Of a stretch of DNA of 64,000 bases, positions 1 to 64,000 are shown one piece after another. A model generated the notes under the pieces. It made no database searches and was not told the DNA's origin. It saw nothing but the letters and a program-made list of their open reading frames with translations. The stretch spans positions 2,232,001 through 2,296,000 of the forward strand of contig CP136945.1 of the NCBI GenBank assembly GCA_041530395.1, given 5' to 3'. Every line of letters begins with the position of its first letter. The stretch's first letter is position 1. A program made the translations under genes and the position numbers. Origin of the DNA: Thermosynechococcaceae cyanobacterium Okahandja. Lineage in GTDB: Bacteria; Cyanobacteriota; Cyanobacteriia; Thermosynechococcales; Thermosynechococcaceae.

Positions 1-619
1 GTTCCATGCCCGCACGGGCAAAACGATTCGCCTCTCGCGTCCCCAAAAACTCTTTGCCCAAGGCCGTGAATCCATTGAAACTGCCTATGCGGGCGATGTG
101 ATTGGCCTAAATAATCCGGGGATGTTTGCCATTGGCGATACCCTCTATACTGGCTCAAAACTTGAGTACGAAGGCATTCCCTGTTTTTCACCGGAACTCT
201 TTGCCTACCTGCGCAACCCCAACCCCTCTAAGTTCAAGTCCTTTCAAAAAGGGGTCAGTGAGCTGCGGGAGGAGGGGGCGGTGCAAATTATGTACTCCAC
301 CGATGAATCCAAGCGCGAGCCAATCCTTGCCGCTGTCGGTCAGCTTCAGTTTGAGGTGGTACAGTTTCGCCTTCTGAACGAGTACGGCGTGGAAACCCGC
401 CTTGACCCCCTCCCCTACACGGTTGCTCGCTGGGTTCTTGACGGTTGGGAGGCCCTCGAAAGTGCTGGACGGATCTTTAATGCCGTTACAGTCAAGGATA
501 ATTGGGGACGACCAGTGCTGTTGTTCAAAAATGAGTGGAATCTGCAACAGGTCATTGCTGACCACCCGAAGCTCCGCCTGAGCGCGATCGCCCCCCTAAC
601 CCCTGCTGTTGCTCCCTAA
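1..619 (+). CDS. prfC: Peptide chain release factor 3, C-terminal part
   Basis: RF3 is a translational GTPase that removes RF1/RF2 from the ribosome after termination. The reading frame is open from base 2, so the gene starts before the window and only the C-terminal ~205 residues are present. The visible part fits domains II and III of RF3: a stretch [14 protein letters not shown], then [21 protein letters not shown], the typical beta-barrel region of RF3, followed by the family C-terminus. The G domain is outside the window. The stop lies 6 bases before recR on the same strand, so the two may be co-transcribed. The internal GTG at 98 is not a start. Confidence 0.93.
584..591. repeat. HIP1 octamer GCGATCGC (one of many)
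   Basis: This palindromic octamer recurs throughout the window, inside genes and between them (for example near 2250, 4176, 6408, 7350, 8140, 17600 and 37325). High HIP1 density is a known hallmark of many cyanobacterial genomes and supports the taxonomic assignment. This copy lies inside prfC. In the restriction-modification island I noticed only one copy, near its 5' end. Confidence 0.9.
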
Positions 620-625
620 GCGGCC

Positions 626-1234
626 ATGAGTAGCGTCTATACCCGTCCCTTAGCGCGGCTCATTGAACAGTTGCAGCGGCTGCCGGGCATTGGGCCTAAA
701 ACCGCCCAGCGCTTAGCCTTGCACCTTGTCAAACGACCTGAAGCCGACATCCAAGCCCTTGCCCAAGCGCTCCTCGATGCCAAACAGCAGGTGGGCTTGT
801 GTTCGGTATGTTTTCATCTTTCAGCAGAGCCGGTGTGCGACATTTGTGCGTCCCCCCAGCGGGATGAGCATACCCTGTGCGTTGTGGCCGATTCCCGCGA
901 TGTCATTGCCATTGAAAAAACCCGCGAATACCACGGCAAATACCATGTCCTCGGGGGCTTAATTTCCCCAATGGAAGGGATTACACCGGAGCAGTTGCAC
1001 CTGCAACCCCTGATTCAGCGTGCTAGCCAACCCCATGTTAAGGAGGTGATTTTGGCCATTCCCCCCAGCATCGAAGGGGAAACAACCACCCTGTATGTGG
1101 GTCAACTGCTGCGTCCCTTTGTTACCGTGACCCGCATTGCCTTTGGCCTGCCGGTGGGGGGTGACCTCGACTACGCCGACGAAATGACCCTTGCCCGCGC
1201 CCTCGCCGGTCGGCGGGAAATTGAATGGTCTTAG
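626..1234 (+). CDS. recR: Recombination mediator RecR
   Basis: RecR acts with RecO and RecF to load RecA at single-stranded gaps. The 202-residue product has the full family layout: an N-terminal helix-hairpin-helix with [16 protein letters not shown] (residues ~19-34), a C4 zinc finger (Cys59, Cys62, Cys71, Cys74), a Toprim domain starting at [15 protein letters not shown], and the C-terminal [16 protein letters not shown] segment. Length is normal. The ATG start follows prfC by 6 bases. It ends 9 bases before the convergent ureG. Confidence 0.97.
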
Positions 1235-1243
1235 CCGCAACCT

Positions 1244-1852
1244 CTAAGCCGCTAGGTACCGCTCCAAAAAATGAATCACGTTCTCCAAACCCATGCCGGT
1301 TTTTAGATTGGTCATCACGTAGGGGCGATCGCCGCGCATTTTTTGGGTATCTCGCTCCATGACCCCTAAATCGGCACCGACGTAGGGTGCCAGATCAATT
1401 TTGTTAATCACCAGCAGGTCTGACCGGGTAATGCCTGGGCCGCCTTTACGGGGAATTTTATCCCCAGCCGCCACATCAATCACATAGATTGTGACATCCA
1501 CTAGCTCAGGGCTAAAGGTGGCCGCGAGGTTATCGCCACCGCTCTCGACAAAAATGAGATCAAGGGGGTGCAGCGCCATCTCTAGTTGGCGAATGGCTGC
1601 CAAATTGAGGGAGGCATCTTCGCGGATGGCGGTGTGGGGGCAGCCTCCCGTTTCAACCCCCAGAATCCGCTCGGGCGGCAGTGCCTGAGAACGCACCAAA
1701 AACTGGGCATCCTCTTGGGTATAAATATCATTCGTGACAACGGCAAGGCGATAGCGATCGCGCAGGGCTTTGCACAACCGATCAATAAGAGCCGTTTTCC
1801 CGGATCCCACCGGACCGGCGACCCCAACCCGTAAATTCTCTGTCGTTCCCAT
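1244..1852 (-). CDS. ureG: Urease accessory GTPase UreG
   Basis: UreG is the SIMIBI-class GTPase that drives nickel insertion into urease. The 202-residue protein has the P-loop GPVGSGKT (residues 13-20), the family motif [15 protein letters not shown], the [17 protein letters not shown] segment and [13 protein letters not shown] near the guanine-specificity site. Length is normal. No other urease gene is present in the window, so the urease genes are dispersed, as I recall for Thermosynechococcus. The start lies 2 bases after the era stop on the same strand, so the two are probably co-transcribed. Confidence 0.97.
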
Positions 1853-1854
1853 AG

Positions 1855-2778
1855 CTAATCGGTTTCGAGGCGATACCCTAATTCTGCCAAATGGGCGCGA
1901 TCCTGCCGCCAGCGGGGGCGCACTTTCACAAACAGTTCAAGGTAAAGCTGGCCGCCAAGGAGGGTTTCCATTTCTTGCCGTGCCGCTGTGCCGATTTGCT
2001 TGAGCAGGTGTCCTGCCTTGCCAATGAGAATGGCTTTCTGGCTGGGGCGCTCGACGTAAATGGCCGCATTCACGCGGGTCACTTTACCTTGGGGCTGCAC
2101 GTGTTCAATCGTCACCGCGACCGCATGGGGCACCTCTTCACGGGTGTGGTGCAAAATTTGCTCACGAATCAGTTCCGCCATAATGAACCGCTCCGGCTGA
2201 TCGGTGACCATGTCCGGTGGGTAGTAGTAGGGGCCAAGGGGCAACCTCTGGGCGATCGCCCCCTGTAATGGCTCCACCCCCTCCCCCGTTAGGGCAGAGC
2301 ACCCATAGGTGAGCCATGGGCCGAGGGTTTGATAGGCGTGCAGACGGGGTTGGCGATCGGCCTCGGCCACCTGATCCATTTTGTTCGCGGCCAGCAGCAC
2401 CGCGCGTTTCGTTGTTGTCAGCAGTTGAGCCACGTAGCGATCGCCCGTACCAGGGGGTGCCGTGCCATCCACCACAAACAAGATCACATCAACACGATTG
2501 AGCAAGCTTTTGGCATTGTGAACCAGCACCTCCCCCAGACGATGGTGTGGTTTATGGATGCCCGGAGTATCCACAAAAATAAACTGGGCGGTAGGGGTTG
2601 TGAGAATGCCCCGCAGTCGATTGCGGGTTGTTTGCGCAACCGGCGAAGTAATGGCCACCTTCTGTCCCAGCAAATGGTTAAATAGCGTGGACTTGCCGAC
2701 ATTGGGGCGGCCCACCAAGGCCACAAAACCCGAGCGAAACTGCGGCGGCGGCGTGGGAATGCTGGCAAGGGACTCCAC
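1855..2778 (-). CDS. era: GTPase Era
   Basis: Era is an essential GTPase that binds 16S rRNA during 30S assembly. The 307-residue protein shows G1 GRPNVGKS (23-30), the T of switch I, G3 DTPGIH, G4 NKMD, and a C-terminal KH domain containing [15 protein letters not shown] and the terminal [13 protein letters not shown] proline-rich N-terminal extension of about 15 residues precedes the G domain, so a slightly later start cannot be excluded. It lies between the exbD-like gene upstream (12 bases) and ureG downstream (2 bases), all on the minus strand. Confidence 0.97.
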
Positions 2779-2790
2779 AGCAGCCCACCC

Positions 2791-3288
2791 TTAGTTAGCC
2801 GTTGGTTCAGGGGATGGCGACTCAGCCTCTGGCAGGCTCGGTAGATTCTCGGTCGGGAGTGGATCACTGCCAAGCACCGGCTCCTCAACAGGCTGAGTAG
2901 CAAGGGCAACGCGGTTACCGCCCACCGAGCGCAGTAAATCCAGCACTTGGATGACCTCGTTGTAACTCACCACTTGCGAAGCGCGCAGGATCACCACCCC
3001 ATCAGGGTTGGTCTTCAGGTAGGTGCCCAACTGCTCAAATAGTTCAGTGCGGTTCACCGGATCCTTGTCCACGTACAGTTGCCCCGCCGGATCAATACTC
3101 ACCACCAGCATTTTCTGGGATTGGGCTTGACTGGTACTGGCTTGGGGCAAGTTCAGAGTAATGGCCTGCTGCCGCGTTAAACTCACCGCCGCCAAAATAA
3201 AAAAGGTCAGAATACAAAAGACCACATCAATGAGGGGCAACATTTCAATGCGGGCACCCTCAGTGTCACCGGGCACATGGATCTTCAC
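2791..3288 (-). CDS. ExbD/TolR-family biopolymer transport protein
   Basis: ExbD/TolR proteins form the inner-membrane, proton-motive-force-driven motor with ExbB/TolQ that energises outer-membrane processes. The 165-residue product has a short cytoplasmic N-terminus, the conserved [18 protein letters not shown] membrane segment with the functionally important Asp, then a periplasmic domain ([30 protein letters not shown]) and a Pro/Glu-rich tail. GTG start; a GAGGA ribosome site lies upstream at about 3296-3300. No exbB partner is adjacent. It heads a minus-strand run with era and ureG. Confidence 0.9.
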
Positions 3289-3359
3289 AAGCAGTCCTCA
3301 ACCACGCTGCTGTCCATGATAAATGCCGCAGCGAACAGAGTAGGATCAAAACGTTTCTG

Positions 3360-3974
3360 ATGTGTTGGCCTATGACCCCTACCGTGCCCCAGCCCGGACA
3401 ACTCATTGTCATTACCGGCCCTAGTGGTGTCGGTAAAGGGACGCTGCTGCGGCAACTGCGGCAACGCCACCCTGCTCTGGCCGTCTCAATTTCGGCCACA
3501 ACCCGCCCACCGCGACCCACAGAAACCCATGGCATTGATTATTACTTTGTCTCGGTGCCAGACTTTCAGGCCATGATTGAGGCGGGTGAACTGCTGGAAT
3601 GGGCAGAATTTGCCGGGCACTACTACGGCACGCCCCGGGAGCCACTGGTGCATCTCATTGAACAGGGCAAAACCGTGATTCTGGAAATTGAACTGCAAGG
3701 GGCACGCCAAGTGCGGCAATCCTATCCCCAAGCGCGTCACATTTTTATTTTGCCCCCCTCCCTTGCTGAACTGGAACGGCGGCTGCGCAGTCGTGGTCAA
3801 GATAGTGCAGCAGCGATCGCCCGGCGACTGGCGCAAGCGGAAACGGAAATTGCTGCCGCTCCCGAGTTTGATGTCCAAATTGTCAACGATGACCTTGAAA
3901 AAAGTTTAACCGCCCTTGAAACAGCAATCTTTAGCGCAACCTGCAAGCATCCTCCCCTTCAAATTTCTGATTGA
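3360..3974 (+). CDS. gmk: Guanylate kinase
   Basis: This enzyme phosphorylates GMP to GDP with ATP. The 204-residue protein has P-loop GPSGVGKG (20-27), the GMP-binding segment [22 protein letters not shown], the [13 protein letters not shown] region and [14 protein letters not shown], all diagnostic. The start is uncertain: ATG 3360 has no clear ribosome site and ATG 3372 ([10 protein letters not shown]) is an equally good alternative. Transcribed away from the exbD-like gene. The AT-rich restriction-modification island follows. Confidence 0.96.
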
Positions 3975-4053
3975 AGCGTGATGATGAATTGTGGCATTAA
4001 TGAACCAGCATGAGTCAGGTATGTTAAATTAGTGCAAGATGTATTCTGACATA

Positions 4054-4075
4054 ATTCTTTCATGATTCTTTCATG
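4054..4075 (+). repeat. Perfect 11-bp tandem repeat before the methyltransferase gene
   Basis: ATTCTTTCATG occurs twice without a gap (4054-4064 and 4065-4075), 26 bases before the TTG start of the methyltransferase. It sits in AT-rich DNA at the left edge of the island. It could be a protein-binding site controlling the restriction-modification genes or a trace of the insertion; the sequence does not decide. I see no controller-protein gene nearby. Confidence 0.6.
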
Positions 4076-4101
4076 ACTTTTAACGCATTGTAGAGGCCAC
4101 G

Positions 4102-5025
4102 TTGCTCACCAACACCAATAACTCGACAGAGTTAACTGCTTACCAAAATACAGTTCCTCACAGCCCGCACAAGATCGCGATCGCCCATACACGAACCTGC
4201 TCTTGCCCAGCAAATCATATTAACTGCCTCAGCGCCAAAGAATGGATTAAGTGCCAACTTGGGGTTTGGCAATTTTCCTATGAAGGCAGAGATATTCGTG
4301 ATAAGAATTTACATCCGGCAACATTTCCGATCGCCTTAGCCAAGCGAGTCATTAGCCTTTTTAGCCACGAGGGTGAGCTTGTGCTTGACCCTTTTGTCGG
4401 AAGTGGTACAACTCTTGTGGCGGCTCAGGATTTAAATCGCAATGCAGTTGGTTTTGATTTGAATGAAGCGTATATTCAACTATGCCATGAACGTTTGGCC
4501 GCAAATAATTTATTCAATAACGCTCAGCAGATAGTTGTTCAGGACGATGCCAGAAACATCCCTAATTATCTAGAGCCTGAAACAATAAGCTTGATTTGGA
4601 CATCTCCCCCTTACGCTAATTTGCTAAATCGTAAGCGAACAAACAAATCTAGAAGAAACCGTCGCAATGAGCAATTTGGCAAAGTTGAGCAGTACTCACA
4701 GGATGAACGGGACTTAGGCATAATGCCTATAGCAGAATACACCATAGCTATGGGTGATATTTTTTCAGCACTTTTGCCACTATTAAAGCCCAAAGCTCAT
4801 TGTGTGATTAATGTTCCTGATATGTGGTGGGAAGATCAACGGATTACCATTCATATCGCTCTTGTTGACGAACTCAGAAAACGGGGCTATGAGCTTAGAA
4901 ATATCATTATTTGGGATAGAACTAATATCGTTAATAAGGTGGGGATATTTGGTTGGCCTAGTAACTATATTACAATGGGGACAACCTTCGAGTATTTATT
5001 AGACTTCTGGAGACCACATCAGTGA
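4102..5025 (+). CDS. Type II DNA amino-methyltransferase (probably N4-cytosine)
   Basis: The 307-residue protein is an S-adenosylmethionine-dependent DNA methyltransferase acting on an exocyclic amino group. SAM-binding motif I DPFVGSGTTLVAA (about residues 94-106) comes before catalytic motif IV TSPPY (about residues 171-175). The TSPPY variant is typical of N4-cytosine enzymes. The order I then IV is permuted relative to the common beta class, and the protein ends with EYLLDFWRP, a segment that usually lies in the middle of beta-class enzymes. A Cys-rich stretch (CSCPANHINC) is near the N-terminus. TTG start with AGAGG at 4092-4096. The stop overlaps the start of the endonuclease gene (GTGA). 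Base composition is clearly more AT-rich than the neighbours, which suggests transfer. It should protect the host from the adjacent endonuclease. Confidence 0.9.
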   Translation: MLTNTNNSTELTAYQNTVPHSPHKIAIAHTRTCSCPANHINCLSAKEWIKCQLGVWQFSYEGRDIRDKNLHPATFPIALAKRVISLFSHEGELVLDPFVGSGTTLVAAQDLNRNAVGFDLNEAYIQLCHERLAANNLFNNAQQIVVQDDARNIPNYLEPETISLIWTSPPYANLLNRKRTNKSRRNRRNEQFGKVEQYSQDERDLGIMPIAEYTIAMGDIFSALLPLLKPKAHCVINVPDMWWEDQRITIHIALVDELRKRGYELRNIIIWDRTNIVNKVGIFGWPSNYITMGTTFEYLLDFWRPHQ

Positions 5026-5834
5026 AGCTTTTCACAAAGCCTGAGCTAATTGAGCGTATTCATGATGTGGCGGCTCAAGGATGGCATCGCAGCATTAAAA
5101 AAACAAGAACTAGTCGTAATGATGGTGCAGTGGGAAATACCCTAGAAATCTTGTTGGGACTTCAAGAAAATAATCTACCGATTCCAAATATGCAGGAGTG
5201 GGAACTCAAAGGTCAACGACTGCATACAAGTTCACTGACAATTCTCAAACATATCGAGCCTTCACCACGGGGTACAAAAATAGTCTCTAAAATTTTATTA
5301 CCCCTTTATGGATGGCAACATAAAGAAGCAGGCAGAAAATACCCAATCACAGAAAAAAGCTTTCGATCAACAACAACAGCAACAGAATATACCAATCGTG
5401 GTTTCCGTTTAATTCTAAATAGATCAAAAGGAAAGTTAGTTTTTGTTTTTGATCCATCTAAAGCTGATTGCTCAGATCCAGAAATTTGTGATTGGCTAAA
5501 GTCAGTAGAAACTAGAGTGGGTTTGCAAGGATTAAATCCCGAGCCATATTGGGGTTTAGATGATTTGAAATATGAAATAGGTTCTAAAATCAAAAATTCT
5601 TTTTATGTTATTGCTGATACTAAAGTTGAAAATGGACACGAGTTTTTCAAATATGTAAAGCTGCTCGTTTTATCTGGATTTTCCTTTGATGGTTTTTTGA
5701 ATCGTATTGAAGATGGTACAGTTCTTGTTGATTTTGATGCTCGCACCGGTCATAATCATGGCACTAAATTTAGAATTCGGCAAAACCAATGGTATAAACT
5801 CTATACTTCTGTTGAAGAAATTGACTTCAGTTAA
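5022..5834 (+). CDS. Type II restriction endonuclease, MvaI/BcnI family
   Basis: The 270-residue product matches the MvaI/BcnI family, monomeric enzymes that cut CC-W-GG or CC-S-GG sites one strand at a time. Supporting segments are GWHRSIKK (20-27), the DGAVGNTLEILLGLQENN region (34-51), the ELK of the ExK motif (Glu61, Lys63) within EWELKGQR, and a C-terminal TGHNHGTKFRI that resembles the His-containing catalytic tail of BcnI. The position five residues before Glu61, where I recall the family has a metal-binding Asp, is Asn56. GTG start overlapping the methyltransferase stop by 3 bases implies translational coupling. AT-rich like its partner. Target sequence cannot be read from the protein; a CCNGG-type site is an inference from the family. 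Confidence 0.86.
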   Translation: MKLFTKPELIERIHDVAAQGWHRSIKKTRTSRNDGAVGNTLEILLGLQENNLPIPNMQEWELKGQRLHTSSLTILKHIEPSPRGTKIVSKILLPLYGWQHKEAGRKYPITEKSFRSTTTATEYTNRGFRLILNRSKGKLVFVFDPSKADCSDPEICDWLKSVETRVGLQGLNPEPYWGLDDLKYEIGSKIKNSFYVIADTKVENGHEFFKYVKLLVLSGFSFDGFLNRIEDGTVLVDFDARTGHNHGTKFRIRQNQWYKLYTSVEEIDFS

Positions 5835-5840
5835 CCACAA

Positions 5841-7061
5841 ATGACACTTAAGGCAGCCATAGTCACGGCAGCTTACCTGCATCTCCCGTTTTGTCGGCGG
5901 CGCTGCTTCTACTGCGATTTTCCAATTACAGTAGTGGGGAATCAACCCTTAGCTTCGTCTTCGCCACTACTGCAGGACTACATTGATGCGCTTTGCTACG
6001 AAATTGAGCATACCCCCAGTGCTGGCAGCCCCTTAGAAACGATCTTTTTTGGCGGTGGCACACCCTCTTTAGTTCCCCCTCAGGAGATTGAGCGGCTGTT
6101 AAAGCTCTTGGATCGGCAGGTAGGCATTGCGGCCATGGCTGAAATTTCCATGGAAATGGATCCGGGAACGTTTGATCTGGCTCAGTTACGGGACTATCTG
6201 GAGGCGGGGATTAATCGGGTGAGTTTGGGGGTACAGGCTCTTGAAGATCGGCTGTTGCAGGTGTGTGGTCGCAGTCATCGGGTGGCTGATGTCTATGCTG
6301 CAGTGGAGGCTATCCATGGGGCGGGGGTAACCAACTGGAGTATGGATTTGATTTCGGGACTACCGGAGCAAACTCTAGATGAATGGCAGGCGTGCCTTGA
6401 GGGGGCGATCGCCCTAGCACCGAGTCATATTTCTATCTACGACTTAATTGTGGAGCCGCGGACGGTATTTAGTCGGCGCTACCAGCCAGAAGTCACGCCC
6501 TTACCTTCGCACGAGGAAGCGGCGGCAGCCTACCGCCTTGCCCATGACCTGTTGACGGCGGCGGGTTATGAGCACTACGAAATTTCCAACTACGCCCGAG
6601 CGGGGGCGGCCTGTCGTCACAATCAGGTCTATTGGCGGAATGAGCCGTACTACGGGTTTGGTATGGGGGCCACCAGTTATCTGAATCATCGCCGCCTCAG
6701 TCGGCCACGGACGCGCCGCGAGTATTACACTTGGGTGCAAACGCTGCCGGAAAGCTTAGCAAGCGTTCCCCCAGACCAGCCGTGGGATTACTGGCTAGAG
6801 ACACTGATGCTGGGCTTGCGCCTGAAGGAGGGGCTATGCCTCACCCGCTTAGGGCAAGAATTTCCCCCAGAGTGGGTGGCGGCACTGGTTAACGCGGCTC
6901 AGGACATAGATCTAGTTTATTTAGAGTGCCAAGGCGATCGCCTCCGCTTGCGACCGCCGGAAGGGTTTTTGATGGCCAACCGCGTGATTGTCTCGCTTTG
7001 GCAGGCCACGGAAAGATCGGTTATCCACCAACAGGGGACGCAACCACTGCCGATACACTAG
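5841..7061 (+). CDS. hemW: Radical SAM heme chaperone HemW (HemN-like)
   Basis: HemW is a HemN relative now known mainly as a heme chaperone rather than a coproporphyrinogen oxidase. The 406-residue protein has the radical SAM cluster motif CRRRCFYCDF (Cys18, Cys22, Cys25), the FFGGGTPSLVP glycine motif, EISMEMDPGTFD, NRVSLGVQALEDRLL and SMDLISGLPEQT, then the HemN C-terminal domain with YEISNYARAG and CRHNQVYWRNEPYYGFGMGA. HemN proper has an extra N-terminal Cys and trip-wire; this short form fits HemW. It begins 6 bases after the endonuclease stop, so it may now be read through from the island. Confidence 0.94.
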   Translation: MTLKAAIVTAAYLHLPFCRRRCFYCDFPITVVGNQPLASSSPLLQDYIDALCYEIEHTPSAGSPLETIFFGGGTPSLVPPQEIERLLKLLDRQVGIAAMAEISMEMDPGTFDLAQLRDYLEAGINRVSLGVQALEDRLLQVCGRSHRVADVYAAVEAIHGAGVTNWSMDLISGLPEQTLDEWQACLEGAIALAPSHISIYDLIVEPRTVFSRRYQPEVTPLPSHEEAAAAYRLAHDLLTAAGYEHYEISNYARAGAACRHNQVYWRNEPYYGFGMGATSYLNHRRLSRPRTRREYYTWVQTLPESLASVPPDQPWDYWLETLMLGLRLKEGLCLTRLGQEFPPEWVAALVNAAQDIDLVYLECQGDRLRLRPPEGFLMANRVIVSLWQATERSVIHQQGTQPLPIH

Positions 7062-7129
7062 ATCAAGAAGATGGCACTGCTATTAGGTGCTTGTGTCTAG
7101 TGATTCAGTAACGCTCACGGGAACCGATC

Positions 7130-9070
7130 ATGCTGGAACAGGGAACCATTTCGATTCATACTGAGAATATTTTTCCGATTATTAAAAAATGGCTCTACTC
7201 CGATCATGAAATTTTCCTACGGGAGCTTGTCTCTAATGCGGTGGATGCCATTCAAAAATTACGGCTGATTGCGCGCTCTGGCGACTACAGTGGCGATGTG
7301 GATCACCCTGAAATCACCATTACCCTCGATAAAGAGAACAAAACCCTAGCGATCGCCGATACAGGTCTGGGCATGACTGCCGAGGAGGTGAAAAAGTATA
7401 TTACCCAAGTGGCCTTTTCCAGCGCTGAAGAGTTTGTCCAAAAGTACAAAGCAGAGGGCGATCAACAAATTATTGGTCACTTTGGCTTAGGGTTTTACTC
7501 CGCCTTCATGGTGGCCAGCCGGGTAGAAATTGATACCCTCTCCTACCGCGAGGGAGCCACCCCCGTTCACTGGACCTGTGATGGCTCGACGGAGTTTACC
7601 CTCGAAGATGGTCAGCGTACCCAGGTGGGGACGACCGTCACCCTGACGTTGCAAGAGGAAGAACTCGGTTACCTAGAACCGGCGCGCATTCGCGAACTCG
7701 TGCGCAAATACTGCGACTTTTTGCCCGTTCCCATTAAACTCGATGGCGAGCAAATTAATAAGCAAATTGCGCCGTGGAAGAGTTCCCCCAACAGCCTCAG
7801 TAAAGAGGATTACCTCGAGTTTTATCGCTACCTCTATCCCTTTCAAGAGGATCCATTGCTGTGGGTACACTTGAATACCGACTATCCCTTTGTGGTCAAC
7901 GGTATTCTTTACTTTCCGAAGCTGCGCCCCGATATTGATGTTACCAAAGGGCAAATCAAACTCTTTTGCAACCAAGTCTTCGTTAGCGATAACTGCGAGG
8001 AAATCATTCCTCGCTTTTTGCTCCCCTTACGGGGCGTGATTGACAGTACCGATATTCCCCTCAATGTCTCCCGCAGCTTTTTGCAAAACGATCGCACCGT
8101 GCGCAAAATCGCCGACTACATTGCCAAAAAGGTGGGCGATCGCCTCAAAGAACTCTACCGCGAAGACCCCACCACCTACGTGCGCTCATGGCAAGACCTC
8201 GGCACGTTTGTCAAATTTGGCTCCCTCAACGATGAGAAGTTCAAAAAACAGGTCGAGGATATTCTGATCTATCGCACAACTGCCACGCTCACCACCTCCG
8301 ATAGTGACGATGCTTGGGCCACCCAAGGGGGCATCACCGTAGATGGTCAAGCCTACACGACCCTTAAGGAGTACCTCGAGCGGAACAAGGAGCGCCACGC
8401 CAATCGCGTCTATTACTGCACCGATGAGGTGAACCAAGCCACCTACGTCCAGCTTCTGAAGGGGCAGGGTATTGAAGTGCTGTTTATGGACAGCTTTATT
8501 GACACTCACTTTGTGCCGTGGCTAGAGCACACCTACAGTGAGCTTAAATTCCTGCGGGTCGATGCCGAACTAGACGACATCCTCATCGACAAAGATAAAA
8601 GTAGTGAAATCATTGATCCGGGCACCAATAAAACCCGCAGCGAACAAATTAAAGCCCTCTTTGAGGCGGTACTCAAAAAACCCAAGCTCACCATCCGCAC
8701 AGAAGCGCTGAAATCCGGCACCCATGGGGAGGCACCCCCGGCAATGATCCTGTTGCCCGAAACCAGTCGGCGGATGCAGGAAATGATGGCAATGATGCAG
8801 CAGCAACTTCAGCCCCAACTACCGGAGGAGCACACCCTTGTGGTCAATACCAGTCACCCCCTGATCCAAAATCTGCTGAACTTAAGTCAGGGCACCATCA
8901 TCCAAACCAGCGGCCAGTCAGACACGGCCACCTTGGTGGAGAAACTGTGCCACTACGTTTATGACTTAGCATTAATGTCCCAGCGGGGCTTTGATGCCAA
9001 TGGTATGCAGCAGTTTAGTGAACGTGCCAGTCAGGTGCTCACCCAGTTGACCACAATGGCGATTCGTTAG
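7130..9070 (+). CDS. htpG: Chaperone HtpG (bacterial Hsp90)
   Basis: This is an ATP-dependent dimeric chaperone; in cyanobacteria HtpG is important for heat tolerance and interacts with tetrapyrrole enzymes and phycobilisome linkers (family knowledge). The 646-residue protein has the GHKL ATPase signature: RELVSNAVDAIQKLR near the N-terminus, DTGLGMT, and IIGHFGLGFYSAFMVA. Middle-domain segments GVIDSTDIPLNVSRSFLQND follow and the C-terminal dimerisation domain is complete. Length is normal. ATG start; 68 bases separate it from hemW. Confidence 0.98.
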   Translation: MLEQGTISIHTENIFPIIKKWLYSDHEIFLRELVSNAVDAIQKLRLIARSGDYSGDVDHPEITITLDKENKTLAIADTGLGMTAEEVKKYITQVAFSSAEEFVQKYKAEGDQQIIGHFGLGFYSAFMVASRVEIDTLSYREGATPVHWTCDGSTEFTLEDGQRTQVGTTVTLTLQEEELGYLEPARIRELVRKYCDFLPVPIKLDGEQINKQIAPWKSSPNSLSKEDYLEFYRYLYPFQEDPLLWVHLNTDYPFVVNGILYFPKLRPDIDVTKGQIKLFCNQVFVSDNCEEIIPRFLLPLRGVIDSTDIPLNVSRSFLQNDRTVRKIADYIAKKVGDRLKELYREDPTTYVRSWQDLGTFVKFGSLNDEKFKKQVEDILIYRTTATLTTSDSDDAWATQGGITVDGQAYTTLKEYLERNKERHANRVYYCTDEVNQATYVQLLKGQGIEVLFMDSFIDTHFVPWLEHTYSELKFLRVDAELDDILIDKDKSSEIIDPGTNKTRSEQIKALFEAVLKKPKLTIRTEALKSGTHGEAPPAMILLPETSRRMQEMMAMMQQQLQPQLPEEHTLVVNTSHPLIQNLLNLSQGTIIQTSGQSDTATLVEKLCHYVYDLALMSQRGFDANGMQQFSERASQVLTQLTTMAIR

Positions 9071-9122
9071 CAAGTGTAGCTATCCTCGCGGTGGTTGAGG
9101 CGGGGGACGTGGAGGAGATTTT

Positions 9123-10595
9123 ATGATCATTACCGTTGGCTTAATGGCTGGGGCGATCGCCCTACTGGGTTGGGGACTCTACCGGGCCTTACCCTACGGC
9201 AAACTCGGTATTATTGCTTGGTTGCAAACCCTAGTGCTGATGCTGCCATGGTTGGTGGTCTTTGGCAGTTTCAGTCTTGGCATTGTCCTCAACTTTGCCG
9301 CTGTCTTGTTTAGCTTGGTGCTCTCCATCGTCGCTTATATTGCCCTTGGACGCTGGTTGCGCTCTCTTGCCGCCACCTCCGATGTGGCGCTACCCCTGCT
9401 GCGATCCGGGCGACCGGAGGTGGATGCCCCGCCCGAGAGTGCCCAGCCCACGGCAGACAGCAGCGACGCGATACCCTCCCCCCCCTCTTTACCGGCGGAA
9501 GACCTGCAGGGCATCCAAAGTATTTTTAGTATTGATACCTACTTTGCCACCGAGTACATTCCCTACAAAGGGGGAGTCATCTGTCGCGGGAACCTGCGCG
9601 GCAATGCCCAAGCGGTGCATCAGATGCTCACAGAACGCCTGCAAGCGGCCTTACCCGATCGCTACCGCCTGTTTATGGTGCCCAATAGCGAAGGCAAGGC
9701 TGTGGTGATTGTACTGCCAGCCACCACACCCGTCACCGGTTCGCGGGTATTACAGCGGCTGACGGCAATTTTACTGGCGGTGGCTACCCTCGGTACCTGT
9801 CTGGAAACCAGTTCAATCCTCCAAGGTTTTAGTTTGCTCAATAGCCCAGGTCTGTTTCAGCGATCGCTCCCCCTTGCCCTCTGCTTAGCCCTGATTGCCG
9901 GGGTGCGGGAACTCGGCCACTGGCTAATGGCTAAGCGCTACGGCGCGCAACTTAGCCCCCCCTTCTTTCTGCCGGCATGGCAATTGGGCACGTTTGGGGC
10001 TGTAACTCGCATTGAATCGTTTCTGCGGAATCGCAGTGAATTGTTTGATATTGCTGCCGCCGGATCAATCGCCTCCGGGGCATTGTCATTACTTTTCCTT
10101 TGTACGGGGTTAGTCCTTTCCCCCAGCAGCAATGGCCTAGAGGTGCCCACCCTGTTCTTTCAAGGGTCTATTTTAGTGGGCACCCTGTCTCGCCTCTTTT
10201 TGGGCACGCAACTTCAAAGTGAATTAATTGTGGTTCACCCCCTCGTCATTGTGGGCTGGCTGGGGCTAATTATTACGGCCCTGAACCTGATGCCTGCCGG
10301 TCAATTGGATGGCGGTCGGATGATTCAGGCCATCTACGGCATTAAAACTGCACAGCGGCTGACCTGGGTCACCCTGATTGTTCTGGGCTTGGTGGCAATT
10401 GTGAACCCCTTAGCGCTCTACTGGGCCTTAATTATTCTGCTGCTACAGCGGGATCTAGATCGCCCCAGTTTGGATGAAATGACCGAGCCGGACGATACTC
10501 GGGCGGGGTTGGGGCTGCTCCTGCTGTTTTTGATGGCCGCCACGCTGATTCCCTTAGCCCCCGGATTAGCGGGGCAGTTGGGGATTGGAGGTTAA
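9123..10595 (+). CDS. Site-2-protease-like (M50) membrane protein, EGY type, altered HExxH
   Basis: The 490-residue protein resembles cyanobacterial and plastid EGY-type intramembrane metalloproteases. It has two N-terminal membrane segments, a Pro/Ser-rich linker (~95-130), a soluble domain (~130-205) and a C-terminal bundle of about six membrane helices. The second zinc motif is intact (NLMPAGQLDGGR). The first motif reads RELGH (Arg262-His266) instead of HELGH, so one expected zinc ligand is missing. The remainder of that region (SPPFFLPAWQLGTFGAVTR) is typical of the family. It may be a pseudoprotease like plant EGY3, or use another ligand. The stop abuts larB directly. Confidence 0.85.
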   Translation: MIITVGLMAGAIALLGWGLYRALPYGKLGIIAWLQTLVLMLPWLVVFGSFSLGIVLNFAAVLFSLVLSIVAYIALGRWLRSLAATSDVALPLLRSGRPEVDAPPESAQPTADSSDAIPSPPSLPAEDLQGIQSIFSIDTYFATEYIPYKGGVICRGNLRGNAQAVHQMLTERLQAALPDRYRLFMVPNSEGKAVVIVLPATTPVTGSRVLQRLTAILLAVATLGTCLETSSILQGFSLLNSPGLFQRSLPLALCLALIAGVRELGHWLMAKRYGAQLSPPFFLPAWQLGTFGAVTRIESFLRNRSELFDIAAAGSIASGALSLLFLCTGLVLSPSSNGLEVPTLFFQGSILVGTLSRLFLGTQLQSELIVVHPLVIVGWLGLIITALNLMPAGQLDGGRMIQAIYGIKTAQRLTWVTLIVLGLVAIVNPLALYWALIILLLQRDLDRPSLDEMTEPDDTRAGLGLLLLFLMAATLIPLAPGLAGQLGIGG

Positions 10596-11375
10596 ATGCA
10601 GACCGATCCCTTGCGGCAGTTACTCGAGGCGCTTGCCCAAGGTCACTTAAGCATTGAGGCGGCTCATCGGCAACTGCAACACCTTAGCTACGAGCCGATT
10701 GGTGATTTTGCCCGCATTGATCATCAGCGGCAGCAGCGCACAGGCTTTCCGGAAGTTATCTGGGGCCCCGGGAAAACGCCAGAGCAAATTGCTGAGATTT
10801 TGCTGCGGATGCGACCCCACTATCCCTGTGTCATGGCCACCCGCATTCCACCGGAGGTATTCGCGGCGGTGCGATCGCGCCTGGGGGGGCTGCACTACTT
10901 TGAAGTCGCCCAAATTTGTAGCACTGCCCCAATTCTGCCGCCCTGCTATCGGGGACAGGTTGGGCTTGTCTGTGCGGGCACTGCCGACTTACCCGTGGCG
11001 GAAGAGGCCGCCATTACGCTGCAATTGTCCGGCTTTGCGGTGCAGCGGTTTTGGGATGTGGGGGTGGCGGGTATTCATCGGCTCCTGAGTGTGCGCGATC
11101 GCCTTGAGCAGATGCACGTCCTGATTGTGGTAGCGGGCATGGAAGGTGCCCTCCCCAGTGTGGTGGCAGGTCTGGTGAGTGCGCCCGTAATTGCCGTACC
11201 CACCAGTATTGGCTATGGTGCCAACTTAGGGGGCATTGCGCCGCTGCTCACGATGCTCAACTCCTGTGCCCCCGGCATTGGCGTGGTGAACATTGACAAT
11301 GGCTTTGGGGCGGCGATGCTCGCGGCTAAAATGCTGCGATCCCTAAATCAAGAGACCGCTGCCGGTTCGATTTGA
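10596..11375 (+). CDS. larB: LarB, pyridinium-3,5-biscarboxylate synthase
   Basis: LarB carboxylates and hydrolyses nicotinic acid adenine dinucleotide in the first step of nickel-pincer cofactor synthesis. The 259-residue protein has the N-terminal helical segment ([15 protein letters not shown]), the [24 protein letters not shown] stretch, and a C-terminal PurE-like domain ([53 protein letters not shown]). ATG follows the preceding stop with no spacer. larC and larE are not in the window. The 3' end overlaps the convergent rpaA by 28 bases. Confidence 0.95.
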
Positions 11376-12076
11376 CTGGGCAACTCTAGGCAATAACCCG
11401 CGCCGTAAACCGTTTTAATGTACTGAGGGCTGCGGGGATCCGGCTCTAGCTTGGTGCGCAGGTGGCGAACATGCACCCGAATTGTTTCAATATCATCGTC
11501 GGGATCGTAGCCCCACACCTCCTTGAGAATTTCACTGGGTGAGACGGTTTGGCCGTGGCGTTGCAGCAGGCAATGGAGTAGCTCAAACTCTAGGCGGGTC
11601 AGCTTAATGATTTTGCTAAACCACGAGACCTCAAATCGCTCGGGAATGAGGGTCAACGGGCCATAACTCAGAATTTCCCGATGGCCAGCGGTGGCCGGAA
11701 TGCGATCGGAGCGCCGCAATAGCGCCCGTACCCGCGCCAGCATCTCCTCAAGTTCAAAAGGTTTCGTTAAATAATCGTCGGCTCCGGCGTTAAACCCTTC
11801 CACCTTATTGCGGGTTTGGCTCAGAGCCGTCAGCATCAAAATGGGAATGTCTTGGGTGCGTGGATCTCGCCGTAGGCGCTGGCAGATGGTAAAGCCATCC
11901 ACCTGAGGCAGCATCAAATCTAGCAGGATCAGATCTGGGGCAATCTGGACGGCTAATGCTTGCCCCTGCATACCATCTAAGGACTTTGTGACATCGTAGC
12001 CTGCCATTTGCAGGTTAATCGCCAAGACATCGGCGATCGCGGGATCATCATCAATAATTAGGATACGAGGCTTCAT
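11348..12076 (-). CDS. rpaA: Response regulator RpaA (circadian output / phycobilisome association)
   Basis: RpaA is the OmpR-type regulator phosphorylated by SasA that carries Kai-clock timing to transcription. The 242-residue protein has a receiver domain (acidic Asp9-Asp11, phospho-acceptor Asp53 in LLDLMLP, Lys in [20 protein letters not shown]) and a winged-helix DNA-binding domain ([58 protein letters not shown]). The segment [20 protein letters not shown] and the C-terminal domain match RpaA of Synechococcus very closely, more than RpaB. A TATAAT-like box lies upstream at 12130-12135. The other Kai or SasA genes are not in this window. Confidence 0.93.
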
Positions 12077-12466
12077 AGTACCGACGTTACTTTATCCTCA
12101 CAGGACAAGGGGCAAGCACCTCTGAAAGAATTATAAACATCTCAGCAAAAAGCTTAAGACTCTGTTGAATTTCTTTAGGTTAGCTCAATATTCGGTAGCT
12201 ACCCGCGCCGCCAGTTGGCGCAGCAGGGGGTGTAAAGCTCATTTACAATTGGGCTAGGTCACTTTGTTCTCAGGGGGAATGAGGCCCAAAAACTAAGGCT
12301 ACAGCAGGGATTGAGTGTCGAACCGCATCCATTGGGGTACTGGTCAAGGGTCAAGTCTATGCAGTATCAACCAGATTTCTTGCAAAGCTGGGCTATACTT
12401 TGGTAATGCAACTTTGGGGCAGAGAAAATAGCTCTGTCCGTTTTTGCGAAGTGCTCTCTCATTATT
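12077..12466. other. 390-bp intergenic region between rpaA and the DUF3370 gene
   Basis: Divergent upstream regions of two genes. It contains the rpaA -10 candidate, a TACAAT hexamer near 12243 and a TATACT hexamer near 12394 that could serve the plus-strand gene, and a short GC-rich hairpin (GCGCC/GGCGC) near 12208-12224. The region is long for this compact genome, so a small RNA is possible, but nothing identifies one. I find no convincing small coding sequence. Confidence 0.5.
12130..12135 (-). promoter_or_regulatory. Putative -10 box of rpaA
   Basis: On the minus strand these bases read TATAAT, a perfect sigma-70 -10 hexamer, about 54 bases upstream of the rpaA start. I do not see a good -35 at the standard distance, which would fit an activator-dependent promoter. 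Confidence 0.45.
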
Positions 12467-14155
12467 ATGCTGTGGTTTGGACATAATATGCTGGCTCCCA
12501 TTTTTTTGGCTCAAGCCGCTTTACCTACTCCACCTCAACAGTTACCTATTGTTGTTCAGGAACAGTCGGTAGAACCAAGTGTTATCGTTCAAGCCAATGC
12601 TGCCCCTGTTGGCGGCTCCGCACCATCGGTGAGTGCTCCGCCTGCCCCTGCGGCTACCGCCTACGTCACACCGACGAATTTTGCCTATTTCCCCCAAGAT
12701 ATTCGCCCGCTGCCCGGGCAACTGGACAATATCCCCGTCTTTAATAGCAATAGCCCGGAAATGGTGCGCAGTGAGGGCATTTTGCTCTCGACGTTTCCCC
12801 CCCAAGGGAAATGGCAGCCCGCCGCTCACCTAAACTTTCCCTTGCAAGGGCGCTTTGATGTTTTTGCCCACCACATTACCCAATCCAACCGCGCGGTGAG
12901 TACGCCAACCATTTATTTGGGGCTGCTGGCCTACAACCCCGGCGATCGCCACGTTACGGTCACCTTCTACCAAGCGGCCAGTTTTTTAAGTACACCCGAT
13001 GCGCCGTTCCGCAGTTTACCGGCAGTTCTTGACAACCCCATTGGCTATGTGTTCTCGGGTCCGGGTAGCCGTGTCACCACCCAGGTGTTGCGGGGGGTGC
13101 GCCAAACCTTTTTCCCCTCGCAGGTGACCATTCCACCCCGGGAAGCGCGGATGATCAGCAATTTGCCCCTGCCCCTTCCGACGAAGTTCCCCAATGCGGT
13201 GATTAATCGCGCCCGCGCCGAGTTTATGGTGAATCAAGACGGTACTGTTGGCCCGATGCTGCCTCTGATTGCCGATGCCAGTCCCTTTGGGGAGGTGTCA
13301 TCCTCGAATGGTCGCTCGACCCTGATGCACCTACAAAGTAGTGGGCCAATCTACCTTGCTCAAATGTCGATGTTTGCCCGTCTGAGTGAGCACGGCACCG
13401 AGCGCGCCCCCACCCTCGAGGAATGGTGGACGATGCTGCATCGGGGGCAACTGGTTACGCCACGGGATATTCCGCCAAGTCCGCCCAATAGCAACCCCCC
13501 GCGCTTTTTCTATGGTCGCGTTGCGGGCATTAGTCAGGGGTCGCAGTGGAAGGCCACCCTCACAGATGAAAATGGTCAGGGGGCGGCCCTAACCATTCCG
13601 GCACCCGGGCGCGCCATCTCCTACGGCATTAGTACGCTGCACCGCGGCACCCTTGGCACGGGTCAAGTTCAAAGTGCCCCCATGCTGGCCCGGTACCCTG
13701 ATACGGCCTACTACGCCCATGGTAACTATGGGGTTCACTACAGTTTCACGCTGCCGTTAATGAATAATAGCCGCAGCTTCCAGTCGGTTGTGGTGACGTT
13801 GCAAACTCCCCTAAAGCAGGATCACCGCAGTGCTACGCTGCAATTCTTAGAGCCGCCCGCGCCCCAAGTCTTTTTCCGCGGCACGGTGCGGGTGCGCTTC
13901 ACCGATGATGTGGGGCAACCCCAAGAGCGCTATGTTCATTTGGTGCAGCGGCGGGGGCAGCGGGGTGAGCCACTGGTTACTTTAAATATGCGCCCGGGGG
14001 AAAAACGCAATGTAACGGTCGATCTGCTCTATCCACCGGATGCGACCCCTCCCCAAGTGTTAACGGTTGCTACCCTGCTAGGGCCGAGTTACCAAAACAC
14101 AACCTACGCACCAACCTCAGATTCTCTCTCTTTAACGCCGGTGAGTGCACCCTAA
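12467..14155 (+). CDS. DUF3370 family secreted protein
   Basis: The 562-residue product belongs to the cyanobacterial DUF3370 family of unknown function. The N-terminus is short and hydrophobic (MLAPIFLAQAALP, from Met8) and looks like a signal peptide, followed by a Pro/Ala-rich low-complexity linker to about residue 65. The remainder looks beta-rich with family segments such as YLGLLAYNPGDR, RMISNLPLPLP, FYGRVAGISQGSQW and HGNYGVHYSFTLPL. The annotated ATG at 12467 has no clear ribosome site and the ATG at 12488 is an alternative. Probably periplasmic or outer-membrane associated (inference). Confidence 0.82.
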   Translation: MLWFGHNMLAPIFLAQAALPTPPQQLPIVVQEQSVEPSVIVQANAAPVGGSAPSVSAPPAPAATAYVTPTNFAYFPQDIRPLPGQLDNIPVFNSNSPEMVRSEGILLSTFPPQGKWQPAAHLNFPLQGRFDVFAHHITQSNRAVSTPTIYLGLLAYNPGDRHVTVTFYQAASFLSTPDAPFRSLPAVLDNPIGYVFSGPGSRVTTQVLRGVRQTFFPSQVTIPPREARMISNLPLPLPTKFPNAVINRARAEFMVNQDGTVGPMLPLIADASPFGEVSSSNGRSTLMHLQSSGPIYLAQMSMFARLSEHGTERAPTLEEWWTMLHRGQLVTPRDIPPSPPNSNPPRFFYGRVAGISQGSQWKATLTDENGQGAALTIPAPGRAISYGISTLHRGTLGTGQVQSAPMLARYPDTAYYAHGNYGVHYSFTLPLMNNSRSFQSVVVTLQTPLKQDHRSATLQFLEPPAPQVFFRGTVRVRFTDDVGQPQERYVHLVQRRGQRGEPLVTLNMRPGEKRNVTVDLLYPPDATPPQVLTVATLLGPSYQNTTYAPTSDSLSLTPVSAP

Positions 14156-14162
14156 GGGAGCC

Positions 14163-14900
14163 ATGGTGGGCGATCGCCAAATTTTTATTGGAGATGTTCA
14201 TGGCCACTACGAAGGGCTATGTCGTCTTTTGGAGCTAGTGGCTCCAAGGGCGGGCGATCGCCTCTACTTTTTGGGCGATTTAGTGGATCGCGGCCCCAAC
14301 AGTGCAGCGGTGGTTGAACTCTTGCGTCAAGAAGGGTACGCGACCGTGCGCGGCAACCATGAAGATATGATGCTGCTAACCTTTGAGCAAAAGCAGCTTA
14401 ACCCCAGCCGCCTCTTTGTTTGGTCTAATAGTGGCGGCGACGACACCCTAGCCAGCTATCGGTCAACCGACCTGCTGTGGGAGCACATTGATTGGCTTGA
14501 GAGGGTGCCCCTCTACTACGATCTGGGGGAGGTGTTTGTTGTCCATGCGGGGCTTGATCCAATGCTACCGCTGGCGGCCCAAACCAATAGGGAATGTTGC
14601 TGGATTCGGGATTTATTTTTAACTCACCCCAGCCCCTACTTTACCGATAAAACCATTGTTATCGGCCACACGATTACGTTTACTTTTCGCAGTGTCGCAC
14701 CCGGGTGCATTGTGCGGGGCAACGGCTGGCTAGATATTGACACCGGGGCTTACCACCGTCGCAGTGGTTGGCTGACGGCGCTGGACTGGAGCCGCCAATG
14801 GGTGTGGCAAGTGAATGTCCTCTACGGTGGTGTGCGTCAAGGGGCGCTGACGGAGTTTGTGGTGGACTTGGCCACTGACCTGCGTAGCCAGCCGGAATAG
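14163..14900 (+). CDS. PPP-family metallophosphoesterase (serine/threonine phosphatase or Ap4A hydrolase type)
   Basis: The product has the PPP signatures in order: GDVHGHYEGL, GDLVDRGPNS, VRGNHEDMML, then VVHAGLDP and IGHTITF with the late metal-binding His residues. This is a two-metal phosphoesterase; the family includes bacterial Ser/Thr phosphatases (PrpA/PrpB) and Ap4A hydrolases, and the substrate cannot be decided here. I chose ATG 14163 because AAGGGAG lies just before it; a GTG at 14145 would overlap the upstream gene and GTG 14166 is also possible. It is convergent with sbcC but is not the SbcD nuclease partner. Confidence 0.88.
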   Translation: MVGDRQIFIGDVHGHYEGLCRLLELVAPRAGDRLYFLGDLVDRGPNSAAVVELLRQEGYATVRGNHEDMMLLTFEQKQLNPSRLFVWSNSGGDDTLASYRSTDLLWEHIDWLERVPLYYDLGEVFVVHAGLDPMLPLAAQTNRECCWIRDLFLTHPSPYFTDKTIVIGHTITFTFRSVAPGCIVRGNGWLDIDTGAYHRRSGWLTALDWSRQWVWQVNVLYGGVRQGALTEFVVDLATDLRSQPE

Positions 14901-14929
14901 CTCCCCCTCGTAGGAGGGCGGCGCTCTGG

Positions 14930-17900
14930 CTAAGCAATAATACTGATCTGAGAGCCGTGCTCCCCCTTGGTGACTTCAATGCGGGTTTGAAAGGCCTCCT
15001 TGAGTGCTGGCATGTGGGTAATGGCTAAAATACAGTGAAATTCTGGGGCGATCGCATTGAGAGCCGCAATCAGCCGTTCGCATCCTTGCGCGTCTTGGGT
15101 ACCAAAGCCCTCGTCAATAATTAAAAACCGGACATCACTGCCACAGCGCTGCGCCAACAGTCGTGCTAAGGCTAGGCGCAACGCAAAGTTAATCCGAAAG
15201 GCCTCACCGCCGGAATAACTCTCGTAGGGGCGCGTGCCGCGAGAATCGGCAATTAGAATATCAAGGGTGTCAATGGGTTTACCGCTGCCCCGCTGCCGAC
15301 TGCGCTGGGTAATGAATTGGATATGCAGCTGATGATTGCTGAGCCGCCCCAAGATGGCATTGGTCTCTGCTTCGAGGTGAGGTAGCACCGTTTCAATGAG
15401 CATTGCTGGAATGCCATTTTTCCCCATGGCTTGGGCGAGTTCGCTGTAGAGGCGGTACTGATGGCGTACGTGCTCAAGGTGTTGCTGGCGTTGCTGGTGT
15501 TCCTGAGCCAGTCGGGTGAGTTGCTCTAGGGCGGCGGTGAGTTTAGCGTGGGTGGCTAAATCCATTTCCAGTTGCTGTTGTTGCCGCGCAAGCTGCTGCT
15601 GTTGGTGCTCTAGGGCGGCGGCGGCCTCTGCCATGGCCGTGCAGGCCTGCTCTAGGTGCTGCCGTTGGCGTTGAATGGCCTCTAGTTGACGAGTTTGCTG
15701 GGCAAGGGCACGGTCGAGTTCCTGTTGTTTTTGCGCCAGTTCCGGGAGGCGCGATCGCCCCCGCTGTAGGTCTTGGTAAGCCGCCAACTGGGGTTGCAAG
15801 GCGGTTAAGGCGGCTTGAACAGTGGCGTGGGCATTGGGGTCGTAGGCCAAGGCCGCCAGTTGGGCATCGAGGGTCTGTAGGGCAACGGCGACGACAGAGG
15901 TGTGCAAAAGGGTGTGCAGGTCCTGTTGAAGCTGTTGCTGTTGCGCTTGTAGCCGTGGCAGTTGTTGCTGGAGTTGAGCATAGTGCTGCTTGGCTTGGCG
16001 CAGTTCCTGCTGTTTGCTGTCAGCCCAGCGCCATTTTTCCACTTGACCGCGGGCGATCGCCATGTTTTTCTCATCGTAATTCAGGGCGGCCAACTGTGCC
16101 TCTATGGCCTGTCGCTCCTGTAGGTGTTCTGGATCCCAGCCGTCTGCCTGTAACAGACCGTCCAGTTCCTGTAACTCCGCCGTCAGAGCCGCGAGTTGGG
16201 GTTCAAGGTCGGTGGCCGCCTGCATCTGCTGCTGAAGCTGTCCCCGCTGCTCAAATAGCTGCGTAAGCTGCGATACTTCATACCCCACCGCCAAGTACTC
16301 CCGCCGCAAGACTTGAATTTCCCGCTCCGAGACCGCCAGTTGTTCGCGAATGACCCATACTTGATTGAGCAGTTCTTCCCGTTCGCGCTGATTGTGGGCC
16401 ACCGCCTGCTGGTAATGCTCCTCATTGAGGGGGCGCTGGCACAGGGGGCAGACCGCATCGGGTTGCTGTAGCAATTCCAGCCGCTGCTCCAGTTGAGCCA
16501 GTTGGCGTTCGTACTCCCGCTGACGTGCCTGCAACTGCTCCATAAACCGCCGCCGCTCAAGACCCTTTTCCCGTAGGTGCTCCTGATAGATGCGTTGTTT
16601 TTCTAGGGTTTCAATTTGGCCACTAATGACCGAAACTGCCTGTTGCAACTCGGGTTGGCGCTGGAACTGCTGCTGGAGGCGCTGCCGTCGCTGTTGCAGT
16701 TCTTCCCGGCGGCTTTTCAGGCGCTGGTAGTGTTGCTGCCGTTGGCTCTCCAGTTGGTGCTTGGCGTGTAGCAGCGGAAAGACCTGCTGTTGCAGTTGCT
16801 CTAGAGCCTGTAGTTGGGCGCGTGCCTGCTCGAGGTGCTCAAGGGCACTGAGGATCTCTGGCTCGCGGGCAATGAGTGCCGTGAGTTGTTGCTCCTGTTC
16901 TTGGAGTCGCTGAAGTTGGCTGTCAACACTGTGTAGGCTTCGCAATAATTCTTGACGGCGCTGCTCAAGGATGGCCTGCTGGCGATCCCGCTCTTGGCGC
17001 AGCCGTTGGTATTCGGCCACACGCTGTTGCCACTCGCTATCCTGCGCTTTCAACTCCTGCCATTGGCTCGCCGCCGCCTCCAGTTCAGGGGCGCGCTCTA
17101 GCAATCGGGCGATCGCGGTCTGCTCTTGAACAATGGCATTATACTGTTGCTGTAAGTGTTTAATAGCTGTTGTAAGGGTCTGTGCTTGTTGCTGGAGGCT
17201 GTGATACTCCTGCTGCCGTAGCTGTTGGGTATGGTAGGCCGCCTGTTGCTCTTGCAAAACCCGCTGCTGCTGACTAAAACGCTGGCGCTGCTGCTCAAGC
17301 TGAGCCGTTAACTGCTGATGTTGCATCTGTAATGACTCCTCTTGTGCCAGTTGCACGGCCTCAGCGGCAAGCTGTTGCTCAAGGAGGGTCATTTGGGCTT
17401 TATAGTCGCGGGCGCGATCGCGGGCTGCTTCTGCCAGTGGTTCGTACTGCTCTAAACCCAGCAGTGCCGCCAACACTTGCTTACGCTCACTGGGGCGCTT
17501 TGCCATAAATTCATCGGCCCGCCCTTGGCGCAGGTAGGCCGAGTTAATAAACGTGGCATGGTCGAGGCGCAAGATTTGGATAATTTTTTCTTGGGTTGCC
17601 CGGAGCGATCGCCCCGTGAGGGAGCGATAGCCTGCGGCTGTGTCTAACTGAAGCTCCAGAACCGTTCCCTGTTGTCGGCGGCGCACCCGCACCACACGAT
17701 AGCCCTGCCCCTGCACCGTAAACTCAAAATCAACAGCGGCTTCCACCTCACCGTAATAGATGACATCATCCTCACGACTCACGCGACTTTGCCCCCACAG
17801 TGCCCAAGCGATCGCCTCCAGTAACGATGACTTGCCTGCCCCGTTGGCACCACAAATACAGGCTAGATGCAAACCGGCAAAAGGGAGCGTTGCTTGACGA

Positions 17901-17947
17901 TAACTTAAAAAATTACGGAGAACCAACTGCCGCGGGATCATTGGCAC
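14930..17947 (-). CDS. sbcC: Exonuclease subunit SbcC (Rad50-like ATPase)
   Basis: SbcC with SbcD forms the nuclease that opens hairpins and protein-blocked DNA ends. The 1005-residue protein has Walker A GANGAGKS (33-40), a very long Gln/Glu-rich coiled coil, a central zinc hook CPLC (about residue 500), then the ABC signature YSGGEAFRINFALRLALARL, Walker B FLIIDEGFGTQD and the H-loop ILAITHM near the C-terminus. The sbcD gene is not adjacent. The coding strand of the coil is CAG-rich, giving many spurious frames on the other strand. Confidence 0.96.
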   Translation of the reverse strand: MPMIPRQLVLRNFLSYRQATLPFAGLHLACICGANGAGKSSLLEAIAWALWGQSRVSREDDVIYYGEVEAAVDFEFTVQGQGYRVVRVRRRQQGTVLELQLDTAAGYRSLTGRSLRATQEKIIQILRLDHATFINSAYLRQGRADEFMAKRPSERKQVLAALLGLEQYEPLAEAARDRARDYKAQMTLLEQQLAAEAVQLAQEESLQMQHQQLTAQLEQQRQRFSQQQRVLQEQQAAYHTQQLRQQEYHSLQQQAQTLTTAIKHLQQQYNAIVQEQTAIARLLERAPELEAAASQWQELKAQDSEWQQRVAEYQRLRQERDRQQAILEQRRQELLRSLHSVDSQLQRLQEQEQQLTALIAREPEILSALEHLEQARAQLQALEQLQQQVFPLLHAKHQLESQRQQHYQRLKSRREELQQRRQRLQQQFQRQPELQQAVSVISGQIETLEKQRIYQEHLREKGLERRRFMEQLQARQREYERQLAQLEQRLELLQQPDAVCPLCQRPLNEEHYQQAVAHNQREREELLNQVWVIREQLAVSEREIQVLRREYLAVGYEVSQLTQLFEQRGQLQQQMQAATDLEPQLAALTAELQELDGLLQADGWDPEHLQERQAIEAQLAALNYDEKNMAIARGQVEKWRWADSKQQELRQAKQHYAQLQQQLPRLQAQQQQLQQDLHTLLHTSVVAVALQTLDAQLAALAYDPNAHATVQAALTALQPQLAAYQDLQRGRSRLPELAQKQQELDRALAQQTRQLEAIQRQRQHLEQACTAMAEAAAALEHQQQQLARQQQQLEMDLATHAKLTAALEQLTRLAQEHQQRQQHLEHVRHQYRLYSELAQAMGKNGIPAMLIETVLPHLEAETNAILGRLSNHQLHIQFITQRSRQRGSGKPIDTLDILIADSRGTRPYESYSGGEAFRINFALRLALARLLAQRCGSDVRFLIIDEGFGTQDAQGCERLIAALNAIAPEFHCILAITHMPALKEAFQTRIEVTKGEHGSQISIIA

Positions 17948-18041
17948 ATCAGCGTTTTGGCCGAGAACGTTAGTTTTATTCTAGTTGGCCACATCCTGAC
18001 CATCCTCATCCTAACGGTCAGGGGGCGGGAGAATGGCACCG

Positions 18042-18632
18042 TCAGGGATTGTTTGTGGGATTCGGTGTAGGCCTTGGCTGGCGCTCCCACTCTATCAGCG
18101 GGCGTTCAATCGCATTTTGCAGATCCAAGGGAACCAGCGTCACAGTCATCGTATCCCGCGGCTCCGGCTGAGGGTCAATTTCGCCATAGAGTTGCAGACC
18201 ATCAAAGGTGGGGTTACCTAGCAAGAGTTGATGCTGGCTACCATCCTTGAGGGTAATATCTATGGTGGCCTTGGGGGGAGACAGACCATAGTCGGCGGCA
18301 CGGCTCGCAGGTACATCAAGGGAGCGATCGCGCTGACCCGTAGCTAACAAATTTAATAAAAACACCACCGTCCCTTCTTCCGCAGGCACATCCTGCTCTC
18401 GATCAATGAGCCAAGTTCCTGTTTCCTGCTTCTTGAGGTTGAGGGTGTACTGGGGCGCAACAATCCTCAGAGCCACCACATCCGCCTCTTGGAAGCCAAA
18501 AAGGGGGGCTTTGACCGGTTGATCAGCGCCGTTGGGTTGCGGTAGTTGTTGCTCAAACAAAAAAAGACCGCCGCCTAAAATGGCCGCCGTTGCCAATAAA
18601 ATGAGCGTTTTTGTGCGAATACCAATCGCCAT
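18042..18632 (-). CDS. DUF4340 domain protein, membrane-anchored
   Basis: The 196-residue protein has one N-terminal hydrophobic segment (TLILLATAAILGGGLFLFE) and a DUF4340-type domain with VVALRIVAPQYTLNLKK, GTWLIDREQDVPAEEGTV and DYGLSPPKATIDITLKDG. Function unknown; family members are often membrane-bound extracytoplasmic proteins linked to surface or gliding genes. C-terminal tail is Pro-rich. Lies 15 bases downstream of acs on the same strand and is probably co-transcribed with it, though no functional link is evident. Confidence 0.82.
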   Translation of the reverse strand: MAIGIRTKTLILLATAAILGGGLFLFEQQLPQPNGADQPVKAPLFGFQEADVVALRIVAPQYTLNLKKQETGTWLIDREQDVPAEEGTVVFLLNLLATGQRDRSLDVPASRAADYGLSPPKATIDITLKDGSQHQLLLGNPTFDGLQLYGEIDPQPEPRDTMTVTLVPLDLQNAIERPLIEWERQPRPTPNPTNNP

Positions 18633-18647
18633 CCAACTCCCGCGCTG

Positions 18648-20618
18648 TTAAGTTCCTTGACGCAATTTATCTAGCACCGAGCGATCTTCAAGGGTGGAGG
18701 TATCTCCGGCAACCTCTTCCCCCGCCGCAAGGGAGCGCAGTAGCCGCCGCATGATTTTGCCTGAGCGGGTTTTGGGCAAGGCATCGGTAAAGCGAATCTC
18801 CGCTGGCCGTGCCAGAGCGCCAATTTCCTTCACAACGTGCTGCTTTAGCTCCTGCTGCAGGGCATCGCTGGCGGGCGTGCTGCCATCTAAGATAACAAAG
18901 GCCACAATCTCTTCCCCTTTGACTTCATCGGGCTTGCCAACAACGGCAGCTTCGGCCACCGCCGGATGCGAGACGAGGGCAGACTCAATTTCCATCGTAC
19001 CTAAGCGGTGACCCGAGACATTAATCACATCATCCACCCGTCCCATGACCCAAAAATCACCGTCGGCATCTTTGCGCGCCCCATCCCCAGCAAAGTAAAC
19101 GTACTGGCCATCCCGCGGCGGGATATGCTCCCAGTAGGTGCGGCGGAAGCGCTCCGGATCCCCATAGACCGTGCGCATCATCCCCGGCCAAGGGTGGCGA
19201 ATCACCAAATAGCCCCCCTCGTTCACCCCAACAGGATTGCCCTCTAAATCAACCACATCGGCAAAAATACCCGGGAAGGGCTTGGTGGCCGAGCCGGGCT
19301 TCATTGGGATGGCACCGGGCAACGAGGTAATCATGTGTCCGCCCGTTTCCGTTTGCCACCACGTGTCCACAATTGGGCAGCGTTCGTTGCCAATGACCCG
19401 GTAGTACCACATCCACGCTTCCGGATTAATCGGCTCCCCAACGGTACCCAGCAGACGCAGCGAGGATAGGTTCCGCGCTTTGGGCAGGTGCTCACCCATC
19501 TTAATAAAGGCGCGAATGGCCGTGGGCGCTGTATAAAAAATAGTCACACCGTACTTTTCAATCACATCCCAGAAGCAGCCCGGATTAGAGGCGCGGGGTG
19601 CCCCTTCGTACATCAGGGTAGTAGCACCATTGGAAAGGGGGCCATAGACAATATAGCTGTGCCCGGTAATCCAGCCCACATCGGCTGTACACCAATAAAC
19701 ATCGGTGTCTTGCAGGTCAAACGTCCACTGGGTGGTCATGTGGGTGTAGAGGTTATAACCGGCGGTGGTGTGCACCACCCCTTTCGGCTTGCCCGTGGAA
19801 CCGGAGGTATAGAGGATGAAGAGCGTATCCTCACTGTCCATGGGTTCAGCGGCACATTCGGCACTCACCCCCTTTTGCAGGTCGTGCCACCAGTGATCGC
19901 GACCGGGCACCATCGTGATCGGCTGCTGGGTGCGCTGTACCACTAAAACGTGCTCGACGCTGGGAACCCCGTGATTGCTCAAGGCCTTATCCACTTGATC
20001 CTTGAGGGGCACAATGGCATCCTTGCGCCAGCCCCCATCGGCAGTGACCACCAGTTTGGCTTGGGCATCAATGAGGCGATCGCGCAGCGCCTCGGCACTA
20101 AAGCCACCAAACACCACCGAATGGGGGGCGCCAATACGGGCACAGGCCAACATGGCAATGGCCGCCTCGGGAATCATCGGCATATAAATACCGACGCGAT
20201 CGCCCTTTTGAACCCCCAGTTGCTTCAGCACATTGGCAAACTGGCAGACCTCGCGGTGCAACTGCGCATAGGTAAACGTGCGGCTATCACCGGGTTCCCC
20301 CTCCCAAATTAAGGCCGCCTTATTTTTGCGCCAAGTATGCAAATGGCGATCCAAGCAGTTATGGGTAATGTTCATTTTGCCGTTGACAAACCACTTGGCG
20401 GTGGGGGGCTGCCAATCGAGTACCTGCTCCCACGGCTCGAACCAGTCGAGTTCCTGCTGCGCTAGCTCTCCCCAGAATGCCGCCGGATCCGCTTTTGCCT
20501 TCGCGCAGAGTTGCTCATAGGCCTCAAAAGAGTTAATCCGCGCCTTGGCCACAAAGTCAGCGGGGGGATAAAAAAGACGGTGTTCTTGAAGAATGGATTC
20601 AATGGTCGGGCTACTCAT
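18648..20618 (-). CDS. acs: Acetyl-CoA synthetase (AMP-forming)
   Basis: The enzyme activates acetate to acetyl-CoA through acetyl-AMP. The 656-residue protein has the ATP-binding signature [16 protein letters not shown], the [12 protein letters not shown] motif, the [18 protein letters not shown] hinge region, and the C-terminal catalytic lysine motif [11 protein letters not shown], where the Lys is a known acetylation control site in the family. Length and N-terminus are normal for Acs. ATG start. About 260 bases of AT-rich divergent intergenic DNA separate it from the next gene. Confidence 0.97.
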
Positions 20619-20907
20619 CCGTAAGTTCCGTGGCAGTAAGACGTATTGAATACTTAGATGAACATCAAGAAAAGTTACAAAATGGCCTGCTTATTCCCTT
20701 ATAATCAAGGGAAACATGTTATCGCATCATGACATCATCTGCAACACTTGTCAAATCTACAACAATATCCCTCAGGGCACTGCCAGTTCCCATTAGTTTG
20801 CCACCTTTAACAGATTCTTAACTGCTTGCCGGAGTCATTGAGCCGAAAACTTAAGCTAACTTAGGCTGTATAAACATGTGAACCAACTGCGCTTCCCCGA
20901 GGTGTTG

Positions 20908-22686
20908 ATGTCAACCTCATCCCCAACGCTTGTGCGGCTCCAGCCCGATAAGCTGCTTGATTTTTATCACCATCAGCAGTGGGATGCCCTTTCCGAGGAA
21001 TTTTTGCGCGTGCTTGGCTATTTTGGCCAAGTCACCTATCTCAGCTTAGATGCGCAGCAGCAGTACGCCATTAACACCTTTGTTAAACATTTTCTCTATT
21101 TTTTTAGCCAAGAAGATTACATTATTAGCGATCGCTACGTGGAGCCTTTCTTAGCCTCATCTGGGCTCATTTCCAACCTTGTGGCCATCTCGCAGTTCAA
21201 AACAACGGATCCCTACCTTGCCCTGCTAGAGCAGCAAAAAAATAATTTTGTTAAGCTACTTACCCTTTACTCGGCTCGCAACAGGCCACGGTATTCCGTC
21301 AAAGGGCTGTTTGATATTTCGCCGGTTATTGCGAGTTACTGGTATTGTTACTTTTTTAGCAACTATTATTCCCTGTGTGTCAGTGATGGTAGCCATCGTC
21401 ACCTCCAAGTGCACATGGCCGCTTTTGACGATCGCCTAGACCCGGTAGTGGATTTTCACCATATGAATTTTGCCGCGACCTACATTGACCCGGTGGGCGA
21501 TCGCCCCTTCAAACAAAAACTCAACGCCAAGGTACGGCAGATGTTAAAGGGGTACCCAACCCTTGCGGTTGACCCGAACCCGCGGCGCATTGGTGTCATT
21601 TCTGGGAATTGGTATCCGCAGCACTCGGTGTATCGCATTCTTCAGCCCTTTGTCGCCGCATTGCAGACGGAGTACGAGGTGGTGCTCTACTACTTCGGTA
21701 ATACTGAGATACCGCCTGATCGGCAGGGCTTTACGGAGACCCATTATTTACCGCTGGTGAAGGGGCGCTTAGATCTGGAGCCGCTGCGCAAACACAACCT
21801 CATGCTGGTGTACTACCCTGATGTGGGCATGAATGCCGAGAGCATTCTGCTATCGAACCTGCGCTTAGCCCCCATTCAAGTGATGGGTTACGGTCATCCG
21901 GTCAGCACCTTTGGTTCCGAAATTGACTACGTGATTGGCGGTGCTGCGGTGGAAGTTGCTTCTGCTGCCCGGCAAAACTACAGTGAGCGGTTGGTCTTAA
22001 TTCCGGGACTCGGAGTCAGTTGTGTGCGCCCGCAGTATCAGCCGGAGTATCCAGTCCCCGCGAGCCAGCCCCTAATCATTAATTGCAGTTGGTACTCCCA
22101 AAAGGTTAACTATCGACTGCTGCACCTTCTGAAGGAAATGGTACGGCTGAGCGAGGAACCTGTGGTGTTTCAGTTCTTTACTGGGGCGGGGGTAGCACGG
22201 GCTAATAATTTCTTGCCTTTTGTTGCGGATCTACAAGCTATTTTGGGGGCTGACCACGTTCGCGTGGTGCCGCCATGTCCCTATGCAGACTATATGGCGC
22301 TGATGGAGCAGGGCGCGTTTGCCTTGGACGCTTACCCCTTTGGTGGCGGCAATACGGTCGTTGATGCGTTGCTTATTGGTAAGCCCATTCTGACCTACGA
22401 AGGGCAAAAATGGTACAACCGCATTGGCTCAGCGCTCCTGCGCCGAGTGGGGCTAGAGGAACTGGTGGCGAGGGATTCTAAGGGGTATATTCAGCGCGCC
22501 CTGCGGCTGATCCGCGATCGCCCCTACCGTGAGGGACTAGTCGCAACCATTCGCAGCCTAGACTTAGATCGCTTACTCTTTAGCCAAGAGGAGGTTGCCC
22601 CGTTTCGGCGCGCGATCGCCTACCTGATTGCCCACCACAGCACCTTACAACAAGCCACCACTCGCGAGCCGATTCTTATCTCTTAG
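20908..22686 (+). CDS. GT41/SPINDLY-like glycosyltransferase, without TPR repeats
   Basis: The protein of about 592 residues resembles the catalytic half of O-GlcNAc-transferase/SPY-type GT41 enzymes. Visible family-like segments are RRIGVISGNWYPQHSVYRI, NLRLAPIQVMGYGHPVSTFG, EIDYVIGG, and in the nucleotide-sugar region DAYPFGGGNTVVDALLIGKP followed by LTYEGQKWYNRIGSALLRRVGLEELV. The N-terminal ~200 residues are helical-looking but show no TPR repeats. ATG 20908 is favoured over GTG 20878 because GAGG lies seven bases before it. The acceptor is unknown; cell-surface or protein glycosylation is possible. Confidence 0.75.
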   Translation: MSTSSPTLVRLQPDKLLDFYHHQQWDALSEEFLRVLGYFGQVTYLSLDAQQQYAINTFVKHFLYFFSQEDYIISDRYVEPFLASSGLISNLVAISQFKTTDPYLALLEQQKNNFVKLLTLYSARNRPRYSVKGLFDISPVIASYWYCYFFSNYYSLCVSDGSHRHLQVHMAAFDDRLDPVVDFHHMNFAATYIDPVGDRPFKQKLNAKVRQMLKGYPTLAVDPNPRRIGVISGNWYPQHSVYRILQPFVAALQTEYEVVLYYFGNTEIPPDRQGFTETHYLPLVKGRLDLEPLRKHNLMLVYYPDVGMNAESILLSNLRLAPIQVMGYGHPVSTFGSEIDYVIGGAAVEVASAARQNYSERLVLIPGLGVSCVRPQYQPEYPVPASQPLIINCSWYSQKVNYRLLHLLKEMVRLSEEPVVFQFFTGAGVARANNFLPFVADLQAILGADHVRVVPPCPYADYMALMEQGAFALDAYPFGGGNTVVDALLIGKPILTYEGQKWYNRIGSALLRRVGLEELVARDSKGYIQRALRLIRDRPYREGLVATIRSLDLDRLLFSQEEVAPFRRAIAYLIAHHSTLQQATTREPILIS

Positions 22687-22787
22687 CAAATCCTAGCAAA
22701 AATGCACACTACCCATTGCAGCAATGGCCGGTTTGCCAAGTGTAGCGCGGGTCTTGGAACGTGACCCGACGTGCTTCCTTAACAACA

Positions 22788-22814
22788 AGACCCAAAACTT
22801 AGCGTTCTGGGTCT
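22788..22814. terminator. Inverted repeat between convergent genes
   Basis: AGACCCA (22788-22794) pairs with TGGGTCT (22808-22814) across a 13-base loop, between the convergent GT41-like gene and sbtB. No clear T run follows on either strand, so it is a weak terminator candidate; many cyanobacterial terminators lack strong U tracts. Confidence 0.4.
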
Positions 22815-22827
22815 CGGGGGGGCAACC

Positions 22828-23217
<390 letters not shown>

Positions 23218-23226
23218 CTAGGAGCC

Positions 23227-24354
23227 TTAGCCGCCAGCAAACGTCTGCGCCAGCCCGAGGAAGAAGGGGATACACAAGCCGATGGCAATGGGTGTGCCAA
23301 TAGCCGTGGAAGCGCCAATGTAGGCGGAGGGATTCGCCGAGGGAATTCCGGCCCGCAGGGTGGGTGGCCCAGAAATATCGGAACTGGAGGCAGCAATCAC
23401 CGCTAGCACCACAACACCGCCCCAGCTAAATCCTGTGGTGTAGTGGGCAATCATCCCCAAGCCAAAGGCAATCAGTCCGTGGACAAAGGGGGCGACAACA
23501 CTATAGACAACGTACCAATGGGCCACCTTGCGCAGTTCGTTGACCCGAGACCAAGCTTCCATCCCCATGACCAACATCAAAATGGAGAGGAGGCCACGGA
23601 AGAGGGGATTGTAAAAGTTTTCATAAACACTTTCGGGCCGCGCAAACAACCCAAGGGCAATACCCAGCAGCATGGCAGAGAGGGCAGGCCCCTGCAGGCT
23701 CTCCTTCACAATAGGCCAGATCTCAACCCGCTTATTGCCGGAACCCCGTTGCAGACTGCGATACTCTTGGCGACTGCCGGGGTAAGACGGAGGCTCAGAA
23801 TAGTCCCCCGCCGCAACGGATTGCTTACTTAAGGATTCTTCCACAGAGGTGTAGGCGGCACGCTGCTGTTTCTTATTCAGGTAAAAATTGGCGAGCACAA
23901 TGGCGGTGACAAGTGCCGGGATATCCATAAAGGGATAGAGGGCACCGGCCCAGGCCTCAAAGGTCAGCTTCTGCTCCTCAAGGAGGGTTAGCGCCGCGGC
24001 CATGGTGGAACCACTCACTGCACCAAAGAGTCCACCGGTGGCGATCGCATCGACCACTCTTACCTTCGGCAGCTTGGCTAAGGTATAGCGAGCAATAAAG
24101 ACAATTAGAATCCCTAACAAAATCGAAAAGGCTGCCGGTAAAATCATCTCCGAAAGATTGGAGTTGCGAATGGCCATCCCGCCCGTGAGGCCGATTTTGG
24201 CCAGCAGCATGAAGATGATAATTTTACAAATCGATTCTGGGATTTGCAGTTGGCTACCAAGGGCAGCAATAATCATCCCACCAATCAGGAAGCTGAGGGT
24301 GGGTGACTGCAACTGCTTCACAAAATCCATCAAGAAATTGGACAAGAAATCCAC
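23227..24354 (-). CDS. sbtA: Sodium-dependent bicarbonate transporter SbtA
   Basis: SbtA is the high-affinity, low-CO2-induced Na+/HCO3- symporter of the cyanobacterial CO2-concentrating mechanism. The 375-residue protein shows about ten membrane helices in two inverted halves, with family segments MLLAKIGLTGGMAIRNSN, GGLFGAVSGSTMAAALTLL and GGVVVLAVIAASSSDISGPP. A hydrophilic cytoplasmic loop lies near residues 160-210. GTG start with AGGAGG at 24364-24369 (minus strand, nine bases away). It forms a pair with sbtB and is probably repressed under high CO2. Confidence 0.97.
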   Translation of the reverse strand: MDFLSNFLMDFVKQLQSPTLSFLIGGMIIAALGSQLQIPESICKIIIFMLLAKIGLTGGMAIRNSNLSEMILPAAFSILLGILIVFIARYTLAKLPKVRVVDAIATGGLFGAVSGSTMAAALTLLEEQKLTFEAWAGALYPFMDIPALVTAIVLANFYLNKKQQRAAYTSVEESLSKQSVAAGDYSEPPSYPGSRQEYRSLQRGSGNKRVEIWPIVKESLQGPALSAMLLGIALGLFARPESVYENFYNPLFRGLLSILMLVMGMEAWSRVNELRKVAHWYVVYSVVAPFVHGLIAFGLGMIAHYTTGFSWGGVVVLAVIAASSSDISGPPTLRAGIPSANPSAYIGASTAIGTPIAIGLCIPFFLGLAQTFAGG

Positions 24355-24743
24355 GTTGTCATTCCTCCTGGGGGCAAATGGTAGAGGTTAAGAGGGTTGG
24401 CTTCCATGACGGTAAGCAATAGCCAAGGCAAGCGATCGCCCCGCCAGACCGATTAGCAGCAAAAACGCACATAGAAATTAATCTATGATTTTTGCTCTTT
24501 GATTAAAAAGAAGCTTATACTAAAACACTCAATGGTAGATCAATTGGAGAATCTTAACTTTCAAATTTGATCAATTAGCGTTGCTTATGAGTTTGTCGCC
24601 TCAGGATGGGGCAACTCAGGGCAAACGTATCAGGGGGTGGATGGGTCGCACCAACGGACTAGGGACATTGCCGTGGTGGGTCATAATAGAAGGAAATACA
24701 TCCACTTCCTCGCCTGATCACGGTATTTTTAAGGACTGTTACG
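24355..24743. other. 389-bp divergent region between sbtA and guaA
   Basis: Contains the sbtA ribosome site, an AT-rich core (about 24460-24580) with a LysR-type operator candidate, and a more GC-rich guaA leader. A frame open from 24581 runs into guaA but has no family features and overlaps the guaA start, so I do not call it. No purine-riboswitch pattern is recognisable. Confidence 0.5.
24529..24544. promoter_or_regulatory. Candidate NdhR/CcmR-type operator upstream of sbtA
   Basis: TCAATG, four bases, then ATCAAT: both half-sites of the NdhR (CcmR) consensus I recall, TCAATG-N10-ATCAAT, are present, but spaced by 4 rather than 10. A further ATCAAT lies at 24570-24575. Low-CO2 genes including sbtA are known CcmR targets in other cyanobacteria. 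Spacing is off, so this is tentative. Confidence 0.35.
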
Positions 24744-26351
24744 TTGACTCAACCTGCTACTTCTCCCCTTCCCACTCCCGCCGCCTCAGACTTGCAACGG
24801 CAACTGATTGTGATCCTAGATTTTGGCTCCCAGTACTCGGAACTGATTGCCCGCCGGATTCGCGAAACGCAAGTGTACTCTGAGGTCATTTCCTACCGCA
24901 CCAGTGCCGACCAGTTGGTGCAACTGGCTCCCAAGGGCATTATTCTGTCGGGGGGGCCGAACTCGGTTTACGACGAAAACGCGCCCCAGTGTGACCCCGC
25001 CATTTGGAACCTAGGAATTCCCATTTTGGGGGTGTGCTACGGGATGCAACTCATGGTGCAGCAGTTGGGGGGCAGTGTTGAGCGAGCTACGGCTGGTGAG
25101 TACGGCAAAGCCGCCTTAACCATCGATGACCCTACGGATCTGCTCACCAATGTTGAGCAAGACACGATTATGTGGATGAGCCATGGGGATAGCGTGACCG
25201 AGTTACCCCCGGGGTTTCGGGTGCTGGCCCATACCCACAATACCCCTATGGCGGCGATCGCCCACCCAGAGCGCAAACTCTACGGGGTGCAGTTCCATCC
25301 GGAAGTGGTGCACTCCATTGGCGGTATTGCCCTGATCCGCAACTTTGTCTATCACATCTGCGACTGTGAACCCACTTGGACGACGGCGGCATTTGTGGAA
25401 GAGGCCATCCGCGAAGTGCGTGCCAAAGTGGGGGATAAGCGAGTCCTACTGGCGCTGTCTGGGGGGGTCGATTCCTCCACGTTGGCCTTTTTGCTGCACC
25501 GTGCCATCGGCGATCAACTCACCTGTATGTTTATTGACCAAGGCTTCATGCGCAAAGGGGAGCCAGAGCGGCTCTTAAAGCTCTTTCAGGAGCAGTTTCA
25601 CATTAAGGTGGAGTACGTGAATGCCCGCGATCGCTTTTTGGCGCAACTAAAGGGCGTAACGGATCCGGAAGAAAAACGCAAACGCATTGGCCATGAGTTT
25701 ATCCGCGTGTTTGAAGAAGAGTCGCAGCGGCTCGGTCCCTTTGATTATTTGGCTCAAGGCACCCTCTACCCAGATGTGATTGAGTCGGCCAACACCAATA
25801 TTGATCCGCAGACGGGTGAGCGGGTGGCGGTAAAAATTAAGAGCCATCACAATGTCGGCGGTCTGCCGGAAAATCTGCGGTTTAAGCTGGTGGAACCGTT
25901 GCGCAAGCTCTTCAAAGATGAAGTGCGCCAAGTGGGGCGATCGCTGGGGCTACCGGAAGAAATTGTCCGCCGCCATCCGTTCCCGGGGCCGGGGCTGGCG
26001 ATTCGCATTTTGGGCGAGGTCACGCCAGAGCGCCTTGAAATTTTGCGCGATGCCGACCTCATTGTGCGCCAAGAAGTGAATCGCGCTGAGATGTACCATC
26101 ACTTTTGGCAAGCCTTTGCCGTGCTGTTGCCCATTCGCACCGTTGGGGTCATGGGGGATCAGCGCACCTACGCCTATCCGGTGGTGCTGCGCTTTGTCTC
26201 CAGCGAAGACGGCATGACCGCTGACTGGTCCCGCGCCCCCTACGAGTTGCTAGAGCGTATTTCCAGCCGCATTGTCAACGAAGTGCCGGGGGTGAATCGG
26301 GTTGTCTATGACATTACCTCAAAACCCCCCGGAACGATTGAGTGGGAATAA
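24744..26351 (+). CDS. guaA: GMP synthase (glutamine-hydrolysing)
   Basis: This enzyme converts XMP to GMP. The 535-residue protein has an N-terminal class I glutamine amidotransferase domain ([18 protein letters not shown], nucleophile in [16 protein letters not shown]) and an ATP-pyrophosphatase domain with the PP-loop [31 protein letters not shown] and [16 protein letters not shown]; the C-terminus KPPGTIEWE is the family end. TTG start with AAGGA at 24731-24735, the only start that fits the family N-terminus. Confidence 0.97.
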
Positions 26352-26420
26352 GCCATCCCTAACATTGCCAGAAGCAAGGGTGATCGGTTTAACTGGGAAA
26401 GATGGTGTGAGTGATGTCTC

Positions 26421-28301
26421 ATGAGTGGCAAATGGACGCTGGCGATCGCCTTAGGCTCTAGTGTGTTATTGCCTCCAGCGGCGGTGGCACAGACCAGTGC
26501 GCCCCAATGGCAAATCGAATCGAGTCCCAGAACCAGCCCCACTTTTGAGTTAGCGCCCACCGCAGACAGCACCCCCCAATGGCAAACCACTCCCCCGCTG
26601 CCGCCGGAGCGAACGTGGCAGCAGCCCACCCCAGACGAGCTAGCACAGCCCATTTTGCCCCCTGTGGCCGAGGAGCCTACGCCAACCCTCGTCATCGTCG
26701 AGGAACCCGCCTTCCGGCTGCCATCCTTGATGCAACCCCCCACCCGGTTGTTTAACCTTGAAACCGCCAATATCCTGCCGGAGCAAACCGCCGAGCTACG
26801 GGGGGGCATTCGCAACTACGATCCAGAGGTGGCCGGGGGCGGGGGCGGTCTGCAAACCTTCTTTGGCTCCTTTGACTATGCCGTGAACGATCGCCTGCAA
26901 TTCACCCTGAGTGGTAATTACTTCGACGACCCCCTTGGCCGCCTTGTGAATGGCCTGCAACCGGATGTTCAGTTCGGGGCGATCGCCGGTAGCCTAAAGT
27001 ACCAAGTCCATCGCAGTAACAATCTCGCCGTGGCCGTCACTGGCTCGGTAGAAGCGGTGCGGGTGCGCTCCGATAACTTTCTCTTTGTACCGGGCGCGGG
27101 TGTTGCCAGCACATGGACCGTGGCCGCCTCATTGCAGGCTCCCATTACCTATACGTTTAATCCTCAGTTCCAGTGGCACTTTACCCCCAACCTTACCTAT
27201 TTCCCCGATACGATTAATAACGGCGGAGACTTCTACGGTACGAATGTCAATTTCGGTACCGGCCTCAGTTGGCAGCCCCATCCCCGCTTTAACCTGTTTG
27301 CCGATGTCAATATGCCCGTCGGACCCGGCGGCAATGCCGTCAGAGCCAGTGATGGTGCCATTGTCAATCTACCGGTATGGAGCGCCGGGGTGCGCTTCCT
27401 TGTGAACCCTGCAGTGAGTATCGATCTGGCCGCTACCAATGCCTTTGGTGTTACCCCCGCCACCCGCACCTTAGCGTTTTTGCCGGGAGCGGATCAGGTG
27501 GGTGTGATGGCGGGCTTGAGCTATGCCCTCAATCTTGGCCCTGATTTTGCCCCTCCCTTCCTGGCCAGTTTTCGTTCCGGCCCACGCCAGCCCCTTAGCG
27601 ATCGCGATCGTCAACTCATCCTCGATGGCATTACCCTCACCTCCGCCAGTACCCTCGATCCGGGGATGTTCCGGCTGCGGGGCAACACAGGAACCGTTGG
27701 CACCGGCTTTAATGTTGGCGTTGGGCTGGCCTACGATGCCCAGTTCGCCGTGGCCATTGAGCAGTGGGAACGGGGCGAGACTCTCATTGAAAATATCAAC
27801 TACAGTGGTAACCTCCAATTTGGGCTGGCGGCCAAGCTCCGGTTTTTGGATCAGGCGCAAGGGGATCCCTTCTCGTTGGCCTTTCAAGGTTCCTTTAACC
27901 GTGGCATTGAACAGGGGGGCGGTGGCAGTCGCTCCATTGGGGGGTTAGAGCTTGCCTTTATGTTTCAACCCACCGACCCGGTTGCCCTGTACTTTAACCC
28001 CAAGTTAGCCCTTTTTAACCCCAATCAGCAGGTGGTGGCCGGGATTGGCTTAGGGGTCAATGTAGAAGTTGTCCGTAATTTCCAGCTGATTGCCGAGGCG
28101 ACCCCCGTTTTTGGTGAAACCGGTGTCTTTAGTGCGGGCTTGCGCTACGTGATTCCGCGGTGGGGGCTAGGCATTGATGTCTATGGCAGTAATGCGGCAG
28201 GCACCAGCATTCCCACCGGTGGCTTAGTGGGACAAGGCTCGCCGGGGGTGGGGGTCAACCTACATTGGTTATTTGGAGGTTCCAGTCAACGCAATGATTA
28301 A
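26421..28301 (+). CDS. Putative outer-membrane beta-barrel protein
   Basis: The 626-residue product has a signal peptide (KWTLAIALGSSVLLPPAAVAQ), a Pro-rich linker (~30-105), then a long domain of alternating short amphipathic strands and Gly/Asn/Asp turns, such as RLQFTLSGNYF, NNLAVAVTGSVEAVRV, FNLFADVNMPVGPGG and GVRFLVNPAVSIDLAAT. This pattern fits an outer-membrane barrel. The last strands (GLRYVIPRWGLGIDVYGSNAAG, VGVNLHWLFGG) are barrel-like too. I do not recognise a named family. Its stop overlaps the dcd start by 8 bases, so the two are likely co-transcribed. Confidence 0.72.
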   Translation: MSGKWTLAIALGSSVLLPPAAVAQTSAPQWQIESSPRTSPTFELAPTADSTPQWQTTPPLPPERTWQQPTPDELAQPILPPVAEEPTPTLVIVEEPAFRLPSLMQPPTRLFNLETANILPEQTAELRGGIRNYDPEVAGGGGGLQTFFGSFDYAVNDRLQFTLSGNYFDDPLGRLVNGLQPDVQFGAIAGSLKYQVHRSNNLAVAVTGSVEAVRVRSDNFLFVPGAGVASTWTVAASLQAPITYTFNPQFQWHFTPNLTYFPDTINNGGDFYGTNVNFGTGLSWQPHPRFNLFADVNMPVGPGGNAVRASDGAIVNLPVWSAGVRFLVNPAVSIDLAATNAFGVTPATRTLAFLPGADQVGVMAGLSYALNLGPDFAPPFLASFRSGPRQPLSDRDRQLILDGITLTSASTLDPGMFRLRGNTGTVGTGFNVGVGLAYDAQFAVAIEQWERGETLIENINYSGNLQFGLAAKLRFLDQAQGDPFSLAFQGSFNRGIEQGGGGSRSIGGLELAFMFQPTDPVALYFNPKLALFNPNQQVVAGIGLGVNVEVVRNFQLIAEATPVFGETGVFSAGLRYVIPRWGLGIDVYGSNAAGTSIPTGGLVGQGSPGVGVNLHWLFGGSSQRND

Positions 28302-28875
28302 AAATGACCTCTGGATTCGTGACATGGCCGCCCAAGGGATGATCCACCCCTTCGAGGCAACACTGGTACGACGGCTCGACGATCGCCCCGTGATTAGTTT
28401 TGGGCTGTCCTCTTACGGCTACGATATTCGCCTCAGCCCTAAGGAATTCCGGATTTTCCGCCATGTTCCGGGCACGGTTGTGGATCCGAAAAACTTTAAC
28501 CCCGCGAATTTAGAGTTTGCCCCTCTCCATGAGGATGCCAATGGCGCTTTTTTTATTCTGCCCGCGCACTCCTATGGTCTGGGGGTGGCCTTAGAGCGCC
28601 TACAGGTGCCAGAAAACGTCACCGTCTTGTGTATTGGCAAAAGTTCCTACGCCCGCGCGGGCATTATTGCCAACCTCACCCCCGCCGAAGCGGGTTGGCG
28701 CGGCCACCTCACCCTAGAATTTTCCAATTCCTCTAGTGCCGATTGCCGCATCTACGCCAATGAAGGGGTAGTACAACTCCTCTTTTTTGAGGGGGAACCC
28801 TGCGATGTGAGCTATGAGACGCGGCAGGGTAAGTACCAAGATCAACCGGAAGCGGTGACATTGGCGCGGGTCTGA
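28294..28875 (+). CDS. dcd: dCTP deaminase
   Basis: Dcd converts dCTP to dUTP, feeding dTMP synthesis. The protein of 193 residues has the trimeric dUTPase-like fold signatures: SSYGYDIRLSPKEFRIF, VVDPKNF, FILPAHSYGLGVALERL, CIGKSSYARAGI and the catalytic GWRGHLTLEFSNSS. ATG 28294 is chosen because it gives the family N-terminus (MIKNDLWIRDMA), with GGAGGT upstream at 28275-28280; a TTG at 28273 is less likely. Start overlaps the upstream stop (ATGATTAA). The 3' end overlaps the convergent GTPase gene by 34 bases. Confidence 0.94.
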   Translation: MIKNDLWIRDMAAQGMIHPFEATLVRRLDDRPVISFGLSSYGYDIRLSPKEFRIFRHVPGTVVDPKNFNPANLEFAPLHEDANGAFFILPAHSYGLGVALERLQVPENVTVLCIGKSSYARAGIIANLTPAEAGWRGHLTLEFSNSSSADCRIYANEGVVQLLFFEGEPCDVSYETRQGKYQDQPEAVTLARV

Positions 28876-29978
28876 GCCATCTGCCCTAAGAGACGCTGCG
28901 GTCCTAGGCGACCCCACTGATACCCCTGTTGGAGGTAGGAGTCTAGCCTGTGGCGCAGTTGCTGGTAGCCCCAGAGGATGACGGCTCCTTGAAACACCAG
29001 TGGCGCATTGATGCTCCACAGTTCAGCACCCATACTGAACCCTGACCAAGAGGTTACATAAATGGCGGCGTACCAGAGGAGCAAAAATTGGCTCATGCCA
29101 CCAAACGCAGGGAGGGGAAAGGGCAACCCATAGGCGCGACACTGGTGGCGCAGATAACCAAGGGTGACCACCATTGCCAATAAGACATCTCCCGCCCCCG
29201 GGAGCAGGGCACTGCCGAGGAGTTGTCCCCCCAGCCACGGCCATGGTAGCTGCCGCGATCGCGATTGGTTTGCCAGCGCTGCCCCAACAGCCTGCTCAAT
29301 CGTACTTGCCTGCTGCAAAACGTGAGTCATCCGCGCCGCGAGAGCATGGTGGCTCAACCACTCGTGTAAATGGGTGCGCAGTTCGCTCATCCCTTGGCCG
29401 GTAGTACTGCTGACAACACTGACGTTGCTTAGGGGAGCCGGGGCAACCGCTCCAAGGTCGGCTTTCGTTACCACCCATCGGTAGGGGATGCCACGCGCCT
29501 CTAGTTCCTGAGAGGCTGCCATTTCCACTGCCGTGAGGCTGTCATCGGTGACCAGTAGCACTAAATCGGCGGTGGCAACTGCCCCCCACGTCATCGCTTC
29601 CCGTTCAGTACCGGCCACCTCATCAAGCCCGGGGGTGTCGGTTAAATCCACTACATGGTGATCTAAGTGCCAACGTACCGTCCGCGGCCATTGGGTCGTG
29701 CCATGCACTGCCCCCACCGGAAAAATGATCTCGCCGTAGAGGGCATTCAGGAGCGCCGACTTACCACGGCTCACCCGCCCCAGAACCACAATTTGCCATG
29801 GGATCTGGCCGAGGCGATCGCGCAGATCGTAGAGGGGCGACCAGTGCTCACTCAACTCCGCATGGTGCGTCTGATGCCATGCCAGTAGCTCATTCAAACA
29901 GGCTAAGGTCAGTTCCCTGAGCCGGACGTGCCCATGTGGTTCCTTGGCCAACAGGGTGCCAGCACCATCCATCCCCAA
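28842..29978 (-). CDS. Membrane-associated Era-like/dynamin-like GTPase
   Basis: The product of up to 378 residues has a G domain with G1 GRVSRGKS (67-74), a TTQ switch I, G3 DTPG, G4 TKAD and a probable G5 SSTTG, then two or more hydrophobic segments in the C-terminal half (LLGSALLPGAGDVLLAMVV, FLLLWYAAIYVTSW, VFQGAVILWG). This arrangement resembles cyanobacterial GTPases related to YcjX/DUF697 proteins that act at membranes. TTG 29978 follows the stop of a small upstream gene immediately; ATG 29972 is an alternative start. Function unknown. Confidence 0.83.
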   Translation of the reverse strand: MGMDGAGTLLAKEPHGHVRLRELTLACLNELLAWHQTHHAELSEHWSPLYDLRDRLGQIPWQIVVLGRVSRGKSALLNALYGEIIFPVGAVHGTTQWPRTVRWHLDHHVVDLTDTPGLDEVAGTEREAMTWGAVATADLVLLVTDDSLTAVEMAASQELEARGIPYRWVVTKADLGAVAPAPLSNVSVVSSTTGQGMSELRTHLHEWLSHHALAARMTHVLQQASTIEQAVGAALANQSRSRQLPWPWLGGQLLGSALLPGAGDVLLAMVVTLGYLRHQCRAYGLPFPLPAFGGMSQFLLLWYAAIYVTSWSGFSMGAELWSINAPLVFQGAVILWGYQQLRHRLDSYLQQGYQWGRLGPQRLLGQMAQTRANVTASG

Positions 29979-30131
29979 TCAATCCCGCCGAAACAACGAC
30001 CAGTTCGAGGCCACCGCCAAAGCGGCTGCCGCCACCAGTAAAACGGGTAACGGCAGCACCCACTGCCGCGCCATCAGCACCGCTTCCGTCAGCAGCAATA
30101 AAACCACAAAACTGGTAATGGCAATACCCAT
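29979..30131 (-). CDS. Small membrane protein (50 residues)
   Basis: ATG at 30131 opens a 50-residue frame ending TGA at 29979, filling the gap between the pentapeptide gene and the GTPase gene on the same strand. The product has two hydrophobic segments, GIAITSFVVLLLLTEAVLM and WVLPLPVLLVAAAALAVA, joined by a short polar turn (ARQ) and ending NWSLFRRD. It looks like a helical hairpin with a positively charged end. Its stop is directly followed by the GTPase start, which suggests translational coupling and a shared role. No clear ribosome site and no family that I recognise. Confidence 0.5.
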   Translation of the reverse strand: MGIAITSFVVLLLLTEAVLMARQWVLPLPVLLVAAAALAVASNWSLFRRD

Positions 30132-30140
30132 AACCAAAGC

Positions 30141-30602
30141 TTAACGACGACGGGGGGCTTCCAACGGGAAAAATGCCTTTTCGCCATTGGGTAAGGTGGC
30201 ATCGCGGAAGGTGCGTCCCCGCGCAAGGCGATCGCGCCCCCCCAGCACCGCATTCACCAGTTGCGTCCCTAAAAGGATGGCACGGTCAAGGCGAGTCATC
30301 AGCAAGTTCGCCGCCGTTAAATTAGCATTGGTTAAATTAGCGCCCGTGAGGTCTGCATTATTGAGCGTTGCCCCCGTCAAATTGGCACGACTCAGGTTCG
30401 CCCCCCGCAAATTGGCCGCATTCAGGTTGGCTCCCCGCAGATCGGCCCCCTGCAGGTTACGCCCCCGCAACCGCGCATAGCTCAGATTACAGTTGGGACA
30501 GTTCCCCGTGCGGCGCAACTGGTCTAAATCCGCTGGATTTGCCGCCAACGTGGGTAAACTAAAAGACAGCAGGCAGAGAGACGCAGCAACCTTTGCAAGC
30601 AT
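30141..30602 (-). CDS. Secreted pentapeptide-repeat protein
   Basis: The 153-residue protein has a signal peptide (VAASLCLLSFSLPTLAANPA), a CPNC pair that could form a disulfide or bind metal (NCPNCNLSYARL), then about 12 tandem A(D/N)LXX pentapeptides (LQGADLRGANLNAANLRGAN and on to about residue 115) forming a right-handed quadrilateral helix, and a charged C-terminus. Export to the periplasm or lumen is inferred from the signal peptide. It is first in a minus-strand group with the 50-residue protein and the GTPase. Confidence 0.88.
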   Translation of the reverse strand: MLAKVAASLCLLSFSLPTLAANPADLDQLRRTGNCPNCNLSYARLRGRNLQGADLRGANLNAANLRGANLSRANLTGATLNNADLTGANLTNANLTAANLLMTRLDRAILLGTQLVNAVLGGRDRLARGRTFRDATLPNGEKAFFPLEAPRRR

Positions 30603-30657
30603 AGGTCAGTCTTGGGGATAGGAGGTCTTGCTTCATCATACGCTTACCGCTCATTAA

Positions 30658-31683
30658 ATGGTGAGGGGGTCGCCCATGCTGAGCATACCTGTTGTTTCCG
30701 CCTTGGCCACACTCCAGTACTCCACCCATCTGGTGGATCACACCCAAGTGCATATGGTGGCGGCACCCATGGCCGAGTATGCGGTGGTCATGACCGAAGT
30801 GGGCGCTAATGCTCAAGAGACGTATCTAGAAACAACGGCAGCCTTTGCCCGTCGTACAGGTGCGGTGGCGGCCATGAATACGAACTTTTTTCGCTGGTTG
30901 CACGGTAACTCCCTGCGTTCATGGCAAGACTATCAAGACTGGATTATGAGGCGCATCAGCCCCGAAGGCATTGGCTATAGCGCCCTGCGCCAAACCTGCT
31001 TAACCGGACGGGGCACGATTCCGGCAGGGGTGCTCGGTGCTTACATCGTCAACGGTAACGTGGTGCGCCCCTACGATGGCGGCTACCGGGCCATGGTCAA
31101 CTTCCCTGCCACCGGGGGCATTGAATTTTATGAGGGGGAAGTTCCCGCCAATGCCTTTAATGTGGTTAGTGGGTCGCAACAGTTGCTCAGAGGCGGTCAA
31201 AAACTGCCAGTGAATGCTAGCGATCGCACCTCTCCCAAGGCCATTCTGGGGCGGCGCAATAATGAATACGTTTTTGTGGTGAGTGATGGGCGCGGCAATG
31301 GCGGCTCCCCGGGTGTCTCATTTACGGAATTACAGGCGTTTTTACTCCAGCAGGGGGTTACGGAGGCCACGGCGGTGGATGGCGGTGAGTCGGCCACATT
31401 GGTCGTAGAAGGAGCCGTCAAAAACTATCCCAACGATCAGTTTTGTGCCTTAGCACGGGTTGTACCCGCACCCACCCTCTCCTTTGTTAATCCCCAAGAA
31501 CAGGCTCGCGAAGCGGCAATGGCCATGGGGCGATCGCTACGACCCGTCGGTGCCAACATTGGCTTGGTGCCCCGTACCCCGTCTCAGGAGCGGCCTGAAC
31601 TCTCCTTTTGGCAGAAACTGCGGCAGCGGGAGTTGTGGCGCAAGGTCATCGCCCGTCTGCGGGCATGGCGCAATTGGGTGTGA
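30658..31683 (+). CDS. Phosphodiester glycosidase (NAGPA/DUF2233) family protein
   Basis: The 341-residue product matches the NAGPA domain: AAMNTNFFRW, GVLGAYIVNGNVV, KAILGRRNNEYVFVVSDGRG, and the hallmark ATAVDGGESATLVVEG. Members hydrolyse GlcNAc-1-phosphodiester links; bacterial substrates are mostly unknown. A C-terminal basic helix-rich tail (FWQKLRQRELWRKVIARL) follows. No clear signal peptide is visible from ATG 30658, although related proteins are usually exported, so the N-terminus deserves care. Divergent from the pentapeptide gene. Confidence 0.85.
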   Translation: MVRGSPMLSIPVVSALATLQYSTHLVDHTQVHMVAAPMAEYAVVMTEVGANAQETYLETTAAFARRTGAVAAMNTNFFRWLHGNSLRSWQDYQDWIMRRISPEGIGYSALRQTCLTGRGTIPAGVLGAYIVNGNVVRPYDGGYRAMVNFPATGGIEFYEGEVPANAFNVVSGSQQLLRGGQKLPVNASDRTSPKAILGRRNNEYVFVVSDGRGNGGSPGVSFTELQAFLLQQGVTEATAVDGGESATLVVEGAVKNYPNDQFCALARVVPAPTLSFVNPQEQAREAAMAMGRSLRPVGANIGLVPRTPSQERPELSFWQKLRQRELWRKVIARLRAWRNWV

Positions 31684-31713
31684 GTGTAGCGCAGAATCCC
31701 CACCACAGTTTGC

Positions 31714-31719
31714 TAAAAT
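31714..31719 (+). promoter_or_regulatory. Putative -10 box of psbX
   Basis: TAAAAT about 40 bases upstream of the ATG at 31759 and 73 bases before the family-type start at 31792. No good -35 hexamer at the normal spacing. Tentative. Confidence 0.35.
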
Positions 31720-31791
31720 CCTAGTGTTCACTTTGACGCAGGGATTGAACTGGACACCATGATGCACTCGCTGTACGCTCACTCAGTCTTG

Positions 31792-31914
31792 TTGACCATC
31801 ACCCCTTCGCTAAAAGGGTTTTTCATTGGCTTGCTGTCAGGCGCAATTGTGTTGGGAACAGCCTTTGCTGCCCTCTTGGTGTTCAGCCAATTGGATAAAG
31901 TCCAGCGTTCCTAG
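31792..31914 (+). CDS. psbX: Photosystem II protein PsbX
   Basis: PsbX is a one-helix PSII subunit near cytochrome b559 that supports quinone exchange. The product reads TITPSLKGFFIGLLSG at its N-terminus and ends QLDKVQRS, closely matching Thermosynechococcus PsbX with several substitutions in the helix. I place the start at TTG 31792 because family members start right before TITPSLKG and are about 40 residues long, but no ribosome site precedes it. An in-frame ATG pair at 31759/31762 would add 11 residues. The gene is too short for ordinary callers and lies alone between two plus-strand genes. Confidence 0.9.
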   Translation: MTITPSLKGFFIGLLSGAIVLGTAFAALLVFSQLDKVQRS

Positions 31915-31966
31915 GTGGTATTGGTTTTTCAGTGGCGCTGAGCGCAAGACACCAAACCTGAGTGGT

Positions 31967-31972
31967 TACAAT
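31967..31972 (+). promoter_or_regulatory. Putative -10 box of ycf66
   Basis: TACAAT in the context GGTTACAATAGG, about 70 bases before the ycf66 start. No clear -35. Confidence 0.4.
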
Positions 31973-32041
31973 AGGGTCATAGTCTGCCTCCTTAAGGCTA
32001 TGACTCACTCTTCAATATTGCCCCTTCGCCCTCCGGCTTGA

Positions 32042-32899
32042 ATGACACACTTCTTTTTCTCTCCACTCCTTGGCCAAATTGTTAATGTTGGACTCGGCCC
32101 TGCCGGTATTTTGGGCATTGGGTTAGCGGTGGCGGGGGCACTCCTGTACTTCCTGCGCTCAATTCGACCCGAGCTAGCCCGCGATCACGATATTTTCTTT
32201 GCGGCGGTGGCGCTCCTGTGTGGGGGCATTCTCTTTTTTCAGGGGTGGCGCCTTGACCCAATTCTGTTGTTTGGTCAGTTCTTGCTGACGGGAACAGCGG
32301 CCTTCTTTGCCTACGAAAGCATTCGTCTGCGGCGGGTTGCCACCGAACAAGCGCGGCGCAACACCCCAATTGTGGACGAAGAGCGCCCTGTCAGTCGTAG
32401 CTACACCTACCGTGCCGAACTCGAGGAACTCGACCCCTACGACGAAGAAGAGGATGAGGACTACCCACCCGTGCGCCGTATTCGCGGTACCCGCGAGGTG
32501 TCACGTTCCCGCTACGAGGAGGAGGAGGATTTTGAAGATAGCCCTCCCGTGGGTCGCCTGCCCTCCCGTCGCAGTGGTGCCAGTCCCCGCCCAACAACGG
32601 CACCGCCAGAGCGGCCTGTGCGTCGTCCCCCCTCCCGCCGTCCCCGTTCTACCCCCCCTACACCACCGGCGGATGACATTGTGGATGAACCCTACCGTCC
32701 GCCAACTCGCCCCCCCAGTCGGCGACCGCCCACTAGTCCGGCTCCAGAAACGAGCGATCGCCCCCGGCGGCGGCGACCCCCTCCGCCGTCTCGCCGCGAG
32801 GTTACCAATGATGGGAGTGAGTACGTACCCTACCAACCCATTGATCGCCCGCCCATTGATGAGCAGGATAACTCAGCCAACTTTGACGATGACCAATAG
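32042..32899 (+). CDS. ycf66: Ycf66 family protein
   Basis: Ycf66 is found in cyanobacteria and some plastids; its role is unknown. The N-terminal ~100 residues carry the domain with three or so membrane segments and hallmark strings ILGIGLAVAGALLYFLRS, RPELARDHDIFFAAVALL, FFQGWRLDPILLFGQFLL and YESIRLR. The C-terminal ~180 residues are disordered, first Asp/Glu/Arg-rich and then Pro/Arg/Ser-rich with repeated RRPPSRRP-like strings. The membrane part is conserved, the tail is not expected to be. ATG start. Confidence 0.9.
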   Translation: MTHFFFSPLLGQIVNVGLGPAGILGIGLAVAGALLYFLRSIRPELARDHDIFFAAVALLCGGILFFQGWRLDPILLFGQFLLTGTAAFFAYESIRLRRVATEQARRNTPIVDEERPVSRSYTYRAELEELDPYDEEEDEDYPPVRRIRGTREVSRSRYEEEEDFEDSPPVGRLPSRRSGASPRPTTAPPERPVRRPPSRRPRSTPPTPPADDIVDEPYRPPTRPPSRRPPTSPAPETSDRPRRRRPPPPSRREVTNDGSEYVPYQPIDRPPIDEQDNSANFDDDQ

Positions 32900-32959
32900 A
32901 GTGAGGATGCCGTGGTTCTGTGTAGGCTAGAGCAAGCTAGGTAACAAAGGCGGTACAGG

Positions 32960-33742
32960 ATGCGCAGGGGTTTACTGATTCCACTAATTGGCTTAGGGGT
33001 ATGGCTAGGAACGGGTCACGGTCAGGCTTGGGCAGTCCCCACAGCTCAGGCTACCACGGCTGTGCCCGAGGGGGTGCAGGCGGTGGTGACAGGCCTAGAT
33101 AACGCTGCCAGTCAAAAAAACATTGAGGCGGTCATGGCCTTCTACGACCCGAACTTCAGTACCCCTGATGGCCTGACGACAGACATTTTGCGACAGCAGT
33201 TGCCCCTGTTCTGGCAGCCCTACACAGAGTTGCGCTACAGTACCCGCATTGATCGCTGGCAGCAGCAAGGGGAGGATTGGCTGGTGGAGGTAACCACCAC
33301 TATTGAAGGCAAGGGAGGCGCGGGCGATCGCCCCCAGATCATTCGCGGCACGCTGCAGGCTACCCAAGTCATTCGCAACGGCAAAATTATTCGTCAAGAC
33401 ATTACTAACGAGAACACCACCGTTACCATTGGCACCCGCCCACCAACGGTTCAGTTTTCCCTACCGCAACAGGTGCGTCCGGGCGAAGACTTTAGCCTCG
33501 ATGCCATTGTCCAAGAACCCATTGGCAATGCCATTTTGCTCGGAGCTGCTAGTGATCAGCCGATCAATGCCCAGACCTACGCCAATCCCAGTCCCGTCAA
33601 GCTGGAGCTACTGGCTGCTGGCGGTATTTTTAAGGTGGGTCGGGCACCGCAGCAGCCGGGTAACCGCTGGATTTCTGTGGCGCTCATTCGGGACACAGGA
33701 ATGGTATTAATTACCCAGCGATTACGGGTAGGCAACCCTTAA
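32960..33742 (+). CDS. Secreted NTF2-like (SnoaL/DUF4440-type) domain protein
   Basis: The 260-residue product has a signal peptide (LLIPLIGLGVWLGTGHGQAWA), an NTF2-like domain (about 40-155: VVTGLDNAASQKNIEAVMAF, YDPNFSTPDGLT, the WQPYTELRYSTRID strand, LVEVTTTIEGKG) and a beta-rich C-terminal domain (QFSLPQQVRPGEDFSLDAIV). Likely periplasmic. Function unknown; NTF2-like pockets bind small hydrophobic ligands. It lies 15 bases before the minC start and probably shares its transcript. Confidence 0.78.
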   Translation: MRRGLLIPLIGLGVWLGTGHGQAWAVPTAQATTAVPEGVQAVVTGLDNAASQKNIEAVMAFYDPNFSTPDGLTTDILRQQLPLFWQPYTELRYSTRIDRWQQQGEDWLVEVTTTIEGKGGAGDRPQIIRGTLQATQVIRNGKIIRQDITNENTTVTIGTRPPTVQFSLPQQVRPGEDFSLDAIVQEPIGNAILLGAASDQPINAQTYANPSPVKLELLAAGGIFKVGRAPQQPGNRWISVALIRDTGMVLITQRLRVGNP

Positions 33743-33757
33743 TTGCCGGAGGTTTTA

Positions 33758-34531
33758 ATGGAGGATATGGCGCTCCCCCCCGCGTCTGAGCCGGAGGGTT
33801 CTGCGGTAGCCGAATCGGCTGAGCTGTTAGACCCCTCAGACAGCCTTGAGGCCACACCAGAAATTGGCCTAGAGTACACCCCCGACGGCATGAAGCTTAC
33901 CCTGCCGGAGCATCTGGAATGGGTCGATTTATGGCCACAACTTCAGGTTTGCCTCGAAGCACAAGAACAGCTTTGGTCCGGAGTGCTGGCGGTGGAGTGC
34001 AACTGTGGTCAGCGGCTGATGGATCAACGCCAGATTCAACAGTTGGCGGATGCCCTTGGGGAACGACGGCTGCAACTGGTGCAGTTGGTCACCGAGCGAC
34101 GGCAAACGGCGATCGCCGCGGCCACCCTTGGCTACAGCGTGCAGCAGAGCAAGCCCCTGTTGTCCCCCTTAATTGAACCGGATGCTGCGGTCAGTCCCCT
34201 CTATTTGAAAACCACCCTGCGCTCAGGGATAGAAATTTGCCACGGTGCCAGCGTCATTGTGGTGGGGGACGTGAACGCTGGTGCCAGTATTATTGCCGCC
34301 GGAGATATTATTGTTTGGGGGCGGTTGCGGGGGGTTGCCCATGCGGGTGCTAAGGGAAATGATCAAGCCCGCATTTTCACCCTCGAGATGGCGGCAACTC
34401 AACTGCGCATTGCCGATTTGGTTGCCCGCACACCAGAGCCGCCCAACCCGCCCTATCCTGAGGTGGCCTACGCCACAGCCCAAGGCATTCAAATTGCTCC
34501 AGCGCTGCGGCACACTTTAAATCCGTTCTAA
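33758..34531 (+). CDS. minC: Septum site-determining protein MinC
   Basis: MinC inhibits FtsZ polymerisation at the wrong sites. The 257-residue protein has an acidic N-terminal extension (to ~40), a MinC_N-like domain (KLTLPEHLEWVDLWPQLQ, LGERRLQLVQLVTERRQT) and the C-terminal beta-helix domain (TLRSGIEICHGASVIVVGDV, NAGASIIAAGDIIVWGRLRG, AHAGAKG, ARIFTLEMAATQLRIAD). ATG 33758 is chosen over TTG 33743 because GGAGG lies six bases before it. minD and minE are not in the window. The 3' end overlaps the convergent sipA-like gene by 15 bases. Confidence 0.94.
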   Translation: MEDMALPPASEPEGSAVAESAELLDPSDSLEATPEIGLEYTPDGMKLTLPEHLEWVDLWPQLQVCLEAQEQLWSGVLAVECNCGQRLMDQRQIQQLADALGERRLQLVQLVTERRQTAIAAATLGYSVQQSKPLLSPLIEPDAAVSPLYLKTTLRSGIEICHGASVIVVGDVNAGASIIAAGDIIVWGRLRGVAHAGAKGNDQARIFTLEMAATQLRIADLVARTPEPPNPPYPEVAYATAQGIQIAPALRHTLNPF

Positions 34532-34732
34532 ATACTTGGCCTCTAGTAAAAAAGCGCCTCGCTCTAAGCGAACCGCCCAATAATTGCCGGGTTGCTGTCC
34601 TAGAATGATCCCTTCCTCGCCAAGGGTGAGGACACTCGCCGGACGGAGCATGGGCATCGGTTCAGCCGTTTTGACGTAGGCCGGTAATTCAATTAAACGG
34701 ACGCGATCGCCAACAGAAAACGATTGTCCCAT
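34517..34732 (-). CDS. sipA: SipA-like DUF3148 protein
   Basis: The 71-residue SH3-like protein (FSVGDRVRLIELPAYVKT, PMPMLRPASVL, GEEGIILGQQPGNYWAVR, GAFLLEAKYLE) matches the DUF3148 family. In Synechococcus elongatus the member SipA binds the membrane histidine kinase NblS and tunes RpaB signalling in stress. The assignment to SipA itself rests on my memory of that sequence. Divergent from the HAMP-PAS gene. Confidence 0.78.
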   Translation of the reverse strand: MGQSFSVGDRVRLIELPAYVKTAEPMPMLRPASVLTLGEEGIILGQQPGNYWAVRLERGAFLLEAKYLERI

Positions 34733-34808
34733 GACCTTTAATATACAACCTTTTCTACTTTACCCCCCTTGTGTGAGCATGATCCGTATCTTAGAAGAAC
34801 GATTGTTT

Positions 34809-34838
34809 TTGGGGAAGCAGAAGGCACCCGTGTATGAT
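34809..34838 (+). promoter_or_regulatory. Putative sigma-70 promoter of the HAMP-PAS gene
   Basis: TTGGGG (34809-34814), an 18-base spacer and TATGAT (34833-34838), about 95 bases before the start at 34934. Confidence 0.42.
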
Positions 34839-34933
34839 GGCAACAGGACAGACAGTAGCGAACATACTTATCCGGTTGACCCCATGAGTTGCCGCTGCGA
34901 TCACTCTTGGCCTGCTGCGATGGATGTTGCGCA

Positions 34934-37228
34934 ATGGTGAAACAACTTTCCCCACGCTTTTTCTCACAACTCTCGGTGTCATGGCAACGCCTTGGCCTGC
35001 GGTGGAAGTTAATGGTGGCCTTAGCGGTCACGGCCATTTTCCCAGTGGCGATCGTTACTGAGTCTTTAATTCAGTTGAGCACCTTTAACTTCGAGCGACA
35101 ACTCGAAGAGCAACTACGCTCCAGCCTAGATGACCTAGATTGGGAAATTAATAACCTCAGTTACGAAGCCCGCATTCAAGCTCTGCTGATTGCCAATGCC
35201 CTGCGGGCGGAGAACGGTAACCTGCGGCTGCGCGACTTGATGAGTCCTGAACGGCTAGCTGGAGTGCTAGAGCGGGTGGATGTTTCTGAGCAGCCCATGA
35301 ACATCATGATGATTACGGATGCCGAAGGGAACGTGCTGGCGCAACGCACAATGCTGCTCGCCCCCGGTGAGAATCAGTTGCTCAGCTTGCAGGAGCAGTT
35401 CTCTTCCCCCTATCGGTTGACCCCCCACCGCACCAGCAGTATTGCCCAGTTGGCTCCCTTCCAAGTGGGTCGCGATCGCCAAGAGATGATTAGCGGCCTT
35501 GTACTACTGAATCGGCAGGAAATCAAGTTATTGGGGTTAGAGCGCCAAGCAAGGATTCCCCTACGTCCGCAGCCCATCCACAACCTGCCCCTAGAGGAAC
35601 AACCAGCGCCAGATGGCACCTACCCCATCGAGCAGGGTGACATTGGTCTTTTTGCATTTGCCGCCAAACCCCTCTACGAAAATAATCGCTTACAGGGGAT
35701 GGTTTTTACGGGTGTGCTGCTCAACAATATGCCGGATCTGGTGGATCGTACTCAACAATGGTCCACCGTTGAAACCGTAGCCACCATCTTTGCCCAAGAT
35801 TTACGAATTGCCACCAATGTGCCGTACCTCGACGGCCAAACCCGCGCCATCGGTACCCGCGTTTCGCGGCAGGTCGCCAACACTGTCCTGCACGAAGATC
35901 GCGAGTTTCGAGGCAAGGCCAATATCATTGGTTCATCCTACGCAACGGTGTACCAGCCCCTGCACGACTTTCGCCAGCAGCTTGGGCTACCCCACCCGCC
36001 CCCTATCGGCATTGCCTTTGTGGGTAAATCCCAAGCATGGATCTCCGCCATGATTGTCCAAAAGCGACTGGCGGCCTTTGTGATTACGTTGGTTACCCTT
36101 GTAGGTGCCGCAGGCTGGGCCTACATTAGTGCCAATGCTATTGTGAAGCCTATCCAAGCCCTTGCCAGTTCAACCCGACGGGTGCGCGAAGGTAACTTGG
36201 ATGCCCACGTACGGGTAGAGTCCTTTGACGAGGTGGGGGATCTGGCGGAATCCTTTAATTCAATGCTGGTGCAGTTGCAGCGCTCATTTCGCGAACTAGA
36301 GCACAAAAATCGTTCCCTTGAGCAAATTCGCGACGAACTCATTGAAGCCAACGAACAGTTTGAGGCCGTCTTAAACGCGGTTCCGGGAACCATTTCTTGG
36401 ATTAATGCCGAAGGAATTTATAAGGGGGTGAACCGCAAACTCGCAGAAACGCTGAACTTGCCACCGGAGGCATTTATTGGCCGTCCCCTTGGCTTTTTGC
36501 GCGAAGATGGCGAGCTAGCCGAGTTTATGCAACAGTTTGTTAACTCTCCTGATCTGTTTGCCTCGCGGGTTATTTCGGTAAAACGCAATGGCCGGGTGAT
36601 TTTCTATCTTGTTGCCCTGCAAAAGTACATGAAAGGTACCCACACGGTCTCGGTGGGGATTGATATTACCGATCGCATCCGGGCGGAGGAAGCGCTGCGC
36701 ATTGCCGAAGAAAATTACCGCAGTATTTTTGAAAATGCCCTCGAAGGAATCTTCCAATCTAACACCGATGGCCGCTTTATTCGGGTGAATGCTGCCATGG
36801 CCAGTATTTTTGGTTTTGACTCACCTGGGGAGATGGTCGCTTCTGTTCGGAGTATTCCCGACGAAGTGTACGTGGAGGAGGCCACCCGCGAAGAAGTTAT
36901 GAATCACTTTGAGCGTGGCAATACAACGGGGCATTTTGAGTTCAAAGCCTATCGGCGCGATCGCCAGATCATTTGGGTCGAGGTGGGGATGCGCGTCGTC
37001 CGTACCCCTGACGGTGGTATTGCTTATTACGAGGGTCTCGTGCAGGACATCACCGAGCGCAAGTATCGCGAACAGGCCATGCAACAGCAAATTGAAGAAT
37101 TAAAGGTGGAAATTGACCACGAAAAACGGCGGCAACAGGTGGCAGAAATTACTGAGACGGAGTATTTCCAACAGTTGCGACAGCAGGCCACCCATTTGCG
37201 CAAACGGAGCCATCGCATTACCACGTAA
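34934..37228 (+). CDS. Membrane sensor protein: extracytoplasmic sensor, HAMP, two PAS, no output domain
   Basis: The ~764-residue protein has a membrane helix near the N-terminus (LMVALAVTAIFPVAIVTES), a Cache-like periplasmic domain to about residue 375, a second membrane helix (FVITLVTLVGAAGWAYISA), a HAMP domain (IVKPIQALASSTRRVREGN, FDEVGDLAESFNSML), then PAS domains (FEAVLNAVPGTISWINAEG, and YRSIFENALEGIFQSNTDG) with a PAC motif (YYEGLVQDITERK). It ends in a coiled coil (EIEELKVEIDHEKRRQQVAE). No kinase, cyclase or GGDEF domain follows. ATG 34934 gives MVKQLSPRF; a TTG 45 bases upstream is less likely. It may signal through a partner protein. Confidence 0.85.
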   Translation: MVKQLSPRFFSQLSVSWQRLGLRWKLMVALAVTAIFPVAIVTESLIQLSTFNFERQLEEQLRSSLDDLDWEINNLSYEARIQALLIANALRAENGNLRLRDLMSPERLAGVLERVDVSEQPMNIMMITDAEGNVLAQRTMLLAPGENQLLSLQEQFSSPYRLTPHRTSSIAQLAPFQVGRDRQEMISGLVLLNRQEIKLLGLERQARIPLRPQPIHNLPLEEQPAPDGTYPIEQGDIGLFAFAAKPLYENNRLQGMVFTGVLLNNMPDLVDRTQQWSTVETVATIFAQDLRIATNVPYLDGQTRAIGTRVSRQVANTVLHEDREFRGKANIIGSSYATVYQPLHDFRQQLGLPHPPPIGIAFVGKSQAWISAMIVQKRLAAFVITLVTLVGAAGWAYISANAIVKPIQALASSTRRVREGNLDAHVRVESFDEVGDLAESFNSMLVQLQRSFRELEHKNRSLEQIRDELIEANEQFEAVLNAVPGTISWINAEGIYKGVNRKLAETLNLPPEAFIGRPLGFLREDGELAEFMQQFVNSPDLFASRVISVKRNGRVIFYLVALQKYMKGTHTVSVGIDITDRIRAEEALRIAEENYRSIFENALEGIFQSNTDGRFIRVNAAMASIFGFDSPGEMVASVRSIPDEVYVEEATREEVMNHFERGNTTGHFEFKAYRRDRQIIWVEVGMRVVRTPDGGIAYYEGLVQDITERKYREQAMQQQIEELKVEIDHEKRRQQVAEITETEYFQQLRQQATHLRKRSHRITT

Positions 37229-37239
37229 GTTTCCGGCTC

Positions 37240-37881
37240 GTGACTGTGGTTGGGCAACAACGGCTAGCATTTTTAGAGCCTTTACCTCTGATTGCAGTGC
37301 TGCGGGCACGGGAGCCGGAGGGGGCGATCGCCCAAGCAGCGGTGTATATCCATGCCGGACTCACCTGTTTAGAAGTGACTTGGACCACGCCCGAGGCAGC
37401 GGCTATTCTTCAGCATCTACGGCAGCAGTATCCCCACTGCACAATTGGTGCGGCCACGTTACGTTCAGTTCCGATGCTAGAAGCGGCACTTGCGGCAGGT
37501 GCGCAGTTCTTGGTTAGCCCCCACACCGCCCTTGACCTCGTTCCTGTTGCCCAGGCGGCTCAGGTGCCCTTGCTGTTGGGTGCCCTCACGCCAACAGAAA
37601 TTGTACAGGCGTGGCAGGCGGGTGCCACTGCGGTGAAAGTGTTTCCGGTGATGGCGCTGGGGGGAGCCACCTACGTGCAGATGCTCAAGCAGCCCTTTCC
37701 CGAGATTCCCCTCGTTCCCTGTGGTGGTATTCCCTGGTCGGAGGTGTTACCCCTATTGAAGGCGGGGGCGATCGCCATCGGTATGGGGAGCCAACTGAGC
37801 CGTGGCTTAACCCCCCTTGAACTTAAGGCGCAGGTGGAGCAGATTCGTCAGGCGTGGCAACAACTGGCGAGAGGGTTCTAA
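37240..37881 (+). CDS. eda: KDPG/KHG aldolase family protein
   Basis: Class I aldolase that cleaves 2-keto-3-deoxy-6-phosphogluconate to pyruvate and glyceraldehyde-3-phosphate in the Entner-Doudoroff route. The 213-residue protein has the LIAVLRAREPEGA region, the active-site Glu in TCLEVTWTTPEA (Glu45), TIGAATLRS, and the Schiff-base Lys133 in GATAVKVFPVMALGG, plus the phosphate loop PCGGIPW. GTG start 12 bases after the sensor gene. Its last 59 bases overlap the convergent DUF1997 gene. Substrate range cannot be fixed from sequence alone. Confidence 0.9.
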   Translation: MTVVGQQRLAFLEPLPLIAVLRAREPEGAIAQAAVYIHAGLTCLEVTWTTPEAAAILQHLRQQYPHCTIGAATLRSVPMLEAALAAGAQFLVSPHTALDLVPVAQAAQVPLLLGALTPTEIVQAWQAGATAVKVFPVMALGGATYVQMLKQPFPEIPLVPCGGIPWSEVLPLLKAGAIAIGMGSQLSRGLTPLELKAQVEQIRQAWQQLARGF

Positions 37882-38545
37882 CCCGCTCCGCATGAAAGCG
37901 TTGACGTCGCCAGCGTTTTCCTAGATCCAAACCAATGGTGGCATGAAAGTCATCTTGGACTTTGGCCGTCAAGCGGTAGGAGACTTGGCGCACAATTTGA
38001 GCTAGTACCCGATTACCGGTGCCCTGAACCAACCCATGGGGTAAGCGGTAGATAAACTTGGGAAAATACATCTCCACCCGCAGATCCAAGTGCCAGTTCA
38101 CGCGGGTGTAATGGTAAATGTGGCGCTCAATCAGTTCTGGGTCTGTCTCTGGCTGTGCTGTTTGGGGGACCAGTTCCATCGCTGCCTGAAAGTTAACCTC
38201 GTAGTTCAAAAACGGCTGCTCCGGCACCGGAATGGTTTCAATACGATACACTCCTTGCTCTTGGGGCAGCAGATGCAGGCCAATTTTCGGCTCTACTTCG
38301 TAACCATGGGAGCCATAACGGCCAATGGTAAGAATATAGCCGTGCTGACCAACGGGTTCGGCTCGCATGGGCTGAGCACAGCGGTAAAACCACTCGTGGT
38401 GGTTGTTTAGGTACTGCTCATAGCGCTGTACGGGTGCGTAAACCTCCATCCAGCCTTGAAACTGATTGTGAAAAATAAATGGGGGGCGATCAACTGTCAG
38501 GGTGGCACGACTCGACGGTTCCGCATCACCGTTGGCATGGGTCAT
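37823..38545 (-). CDS. DUF1997 family protein
   Basis: The 240-residue product matches DUF1997, a family of cyanobacteria and plastids with START-like features and unknown role. Recognisable segments: YNQF-like HNQFQGWMEVYAPVQRYEQ, RAEPVGQHGYILTIGRYGSH, YEVEPKIGLHLLP, VNWHLDLRVEMYFPKFI and RVLAQIVRQVSYRLTAKVQ. No signal peptide. Downstream it overlaps the 3' end of the aldolase gene. Confidence 0.82.
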   Translation of the reverse strand: MTHANGDAEPSSRATLTVDRPPFIFHNQFQGWMEVYAPVQRYEQYLNNHHEWFYRCAQPMRAEPVGQHGYILTIGRYGSHGYEVEPKIGLHLLPQEQGVYRIETIPVPEQPFLNYEVNFQAAMELVPQTAQPETDPELIERHIYHYTRVNWHLDLRVEMYFPKFIYRLPHGLVQGTGNRVLAQIVRQVSYRLTAKVQDDFHATIGLDLGKRWRRQRFHAERVRTLSPVVATPDESAPPAP

Positions 38546-38703
38546 AGGCTGGGGCTGTGCAGGAAATAGGACTCATCCCTAGATAGTGACATATCTTTAT
38601 CCCTTCTTTATCCCTCTGGAATGGCTCACCGGCCAACGGCGCAACATGATCCCTACAGGTGCCCGATGGAACTTAGTCTGCCCACGGCACGTCAAAGGCT
38701 TAG

Positions 38704-38718
38704 TTAACGTTTTGTTAC
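38704..38718. promoter_or_regulatory. TTAAC/GTTTTGTTA element upstream of the cellulose synthase
   Basis: Reads TTAACGTTTTGTTAC, an imperfect inverted repeat 42 bases before the start at 38760. It shares GTTTTGTTA with the perfect palindrome before the chorismate lyase gene (42619-42636). Possible operator; the factor is unknown. Confidence 0.35.
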
Positions 38719-38759
38719 ATTTGGCTCATCCCCGTAGCGGCAATTCAGGACACTTCCTT

Positions 38760-41018
38760 ATGCTCACCGCCTTAACCCAGTGGTCCACTGCCCAAGTGCG
38801 ACGGCACCCGCGACGTTTAGGATTGCTTTTGCTGTTGCCAGCGGCGTTCTATCTCTGGCCGTACCGCAGTTGGGGCGATCGCGCCTTAAAGGCACTCTGC
38901 GATGGGCTACAGGTGGTGCGCACGGTGCCCTTGGCAGGGCTAGGGATCGAACATCTCGAGAAGCCATGGCTCTTTTGGCCGTTGCTACTGATGGTCAGCC
39001 TGAGTGCCGTTGTACTGCGGTTAACAACGGTGCGGCAGCACTGGGGTCGCCTGATTGTTGTGGCAAGTCTGTTGGCGCTGATGCTGCGTTACCTGCTGTG
39101 GCGATCGCTGGCTACCCTAAATTTACGCACCCCCACAGAAGCGGCCATCAGCCTGCTGCTTTTAGGCACAGAAGTGTTTATTATCTGTGGCTATGCCCTG
39201 CAACTTTACCTGCTACTGAAAATTAAAGATCGCCGTCACGAGGCGGACATGGCTGCGATGGCGGTCAAGGCAGGTCACTATCAGCCGTGGGTGGATATTC
39301 TCATCCCCACCTACAACGAACCGCTCACAATTTTGCGGCGCACCATTGTGGGATGTCAGGCCCTAGACTATGCCCATAAGCGCATCTACGTTTTAGACGA
39401 TACGCGCCGTCCCGCCCTAGGGGAGTTGGCCGCAGAGCTTGGCTGCCACTACCTGACCCGACCGGATAACCGCCACGCCAAGGCGGGGAACCTGAACCAT
39501 GCCCTTGCCCACACCCACGGTGAACTCATTGCCGTTTTTGATGCCGACTTTGTGCCCAGCCGTAATTTTCTGACCCGCACGGTTGGCCTACTGCAAGCGC
39601 CGGATGTTGGCTTGGTGCAAACCTACCAAAGTTTTTATAACCCGGACCCCGTGGCACGGAATCTGGGGCTAGAGGCTCAACTGCCCCAAGAAGTGGAAAT
39701 TTTCTCGCGCCACTATCAAGTGTTACGGGATGGCATTGACACTGCCCTGTGCTACGGTAGTTCGTTTGTGGTACGGCGAGCCGCCCTTGAAGCGGTGGGA
39801 GGCTTTGTTACCGAGTCCCTAAGTGAAGATTACTATACCGGCATTCAGCTTGCGGCAGCCGGCTATCGGGTCATTTACCTGAATGAGAGCCTGAGTGCTG
39901 GTTTGTGCGCAGAAGATATGGCCGGTCACATTGGCCAACGGTTGCGCTGGGCGCGGGGTACGCTGCAAGGATTCTTTATTCCTGCGGGGCCGCTGCGAGC
40001 CAAAAATCTCAGCCTTTTGCAACGGCTGGCTCACCTTGAAGGGATGACCCAATGGTTCCACAGTCCCTTGCGGCTGTTGCTGCTGCTGTTGCCCCTTGCC
40101 TCGGCTTTTTTGGGGATTGTCCCCCTAGAAACTACCCTGCGGGAGTGGGTGTACTATTTCTTGCCCTATTATTGGTTGCTGCTGAGTACCTTTGCTTGGC
40201 TCAATGGCCGCAGCCGCTCTGCTCTCGTTTCGGATGTGTATGCCGTTGCCCAGTGTATTCCCCTGACCCTGACGGTGGTTCAGACTTTGATTCGCCCCTT
40301 TGGGCGCGGCTTTTGGGTTACGCCGAAAGGCACCCGGGGCGATCGCTACCGTTTCCAGTGGCACTTTGGTTGGCCGCTACTCATTCTCTTTGGGGCGTCC
40401 CTAGTGGCGGCGGTGCTCAACTGGCATCACCTACAGGCGCGGGGGCTGTTGTTGGCGTGGGTTTGGAATGTGTACAACTTGGTGATCTTGGCCTTGGCGA
40501 TCTACAGCCTCATCGATCGCCCCCGTCTGGATCCCTACGACTGGTTAGCCGTGCCCCAAACTGCCGAACTGCATCTTGCATGGGACAAGGAAACGGCCCT
40601 ATGGGGAACCACCACCCAACTCTCGGAAGGGGGTGCTGTGGTGCGTGTGCATCAACCCCTGCCCTGTTCAGCCGTCAATGTGGAGGTTAGCCTCCGCCTC
40701 CTCGAAGCAGGCATTGATCTTGAAGGCATCATTACTCACATCGATCGCCAGCCCACTACCGCCGCATCGCCAACAACGTTAATCACCGTGCAGTTTGCCC
40801 CCCTCAACTCCGACACCTATCGCCAGTTGATTCGCTTCCTGTTCTGTGAACCGGATCGCTGGCAGTGGCCGCAAACCCCCTCGGAACTCAAAACCCTTGG
40901 ATTACTGCTGAAAACGCTGCTGTGGCCGCCAATTCTACAGCGCCGTTTTAGGTACCAAAGCCACGCTCATAGTTGGCGTTGGAGCCAACCAGCATGGAGC
41001 CAATTCCCGAGTCGGTAA
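38760..41018 (+). CDS. Cellulose synthase catalytic subunit (GT2) with degenerate PilZ domain
   Basis: The 752-residue membrane enzyme transfers glucose from UDP-glucose to growing beta-1,4-glucan and exports it. GT2 motifs appear in order: [43 protein letters not shown] and QRLRWARG, with about eight membrane helices around them. Thermosynechococcus cellulose synthase (Tll0007 in my memory) drives cold-induced aggregation through c-di-GMP. A C-terminal PilZ-like region contains [15 protein letters not shown] but lacks the expected RxxxR and has Gln for Asp in DxSxxG. ATG 38760 has AGGA upstream and is preferred to an ATG-like start at 38586. The last 71 bases overlap argB. Confidence 0.9.
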
Positions 41019-41835
41019 AAATTTCCAACAGCAGCGCATGGGGCACCCGACCATCAATAATATGCGCCGCTTTTACGCCTTGAGCCAGCGATCGCACACA
41101 ACAGGTTACCTTGGGAATCATGCCGCCCCCCACAACCCCCTCTTTAATCAGTTGCCGCGCCTCGGCAATATCCAGCCGATAAATGAGGGTACTCGGGTCA
41201 TGGTAATCCCGTAAAATTCCGGCGGTATCGGTGAGTAAAATGAGCTTTTCAGCGCCTAAGGCCGCGGCAATTTCCCCGGCCACCGTATCGGCATTGATGT
41301 TGTAGGCTTGGCCGGTTTCATCCGCTGCCACGCTGGAAATCACCGGAATATAGCCACTTTCAACCAGCGTGGAGACCACCCGAATATCTACCCCTTGCAC
41401 TTCCCCCACAAATCCGATACTGTCTTCCCCTTGGGCGCGGGCACGGATTAAGTTACCATCCTTGCCGCACAGCCCCACCGCTTGGCCGCCCGCCGTGTTA
41501 ATGAGCGTCACAATTTCCTTGTTGACTCGCCCTACCAACACCATTTCCACCACATCCATCGTGGCCGCATCGGTTACCCGCAGGCCATTTTTGAACTGCG
41601 GTTCAATGTTCAGCTTGCCCAGCCATGTATTAATTTCGGGGCCGCCGCCGTGTACCACCACCGGACGAATGCCGACGTAGGACAGAAACACAATATCGCG
41701 AATCACGGAATCCTTTAGGTGCCCCTCTTTCATGGCCGCACCGCCGTACTTCACCACAAAGGTGCGCCCGGCAAAGGCTTGGAGGTAGGGCAGGGCTTCG
41801 CTTAAAACCTGTACGCGATCGCTGTCGGTGAGCAT
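40948..41835 (-). CDS. argB: Acetylglutamate kinase
   Basis: Committed step of arginine synthesis; in cyanobacteria it is activated by PII and inhibited by arginine. The 295-residue protein has the amino acid kinase signatures [70 protein letters not shown] and the C-terminal [18 protein letters not shown]. Length is normal; the GIGSML region that contacts the PII/arginine-sensing part is present. ATG start. Confidence 0.98.
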
Positions 41836-41842
41836 GTTTTCT

Positions 41843-42355
41843 TTAGAACCCTAGGCACGGATCAATGGGGGGGGACTTGGGGGTGGCGGGTTCCGTCTCA
41901 GCGGCGATCGCCAACTGTGCCGCCAACCCTGCTGCATAGTCACGAATCAGTGACCAGAGTAAGGGTGCCAACCAACCCCGCAACATCACCGAGCAGGAAA
42001 TATGGCTACCACACAGGGTTGACTCAATGCGATAGGTGACCCGCTCTTCTACCCCCGGCAGCACTAAAATGCGAATACTCAACAGCTTTCCCGGCGACAC
42101 CCGCTCCACAAAAATCTGAATCGGCCATGGAATCCAGCGCGTTACCGCCTGAAAAATAAAGCCGGGCTTGGGCACCAACCCGTAGGGCACATTGGTACGC
42201 AGAATAAACGGATGCCACGAGACATCGGCCAAATTGACAATTTTGCGCCAAATTAAATCCACCGACGCTGAACTCAGGGCTTGATACGTGCCTGCCAGCG
42301 GCCAACTGTAGGTGATCCCAGTAGTGTTTTTACGCGGATGACGGGGTTCGGCCAC
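41843..42355 (-). CDS. SRPBCC (START-like) family protein
   Basis: The 170-residue product looks like a START/polyketide-cyclase-like domain: [54 protein letters not shown] and [17 protein letters not shown] at the C-terminus. The hydrophobic-pocket fold suggests lipid or pigment binding; no ligand is evident. GTG start, 7 bases upstream of argB on the same strand. Confidence 0.7.
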
Positions 42356-42652
42356 AGTTCACTTACCCTCTGATGCATGGATGGGATTGGGCGCTTGGAG
42401 AGCGGGTCAGCAGCGAACCTTAGCCTTCTCCTACGCCTAAGCGCCTTTCGATAGCAAGAGACAACGGTGCAGCGCCCGACCGGGCGATAAACCAGATCTA
42501 TCTTACCGAAACAGGAAGTGCATAGGGGTAGCCTAGGCCAACCACTCACGAGACACCCACGAGACACTAAAGAGATTAGCAGCATCCTCCCCTACCGCCC
42601 GTAAAATCCTTGCTACAATTAACAAAGTTTTGTTAAGCAACTTGGACGTTCC
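42356..42652. other. 297-bp divergent region before chorismate lyase
   Basis: GC-rich left part with no recognised element and an AT-rich right end carrying a promoter and palindrome (42614-42636). No small gene found. Confidence 0.4.
42614..42636 (+). promoter_or_regulatory. -10 box and overlapping perfect palindrome before chorismate lyase
   Basis: TACAAT (42614-42619) is followed at once by an 8+2+8 perfect inverted repeat, TTAACAAA-GT-TTTGTTAA (42619-42636), which would cover the transcription start. The position suits a repressor operator. The gene starts at TTG 42653, 16 bases later. Confidence 0.5.
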
Positions 42653-43264
42653 TTGACTGCTTCGCTGTTGCCCTCAACCACTTCCTCTGCTTGGCATGCC
42701 CTAAAGCCGCTGTGGCAGGGAGACTTTGCCACAATTCAACAGGGGTTGCCCCACGATTTGCTGGCACCCGCATGGCAAATTTTAATTTTGGGGGATGGGT
42801 CACCGACGCGGCATTTACAACTGCTGACCCGCGAAGCAACGGAAGTGGATGTGATTGATATGTCTGCCATTGGCCATGGCAGTGACAATGCCCCCGCTCA
42901 ACTGCAACTGATTCCAGGGCCGCGACTACGTCGGCAAGTGTGGCTGCGTACCGCCTCGGGGCAACGCCTTGCCTATGCCGCCTCTTGGTGGGAAGCTGCC
43001 CATGTGGATGAGTACCTGCAAAACCGTGCCATGCCGATTTGGACGAACCTTGCCCAGCGGAAAGTGGAATTGTACCGCGATATTCAGGCGGTTTACTTTG
43101 GCCATAGCGAGACCCTTGCCGCTGCCTTTAGTGAACCAGGACCCTTTTGGGGGCGTCACTATCTGTTCTGGCACGATCGCCGTCCCTTAACCCTCATTTA
43201 CGAAGTGTTTTCCCCCTACCTCTGCCGCTACCTTGGCCCGATGGGAAGTACACCCCTTCCTTAG
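42653..43264 (+). CDS. Chorismate lyase (DUF98/UbiC type), 4-hydroxybenzoate synthesis
   Basis: This family removes pyruvate from chorismate to give 4-hydroxybenzoate, precursor of the plastoquinone head group in cyanobacteria. The 203-residue protein has ILGDGSPTRHLQLL, GPRLRRQVWLRTASGQRLAY, WWEAAHVDEYL, and the family C-terminus FSEPGPFWGRHYLFWHDRRP followed by LTLIYEVFSPYL. TTG start, the only one that fits. Its stop overlaps the convergent nanE by 4 bases. It fits with menD later in the window in quinone metabolism, though phylloquinone and plastoquinone use separate routes. Confidence 0.88.
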   Translation: MTASLLPSTTSSAWHALKPLWQGDFATIQQGLPHDLLAPAWQILILGDGSPTRHLQLLTREATEVDVIDMSAIGHGSDNAPAQLQLIPGPRLRRQVWLRTASGQRLAYAASWWEAAHVDEYLQNRAMPIWTNLAQRKVELYRDIQAVYFGHSETLAAAFSEPGPFWGRHYLFWHDRRPLTLIYEVFSPYLCRYLGPMGSTPLP

Positions 43265-43950
43265 CCTTTGGCAGCGGCTCCTAAGGCTTGGCAATAGGCG
43301 GTTACCTTGTGATCGATGCCGGTAATGGCGGTCCCCACAACGATGGCGTGGGCACCAAGGGCTAAGGCCTGCGCCGCCATGGCCGGGCTGGCAATCCCCC
43401 CTTCACACAGCACCGGCACCGGCAGGGTCTGTACCAAGGCTCTTAACAGATCCCAACTGGGGGGTCTCTCCGTGGCGGTTGCTTCCGTATAGCCAAAAAG
43501 CGTCGTGCCCACCCAATCTGCACCGGCGGCGACAGCGGCTTGGGCGCTGGCAAGGGAGTCCACGTCTGCCATAACGAGTTTGCCTAGCTCGGCGTGAATG
43601 CGAGCAATTAAGGGTTCTAAGGGTTCGGGGCGATCGCGCTGCGTGGCATCAAGGGCAATCACGTCCGCTCCGGCGGCGGCCACGGCGGCGGCATCGGCAA
43701 AGCGAGGGGTAATGTACACTGGAGTTGCGGGCAAGGCCTGTTTCCAAAGACCAATGATGGGCACCCCCACCCCCTGCCGCACGGCATGAATGTGTGCTGG
43801 CGTATTGATACGTACCGCCGCTGCTCCTCGCAAGACGGCTGCTTGTGCCATTGCTGCAATGACTGCGGGGGCTGCTAAGGGCGAATCCGCAGGCGCTTGG
43901 CAAGACACAATTAAACGGCCACGTACTGCCTCAGTGATGGTTTGCAACAC
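43261..43950 (-). CDS. nanE: N-acetylmannosamine-6-phosphate 2-epimerase NanE
   Basis: The 229-residue TIM-barrel protein matches NanE: LIVSCQAPADSPL, AAVRINTPAHIHAVRQ, GLWKQ, VYITPRFADAAAVAAAGADV, IALDATQR, KLVMADVDSLASAQ, WVGTTLFGYT, VLCEGGIASPAMAAQALALGA and VVGTAITG. NanE interconverts ManNAc-6-P and GlcNAc-6-P. No other sialic-acid gene is nearby, so it probably serves amino-sugar recycling here (inference). Ala/Val-rich sequence. ATG start. Confidence 0.92.
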   Translation of the reverse strand: MLQTITEAVRGRLIVSCQAPADSPLAAPAVIAAMAQAAVLRGAAAVRINTPAHIHAVRQGVGVPIIGLWKQALPATPVYITPRFADAAAVAAAGADVIALDATQRDRPEPLEPLIARIHAELGKLVMADVDSLASAQAAVAAGADWVGTTLFGYTEATATERPPSWDLLRALVQTLPVPVLCEGGIASPAMAAQALALGAHAIVVGTAITGIDHKVTAYCQALGAAAKG

Positions 43951-44253
43951 TCTCCCTTCCTAAGTCTTGACGTTACCTCTATCCATCTCACTCTATCCCA
44001 CGACAGCCATAGGTGTTTCTCAATGGGGCAAATATAAAAAAAAGATTAAGAACGGCCAAAGGCCAATGTTAGTATTCCGATTAACAGATTTAGAAATGTT
44101 AAGATTCTTAATATATGTAACATATCTGCTAAAAAGCTGTTAAAGCACCGCTGGTTTGACGGCAACCTTTAGCAGGGAAGATTGCCCATCCTAGAGTGAA
44201 TCAATATCAAAAGCCTTTCAACGAATCACTGCTGTCAACCTTCATACCGAGCG
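43951..44253. other. 303-bp divergent region upstream of the sigma factor gene
   Basis: AT-rich core (44020-44150) with a small GC hairpin GGCCAAAGGCC near 44055 and an inverted repeat at 44113-44125. No small gene found. Long AT-rich leaders are usual before regulated group 2 sigma genes. Confidence 0.45.
44113..44125. promoter_or_regulatory. Palindrome ATATGT-A-ACATAT upstream of the sigma factor gene
   Basis: A 6+1+6 inverted repeat in AT-rich DNA, 129 bases before the start of the sigma gene. It may be an operator; chance is possible in AT-rich sequence. Confidence 0.3.
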
Positions 44254-45210
44254 ATGGTGACTATGGAGACTTCAAAAGATTTGGTGCGGACGTATTTGCG
44301 GGAGATTGGCCGAGTCCCGCTGCTAACTCACGAGCAAGAAGTGATCTATGGTAAGCAGGTGCAGCACCTTGCCGCGCTCAACGAACTACGGGATAAACTG
44401 GCTGCGGAGCTAAACCGTGAACCCACCCTTGAGGAGTGGGCCCAAGCGGCCAACTTAAGTACGCCGGAGTTAGAACACATTATTGAGAATGGCGAGCGGG
44501 CCAAGCGGAAAATGGTAGAGGCGAACCTCCGCCTAGTCGTGTCGGTGGCCAAAAAGTACATTAAGCGCAATGTGGATTTGCTCGACCTCATTCAAGAGGG
44601 CACGATTGGGATGCAGCGGGGGGTCGAAAAGTTTGACCCCACCAAGGGGTACCGCTTTTCCACCTATGCCTACTGGTGGATTCGGCAGGCCATTACGCGG
44701 GCGATCGCCGAGAAGGGGCGCACCATTCGGCTGCCGATTCACATTACCGAGAAGCTCAACAAAATTAAAAAAGCGCAGCGCCAACTCTCCCAACGTCTCG
44801 GGCGGGCTGCCACAATTAACGAACTGGCCGCAGAGTTAGAACTCACCCCAGCCCAAGTGCGGGAATACCTCGAGCGGGCACGCCAACCCCTCTCCCTCGA
44901 TGTGCGGGTGGGGGATAACCAAGACACCGAACTGGGTGAACTACTGGAGGATACCTCCATTTCGCCGGAGGAATTTACCACCCAGTCCTCCTTGCGCACG
45001 GATCTTGAGCGGCTCATGGCCGATCTCACCCCGCAGCAGCGGCACGTCCTCTCGCTACGGTTTGGCTTAGAAGATGGGCAACCCCTGACTCTAGCCAAGG
45101 TGGGTGAGCTGTTAAATATTAGCCGTGAGCGCGTCCGCCAAATTGAGCGGGAAGCCCTCAGCAAACTGCGCAAACGGCGTGCCGATATTCACGAGTACCT
45201 AGCCAGTTAG
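44254..45210 (+). CDS. Group 2 sigma-70 RNA polymerase sigma factor
   Basis: The 318-residue protein lacks the long region 1.1 of the primary sigma but has region 1.2 ([21 protein letters not shown]), region 2 ([55 protein letters not shown]), region 3 and region 4 ([38 protein letters not shown]). This is the RpoD-like group 2 layout (SigB-SigE in cyanobacteria), which handles stress, light, nitrogen or clock responses. I cannot assign the subgroup with certainty. Start at GTG 44254; ATG 44263 is an alternative. Confidence 0.94.
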
Positions 45211-46316
45211 GGCGCTGCTAACACTAGGACGGCATTCTGGCCGCCAAACCCATAGCTACAGCAAAGAATGCGTTGGATTTGAGCGCGGCGGGGGCGAAGG
45301 ACAATGTCGAGGTCAAAGGCGGGCTGCTGACAGCCGACACAGGGGGGAATGCACTGATCCTTCAGGGACAGGCAGGATAAGGCGGTGGTGATCGCCCCGG
45401 CGGCTCCAAGGGTATGGCCTACCGCTCCTTTGCTACTGGTGACCGGGGTGTGAACACCAAACAGTTTCTGAATCCATGCTGCTTCGGCGGCATCGTTTAG
45501 GAGGGTGCCGGTACCATGGCTGTGGATGTAGTTAATGGCCGTGGCTGTGCATTCGCTCTGCTCGAGGGCCTTGCCAATGGCGGCGATCGCCCCCTGCTGC
45601 GTGGTACTTGGTGCCGCCATCTGTTCCGCATCCGCCGTTAGACCCACCCCAGCAATTGACCCATAGGCGCGAGCTTGGCGGGATTGGGCATGGTGCTCCG
45701 ACTCCAATACCAGAAGGGCACCGCCCGCCGCCAACCCTAACCCGTGGCGATGGCGATCGAAGGGAGCCACCCGCTGCGAGGCCAGCACCCCCAACCGCTG
45801 AAAGCCCGCCAACGTTAACGGGGATAAAGGCGACTCGATCGCTCCCGCTAGCACCACCTCACAGACCTCTTGCTGGATGAGCATTGCCCCTTGAGCGATC
45901 GACCAGATCCCCGTTGCACAGGCCGCCGTTGGATTCAACACAGGGCCGGTAATCCCTGCCTGCTGCGCCACCTGTTGCGATACCGCCGCCGGTAACCACC
46001 CTAACCACTCCCGCAGGGGCACCTCACCCGCCGAGCACAGCCATGCTTCCCACTGTGCCTGAAAGCCACGACTAGAGCCAACCACCACTCCCCCTGTCCC
46101 TAGGGGAGCCACCAATCCCGCATCCGCCAGCGCCTCGGCTACCACGTGCCGCAGAATGCACCCTAACGGCGCTGTTGCCCCAACCATCCCCACCGTACCC
46201 GTTGGTAGCCGCTGTGGTCTTAGCCCCGATACCCCCTGTAAGTACCGTTGCCATGTTTGGGAAGCCGTCTCACCAAGGGCAGTATATAAGCCAATGCCCG
46301 TAATCAGAACCTTCAC
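45207..46316 (-). CDS. Beta-ketoacyl-ACP synthase, FabF-like
   Basis: The 369-residue condensing enzyme has the nucleophile Cys in [20 protein letters not shown] and the two His in [17 protein letters not shown] and [14 protein letters not shown], plus the C-terminal [15 protein letters not shown]. It is shorter and more divergent than the standard FabF and resembles the second KAS-II-type copy of cyanobacteria, so it may serve a special acyl or polyketide chain. GTG start. It overlaps the convergent sigma gene by 4 bases. Confidence 0.88.
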
Positions 46317-46335
46317 AATCCTTCAATCGTACAAG

Positions 46336-46408
46336 TGGCTCAGGCGGGATTTGAACCTGCGACCTTGGGCTTATGAGTCCCCTGCTCTAACCACTGAGCT
46401 ACTGAGCC
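46336..46408 (-). tRNA. tRNA with CAU anticodon (elongator Met, or Ile2)
   Basis: On the minus strand a 73-base cloverleaf is visible: acceptor GGCTCAG paired with CTGAGCC, D stem GCTC/GAGC, anticodon loop CTCATAA (CAU), T loop TTCAAAT and discriminator A; no CCA is encoded as a separate triplet. Three pairs are broken: 27-43 (G-A) and 31-39 (A-G) in the anticodon stem and 51-63 (A-C) in the T stem. Without CCA-coupled context or model scores, elongator tRNA-Met and the lysidine-modified tRNA-Ile2 cannot be told apart. Downstream of mutY on the same strand. Confidence 0.85.
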
Positions 46409-46511
46409 AGAAAATTGCGCGATCCTCATTGTAGCGTAAACGGCCAAAAACTCAACAGCATCAACGGTCAATTGCCCAACAGCCCAACCGATCTTAAGTA
46501 CAAATGCCCCC

Positions 46512-47627
46512 TCAGGGATCAGGCGGCGCACCCCGTTCGCGAATTGCCGCAATAATGGCCGTATTTGCCTTCGGAAAGGGAAACTGATCAAGCTCTTGGG
46601 GCAGCACCCAACGAATTGCCTCGCAACCCAAGGGTTGTGGCGTTCCCGACAGGTGGCGACAGTAATAAACCTGTAGCGTCACCTTAAAGTGGCTGTAGGC
46701 ATGATCAATATCAATTAAATGTTCCCCGACACTAATTTCAATGCCGAGTTCTTCACGGATTTCCCGCTGAATGCACGCCTGTACCGTTTCGCCAGGTTCA
46801 ATTTTGCCCCCCGGAAACTCCCACAGTCCCCCCAATAGCCCTGTGGGTGGCCGCCGATCGATGAGTACTTGGCCGGCCCTATTCCAGATGACGGCCACAC
46901 CAATCTGTTTGTGGGGTAAAGAGGCACTGGTCATTTTGCGGGGGATGGCCTGAGTGAGGCCGTAGCGATGGGCGCGGCAATCCGTTTGCCATGGACAAGC
47001 ATGACACAAGGGCTGACGCGGTGTACAGATGGTCGCCCCTAGATCCATAATGGCTTGATTAAAGTCCCGTGGTTGCTGTGGGCACAACAGTTGCTCTGAG
47101 TGGTGCCAGAGTTGGGCTTCCGCCTGCTTTGGGGGGATCGGCAGTGCCACAAGGCGCGCCAGTACCCGCTTCACATTGCCATCGAGGATGGGATACGCCT
47201 GATTAAAGGCGGCACTCAGAATGGCTCCCGCGGTACTGCGGCCAATCCCCGGCAGGGCAACAACGGCAGCGTAGCTCTGGGGAAATTGCCCCTGATGCTC
47301 CCTCATTATCTGCTGCGCAGCCCGGTGTAAGTGCCGCGCCCGAGCATAGTACCCCAACCCTTGCCAAAGCTTAAGGATGGTTTCAAGATCGGCGGCGGCA
47401 ACATCTTTAATGGTTGGTAGCTGCTGCAACCAGCGGTGGTAGTAGGGGATCACCGTCGCCACTTGGGTTTGCTGCAACATCATTTCCGAGACCCAAATAG
47501 CATAGGGGTCACAAGTGTTGCGCCACGGTAACTGCCGCCCTTGGTGCCGATACCAATCTAAAAGGGTACGACGAAGGGCGGGTAGCGCTAGGGCATACCC
47601 ACCCTCAAGGTCTTTAAGATATGGCAC
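46512..47627 (-). CDS. mutY: A/G-specific adenine glycosylase MutY
   Basis: MutY removes adenine paired with 8-oxoguanine. The 371-residue protein has the HhH-GPD domain (RQLPWRNTCDPYAIWVSEMM, QVATVIPYYHRW, VALPGIGRSTAGAILSAAF), the [4Fe-4S] cluster Cys in CTPRQPLCHACPWQTDC, and a C-terminal NUDIX-like 8-oxoG recognition domain (LWEFPGGKIEPGETVQACI, REIREELGIEI). Length is normal. ATG start lies 6 bases after DUF760 on the same strand. Confidence 0.96.
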   Translation of the reverse strand: MPYLKDLEGGYALALPALRRTLLDWYRHQGRQLPWRNTCDPYAIWVSEMMLQQTQVATVIPYYHRWLQQLPTIKDVAAADLETILKLWQGLGYYARARHLHRAAQQIMREHQGQFPQSYAAVVALPGIGRSTAGAILSAAFNQAYPILDGNVKRVLARLVALPIPPKQAEAQLWHHSEQLLCPQQPRDFNQAIMDLGATICTPRQPLCHACPWQTDCRAHRYGLTQAIPRKMTSASLPHKQIGVAVIWNRAGQVLIDRRPPTGLLGGLWEFPGGKIEPGETVQACIQREIREELGIEISVGEHLIDIDHAYSHFKVTLQVYYCRHLSGTPQPLGCEAIRWVLPQELDQFPFPKANTAIIAAIRERGAPPDP

Positions 47628-47633
47628 GCACGC

Positions 47634-47951
47634 CTATTCCCCTTGGGTCATGCCTTGCAGGGAGCGCTCAAACTCCAGTCGTTGCTCTGCCCCCCGCAAA
47701 AAGTAACCACTCATCATGGCCGAAGCGAGCAGGCGACCGAGATGCTCGCGGTTGGTGGTAATCGATACCTCAAATCCTTCGGGTGGCAAATAGCCTAACA
47801 AGTTACCAATATGCCGCTCCATGACGACCGCCATTTCTGGTGAGGAAGGACGTGAGAGGCGAGCCACCACGTCTGCATCCATGCTTTGCAGATAGTTCCA
47901 AAGGGATTCAGCATTTTCCTGAACTGTGCGTGGGTTAACGGTTGGCTCCAT
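47634..47951 (-). CDS. DUF760 family protein
   Basis: The 105-residue protein carries the DUF760 domain of cyanobacteria and plants: LWNYLQSMDADVVARLSRP, VMERHIGNLLGYLPPEGF, SITTNREHLGRLLASAMMSG and YFLRGAEQRLEFERSL. Function unknown; plant members are plastid proteins. It probably shares a transcript with mutY. Confidence 0.88.
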   Translation of the reverse strand: MEPTVNPRTVQENAESLWNYLQSMDADVVARLSRPSSPEMAVVMERHIGNLLGYLPPEGFEVSITTNREHLGRLLASAMMSGYFLRGAEQRLEFERSLQGMTQGE

Positions 47952-47982
47952 AGCGTGTCCTCTCCAACAAGTGATTTAGGCC

Positions 47983-48003
47983 ACACAGCCAATGTTACTG
48001 TGT
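47983..48003. promoter_or_regulatory. Inverted repeat ACACAG-N9-CTGTGT between DUF760 and deoC
   Basis: Perfect 6-base arms separated by nine bases, in the divergent region near the DUF760 start. It does not match the CRP-type consensus that I know. A possible operator, weak on its own. Confidence 0.25.
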
Positions 48004-48170
48004 TTACTTAACCTTAATTTAGCAAGCCTGCTGAGGCAGGTAAGGGGGGAGAACCGATCTGCCAGCATCCAAGTCTCCGACCCTGCAAAGCCCTGCTGGA
48101 TGATGTTAGGGCATAAAATAATGGCGTTGACGTTGCGTGTTGTCAGAACCCAGTTTTCGGTGAGGTTCCC

Positions 48171-48824
48171 ATGGCTGAGACATCTCTTTTTGACTTGGCT
48201 CCTTACATTGATCATACCCAGCTTGACCCGTTGGCGACCACTGCGGCCATTGATCAATGCTGCGCCGAGGCGGAGCAGTCGAAATTTGCGGCGGTTTGCG
48301 TCATGCCCGTGTGGGTTAAACGAGCGGTGAGCCGCCTCCATGGCACCCCCGTGAAGGTCTGTACGGTGATTGGGTTTCCTACCGGAGGCCACACCAGTGA
48401 GACGAAGCTCTACGAGGCACAGCAGGCTGTGGAGTCGGGCGCGAATGAGCTAGATGTGGTGCTGAATTTGGGGTGGTTAAAGGAGGGGAATACAGAAGCG
48501 GTCTATCGCGATATTGCCCAGATCTGCGCTGAGACGGGGGTAAGTGTCAAAGCAATTCTCGAGACTACGGTTCTCACGGATGAGGAGAAGGCGCTAGCAG
48601 TGGACATTTGCCTAGATGCGGGAGTGGCCTTTTTGAAAACCAGTACCGGTTGGCGCGGCGGTGCCACAGTGGCCGATGTGCGGCTGCTGAAACGCTTAAG
48701 TCGCGATCGCGTCGGTATTAAGGCATCGGGTGGCATTCGCACCCGGGAGCAAGCGTTAGAACTCATTGATGCGGGCGCTACCCGACTGGGGACATCGCGG
48801 GGCTTAGACCTGTTGCAGGTCTAG
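48171..48824 (+). CDS. deoC: Deoxyribose-phosphate aldolase
   Basis: DeoC splits 2-deoxyribose-5-phosphate to acetaldehyde and glyceraldehyde-3-phosphate. The 217-residue TIM-barrel protein has [65 protein letters not shown], the Schiff-base Lys in [11 protein letters not shown], and [19 protein letters not shown] with the second Lys. Length normal. ATG start with GAGG at about 48161. The 3' end carries a hairpin. Confidence 0.96.
48805..48823 (+). terminator. Hairpin at the deoC stop
   Basis: TAGACCTG and CAGGTCTA form a perfect 8-bp stem with a 3-base loop (48805-48823), overlapping the stop codon. No T run follows. A plausible factor-independent terminator of the cyanobacterial type. Confidence 0.45.
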
Positions 48825-48835
48825 ATGAGCATCCA

Positions 48836-49067
48836 ACATCCTCCCTGCCACTGCGAACGGAACCGATAAATTTGCTAGAGTGCAACCATCCCGTCAAACG
48901 TGCCCGAACTGGAGGGCGCATACGGCTAAACAGGAAGTAAACGGGTGCGTCGTTGCGATGAACTAGGAACCCGTTTCCATTCGGGATGAGAAGCAAGACA
49001 TCCCAACTGCGAGGCGGGGAGCGCCGTACCTGCTAGGATCGGTGTCTGGAGGATGTCACGATTGGAT
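48836..49067 (+). ncRNA. Candidate structured RNA or 5' leader upstream of the MFS gene
   Basis: A 354-bp gap with no protein gene shows nested complementarity. ACATCCTCC (48836-48844) pairs with GGAGGATGT (49048-49056), extended by ATCCAA (48831-48836) with TTGGAT (49062-49067). Inside lie GTGCCC/GGGCGC (near 48900-48918), AAACGGGT/ACCCGTTT (48939-48946 with 48969-48976), GGGATG/CATCCC (48983-48988 with 48999-49004) and GGCG/CGCC (49013-49025). A TAGAGT hexamer at 48876 could be a -10. It matches no riboswitch, 6S, SRP, RNase P or tmRNA pattern that I can recognise. Strand and limits are inferred. Confidence 0.35.
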
Positions 49068-49158
49068 AGCGGAGGCACAACAATAGCCTAGAGAGACTTC
49101 AAAGAAACGTCGTGCGCGAGGGAGTGTTGTGGTGTCTTGGTTTGCGGAGGCGGCTCCA

Positions 49159-49185
49159 ATGGTGAATGAGCAACAGCAATGGTAA
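49159..49185 (+). CDS. Possible 8-residue upstream peptide (MVNEQQQW) coupled to the MFS gene
   Basis: GGAGG at 49146-49150 lies eight bases before ATG 49159, which opens an 8-codon frame ending TAA at 49185. The last codons TGG-TAA overlap the MFS start (ATGGTAA). The MFS start itself has no comparable ribosome site, and no in-frame start exists closer to GGAGG. This looks like a leader peptide giving translational coupling, but it is not conserved evidence. Confidence 0.4.
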   Translation: MVNEQQQW

Positions 49186-50429
49186 GTTCTGGCCCTAAGC
49201 CCCGTCCGGGTGGCTTTGCCGCCCTGATGCGCAATACAAACTTTTTGAAGCTATGGGGTGGGCAGATTATTTCCCAACTGGCGGACAAAATTTTTCTGGT
49301 GCTCCTGATTACCTTGGCGGTGTCCTACGATGCCAGCTATGAGTTACCCGGCTCTAAAGCCTCGGCGGTGATGATTGCCAATACCCTACCGGCGGTCTTT
49401 TTTGGCTCGACGGCGGGAACCTTTGTGGATCGCTATCCGAAGCGGGAATTAATGAGTATTACCAACATTCTGCGGGGGTTGTTGGTGTTTTCCTTGATTT
49501 TTATTCCCAAGAAATTTACCCTTTTGCTCTTGGTGGCGTTTTCGGAATCGGTTCTCACCCAATTCTTTGCACCGGCGGAGCAGGCGGCTATTCCGCTGCT
49601 GGTCAAGGAAGAAAATCTGCTCTCGGCCAATGCCCTGTTTATTACAACGATGATGGGGTCGCTAGTGGTGGGCTTTGCCGTAGGGGAACCGCTCCTGAGT
49701 GCGGCTGCCGCCATCGGTGGGGTCTATGCCCGCGAGATGGTGGTGGGGGGTCTCTACGTTTTGGCGGGGCTGGTCTTAGCCCTGATTGCCCACCGCGAAG
49801 TGGTTCACGCGCATCCCGACGGCATGAATATCTGGCGGGATTTACAGGAGGGGTTCCACTATCTGCGCAAAAATAAGCTCCTTGGCAACGCCATGCTCCA
49901 GCTAACCATTCTGTACTGCGTGTTTGCGGCGCTGACGGTGCTGGCGGTGAGCCTTGCTCAGGAGATTGGGTTGCGGCCAAATCAGTTTGGCTTTTTGCTG
50001 GCGGCAGCGGGCTTGGGGTTGATTTTAGGGGCGGGCATTCTCGGGCAATGGGGAGAACGCTTGCACCACCGTCCCCTGCCCTTAGTTGGCTTTTTGGTAA
50101 TGGCGACGGTATTGCTGGTGTTTGCCTTTGTCCATCACCTTTGGATGGGATTGGGCTTGAGTATTCTTTTGGGGATGGGTGCTTCCTTGATTGGCATTCC
50201 AATGCAGACCCTGATTCAAATTCGCACACCGCCGGAAATGCGTGGCAAGGTGTTTGGCTTCCAGAATAATATTGTCAATATTGCCCTGAGTGTGCCCCTA
50301 GCGGTGGCGGGGATTCTTTCCGATCTGTTGGGGTTGACGATTGTCATGGTGGGTATGGGGGGCGTGGTGGCGATCGCCGGTGTGTGGGCATGGCAGAACA
50401 CCCGCCGTGTCTTAGAAGATGTCATTTAG
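49179..50429 (+). CDS. Major facilitator superfamily transporter
   Basis: The 416-residue protein has 11-12 membrane helices and an MFS_3/LplT-like pattern: LKLWGGQIISQLADKIFLVL, the loop motif GTFVDRYPKRELM between helices 2 and 3, FFAPAEQAAIPLLVKEENLL, and PPEMRGKVFGFQNNIVNIAL in the second half. Substrate unknown; related families export drugs, siderophores or lysophospholipids. Starts at ATG 49179. Followed after 9 bases by the creatininase-like gene. Confidence 0.88.
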   Translation: MVSSGPKPRPGGFAALMRNTNFLKLWGGQIISQLADKIFLVLLITLAVSYDASYELPGSKASAVMIANTLPAVFFGSTAGTFVDRYPKRELMSITNILRGLLVFSLIFIPKKFTLLLLVAFSESVLTQFFAPAEQAAIPLLVKEENLLSANALFITTMMGSLVVGFAVGEPLLSAAAAIGGVYAREMVVGGLYVLAGLVLALIAHREVVHAHPDGMNIWRDLQEGFHYLRKNKLLGNAMLQLTILYCVFAALTVLAVSLAQEIGLRPNQFGFLLAAAGLGLILGAGILGQWGERLHHRPLPLVGFLVMATVLLVFAFVHHLWMGLGLSILLGMGASLIGIPMQTLIQIRTPPEMRGKVFGFQNNIVNIALSVPLAVAGILSDLLGLTIVMVGMGGVVAIAGVWAWQNTRRVLEDVI

Positions 50430-50438
50430 GGAATTACA

Positions 50439-51188
50439 ATGGCCTTATTACACCTAAGTACATGGCCGGAGGTAGCGGACTATTTAGCGCACTCTCGCGG
50501 TCTCATTGTCCCCATTGGCTCAACGGAGCAGCATGGCCCGATGGGCTTAATTGGCACTGATGCCATCTGTGCCGAGGTTATTGCTAAGGGGGTAGGAGAG
50601 GCCACCGATGCTTTAGTGGCACCCACGATTAACGTTGGCATGGCGCTGCACCACACGGCCTTTCCGGGCACTATCAGCTTACGTCCTAGCACGTTAATTC
50701 TGGTGATTCGCGATTATTTAGTGAGCTTGGCGCGGGTTGGCTTTCAGCGCTTTTTCTTTATCAATGGCCACGGCGGTAATATTGCCACCGTCAAGGCGGC
50801 GTTTGCGGAAACCTACGCAGTGCTTGCGGATTTACAACTCTCGGGGGCGGATCAGGTACGCTGCGAATTGGCCAACTGGTTTATGTGCGCCTCTGTCACC
50901 CAATTAGCGCGGGACCTCTACGGCGATCGCGAAGGCTCCCATGCCACCCCCAGCGAAGTTGCCCTGACCCAGTTTGTCTATCCAGAGGCCATTAAGCAGG
51001 CGGAACTGAGTCCAGAGGTGAATCGGGATCATACTATCTACGGTGCGGCGGATTTTCGGCGACGCTATCCCGATGGCCGCATGGGGGCAGACTCCAGCTT
51101 AGCCACACCGGAACACGGCCAGCAGTTTTACGAACGCGCCGTCAAGGAACTGAGCCACCGGTATCGTCAATTTCTCAGTGCGGCATAG
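50439..51188 (+). CDS. Creatininase family amidohydrolase
   Basis: The 249-residue protein has the creatininase metal site segments: VPIGSTEQHGPMGLIGTDA, HHTAFPGTISLRP, FFINGHGGNIATVKAAF and EGSHATPSEVALTQFV. Members are two-metal cyclic-amide hydrolases, including creatininase and enzymes of F420 or riboflavin-derived and peptide-cofactor pathways (for example MftE); the substrate here is unknown. ATG with GGGAA upstream. Part of the MFS run. Confidence 0.9.
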   Translation: MALLHLSTWPEVADYLAHSRGLIVPIGSTEQHGPMGLIGTDAICAEVIAKGVGEATDALVAPTINVGMALHHTAFPGTISLRPSTLILVIRDYLVSLARVGFQRFFFINGHGGNIATVKAAFAETYAVLADLQLSGADQVRCELANWFMCASVTQLARDLYGDREGSHATPSEVALTQFVYPEAIKQAELSPEVNRDHTIYGAADFRRRYPDGRMGADSSLATPEHGQQFYERAVKELSHRYRQFLSAA

Positions 51189-51198
51189 GGGGGCTGTG

Positions 51199-52086
51199 AT
51201 GACTGCGGAAACCACCAGCGAGACCCTAGCACCCCACACTTGGCACTGGCAGGGCTACCCGATTGTCTATCGCCCGCAGGGGCGCACCGGCACCCCCCTG
51301 TTACTCATTCATGGCTTTGGTGCTTCGAGCCTGCACTGGCGCAAAAATATCCCTGTGCTGGCGGCAGCGCACCGCGTCTATGCCATCGATCTGTTGGGGT
51401 TTGGTGGGTCGGCAAAACCTTCACCGCAAGCCATCCCCTATACCTTTGAGACGTGGGCAACCCTTGTGGTGGATTTTTGTCGCGAGGTGATTGGTGCCCC
51501 TGCCGTCCTCATTGGTAACTCGATTGGCTGTGTGGTGGCCCTCCAAGCGGCAGTCGTGGCACCGGCGTGGGTGCAGCAACTGATCTTGCTCAACTGCTCG
51601 CTGCGGCAACTGAATGAGCGCAAGCGCCAGCAACTCCCGTGGTATCGCCAGTGGGGCACGGCGCTGCTGCAACAGCTTCTTGGCAATCGAGCCATTGGCA
51701 CCTACTTTTTCCGCCAAATTGCTCAGCCGCGTGCGGTGCGTCGCATCCTGTACCAGGCCTACGGTGATCCAGCGGCGGTGACCGATGAACTGGTGCAGAT
51801 CCTGCTGGCGCCTGCCCAAGAGGTGGGCGCTGCCGATGTGTTCCTCGCGTTTGTGCGCTATTCCCAAGGGCCGCTACCGGAAGACCTGCTGCCCCACGTG
51901 ACCTGCCCCACCTACTTTCTCTGGGGAGCCGCCGATCCTTGGGAAGCGATTACCGAAGGACAGCAGTTGGCCGCATTTAGTTGCGTGCGGCAGTTTGTGC
52001 CCCTCCCGGGGGTAGGCCATTGCCCACAGGACGAGGCACCGGATGTGGTGAATGGCTACATTCAGCAGTGGCTAGCCAGCGAATAA
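51199..52086 (+). CDS. Alpha/beta hydrolase
   Basis: The ~295-residue protein has the fold's oxyanion segment LLLIHGFGASSLHWRKNI, nucleophile elbow GNSIGCVVAL, an acid in the WGAADPW region and the terminal His in GVGHCPQDEAPD. It resembles chloroplast-type hydrolases of pheophytinase-like subfamilies but no substrate can be assigned. ATG 51199 is chosen because AGGGGGG precedes it; a start at 51178 would overlap the upstream gene. Confidence 0.88.
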   Translation: MTAETTSETLAPHTWHWQGYPIVYRPQGRTGTPLLLIHGFGASSLHWRKNIPVLAAAHRVYAIDLLGFGGSAKPSPQAIPYTFETWATLVVDFCREVIGAPAVLIGNSIGCVVALQAAVVAPAWVQQLILLNCSLRQLNERKRQQLPWYRQWGTALLQQLLGNRAIGTYFFRQIAQPRAVRRILYQAYGDPAAVTDELVQILLAPAQEVGAADVFLAFVRYSQGPLPEDLLPHVTCPTYFLWGAADPWEAITEGQQLAAFSCVRQFVPLPGVGHCPQDEAPDVVNGYIQQWLASE

Positions 52087-52150
52087 CTGGGATGGGGCTG
52101 CGGACATTGGTTAAGATCAGGAAAATGAATGGTTCTCGGTTCTCCTAGCA

Positions 52151-53284
52151 ATGGTTAACCTTAAACAAGCGTTTCCGGTGGTGCGTTGGTGCTGGTCGCT
52201 GCTCATCGCGAGTATGCTCCTGTGGCAGTGGAGTCCGCCAGCCATGGCAGCAGTCTCGGCGGCGGGGCATAGTTTCGTGGCGGCAGCGGTTGAGCGGGTG
52301 GGGGATGCGGTGGTGCGCATTGATACGGAGCGCACGGTGCTGCGATCGGTGGACCCGCTCTTTAACGATCCGTTCTTTCGCCAGTTTTTCCCGGGGTTGA
52401 CCCCCCTGCCCCAAGAGGATCGGCTGCGGGGCCAAGGCTCTGGCTTCATTATTGACAGCAGTGGTATTCTCCTCACCAATGCCCACGTGGTTAGTCAGGC
52501 GGATACGGTGAGTGTGCGCCTCAAGGATGGCCGCGTGTTTGAAGGGGAAGTGCGCGGTGTGGATGAGGTTTCAGACCTTGCGGTGGTCAAGCTCAAAGGG
52601 GTGACGGAGCCATTGCCCACCGCTCCCCTAGGGGATTCCAGTGAGATCAAGGTGGGGGACTGGGCGATCGCCGTCGGTAATCCCTTGGGGCTAGATAATA
52701 CGGTGACCCTAGGAATTGTGAGTACGCTGCACCGCTCCAGTGCTCAGGTGGGCATTCCCGATAAGCGTTTAGATTTTATTCAAACCGATGCCGCCATCAA
52801 CCCGGGCAACTCCGGTGGCCCCCTCCTGAATGAAGCGGGAGAAGTGATTGGCATTAATACGGCCATCCGCGCCGATGCCATGGGCATTGGCTTTGCCATT
52901 CCCATCAATAAGGCCAAGGCCTTGCAGGAGCGACTGGTGCGGGGTGAAAAAATTAGTCATGCCTACATTGGTGTGCAAATGACCACGTTTACGCCCGCCA
53001 TGGCCAAGGAAAATAACGCCAACCCCAACTCGCCGGTGATGTTACCGGAGGTGAATGGGGTGCTGGTGGTGCAAGTGCTCCCCAATACACCTGCGGCTAA
53101 GGCGGGTCTGCGCTGGGGTGATGTGATTACGGCGGTCGATGGCCAACCCATTACCAGTGCCGAGGAGTTACAGGCAGTGGTCGATGCCGCGAAGGTGGGG
53201 CAGGTGCTGAACTTAACGATTCAGCGGGGCGATCGCCTCCAACGGCTGAGTGTTCGCACGGCTGAGCTACCGGGAGCCGCCTAG
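52151..53284 (+). CDS. HtrA/Deg-type periplasmic serine protease
   Basis: The 377-residue protein has a signal anchor ([20 protein letters not shown]), a trypsin-like domain with His in [10 protein letters not shown], Asp in [11 protein letters not shown] and Ser in [19 protein letters not shown], and a single PDZ domain ([30 protein letters not shown]). This is the HhoA/HhoB/HtrA layout of cyanobacteria, which degrades damaged exported proteins; which paralogue it is cannot be said. It begins 64 bases after the hydrolase gene and ends 2 bases before the GT39 gene. Confidence 0.95.
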
Positions 53285-53286
53285 GG

Positions 53287-54531
53287 ATGCCCCTTGGGCT
53301 GGTTCTGCTGTGGCTGTTTGCCCTAGGCACACGGCTGTGGGGTTTGGATCGCTTTCCTACCCTTGTTTTTGATGAGGTCTATTTTGCCCGCTTTGGCCGC
53401 AATTATCTGGCGGGAGTGCCGTTTTTTGATGCCCATCCTCCCCTCGGGAAGTACCTGATTGCCCTCGGGATTTGGTTGCGGGGAGAGTTCGATCCTTGGG
53501 GCTATCGCTGGCTGAATGCGGTAGTCGGGTCGTTCATTCCCGTGGCGGTTGCCCTGTTGGCCTACCTGCTGACCCAACGCCAGCGGGTGGGTTTACTGGC
53601 GGGCACATTTGTGGCCTTAGACGGCTTCTTTTTAGTTGAGTCCCGCTATGGGCTGATTAACATCTATCTCGTGTTCTTTGGGGTGGTGGCGCAGGTGCTT
53701 TGGCTCTGGGGACAGCAGCAGCGCGGTGGGGGGCGGTGGTTGCTCTTCCTTGGGTCGGGGGTGGCGATCGGTGCCTGTGTAGCGGTCAAGTGGAGCGGGT
53801 TGGGGTTCCTTTTGGGGCTGTGGCTTTTCTGGCTCCTCCAGCGAGTGCGCCAACGGCTATCGACTTACACCGTTGTGCAAATGCTGGTGGTGCTGCCCCT
53901 TGTGGCCTTCACGGTCTATAGTCTGCTGTGGTTGCCCCATCTCGCCTTGCATCCTCACTCTAGCCTCTGGCAGGTTCATGCCCAGATCTTTAATTACCAT
54001 CGCAGTGTGGCCAGTACCGCCCATCCCTACTGTGCACCGTGGTGGTCATGGCCGTTGATGGTGCGCCCTTTAAGTTATTTTTTTCAGCGGGTGCAAACCT
54101 TGGGTGAGGCGGTGCCAGGGATTGGGCCACCGTTGCCCATGGCGGCCACACACTGGGTTTATGCGGTGCACGCCATGTTTAACCCACCCCTACTGTGGCT
54201 GAGTACTGCGGCGATCTTGGCCATGATTCCCTTGGGGGGGCGATCAGGGCAGTTTTTACTCCTCAACTACGCGGCCAACCTGCTGCCATGGGCGCTGGTG
54301 AGTCGCTGCCTTTTTCTGTATCACTATCTGCCTGCGGCGCTCTACAGTTTTATTGCCCTAGCGGTGCTGGGGGAGGGAGCGTGGCGATCGCGCCGATGGG
54401 GACGCAGCCTCAGTGTGCTCCTGCTGTTGCTAATTGTTGCTGGCTTTCTCTACTGGTTGCCGCTTTATTGGGGCTTGCCCCTCACCCCGGCACAGTTTTT
54501 TCAGCGGATGTGGTGGCGATCGTGGATCTAA
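53287..54531 (+). CDS. GT39-type (PMT) membrane glycosyltransferase
   Basis: The 414-residue polytopic protein has the PMT family motif with acidic pair FDEVYFARFGRNYL in the first extracytoplasmic loop, the FDAHPPLGKYLIALG segment, and LDGFFLVESRYGLINIYLVF, then about eight more membrane helices. PMT enzymes transfer mannose or other sugars from a lipid carrier to proteins or other acceptors outside the membrane. Follows the HtrA gene by 2 bases; both act outside the cytoplasm, so co-expression is plausible. 4-base overlap with convergent btpA. Confidence 0.88.
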   Translation: MPLGLVLLWLFALGTRLWGLDRFPTLVFDEVYFARFGRNYLAGVPFFDAHPPLGKYLIALGIWLRGEFDPWGYRWLNAVVGSFIPVAVALLAYLLTQRQRVGLLAGTFVALDGFFLVESRYGLINIYLVFFGVVAQVLWLWGQQQRGGGRWLLFLGSGVAIGACVAVKWSGLGFLLGLWLFWLLQRVRQRLSTYTVVQMLVVLPLVAFTVYSLLWLPHLALHPHSSLWQVHAQIFNYHRSVASTAHPYCAPWWSWPLMVRPLSYFFQRVQTLGEAVPGIGPPLPMAATHWVYAVHAMFNPPLLWLSTAAILAMIPLGGRSGQFLLLNYAANLLPWALVSRCLFLYHYLPAALYSFIALAVLGEGAWRSRRWGRSLSVLLLLLIVAGFLYWLPLYWGLPLTPAQFFQRMWWRSWI

Positions 54532-55418
54532 TCGCACAGGAGCAAGGGTGAGGCTTCCGCCGCCGGCTCAAGGTTACTGCGAGGACTGCCGTTGCGATCG
54601 CGCAGTTCTTGGAAGTTTTGCTGCGCCCGCTGCCATGCTTCCACAAAGCGGCTGACGCGAATGGGGTCAATGGGCTGGCTAATTTGACCGTTGCGCTTGA
54701 GAGAGCTAGCCACAATCACGCCGTTGACGTAGGGCACCAACTGTGCCGCGTTATCCCAAGAGGCACCACTGCCAACAAAGAGGGGCTGCCCTTTAGCGGC
54801 ACTACAGGCAAGCGAAAGATCCTCCTCGCTGGGGGGGTGGCCCGTGGCCCAGCCGGAGAGGATCACCCCGTCCGCAAGGCCGCGCTCAAAGGTATCCCGC
54901 ACCGCCGTACTCAGGTTAGGGGTATTCAGGGGCTGGGCGTGCTTGACCATGACATCCGCCAGAATTTTAATGTCTTGCCCCAGTTCACGGCGGTAGCGCA
55001 GCAGGTGATGGGCTTGGCCTTCAATCAGTCCTTGATCGGTAGCCATGACCCCCGTCAGGACGTTAACGCGGATAAACTGGGCACCGGTACACGCCGCGAT
55101 CGCGAGGCCACTGTAGGCATCGTTGCGCAAAACATTCAAGCCAATGGGCAACGCCACCAGATTTTTCAGGCGCTGCACCACCAAGGTCATGGCACTCACC
55201 ACCGCCGCATCCACCCGATCTTTGGTGAAAGGGGCATCAAAAAAGTTTTCGACAATAATGGCATCAACGCCGCCGGAGGCAAGGGCTGTCGCTTCCTGCT
55301 CGGCGCGGTCAATGACTGCCTTCAGGCTACCGCCCCAGCGGGGAGAGGTGGGTAACGGTAACAGGTGTACAACACCAATGACTGGGGTGGCGGTGTCAAA
55401 GAGAGTCCGGAGATCCAC
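54528..55418 (-). CDS. btpA: BtpA, photosystem I biogenesis protein
   Basis: BtpA stabilises PSI reaction-centre proteins, particularly at low temperature, in Synechocystis. The 296-residue TIM-barrel-like protein has the family strings VIGVVHLLPLPTSPRWGG, GGVDAIIVENFFDAPFTKD, LNVLRNDAYSGLAIAACTGA, IRVNVLTGVMATDQGLIEG, ILADVMVKHAQPL, VILSGWATG and VASSLKRNG. Length normal. ATG start. It is a cyanobacterial marker. Divergent from folK. Confidence 0.95.
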   Translation of the reverse strand: MDLRTLFDTATPVIGVVHLLPLPTSPRWGGSLKAVIDRAEQEATALASGGVDAIIVENFFDAPFTKDRVDAAVVSAMTLVVQRLKNLVALPIGLNVLRNDAYSGLAIAACTGAQFIRVNVLTGVMATDQGLIEGQAHHLLRYRRELGQDIKILADVMVKHAQPLNTPNLSTAVRDTFERGLADGVILSGWATGHPPSEEDLSLACSAAKGQPLFVGSGASWDNAAQLVPYVNGVIVASSLKRNGQISQPIDPIRVSRFVEAWQRAQQNFQELRDRNGSPRSNLEPAAEASPLLLCD

Positions 55419-55499
55419 AACAATTTAGCAGTTAGGTTGACAGCAAAACAAGAACAAGCGGAGCATGAAGCTTGAGGATGGCACTCTACCGCAGCAACC

Positions 55500-56123
55500 A
55501 TGGCAGACTGCACTGACTTAAGTATATCCCCGTCTGACCCCCCCCTCGTGGCGATCGCCCTTGGCAGCAATGTGGGGCAACCCCGCCACACCCTAGCGGC
55601 GGCGGTTTCAGCCCTGCAACAGGCGCCTGAAATTAACGTCTTGCGCTGCTCGCGCTGGTATCGCACCCACCCCTTGGGACCACCGCAACCGGACTACTGG
55701 AATGGCTGTGTGATTGCTACCGTTAACCTGAGTCCCCTAGCTTTGCTCGAGCACCTCCAAGGGATTGAGCAGCAGTTTGGCCGCACCCGACATCAGCACT
55801 GGGGGCCGCGCACCCTCGACCTCGATCTCCTTTTTTATGGGGATCTGATCATCAATAGCCCCGCGCTGACCCTGCCCCACCCTGAGCTAGGGAACCGACC
55901 CTTCGTACTGGTGCCCTTGGCGGAACTGGTGCCCGACTGGCGGCATCCCCTCCTGAATGCAACTGTGGCCACCCTCCAGGAACGGGTTGGGTTGGCAGGC
56001 ATCAAGGCGGTTGCTTCTGGCGTTGCCGATGCGCCCGAAACCATGTTTGTAACTGCTCACAGCAGCGCTCGGCCAGCACCCCCCCCAAACTCTGCACCCG
56101 ATGAAAGGCCGCGGCACTCGTAG
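55500..56123 (+). CDS. folK: 6-hydroxymethyldihydropterin pyrophosphokinase FolK
   Basis: FolK activates the pterin in folate synthesis. The protein has IALGSNVGQPRHTL, RWYRTHPLGPPQPDYWNGC, LEHLQGIEQQFGRTRHQHWG, PRTLDLDLLFYGD and LTLPHPELGNRPFVLVPLAEL, all family marks. The length is 207 residues; the last ~40 residues (from about VASGVADAP) lie opposite the end of tadA and are not expected to be conserved. ATG 55500 without a clear ribosome site. Confidence 0.95.
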   Translation: MADCTDLSISPSDPPLVAIALGSNVGQPRHTLAAAVSALQQAPEINVLRCSRWYRTHPLGPPQPDYWNGCVIATVNLSPLALLEHLQGIEQQFGRTRHQHWGPRTLDLDLLFYGDLIINSPALTLPHPELGNRPFVLVPLAELVPDWRHPLLNATVATLQERVGLAGIKAVASGVADAPETMFVTAHSSARPAPPPNSAPDERPRHS

Positions 56124-56487
56124 GAATGTGCAGCACCGAGTCAATGGCACCGGCCTTCGGATCCGGTGTGCCATAGATCAGGGTGTGAATCCGCGCTTGG
56201 ACAATGGCCCCGGCACACATGGGGCAAGGCTCTAGGGTCACGTAAAGGCGGCAGCCGTTCAGGTACCACGTGCCCAGCCGTTGACCCGCCTGCCGCAGTG
56301 CAACAATTTCCGCATGGGCGGTGGGGTCATGATCCCGCTGACGGCGGTTTTCCCCCGTGGCAATGAGCGTATTATTGGCATCCACAATCACGGCACCAAC
56401 GGGGACTTCATCCGCCAGACCGGCCTGCTCCGCAAGGGCGATCGCGTGGTGCATCCAAAACTCGTGTTCTGCCATATCGGCGGCCAC
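56002..56487 (-). CDS. tadA: tRNA adenosine(34) deaminase TadA
   Basis: TadA makes inosine at the wobble base of tRNA-Arg(ACG). The 161-residue protein has the zinc site HAEIVAL (His and catalytic Glu) and EPCPMCAGAIVQARI with its two Cys, plus the family N-terminus HEFWMHHAIALAEQA. GTG start at 56487 with GGAGGAT upstream; ATG 56475 is an alternative. The 3' end overlaps folK by 122 bases on the other strand. Confidence 0.95.
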   Translation of the reverse strand: MAADMAEHEFWMHHAIALAEQAGLADEVPVGAVIVDANNTLIATGENRRQRDHDPTAHAEIVALRQAGQRLGTWYLNGCRLYVTLEPCPMCAGAIVQARIHTLIYGTPDPKAGAIDSVLHIPTSAAAFHRVQSLGGVLAERCCEQLQTWFRAHRQRQKQPP

Positions 56488-56526
56488 AATGGCTATCCTC
56501 CAATCCCCTGAGCGCAGCCGCTATGG

Positions 56527-56532
56527 TACTAT
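56527..56532 (+). promoter_or_regulatory. Putative -10 box of psbK
   Basis: TACTAT in GGTACTATTC, 44 bases before the psbK start; no clear -35. Confidence 0.35.
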
Positions 56533-56575
56533 TCTTTCAGTTCTCTTGCGATCGCTGATTTTTTAGGAAACTACC

Positions 56576-56716
56576 ATGATTGATGCTGTCGTTTTAGTGG
56601 CCAAGCTCCCCGAAGCCTACGCAATTTTTGATCCCCTCGTGGACGTGCTACCAGTGATTCCGGTTCTGTTTTTAGCGTTGGCGTTTGTGTGGCAAGCGGC
56701 TGTGGGCTTTCGCTAA
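56576..56716 (+). CDS. psbK: Photosystem II reaction centre protein PsbK
   Basis: PsbK is a one-helix PSII subunit beside CP43. The 46-residue product starts [10 protein letters not shown], contains the cleavage and mature region [16 protein letters not shown], and ends [13 protein letters not shown], nearly identical to T. elongatus PsbK as I remember it. The mature protein starts at KLPEAY after removal of the leader. ATG with AGGA at 56564-56567. Too short for ordinary gene callers, and partly hidden by an over-long frame of yebC that runs back into it. Confidence 0.96.
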
Positions 56717-56750
56717 GTCGTTTTGCGACCGACTCTATTGTTGTTGGGAT

Positions 56751-56776
56751 CAACCCCGTTGCCATCAGCGGGGTTG
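56751..56776 (+). terminator. Hairpin after psbK
   Basis: CAACCCCG (56751-56758) pairs with CGGGGTTG (56769-56776) over a 10-base loop, then TTCT. Placed between psbK and yebC, it suits a terminator or attenuator of psbK. Confidence 0.5.
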
Positions 56777-56814
56777 TTCTGTCGTGGATTCTTGCTGTTT
56801 CCCTAAGCGTGCCT

Positions 56815-57567
56815 ATGGCGGGTCACAGTAAATGGGCGAATATTAAGCGGCAAAAGGCGCGAGTCGATGCCCAAAAGGGTAAGGTGTTTGCGCGACTGTC
56901 GCGAGCCATTATTATCGCTGCCCGTCATGGGGGCGGCGATCCGGCAGGTAATTTTCAACTCCGTAGCGCCATTGAAAAAGCTAAGGCCGCCGGCATTCCC
57001 AACGAGAACATTGACCGGGCGATCGCCAAAGGAACCGGTACCCTTGACACGGATGCCCCCCTCGAAGAGATTCGCTACGAAGGCTATGGCCCGGGTGGCG
57101 TTGCCTTTTTAATTGAGGCATTGACCGATAACCGCAATCGCACTGCTGCAGATCTGCGGGCGGCCTTTAATAAGCAGGGGGGCAACCTTGGCGAGACCGG
57201 CTGCGTGAGTTGGATGTTTGACCTCTGGGGTATTGTGACTGTGGCTGCTCCCGAGGACGAAGAAGCCTTTTTAGAAGCCCTACTGGCGGCTGATGTTGAC
57301 ACCTACGACATCCTAGAGGACGTGGCCGAAGTGCGCTGCCCCGTCCCTGCCCTAGAGGCGGTCAGCACAGCCCTCATGGCGCACGGTTATCGTGTGTTAG
57401 AGACGGAAAGCCGCTGGGTCTCCCTCAATACGGTTGAACTGACGGATGCCGAAACGGCGCGGCGGGTGTTGCGCTTAATGGAGGCGCTTGAAAACCTTGA
57501 TGATACTCAGAGTGTGGCGACGAATGCGGCCATGAGTGATGACCTACTGGCGCTTGTGGATGTTTAG
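56815..57567 (+). CDS. yebC: YebC/PmpR-family transcriptional or translation regulator
   Basis: The 250-residue protein starts MAGHSKWANIKRQKARVDAQ, the invariable family N-terminus, which fixes the start at ATG 56815 although the frame stays open upstream into psbK. Other family segments are AIEKAKAAGIPNENIDRAI, RYEGYGPGGVAFLIEALTDN, NRTAADLRAAFNKQGGNLG and SVSWMF-like GCVSWMFD. YebC proteins act as DNA-binding regulators in some bacteria and as ribosome-associated factors in others. Confidence 0.96.
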   Translation: MAGHSKWANIKRQKARVDAQKGKVFARLSRAIIIAARHGGGDPAGNFQLRSAIEKAKAAGIPNENIDRAIAKGTGTLDTDAPLEEIRYEGYGPGGVAFLIEALTDNRNRTAADLRAAFNKQGGNLGETGCVSWMFDLWGIVTVAAPEDEEAFLEALLAADVDTYDILEDVAEVRCPVPALEAVSTALMAHGYRVLETESRWVSLNTVELTDAETARRVLRLMEALENLDDTQSVATNAAMSDDLLALVDV

Positions 57568-57908
57568 CCATCCGTATTTGTACGGTATTTGCAAGCACAT
57601 ATCTTGCCCGTTGGCTCATAAAAGTTGGGTGGAAACACGGTAGCCGCAACGGGATCAACGTAGGACGATAAAGAGTAGGTTGCAGTAGTCCCTTGACTGT
57701 ACAACCTGCTCTCCACCGTTGTGTGTCCAGATTGAGTCTCTAGCGTGGGCGATCGCTCGTTTACTTCAGGCTTCAGGTGCTATGCGGTGTTTCCGATGTG
57801 ATGAACTCTCCTCAGTAGTGTGAGTTAGTGTGAGTTCCCTGCAAACTTGTGTGTCTCCCGTGTCGGCTCTTGTGTGTCCCTTTGTTCCCTGTTTTATGGC
57901 AAGTAAGA
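57568..57908. other. 341-bp convergent intergenic region with short repeats
   Basis: Between convergent yebC and the HAD gene. It holds a tandem pair AGTGTGAGTT (57817-57826, 57827-57836), three copies of TTGTGTGTC (57719, 57847, 57870), and a hairpin at 57673-57711. No conserved reading frame is evident and the small frames seen on the plus strand overlap the end of the HAD gene. Confidence 0.45.
57673..57711 (+). terminator. Hairpin between yebC and the HAD gene
   Basis: GAGTAGGTTG (57673-57682) pairs with CAACCTGCTC (57702-57711), ten pairs with one G-U, over a 19-base loop. No T run. Weak terminator candidate for yebC. Confidence 0.35.
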
Positions 57909-58664
57909 CTAGCAAAGAATTTGAATTTGGCTCGGTGCAGCCACGGTACACTGGCAGTACGACAGTGGCGGGGGAGGGTACCAGCCCCACGTCACACCAA
58001 TGCAACCAGCGGCAGCCGCCCGTTGCGCCATCAAACCATCGGCATCCGCATCACCAATGACAATGGTCTGCGCGGGGGGGATCTTCAATTCGGCGCAGAT
58101 TTTTTTTAGGGGGGTTGGATCCGGCTTGGCCGGTGGGCGATCGCTGCCCATGGCAATCTGAAAAAAGCCGTTAAGCTGGTAGGTGGCTAAAAACGCCTCG
58201 ACTTCTGCGGTGCGATCGCCCGAGAGAACCGCAAGGGCAACGCCAGCCGCGTTTAGCCGCTGAACCAGATCAATCACCCCCGGGTAAGGTGGCGTAAAGG
58301 GAGCCTTGGGGCTGAGTTCACAGTCTGCCTCCCTAAAGGCAGTTTCCGCTATCTCCCGCGCTTGGATCCAGCCATAGCCCTGCCCCGCAAGGTAGGCCGC
58401 CGCAGCAATTAGGTTTTCCTGACGGCTACCCACGGCTTGGAGTCCTTGGGGCTGGACATGCTGGCCGCTCAGGCCAAAACTGCGCCGCAGGGGTTCTTCT
58501 AAGCCCGGGGCGATCGCGGCAATACGCCGTAGTCGCGCCTGAGCCAACTGGTAAAGGTAGCGGGCCGAATTGGCCAAGGTGCCATCTTTGTCAAAAATGA
58601 CGGCGGCCACATTGGCAAAGCAAACCGTTTCTTCAGGACGCTGACAGCAGAGGGTAACGCTCAT
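57909..58664 (-). CDS. HAD-superfamily phosphatase, phosphoglycolate-phosphatase-like
   Basis: The ~251-residue HAD hydrolase has motif I VIFDKDGTLANSARY, motif II in VLSGDRTAEV, motif III Lys in PPAKPDP and motif IV IVIGDADADGLMAQRA. The cap region between resembles phosphoglycolate phosphatase (Gph/CbbZ) but the substrate is not certain. Glycolate-2-P removal would suit a photosynthetic cell. ATG 58664 is preferred to an earlier in-frame TTG at 58679. Confidence 0.88.
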   Translation of the reverse strand: MSVTLCCQRPEETVCFANVAAVIFDKDGTLANSARYLYQLAQARLRRIAAIAPGLEEPLRRSFGLSGQHVQPQGLQAVGSRQENLIAAAAYLAGQGYGWIQAREIAETAFREADCELSPKAPFTPPYPGVIDLVQRLNAAGVALAVLSGDRTAEVEAFLATYQLNGFFQIAMGSDRPPAKPDPTPLKKICAELKIPPAQTIVIGDADADGLMAQRAAAAGCIGVTWGWYPPPPLSYCQCTVAAPSQIQILC

Positions 58665-58691
58665 GATGCCCCGCAACACCGCAGAACGAGC

Positions 58692-59150
58692 CTAGAACGC
58701 ATTGGTGCTGGGGGGCATGGGCGGATCAACGCTGGGTGGCGCAGCAACTTCCCCTGGGGTGCGAATCGGGCCATTGTAGTCAATGCGAATGATGGGGTTG
58801 GCCGGATCTGGATTCACCGTCACCACACTTTCAATGGTGGGGGGAGCAGCGGGGGGGCCACCCAAAAAGCGGAAGGTAAAGGAGCCATCCCCATTCTCCA
58901 CAAAGGGGGACTGACTGGCAGGGCCAAACATTGATTCTTCGGCGCGATACTGGCTCAGCCCACCGTTAGCTCGCTCTGCCGCTTGCCGTGCCCAATTGCG
59001 AGCACGCTGCAAGACGGGATTGTCCACACCAAAGGGGTTAAACGGCTGAGGACTTGTGGCTGGCGGTGGCAAGACTTGTGCCACCATGGGCGACCCACCT
59101 AGCAGCACACTTCCCAGCAGTACACTCGGCATTATCTGACTCAGTGCCAT
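58692..59150 (-). CDS. Secreted hypothetical protein
   Basis: The 152-residue product has a signal peptide ([19 protein letters not shown]), a Pro-rich stretch, a short helical part ([20 protein letters not shown]), a strand region ([29 protein letters not shown]) and a Pro-rich tail. I do not recognise a family. Periplasmic location is inferred. Twelve bases upstream of the HAD gene on the same strand when the HAD frame is taken from 58679. Confidence 0.68.
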
Positions 59151-59465
59151 GATCCATCTCTGAATAGCTTTGCTCCTCCGCCCTGACGGCGGCGTTGGCC
59201 GCCCTGTTCCGTCGCGAGCAGCCCGTTCTCTTGCTAACTATACGCTGGCGCGCGCCCCACCCTGCAGCCCGTTGGCCGCGCAGTGGGTTCAGGGGCTGAT
59301 CTGCCCGACACCAACCGCTCAGGGGCAAGGCATTCCTGCAGAAAGAGCCGGAAATTATTGCATTTTGATACAATAAGCAAAGTGCTAGGCTGAGGAAGAT
59401 CGCATCGTGTTGTTATCCCACGTTGCGGTTGCTTTTTGTTTATTTTGTAATCGTAGGGGCATGAT
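59151..59465. other. 315-bp divergent region upstream of grpE
   Basis: GC-rich on the left, AT-rich on the right. Possible -10 elements are TATAGT on the minus strand (59237-59242) for the secreted protein and TACAAT near 59369 for grpE. I looked for the CIRCE heat-shock operator and did not find it: a partial AGTGCTAGG half-site near 59381 is not matched by its partner. No small gene found. Confidence 0.45.
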
Positions 59466-60167
59466 TTGAGTCAACCTATGAGTGATGAAACCATAACGAA
59501 TGCTGCACCAGAGACTCCCGCTGAGGCGATCGCCAGTGAGGCAGCAGAAACCGCAGAAAGCCCGGAAACTGTTGAACCCACTGTAGAGGCGGCATCGGCT
59601 GCGGAGCCAACCACGGTCGAGGATCGCGCCGAACTGCTCGAAAAAATTGCCGCCCTAGAAGCTGCCCAAGTGAGCCTCTCGCAAGTGGTCGAGGAGCGCA
59701 ACACCCAGTACATGCGCCTAGCGGCTGATTTTGAAAATTTCCGTAAGCGCACCCAGCGAGAAAAAGAAGAACTGGAGCTGCAAATTAAGTGCAAAACCAT
59801 CTCAGAGCTACTGCCGGTGGTCGATAGCTTTGAATTAGCACGCACCCATATTCAAACCGCCACCGAAGCAGAAGAAAAAATCCATCGCAGCTATCAAGGG
59901 GTCTATAAGCAGTTGGTGGACTGCCTGAAGCGCATTGGAGTTTCGGCCATGCGGCCAGAGGGCAAACCCTTTGATCCAACCCTCCATGAGGCGGTTATGC
60001 GCGAACCTAGCCGTGAGCATCCCGAAGGTACCGTCCTCGAAGAATTAAAGCGGGGCTATATGTTGGGCGATCGCGTCTTGCGCCATGCAATGGTCAAAGT
60101 CGCGGCCCCACCGGAAGATGATGGTGCCCCGGAACCTAATCCAACCAACGATGTAACGGACGTATAA
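59466..60167 (+). CDS. grpE: Nucleotide exchange factor GrpE
   Basis: GrpE releases ADP from DnaK. The 233-residue protein has an acidic Ala/Glu/Thr-rich N-terminus (to ~55), the long dimer helix ([33 protein letters not shown]) and the C-terminal beta domain ([46 protein letters not shown]). TTG 59466 has AGGGG at the right distance; ATG 59478 is an alternative. Here grpE is followed by miaB, not dnaK. Confidence 0.96.
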
Positions 60168-60172
60168 ACCCA

Positions 60173-61567
60173 ATGGCACGCCGCTATTACATCACCACCT
60201 TTGGCTGCCAAATGAACAAGGCCGACTCGGAGCGCATGGCCGGTGTACTAGAGGCGATGGGCTTAGAGCCGGTGACCGAGCCGGATCAGGCGGATGTGCT
60301 GCTCTACAATACCTGCACCATTCGTGATAACGCTGAGCAAAAGCTCTACTCGTACCTTGGCCGCCAAGCCAAGCGTAAACACACAGACCCGAACCTCACC
60401 TTAGTGGTGGCGGGTTGTGTAGCCCAGCAGGAGGGGGAGCAACTGCTGCGGCGGGTGCCAGAAGTCGATTTGGTGATGGGGCCGCAGTACGCCAATCGCC
60501 TTGGGGAACTCCTCGAGCAGGTGTGGAGCGGCAGCCAAGTGGTGGCCACTGAACCGCTGCACATTGTTGAAGATATTACCAAACCCCGCCGCGACAGCAC
60601 CGTAACCGCATGGGTCAACGTTATCTATGGCTGTAATGAGCGCTGTACCTACTGCGTGGTGCCGGGAGTCCGCGGTCAAGAGCAGTCACGCCCACCCGCC
60701 GCCATTCGGGCAGAAGTCGAAGAACTGGCAGCCCAAGGGTATCGGGAAGTCACCCTCCTGGGTCAAAATATTGATGCCTACGGTCGTGATTTGCCGGGGA
60801 TTACGCCCGAGGGTCGCCGTCAGCACACCTTCACCGATTTGCTGTACTACCTGCACGATGTGCCGGGCATTGAGCGGATTCGTTTTGCCACCAGTCATCC
60901 CCGCTACTTTACCGAGCGGTTAATCCGCGCCTGCGCCGAGTTGCCCAAGGTGTGCAAGCATTTTCATATTCCCTTTCAGTCCGGGGACAACGACATCCTC
61001 AAGGCCATGGCGCGGGGCTACACGCGGCAGCGCTATCTGCACATTATCGAGACTATTCGCCACTATATGCCCGATGCCGCCATCAGTGCCGATGCCATTG
61101 TCGGGTTTCCGGGGGAGACCGAGGCGCAGTTCCAGCAAACACTGGATCTGGTTGCGACTGTTGGCTTTGATCAGTTAAATACCGCCGCCTACTCACCTCG
61201 ACCGAATACGCCAGCGGCCACATGGCCTAACCAAGTCCCAGAGGCGGAAAAAGAAGATCGGCTGCAACGGTTAAATCACCTTGTGGCAACGATCGCGGCG
61301 GAACGCTCCCAGCGCTACCTCGGCCGCACAGAAGTGGTGCTGGTGGAAGGGGTCAACCCAAAGGATGAGCGCCAAGTCTATGGCCGGACCGATGGCAACC
61401 GCCTCACCTATTTACCCGGGGAGATCGAGACCCTGCGGGGACAGTTGGTGCCGGTGCAAATTACCGAAGCCCGCGCCTTTAGTCTGACGGGGGTACCGTT
61501 AGGTTCAGGCTCAGCCGTGCCAGCACCCCTTGCCGCCATTGGGCATTGCGGTGGCGATCGCTCCTAA
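60173..61567 (+). CDS. miaB: tRNA-2-methylthio-N6-isopentenyladenosine synthase MiaB
   Basis: MiaB is a radical SAM methylthiotransferase modifying A37 of tRNAs reading UNN codons. The 464-residue protein has an N-terminal UPF0004 domain with the first cluster Cys ([37 protein letters not shown]), radical SAM motif [11 protein letters not shown], and a C-terminal TRAM domain ([27 protein letters not shown]). Starts 5 bases after grpE. The last 89 bases overlap menD on the other strand. Confidence 0.97.
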
Positions 61568-63206
61568 ATTCAACCAGACGCACCTTAAATTTTCCCAGCG
61601 CGCTCAGGTGCTGCTCTAGCTCTGACCAGTCCTCAAGGGCGTAATAGGGTAGGTCATAGGCAGCAGCCAGTGAACCAAAGCTAACCATTTGAGGGGTGGC
61701 AAAAAAGCGCTCAAAGGGCGGTTCAAACCCTTGGATAGGTAAGTGCTCAAAAATGCCTCCCCCGTGGTTGTTAATGAGCAACACCAGCAGTGAGCCGTGG
61801 AATTCGGGGGTAATGAGCCAGCCATTGGTGTCGTGTAAACAGGCTAGATCCCCTGTCAGTAGCACCGTGGGCTGGCCGCGGTGGGCAGACCCCAAGGCAC
61901 TCGATAGGGTGCCATCAATCCCGTTGGCACCCCGATTAAAGTAAAAGCGATAGCGGCGATCGCTCCTTGGCCATACACTTTCCACATCCCGTACCGGCAT
62001 ACTACTGGCTACAAAAACGGCGGTATCCGCGGGTAGCCACTGGCTGAGGCGGTGCACCAGCTTGGCATCGCAGCGCCAGTCAATCGGGTCAAGGGTCATG
62101 GCTAACGCCTGAGCCACCTCGTTATCGAGGGAGCGCCACTGCTCTAGGTAGGACGTAGGCACAGACACCGGATCGGCAGGGGGAACCACCATGGCCGGAT
62201 CGATGGCTAAGGTGACACTGCGTCCGTGGAGGGGATTATTGTTATCGGCCACCGGATCGAGGCACCAGATCAGCGGATCACTCTGCTGCAACCATTCCCG
62301 CAGCGGCTTGCTGGTGGGCAGGGGTCCCAATTGCAGTACCACGTTGGGACGCAGAGCGGCTTGGATCTGGGGCGATCGCAGCAATAAATCATAATGGGCA
62401 ATCACGTGGGGGCAACCCCAGTGCCGCAGGGGGGAGAGGGCATCCGCCAGAATCGGCCAGTGCAGGTAGGCACTCAGGCGGGCGATCGCTGCCCCATAGG
62501 CGTGGGGATGGGCTGTATGACTCGGACCAGCAATAATGAGACCACGGGGTTGGTTTTGCCACTCGGACCAAGGTAGGGTGGGGGTGGTAAGGATGGGCGC
62601 AGGGGGGCGCAGCAACCGCGAAAAGTCCTGCTCTTGGAGGTTAGGAGCAATAAACGTGGCATCCACCACGGGGGCGAGAGGCTCCCCAAAGGGAAGGTTC
62701 AGGTGGACAGGCCCCGGATCCGGCCAGTGGCAGCGGTGCCAACAGTGGCTGAGGGTTTGGCGCAGGTAGTTCAGCAGCGCCAGATCCGGTAGGCGTAGCT
62801 CCCGAAACTCCCGCACGTAGCGGCCATAGAGATGTACCTGATCAATGGTTTGCCCCGCTTGACAGGCTCGCAATTCCGGTGGCCGATCAGCAGTGAGCAC
62901 CATCAAGGGGAGGTGACTCAGGCTGGCCTCAATGATGGCCGGGTAAACGTTGGCGGCAGCGGTGCCCGAGGTGCACGCCAAGGCAACGGGGTTCCCCTGC
63001 TGCTGGGCTAGGCCAAGGGCAAAAAAAGCCGCCGATCGCTCATCCAAAATCGGGATCGCCTCTAGGCCAGGATGGGCAGCGGCAGCCACAGCCAAAGGTC
63101 CGGATCGCGACCCGGGGCAGACCACGACCGTTTGTAATCCTAGGCAATGCAGGGTTTCAAAGAGCAGACTGGCCCAAAAGACATTGAGGTTTTGCGTCAG
63201 CAGCAT
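61479..63206 (-). CDS. menD: SEPHCHC synthase MenD
   Basis: MenD is a thiamine-diphosphate enzyme joining 2-oxoglutarate and isochorismate in phylloquinone synthesis, needed for the A1 site of PSI. The 575-residue protein has the family strings [76 protein letters not shown] and [18 protein letters not shown], with the ThDP Mg-binding stretch [18 protein letters not shown] and [13 protein letters not shown]. The start overlaps the end of rnhB by 10 bases. Confidence 0.97.
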
Positions 63207-63847
63207 GGGGCACCCTCAGGCGAAGGGAGAAATGGTGTCTGCTCCCCGTAGGACTTCAGAAATGAGCGCCGATGCCATGGGGTTAAACCGTTCTGAGCAA
63301 GGGCACGGCGATGCTCAGGGGTGCCGTAGCCCACATTCCGTTCCCAGCCGTAGGCCGGATAGCGACGACTGAGCCGTACCATAAAGCGATCGCGCCGCAC
63401 CTTAGCAACAATGGAGGCGCAGGCAATACTGTAACAGTAGCGATCGCCCCCGACAATCGCCATCCCCCGCTCAAAGGGGGCTGTTTTCGTTAATTTGCCA
63501 TCAATGAGTGCCTGATCCCATGGTGCCACCCGCCCAAGGGCACGGGTCATGGCGCGGTACGTGGCCTGCAAAATATTCACCTGATCAATTTCCGCCACAC
63601 TGGCGACCCCCACCCCGATAGCGATCGCCTGCTGCTGAATGAGGCCAAAAAGACGTAGCCGCTGCCGCGGGCTTAACTGCTTTGAGTCGCGCACCCCCTC
63701 AATAGGCGCACCGTTGGCGGGCATAATCACCGCGGCGGCCACCACCGGCCCTGCGAGGCACCCCCGCCCCACTTCATCGACCCCCACCACCCGCATCTTC
63801 CCTTCCTGCCAGTAGGGGGTTTCATAGATGAACGATGGCACCGTCAT
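63197..63847 (-). CDS. rnhB: Ribonuclease HII
   Basis: RNase HII removes ribonucleotides from DNA. The 216-residue protein has the active-site motif VVGVDEVGRGCLAGPVVAA, the SKQL motif VRDSKQLSPRQRLRL, DQALIDGK, and CASIVAKVRRDRFM with YPAYGWERNVGYGTPEH. ATG 63847 gives a 17-residue extension; ATG 63796 with AGGAAGGG just before it is an equally good start. Ten-base overlap with menD downstream and 6 bases after ugd. Confidence 0.96.
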   Translation of the reverse strand: MTVPSFIYETPYWQEGKMRVVGVDEVGRGCLAGPVVAAAVIMPANGAPIEGVRDSKQLSPRQRLRLFGLIQQQAIAIGVGVASVAEIDQVNILQATYRAMTRALGRVAPWDQALIDGKLTKTAPFERGMAIVGGDRYCYSIACASIVAKVRRDRFMVRLSRRYPAYGWERNVGYGTPEHRRALAQNGLTPWHRRSFLKSYGEQTPFLPSPEGAPCC

Positions 63848-63853
63848 TGCGCT

Positions 63854-64000
63854 CTAGTGACCAATTCCCACGTAACGAAAACCCAGCGCCTCTAACGCTT
63901 TGCGGTCAAGGAAATTCCGGCCATCCACAATGACGGGCTGGTGCATCACCTTGGCAATTTCGCTGTAGTCCACCTCCCGGAACTGCGGCCAGTCGGTCAC
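63854..64000 (-). CDS. ugd: UDP-glucose 6-dehydrogenase, C-terminal end
   Basis: Only the last 48 codons are inside the window; the gene continues beyond it. The visible sequence reads TDWPQFREVDYSEIAKVM then PVIVDGRNFLD and ALGFRYVGIGH, the typical C-terminus of UDP-glucose/GDP-mannose dehydrogenases (Ugd). The enzyme makes UDP-glucuronate for surface polysaccharide. The stop is 6 bases before rnhB on the same strand. Confidence 0.88.
   Translation of the reverse strand: MTDWPQFREVDYSEIAKVMHQPVIVDGRNFLDRKALEALGFRYVGIGH

What the first reader, a model, noticed from the sequence alone, without database searches (positions are those of the whole stretch)
4102..5834. Horizontally acquired BcnI/MvaI-type restriction-modification island between gmk and hemW
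Two overlapping genes (GTGA) encode an amino-methyltransferase and a monomeric nicking-type endonuclease family member. By eye the DNA is much more AT-rich than the flanks and holds only one HIP1 site, near its left end, while the neighbours are rich in them. hemW now starts 6 bases after the endonuclease, so the insertion probably replaced its promoter.
Basis: partly seen in the sequence, partly recalled or inferred. Interest (0 to 1): 0.62.

Follow-up and report, generated by a model that had tools for sequence, protein, structure and literature searches.

The report
Type II restriction-modification gene pair
A hot-spring cyanobacterium carries a two-gene DNA-cutting defence system (a protective DNA methylase plus a matching DNA-cutting enzyme) that its lineage took from a distant bacterium long ago, and the missing words in the host genome suggest that the system cuts at GRCGYC rather than at the CCNGG sites known for this enzyme family.

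Summary
Window 4102-5834 holds two genes overlapping by GTGA: an amino-methyltransferase (TSPPY, motif order X-I-IV) and a restriction endonuclease of the MvaI/BcnI family (Pfam PF15515, E=3e-57; the predicted fold matches only MvaI and BcnI in the PDB). GC is 0.394 against 0.552±0.034 in the host. HIP1 scarcity (1 seen, 2.0-2.4 expected) is not significant.

The interpretation needs correction. Only two of 11 genus genomes have the pair: this one and T. lividus PCC 6715. In both it lies beside hemW, and their copies are sisters nested among Nitrospirota, Chloroflexota and Bdellovibrionota homologues. The transfer is therefore old and cross-phylum. In the ten relatives gmk is followed by livF, so this is not a gmk-hemW insertion; a rearrangement brought gmk here.

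CCNGG is not supported as target. The site most specifically depleted in the two carriers is GRCGYC (O/E 0.14 and 0.36; 0.72-0.78 in four relatives without the pair), ranked first of 400 palindromes. It is assigned to this system by exclusion, as probable N4-methylcytosine. The nearest outside carriers show no obvious GGCGCC depletion.

In most homologues the endonuclease's catalytic Asp is Asn, with an acid three residues on. It is an ordinary kind of system with an interesting predicted specificity and active site.

The parts
4102..5025 (+). DNA (cytosine-N4, predicted) methyltransferase, 307 aa, TTG start, motif order X-I-IV
   Evidence: PF01555 in two pieces 2.1e-30; PADLOC PDLC03363 type II MTase 9e-138; AF2 model pTM 0.78, nearest folds have the unpermuted X-I-IV order
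4312..4329 (+). motif X region HPATFP
   Evidence: H71 P72 A73 T74 P76 invariant in 36 homologues
4387..4407 (+). motif I DPFVGSG (AdoMet binding)
   Evidence: nearly all residues invariant in 36 homologues
4600..4614 (+). motif IV TSPPY (catalytic, SPPY type)
   Evidence: T167-Y171 invariant in 36 homologues
5022..5834 (+). MvaI/BcnI-family restriction endonuclease, 270 aa, GTG start overlapping the MTase stop (GTGA)
   Evidence: PF15515 3.4e-57; profile hits to R.MvaI 2e-29 and R.BcnI 2e-18; model pLDDT 89 matches 2oaa/2odi, TM 0.76-0.77 by target length
5187..5210 (+). active-site stretch N56-M-Q-E59-W-E61-L-K63 (BcnI D55-x4-E60-x-K62)
   Evidence: E61 and K63 invariant; N56 in 83 of 91 homologues, 80 of those 83 with E or D at 59
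4078..5846 (+). whole block homologous (80% DNA identity) to T. lividus PCC 6715 (G003); homology stops just outside the two genes
   Evidence: blastn and junction alignments
3360..3974 (+). gmk, left neighbour by rearrangement; last about 12 codons (from about 3936) differ from all relatives
   Evidence: relatives' gmk aligns only to residue 192-193 and is followed by livF on the other strand
5841..7061 (+). hemW, start shifted 6 codons upstream; the ancestral ATG is ATA at 5859-5861
   Evidence: junction alignment with G003 and other relatives
4177..4184 (.). the only HIP1 site inside; absent from the G003 copy

Best explanation
This is a complete type II restriction-modification system. The methyltransferase adds a methyl group to the amino nitrogen of a cytosine (m4C) in the host's own target sites. 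The endonuclease, a MutH/MvaI/BcnI-like PD-(D/E)XK nuclease, cuts the same site when unmethylated, so it attacks incoming phage or plasmid DNA. The ancestor of this strain and T. lividus PCC 6715 acquired it from a non-cyanobacterial donor and kept it beside hemW. The most likely target is GRCGYC. Shown: family and fold of both proteins, intact frames, catalytic motifs, phylogeny, gene context, and GRCGYC depletion in exactly the two carriers. Inferred: enzymatic activity, m4C as the modification, and the link between this system and GRCGYC (by exclusion of the other cytosine methyltransferases found).
For: R-M identity. Origin: REase and MTase trees put this strain and G003 together (support 100/97 and 100/99) within a Nitrospirota J017 / Pseudobdellovibrionaceae / Anaerolinea group; the family is found in 3 of 386 sampled cyanobacterial genomes but at 474 places in genome contigs. 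Target: GRCGYC is first of 400 degenerate palindromes for depletion in the carriers (z -12.9; O/E 0.14 and 0.36 against 0.72-0.78). All member words are depleted in this genome (GGCGCC 0.13, GACGCC 0.15, GACGTC 0.13), while one-base neighbours such as AACGCC, GTCGCC and AGCGCC are near 1. Whole-genome counts of GACGCC on both strands: 190 and 322 against 818-1017 in nine relatives; GGCGCC: 212 and 290 against 593-827. GGCGCC has no A, so the methylase must act on C. Whole-genome searches of the two carriers and four relatives for PF00145 and PF01555 found no other cytosine-type methylase limited to the two carriers, and no HindVP/BsaHI-type endonuclease in the genus. Method check: CCWGG avoidance (0.11-0.22) follows presence of the EcoRII/Dcm-like m5C methylase and is weak (0.66) in the one genome without it. 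Homologous systems with the beta-type methylase also sit in DNA poor in GRCGYC (O/E 0.49, first of 288 by z).
Against: The two carriers are sisters, so within the genus the correlation is one evolutionary contrast. The nearest outside carriers show no obvious GGCGCC depletion (J017: 1222 against 1006 control; Anaerolinea MAG: 1675 against 1263), and pooled loci with the permuted methylase show only mild GRCGYC depletion (O/E 0.82). Those are MAGs, possibly with recent copies, but they weaken the assignment. GCCGGC and CGGCCG are also lower in the two carriers. The pooled loci had no matched control without the system. The HindVP search also found nothing in the 14 control genomes, so its negative is weak. 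No activity or methylome data exist here.
Confidence: 0.6

Rival explanations
1. The same R-M system, but with a CC(N)GG-type target as in BcnI (CCSGG) or MvaI (CCWGG).
For: Closest characterised relatives by sequence and fold are BcnI and MvaI. The histidine aligned with BcnI H77 is conserved. CCWGG is strongly avoided in both carriers.
Against: CCSGG is not depleted (0.89 and 0.93 against 0.81-0.89 in non-carriers). CCWGG is avoided equally in non-carriers and follows the EcoRII/Dcm-like methylase. Identity to BcnI/MvaI is low (20-24% in the structural alignments), and this family has K where BcnI has H219.
Confidence: 0.12
2. A functional R-M system with another target (for example GCCGGC or CGGCCG, the next most carrier-specific depleted palindromes, or a site that is not avoided); GRCGYC depletion is a relic of a different, lost system.
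For: GCCGGC (0.38/0.51 against 0.84-1.03) and CGGCCG (0.19/0.23 against 0.45-0.79) are also depleted in the carriers. The nearest homologues' hosts do not obviously avoid GGCGCC. R-M systems come and go: G003 holds a decayed Eco47II-type system beside this one.
Against: It needs an unseen GRCGYC system present long enough to shape both genomes and then lost from both. The GRCGYC signal is about twice as strong by z, and the beta-type carriers show GRCGYC depletion independently.
Confidence: 0.22
3. The endonuclease is dead or nick-only because the family's catalytic Asp is Asn (N56), leaving essentially a methylation system.
For: N56 replaces the aspartate aligned with BcnI D55.
Against: N56 is conserved in 83 of 91 homologues over many phyla, with E or D at position 59 in 80 of those 83 and invariant E61-x-K63. 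Both frames are intact in both carriers after long divergence. BcnI also has an acid at the aligned position 58. The genomes show avoidance, which points to cutting.
Confidence: 0.08

Closest known systems
BcnI (CC^SGG) and MvaI (CC^WGG) restriction endonucleases, PDB 2odh/2odi and 2oa9/2oaa
   Same: Same Pfam family PF15515, same predicted fold over the whole chain, E-x-K motif, H77 equivalent; paired with amino-methyltransferases
   Different: Only 20-24% identical in structure alignments; first catalytic Asp is Asn with an acid 3 residues later; Lys where BcnI has H219; CCSGG/CCWGG not avoided by carriers beyond non-carriers; GRCGYC is
BsaHI / HgiDI / AcyI-type R-M systems (GRCGYC)
   Same: Predicted target GRCGYC, a target reported for several cyanobacterial R-M systems (PMC4390886)
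   Different: BsaHI has an m5C methylase and its own endonuclease family (PMC2413257); neither an extra m5C MTase nor a HindVP-family REase was found in the two carriers
PADLOC type II families PDLC03363 (MTase) and PDLC03524 (REase)
   Same: Best full-length matches (9e-138 and 2.3e-68)
   Different: No recognition site is given by the models
Homologous pairs with a beta-type (IV..X-I) methylase, e.g. cyanobacterial genome G284 (L070) and many Bacteroidota
   Same: Same endonuclease subfamily, 50-58% identical, same N-x-x-E-x-E-x-K site
   Different: The methylase has the beta motif order; in Omnitrophota and two viral contigs both methylases flank the endonuclease

Membership tests
MvaI/BcnI restriction endonuclease family (PF15515) | Sequence match above the curated cut-off over the whole domain | tested here: met
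   194.5 bits against cut-off 25, residues 10-261; R.MvaI and R.BcnI are the only PDB sequence hits
MvaI/BcnI restriction endonuclease family (PF15515) | MvaI/BcnI fold | tested here: met
   AF2 model pLDDT 89; only MvaI and BcnI below E 0.001, TM 0.77 and 0.76 by target length
MvaI/BcnI restriction endonuclease family (PF15515) | Catalytic D-x4-E-x-K | tested here: inconclusive
   E-x-K invariant; D replaced by N in this subfamily, with E/D three residues on; function of the replacement not testable here
MvaI/BcnI restriction endonuclease family (PF15515) | Monomer cutting one strand at a time | not testable with these tools
   biochemical property, known for BcnI and MvaI (PMC4081073)
BcnI/MvaI-type specificity CCNGG | Target CCSGG or CCWGG | tested here: not met
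   indirect test: no carrier-specific avoidance of CCSGG or CCWGG
Type II R-M system | Adjacent intact REase and cognate MTase genes | tested here: met
   GTGA overlap, intact frames here and in G003; pair conserved in dozens of genomes
DNA amino-methyltransferase, cytosine-N4 type | Motifs I (FxGxG) and IV (S/TPPY) | tested here: met
   DPFVGSG and TSPPY, invariant in 36 homologues; order X-I-IV
DNA amino-methyltransferase, cytosine-N4 type | m4C product | not testable with these tools
   needs a methylome
BsaHI/HgiDI (GRCGYC) R-M family | m5C methylase and HindVP/BsaHI-type REase | tested here: not met
   this pair is an amino-MTase plus an MvaI/BcnI REase; no extra m5C MTase and no PF09519 in the carriers

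The most novel reading that the evidence does not exclude
A widespread R-M lineage in which an MvaI/BcnI-fold endonuclease with a relocated catalytic acid (N-x-x-E-x-E-x-K instead of D-x4-E-x-K) recognises GRCGYC, a neoschizomer candidate of BsaHI/AcyI protected by m4C instead of m5C. Its methylase has been swapped repeatedly between a permuted and a beta-type enzyme of the same specificity.
Probability: 0.45. Interest if true: 0.5.

Novelty: new member of a known kind. Interest (0 to 1): 0.36.

Why it matters
If the prediction holds, it assigns a target to a large uncharacterised R-M subfamily (474 loci found, many in uncultured phyla), supplies a thermophile-derived enzyme with a useful degenerate six-base site, and tells those who transform thermophilic cyanobacteria which sites to protect. 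It would also show that the MvaI/BcnI fold can read a site other than CCNGG, and that a PD-(D/E)XK enzyme can work with its first Asp moved by three residues.

Tried and rejected
CCSGG, CCWGG and CCGG as targets: no carrier-specific avoidance. HIP1 scarcity as evidence of foreignness: not significant. Insertion between ancestral neighbours gmk and hemW: rejected, since gmk is followed by livF in all relatives. Recent acquisition: rejected from third-position identity and the shared hemW linkage. The decayed R-M beside hemW in G003 as the cause of GRCGYC depletion: it is Eco47II-type (PF09553; by my own knowledge Eco47II reads GGNCC), not GRCGYC. The m5C methylase conserved across most of the genus as the cause: EcoRII/Dcm-like with a conserved recognition region, also present in non-carriers without GRCGYC avoidance. 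Promoter and terminator scan 3900-5900: not above shuffles. Rfam 2500-8000: nothing. The MvaI and BcnI structure papers were not held.

Full report
What is there. The window is part of a 2,817,282-bp single-contig genome (G000), at 2,232,001-2,296,000. Two ORFs overlap by GTGA at 4102-5025 and 5022-5834. The first is an amino-methyltransferase (PF01555, 2.1e-30; PADLOC PDLC03363, 9e-138) and the second an MvaI/BcnI-family endonuclease (PF15515, 3.4e-57; PDLC03524, 2.3e-68). A family profile finds only R.MvaI (2e-29) and R.BcnI (2e-18) in the PDB. The predicted endonuclease structure (pLDDT 89) matches only MvaI and BcnI convincingly (TM 0.77 and 0.76 by target length, next hit E 0.04).

The methyltransferase has its AdoMet motif (DPFVGSG) before the catalytic motif (TSPPY), the reverse of the usual beta-class order. 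Its AF2 model (pTM 0.78, mean pLDDT 73) matches methyltransferases with the unpermuted X-I-IV order. TSPPY points to an exocyclic-amine methylase, most likely m4C (established motif knowledge; not tested here).

Composition. GC of the island is 0.394; none of 2134 equal-size host windows is as low (mean 0.552, sd 0.034). The copy in G003 is also AT-rich (0.43 and 0.37).

History. G003 has the exact length (2,659,739 bp) given for Synechococcus (Thermosynechococcus) lividus PCC 6715 in PMC9403480. Of 11 genus genomes only G000 and G003 have the endonuclease, and only they have this methylase. In both, the pair lies next upstream of hemW. DNA homology between them covers just the pair, window 4078-5846. 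In the endonuclease and methylase trees the two are sisters (100/97 and 100/99), nested with a Nitrospirota MAG, a Pseudobdellovibrionaceae MAG and an Anaerolinea MAG. Third-codon-position identities are 0.60 and 0.65 for the R-M genes and 0.52 and 0.62 for hemW and htpG. So the pair was gained once, from outside cyanobacteria, before the two lineages split.

The gmk neighbour. In the ten relatives gmk is followed by livF on the opposite strand, and hemW is elsewhere with varied upstream neighbours (livF read from the translated flank). In G000 the last dozen or so codons of gmk are new. A rearrangement in this lineage therefore joined era-exbD-gmk to R-M-hemW-htpG. In G003 the left neighbour is a ThiS/MoaD-like gene. 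On the right, hemW in G000 uses an ATG six codons upstream of the ancestral start, which is now ATA, 6 bp after the endonuclease stop. Expression of hemW may now depend on the R-M transcript (inference).

Family. A contig scan found 474 places encoding relatives; the best 80 were read. The endonuclease pairs with either the permuted methylase or a beta-type one. In Omnitrophota and two viral contigs both are present. The tree needs at least three changes of partner on supported branches, which suggests that the two methylases protect the same site (inference).

Active site. BcnI has PD and E-x-K only four residues apart (PMC4081073), matching D55-x4-E60-x-K62 in the alignment. Here D55 is N56. 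Of 91 homologues 83 have N, and 80 of those 83 have E or D at position 59; E61 and K63 are invariant. In some homologues that keep D, position 59 is G, I or V. This looks like migration of the catalytic acid, but BcnI itself has both acids, so it remains a hypothesis.

Target. I compared word counts in 400 kb each of G000, G003 and four relatives lacking the pair, using maximal-order Markov expectations. GRCGYC ranked first of 400 degenerate palindromes for carrier-specific depletion: 52/377 = 0.14 and 119/331 = 0.36, against 0.72-0.78. All member words are depleted in G000, while one-base neighbours are not. Whole-genome counts across all 11 genomes separate the two carriers cleanly. CCSGG and CCWGG are not carrier-specific. 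As a method check, CCWGG avoidance follows an EcoRII/Dcm-like m5C methylase that one genome lacks.

Assignment to this system is by exclusion. GGCGCC contains no A, so a cytosine methylase is needed, and PF00145 and PF01555 searches found no other cytosine-type methylase restricted to the two carriers. No HindVP/BsaHI-type endonuclease was found, though that search had no positive control. Independent support: 41 loci with the beta-type methylase, from varied phyla, are depleted in GRCGYC (O/E 0.49, bootstrap 0.35-0.60, first of 288 by z). Against: loci with the permuted methylase show only 0.82, and two close outside carriers show no obvious GGCGCC depletion. I put GRCGYC at about 0.6.

Literature. 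GRCGYC is a target reported for several cyanobacterial R-M systems (PMC4390886) and is methylated as m5C on the central cytosine by BsaHI-type enzymes (PMC2413257). In the ten papers found for GRCGYC I saw no m4C or MvaI/BcnI-type GRCGYC system; three of the ten were opened. REBASE could not be consulted.

Verdict. The history is corrected and a specific, cheaply testable target prediction replaces CCNGG.

Noticed in passing
L035:4129-5231 (T. lividus PCC 6715, between the endonuclease gene and hemW): A second, decayed R-M system: the N-terminal part of an Eco47II-type endonuclease (PF09553, 3.7e-39), a MerR-like HTH piece and the C-terminal end of an m5C methylase with stops, convergent to the MvaI/BcnI pair.
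   Followed up: partly
G003:C1:1970242-1970819 (L054/L055): gmk of PCC 6715 is split between two frames with an in-frame TGA; gmk is normally essential, so this may be a sequencing error or a frameshift.
   Followed up: no
L094, L101, L157, L158: Three-gene form: permuted methylase, endonuclease and beta-type methylase together (Omnitrophota and two IMG/VR contigs).
   Followed up: partly
genus-wide, G004 as exception: CCWGG is avoided (O/E 0.11-0.22) in the five sampled genomes with an EcoRII/Dcm-like m5C methylase and much less (0.66) in G004, which has no PF00145 methylase; GGNCC and GRGCYC behave alike.
   Followed up: partly
upstream of hemW in the genus (L033-L042): hemW-htpG is stable but the gene upstream of hemW differs between lineages, so this looks like a rearrangement hot spot.
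   Followed up: partly
L115:4001-4801 and L120:2264-3043: Endonuclease genes with an internal stop codon in two MAGs; the methylase beside the gene is intact in L115.
   Followed up: no
G000 and G003 genomes: GCCGGC, CGGCCG and (mainly G000) GCATGC are also less common than in relatives; cause unknown.
   Followed up: no
G000:C1:139370-141223 and G003:C1:1109443-1110225: Type III-like Mod proteins that are 90% identical over one stretch and 55% over another, as expected for target-domain exchange.
   Followed up: no
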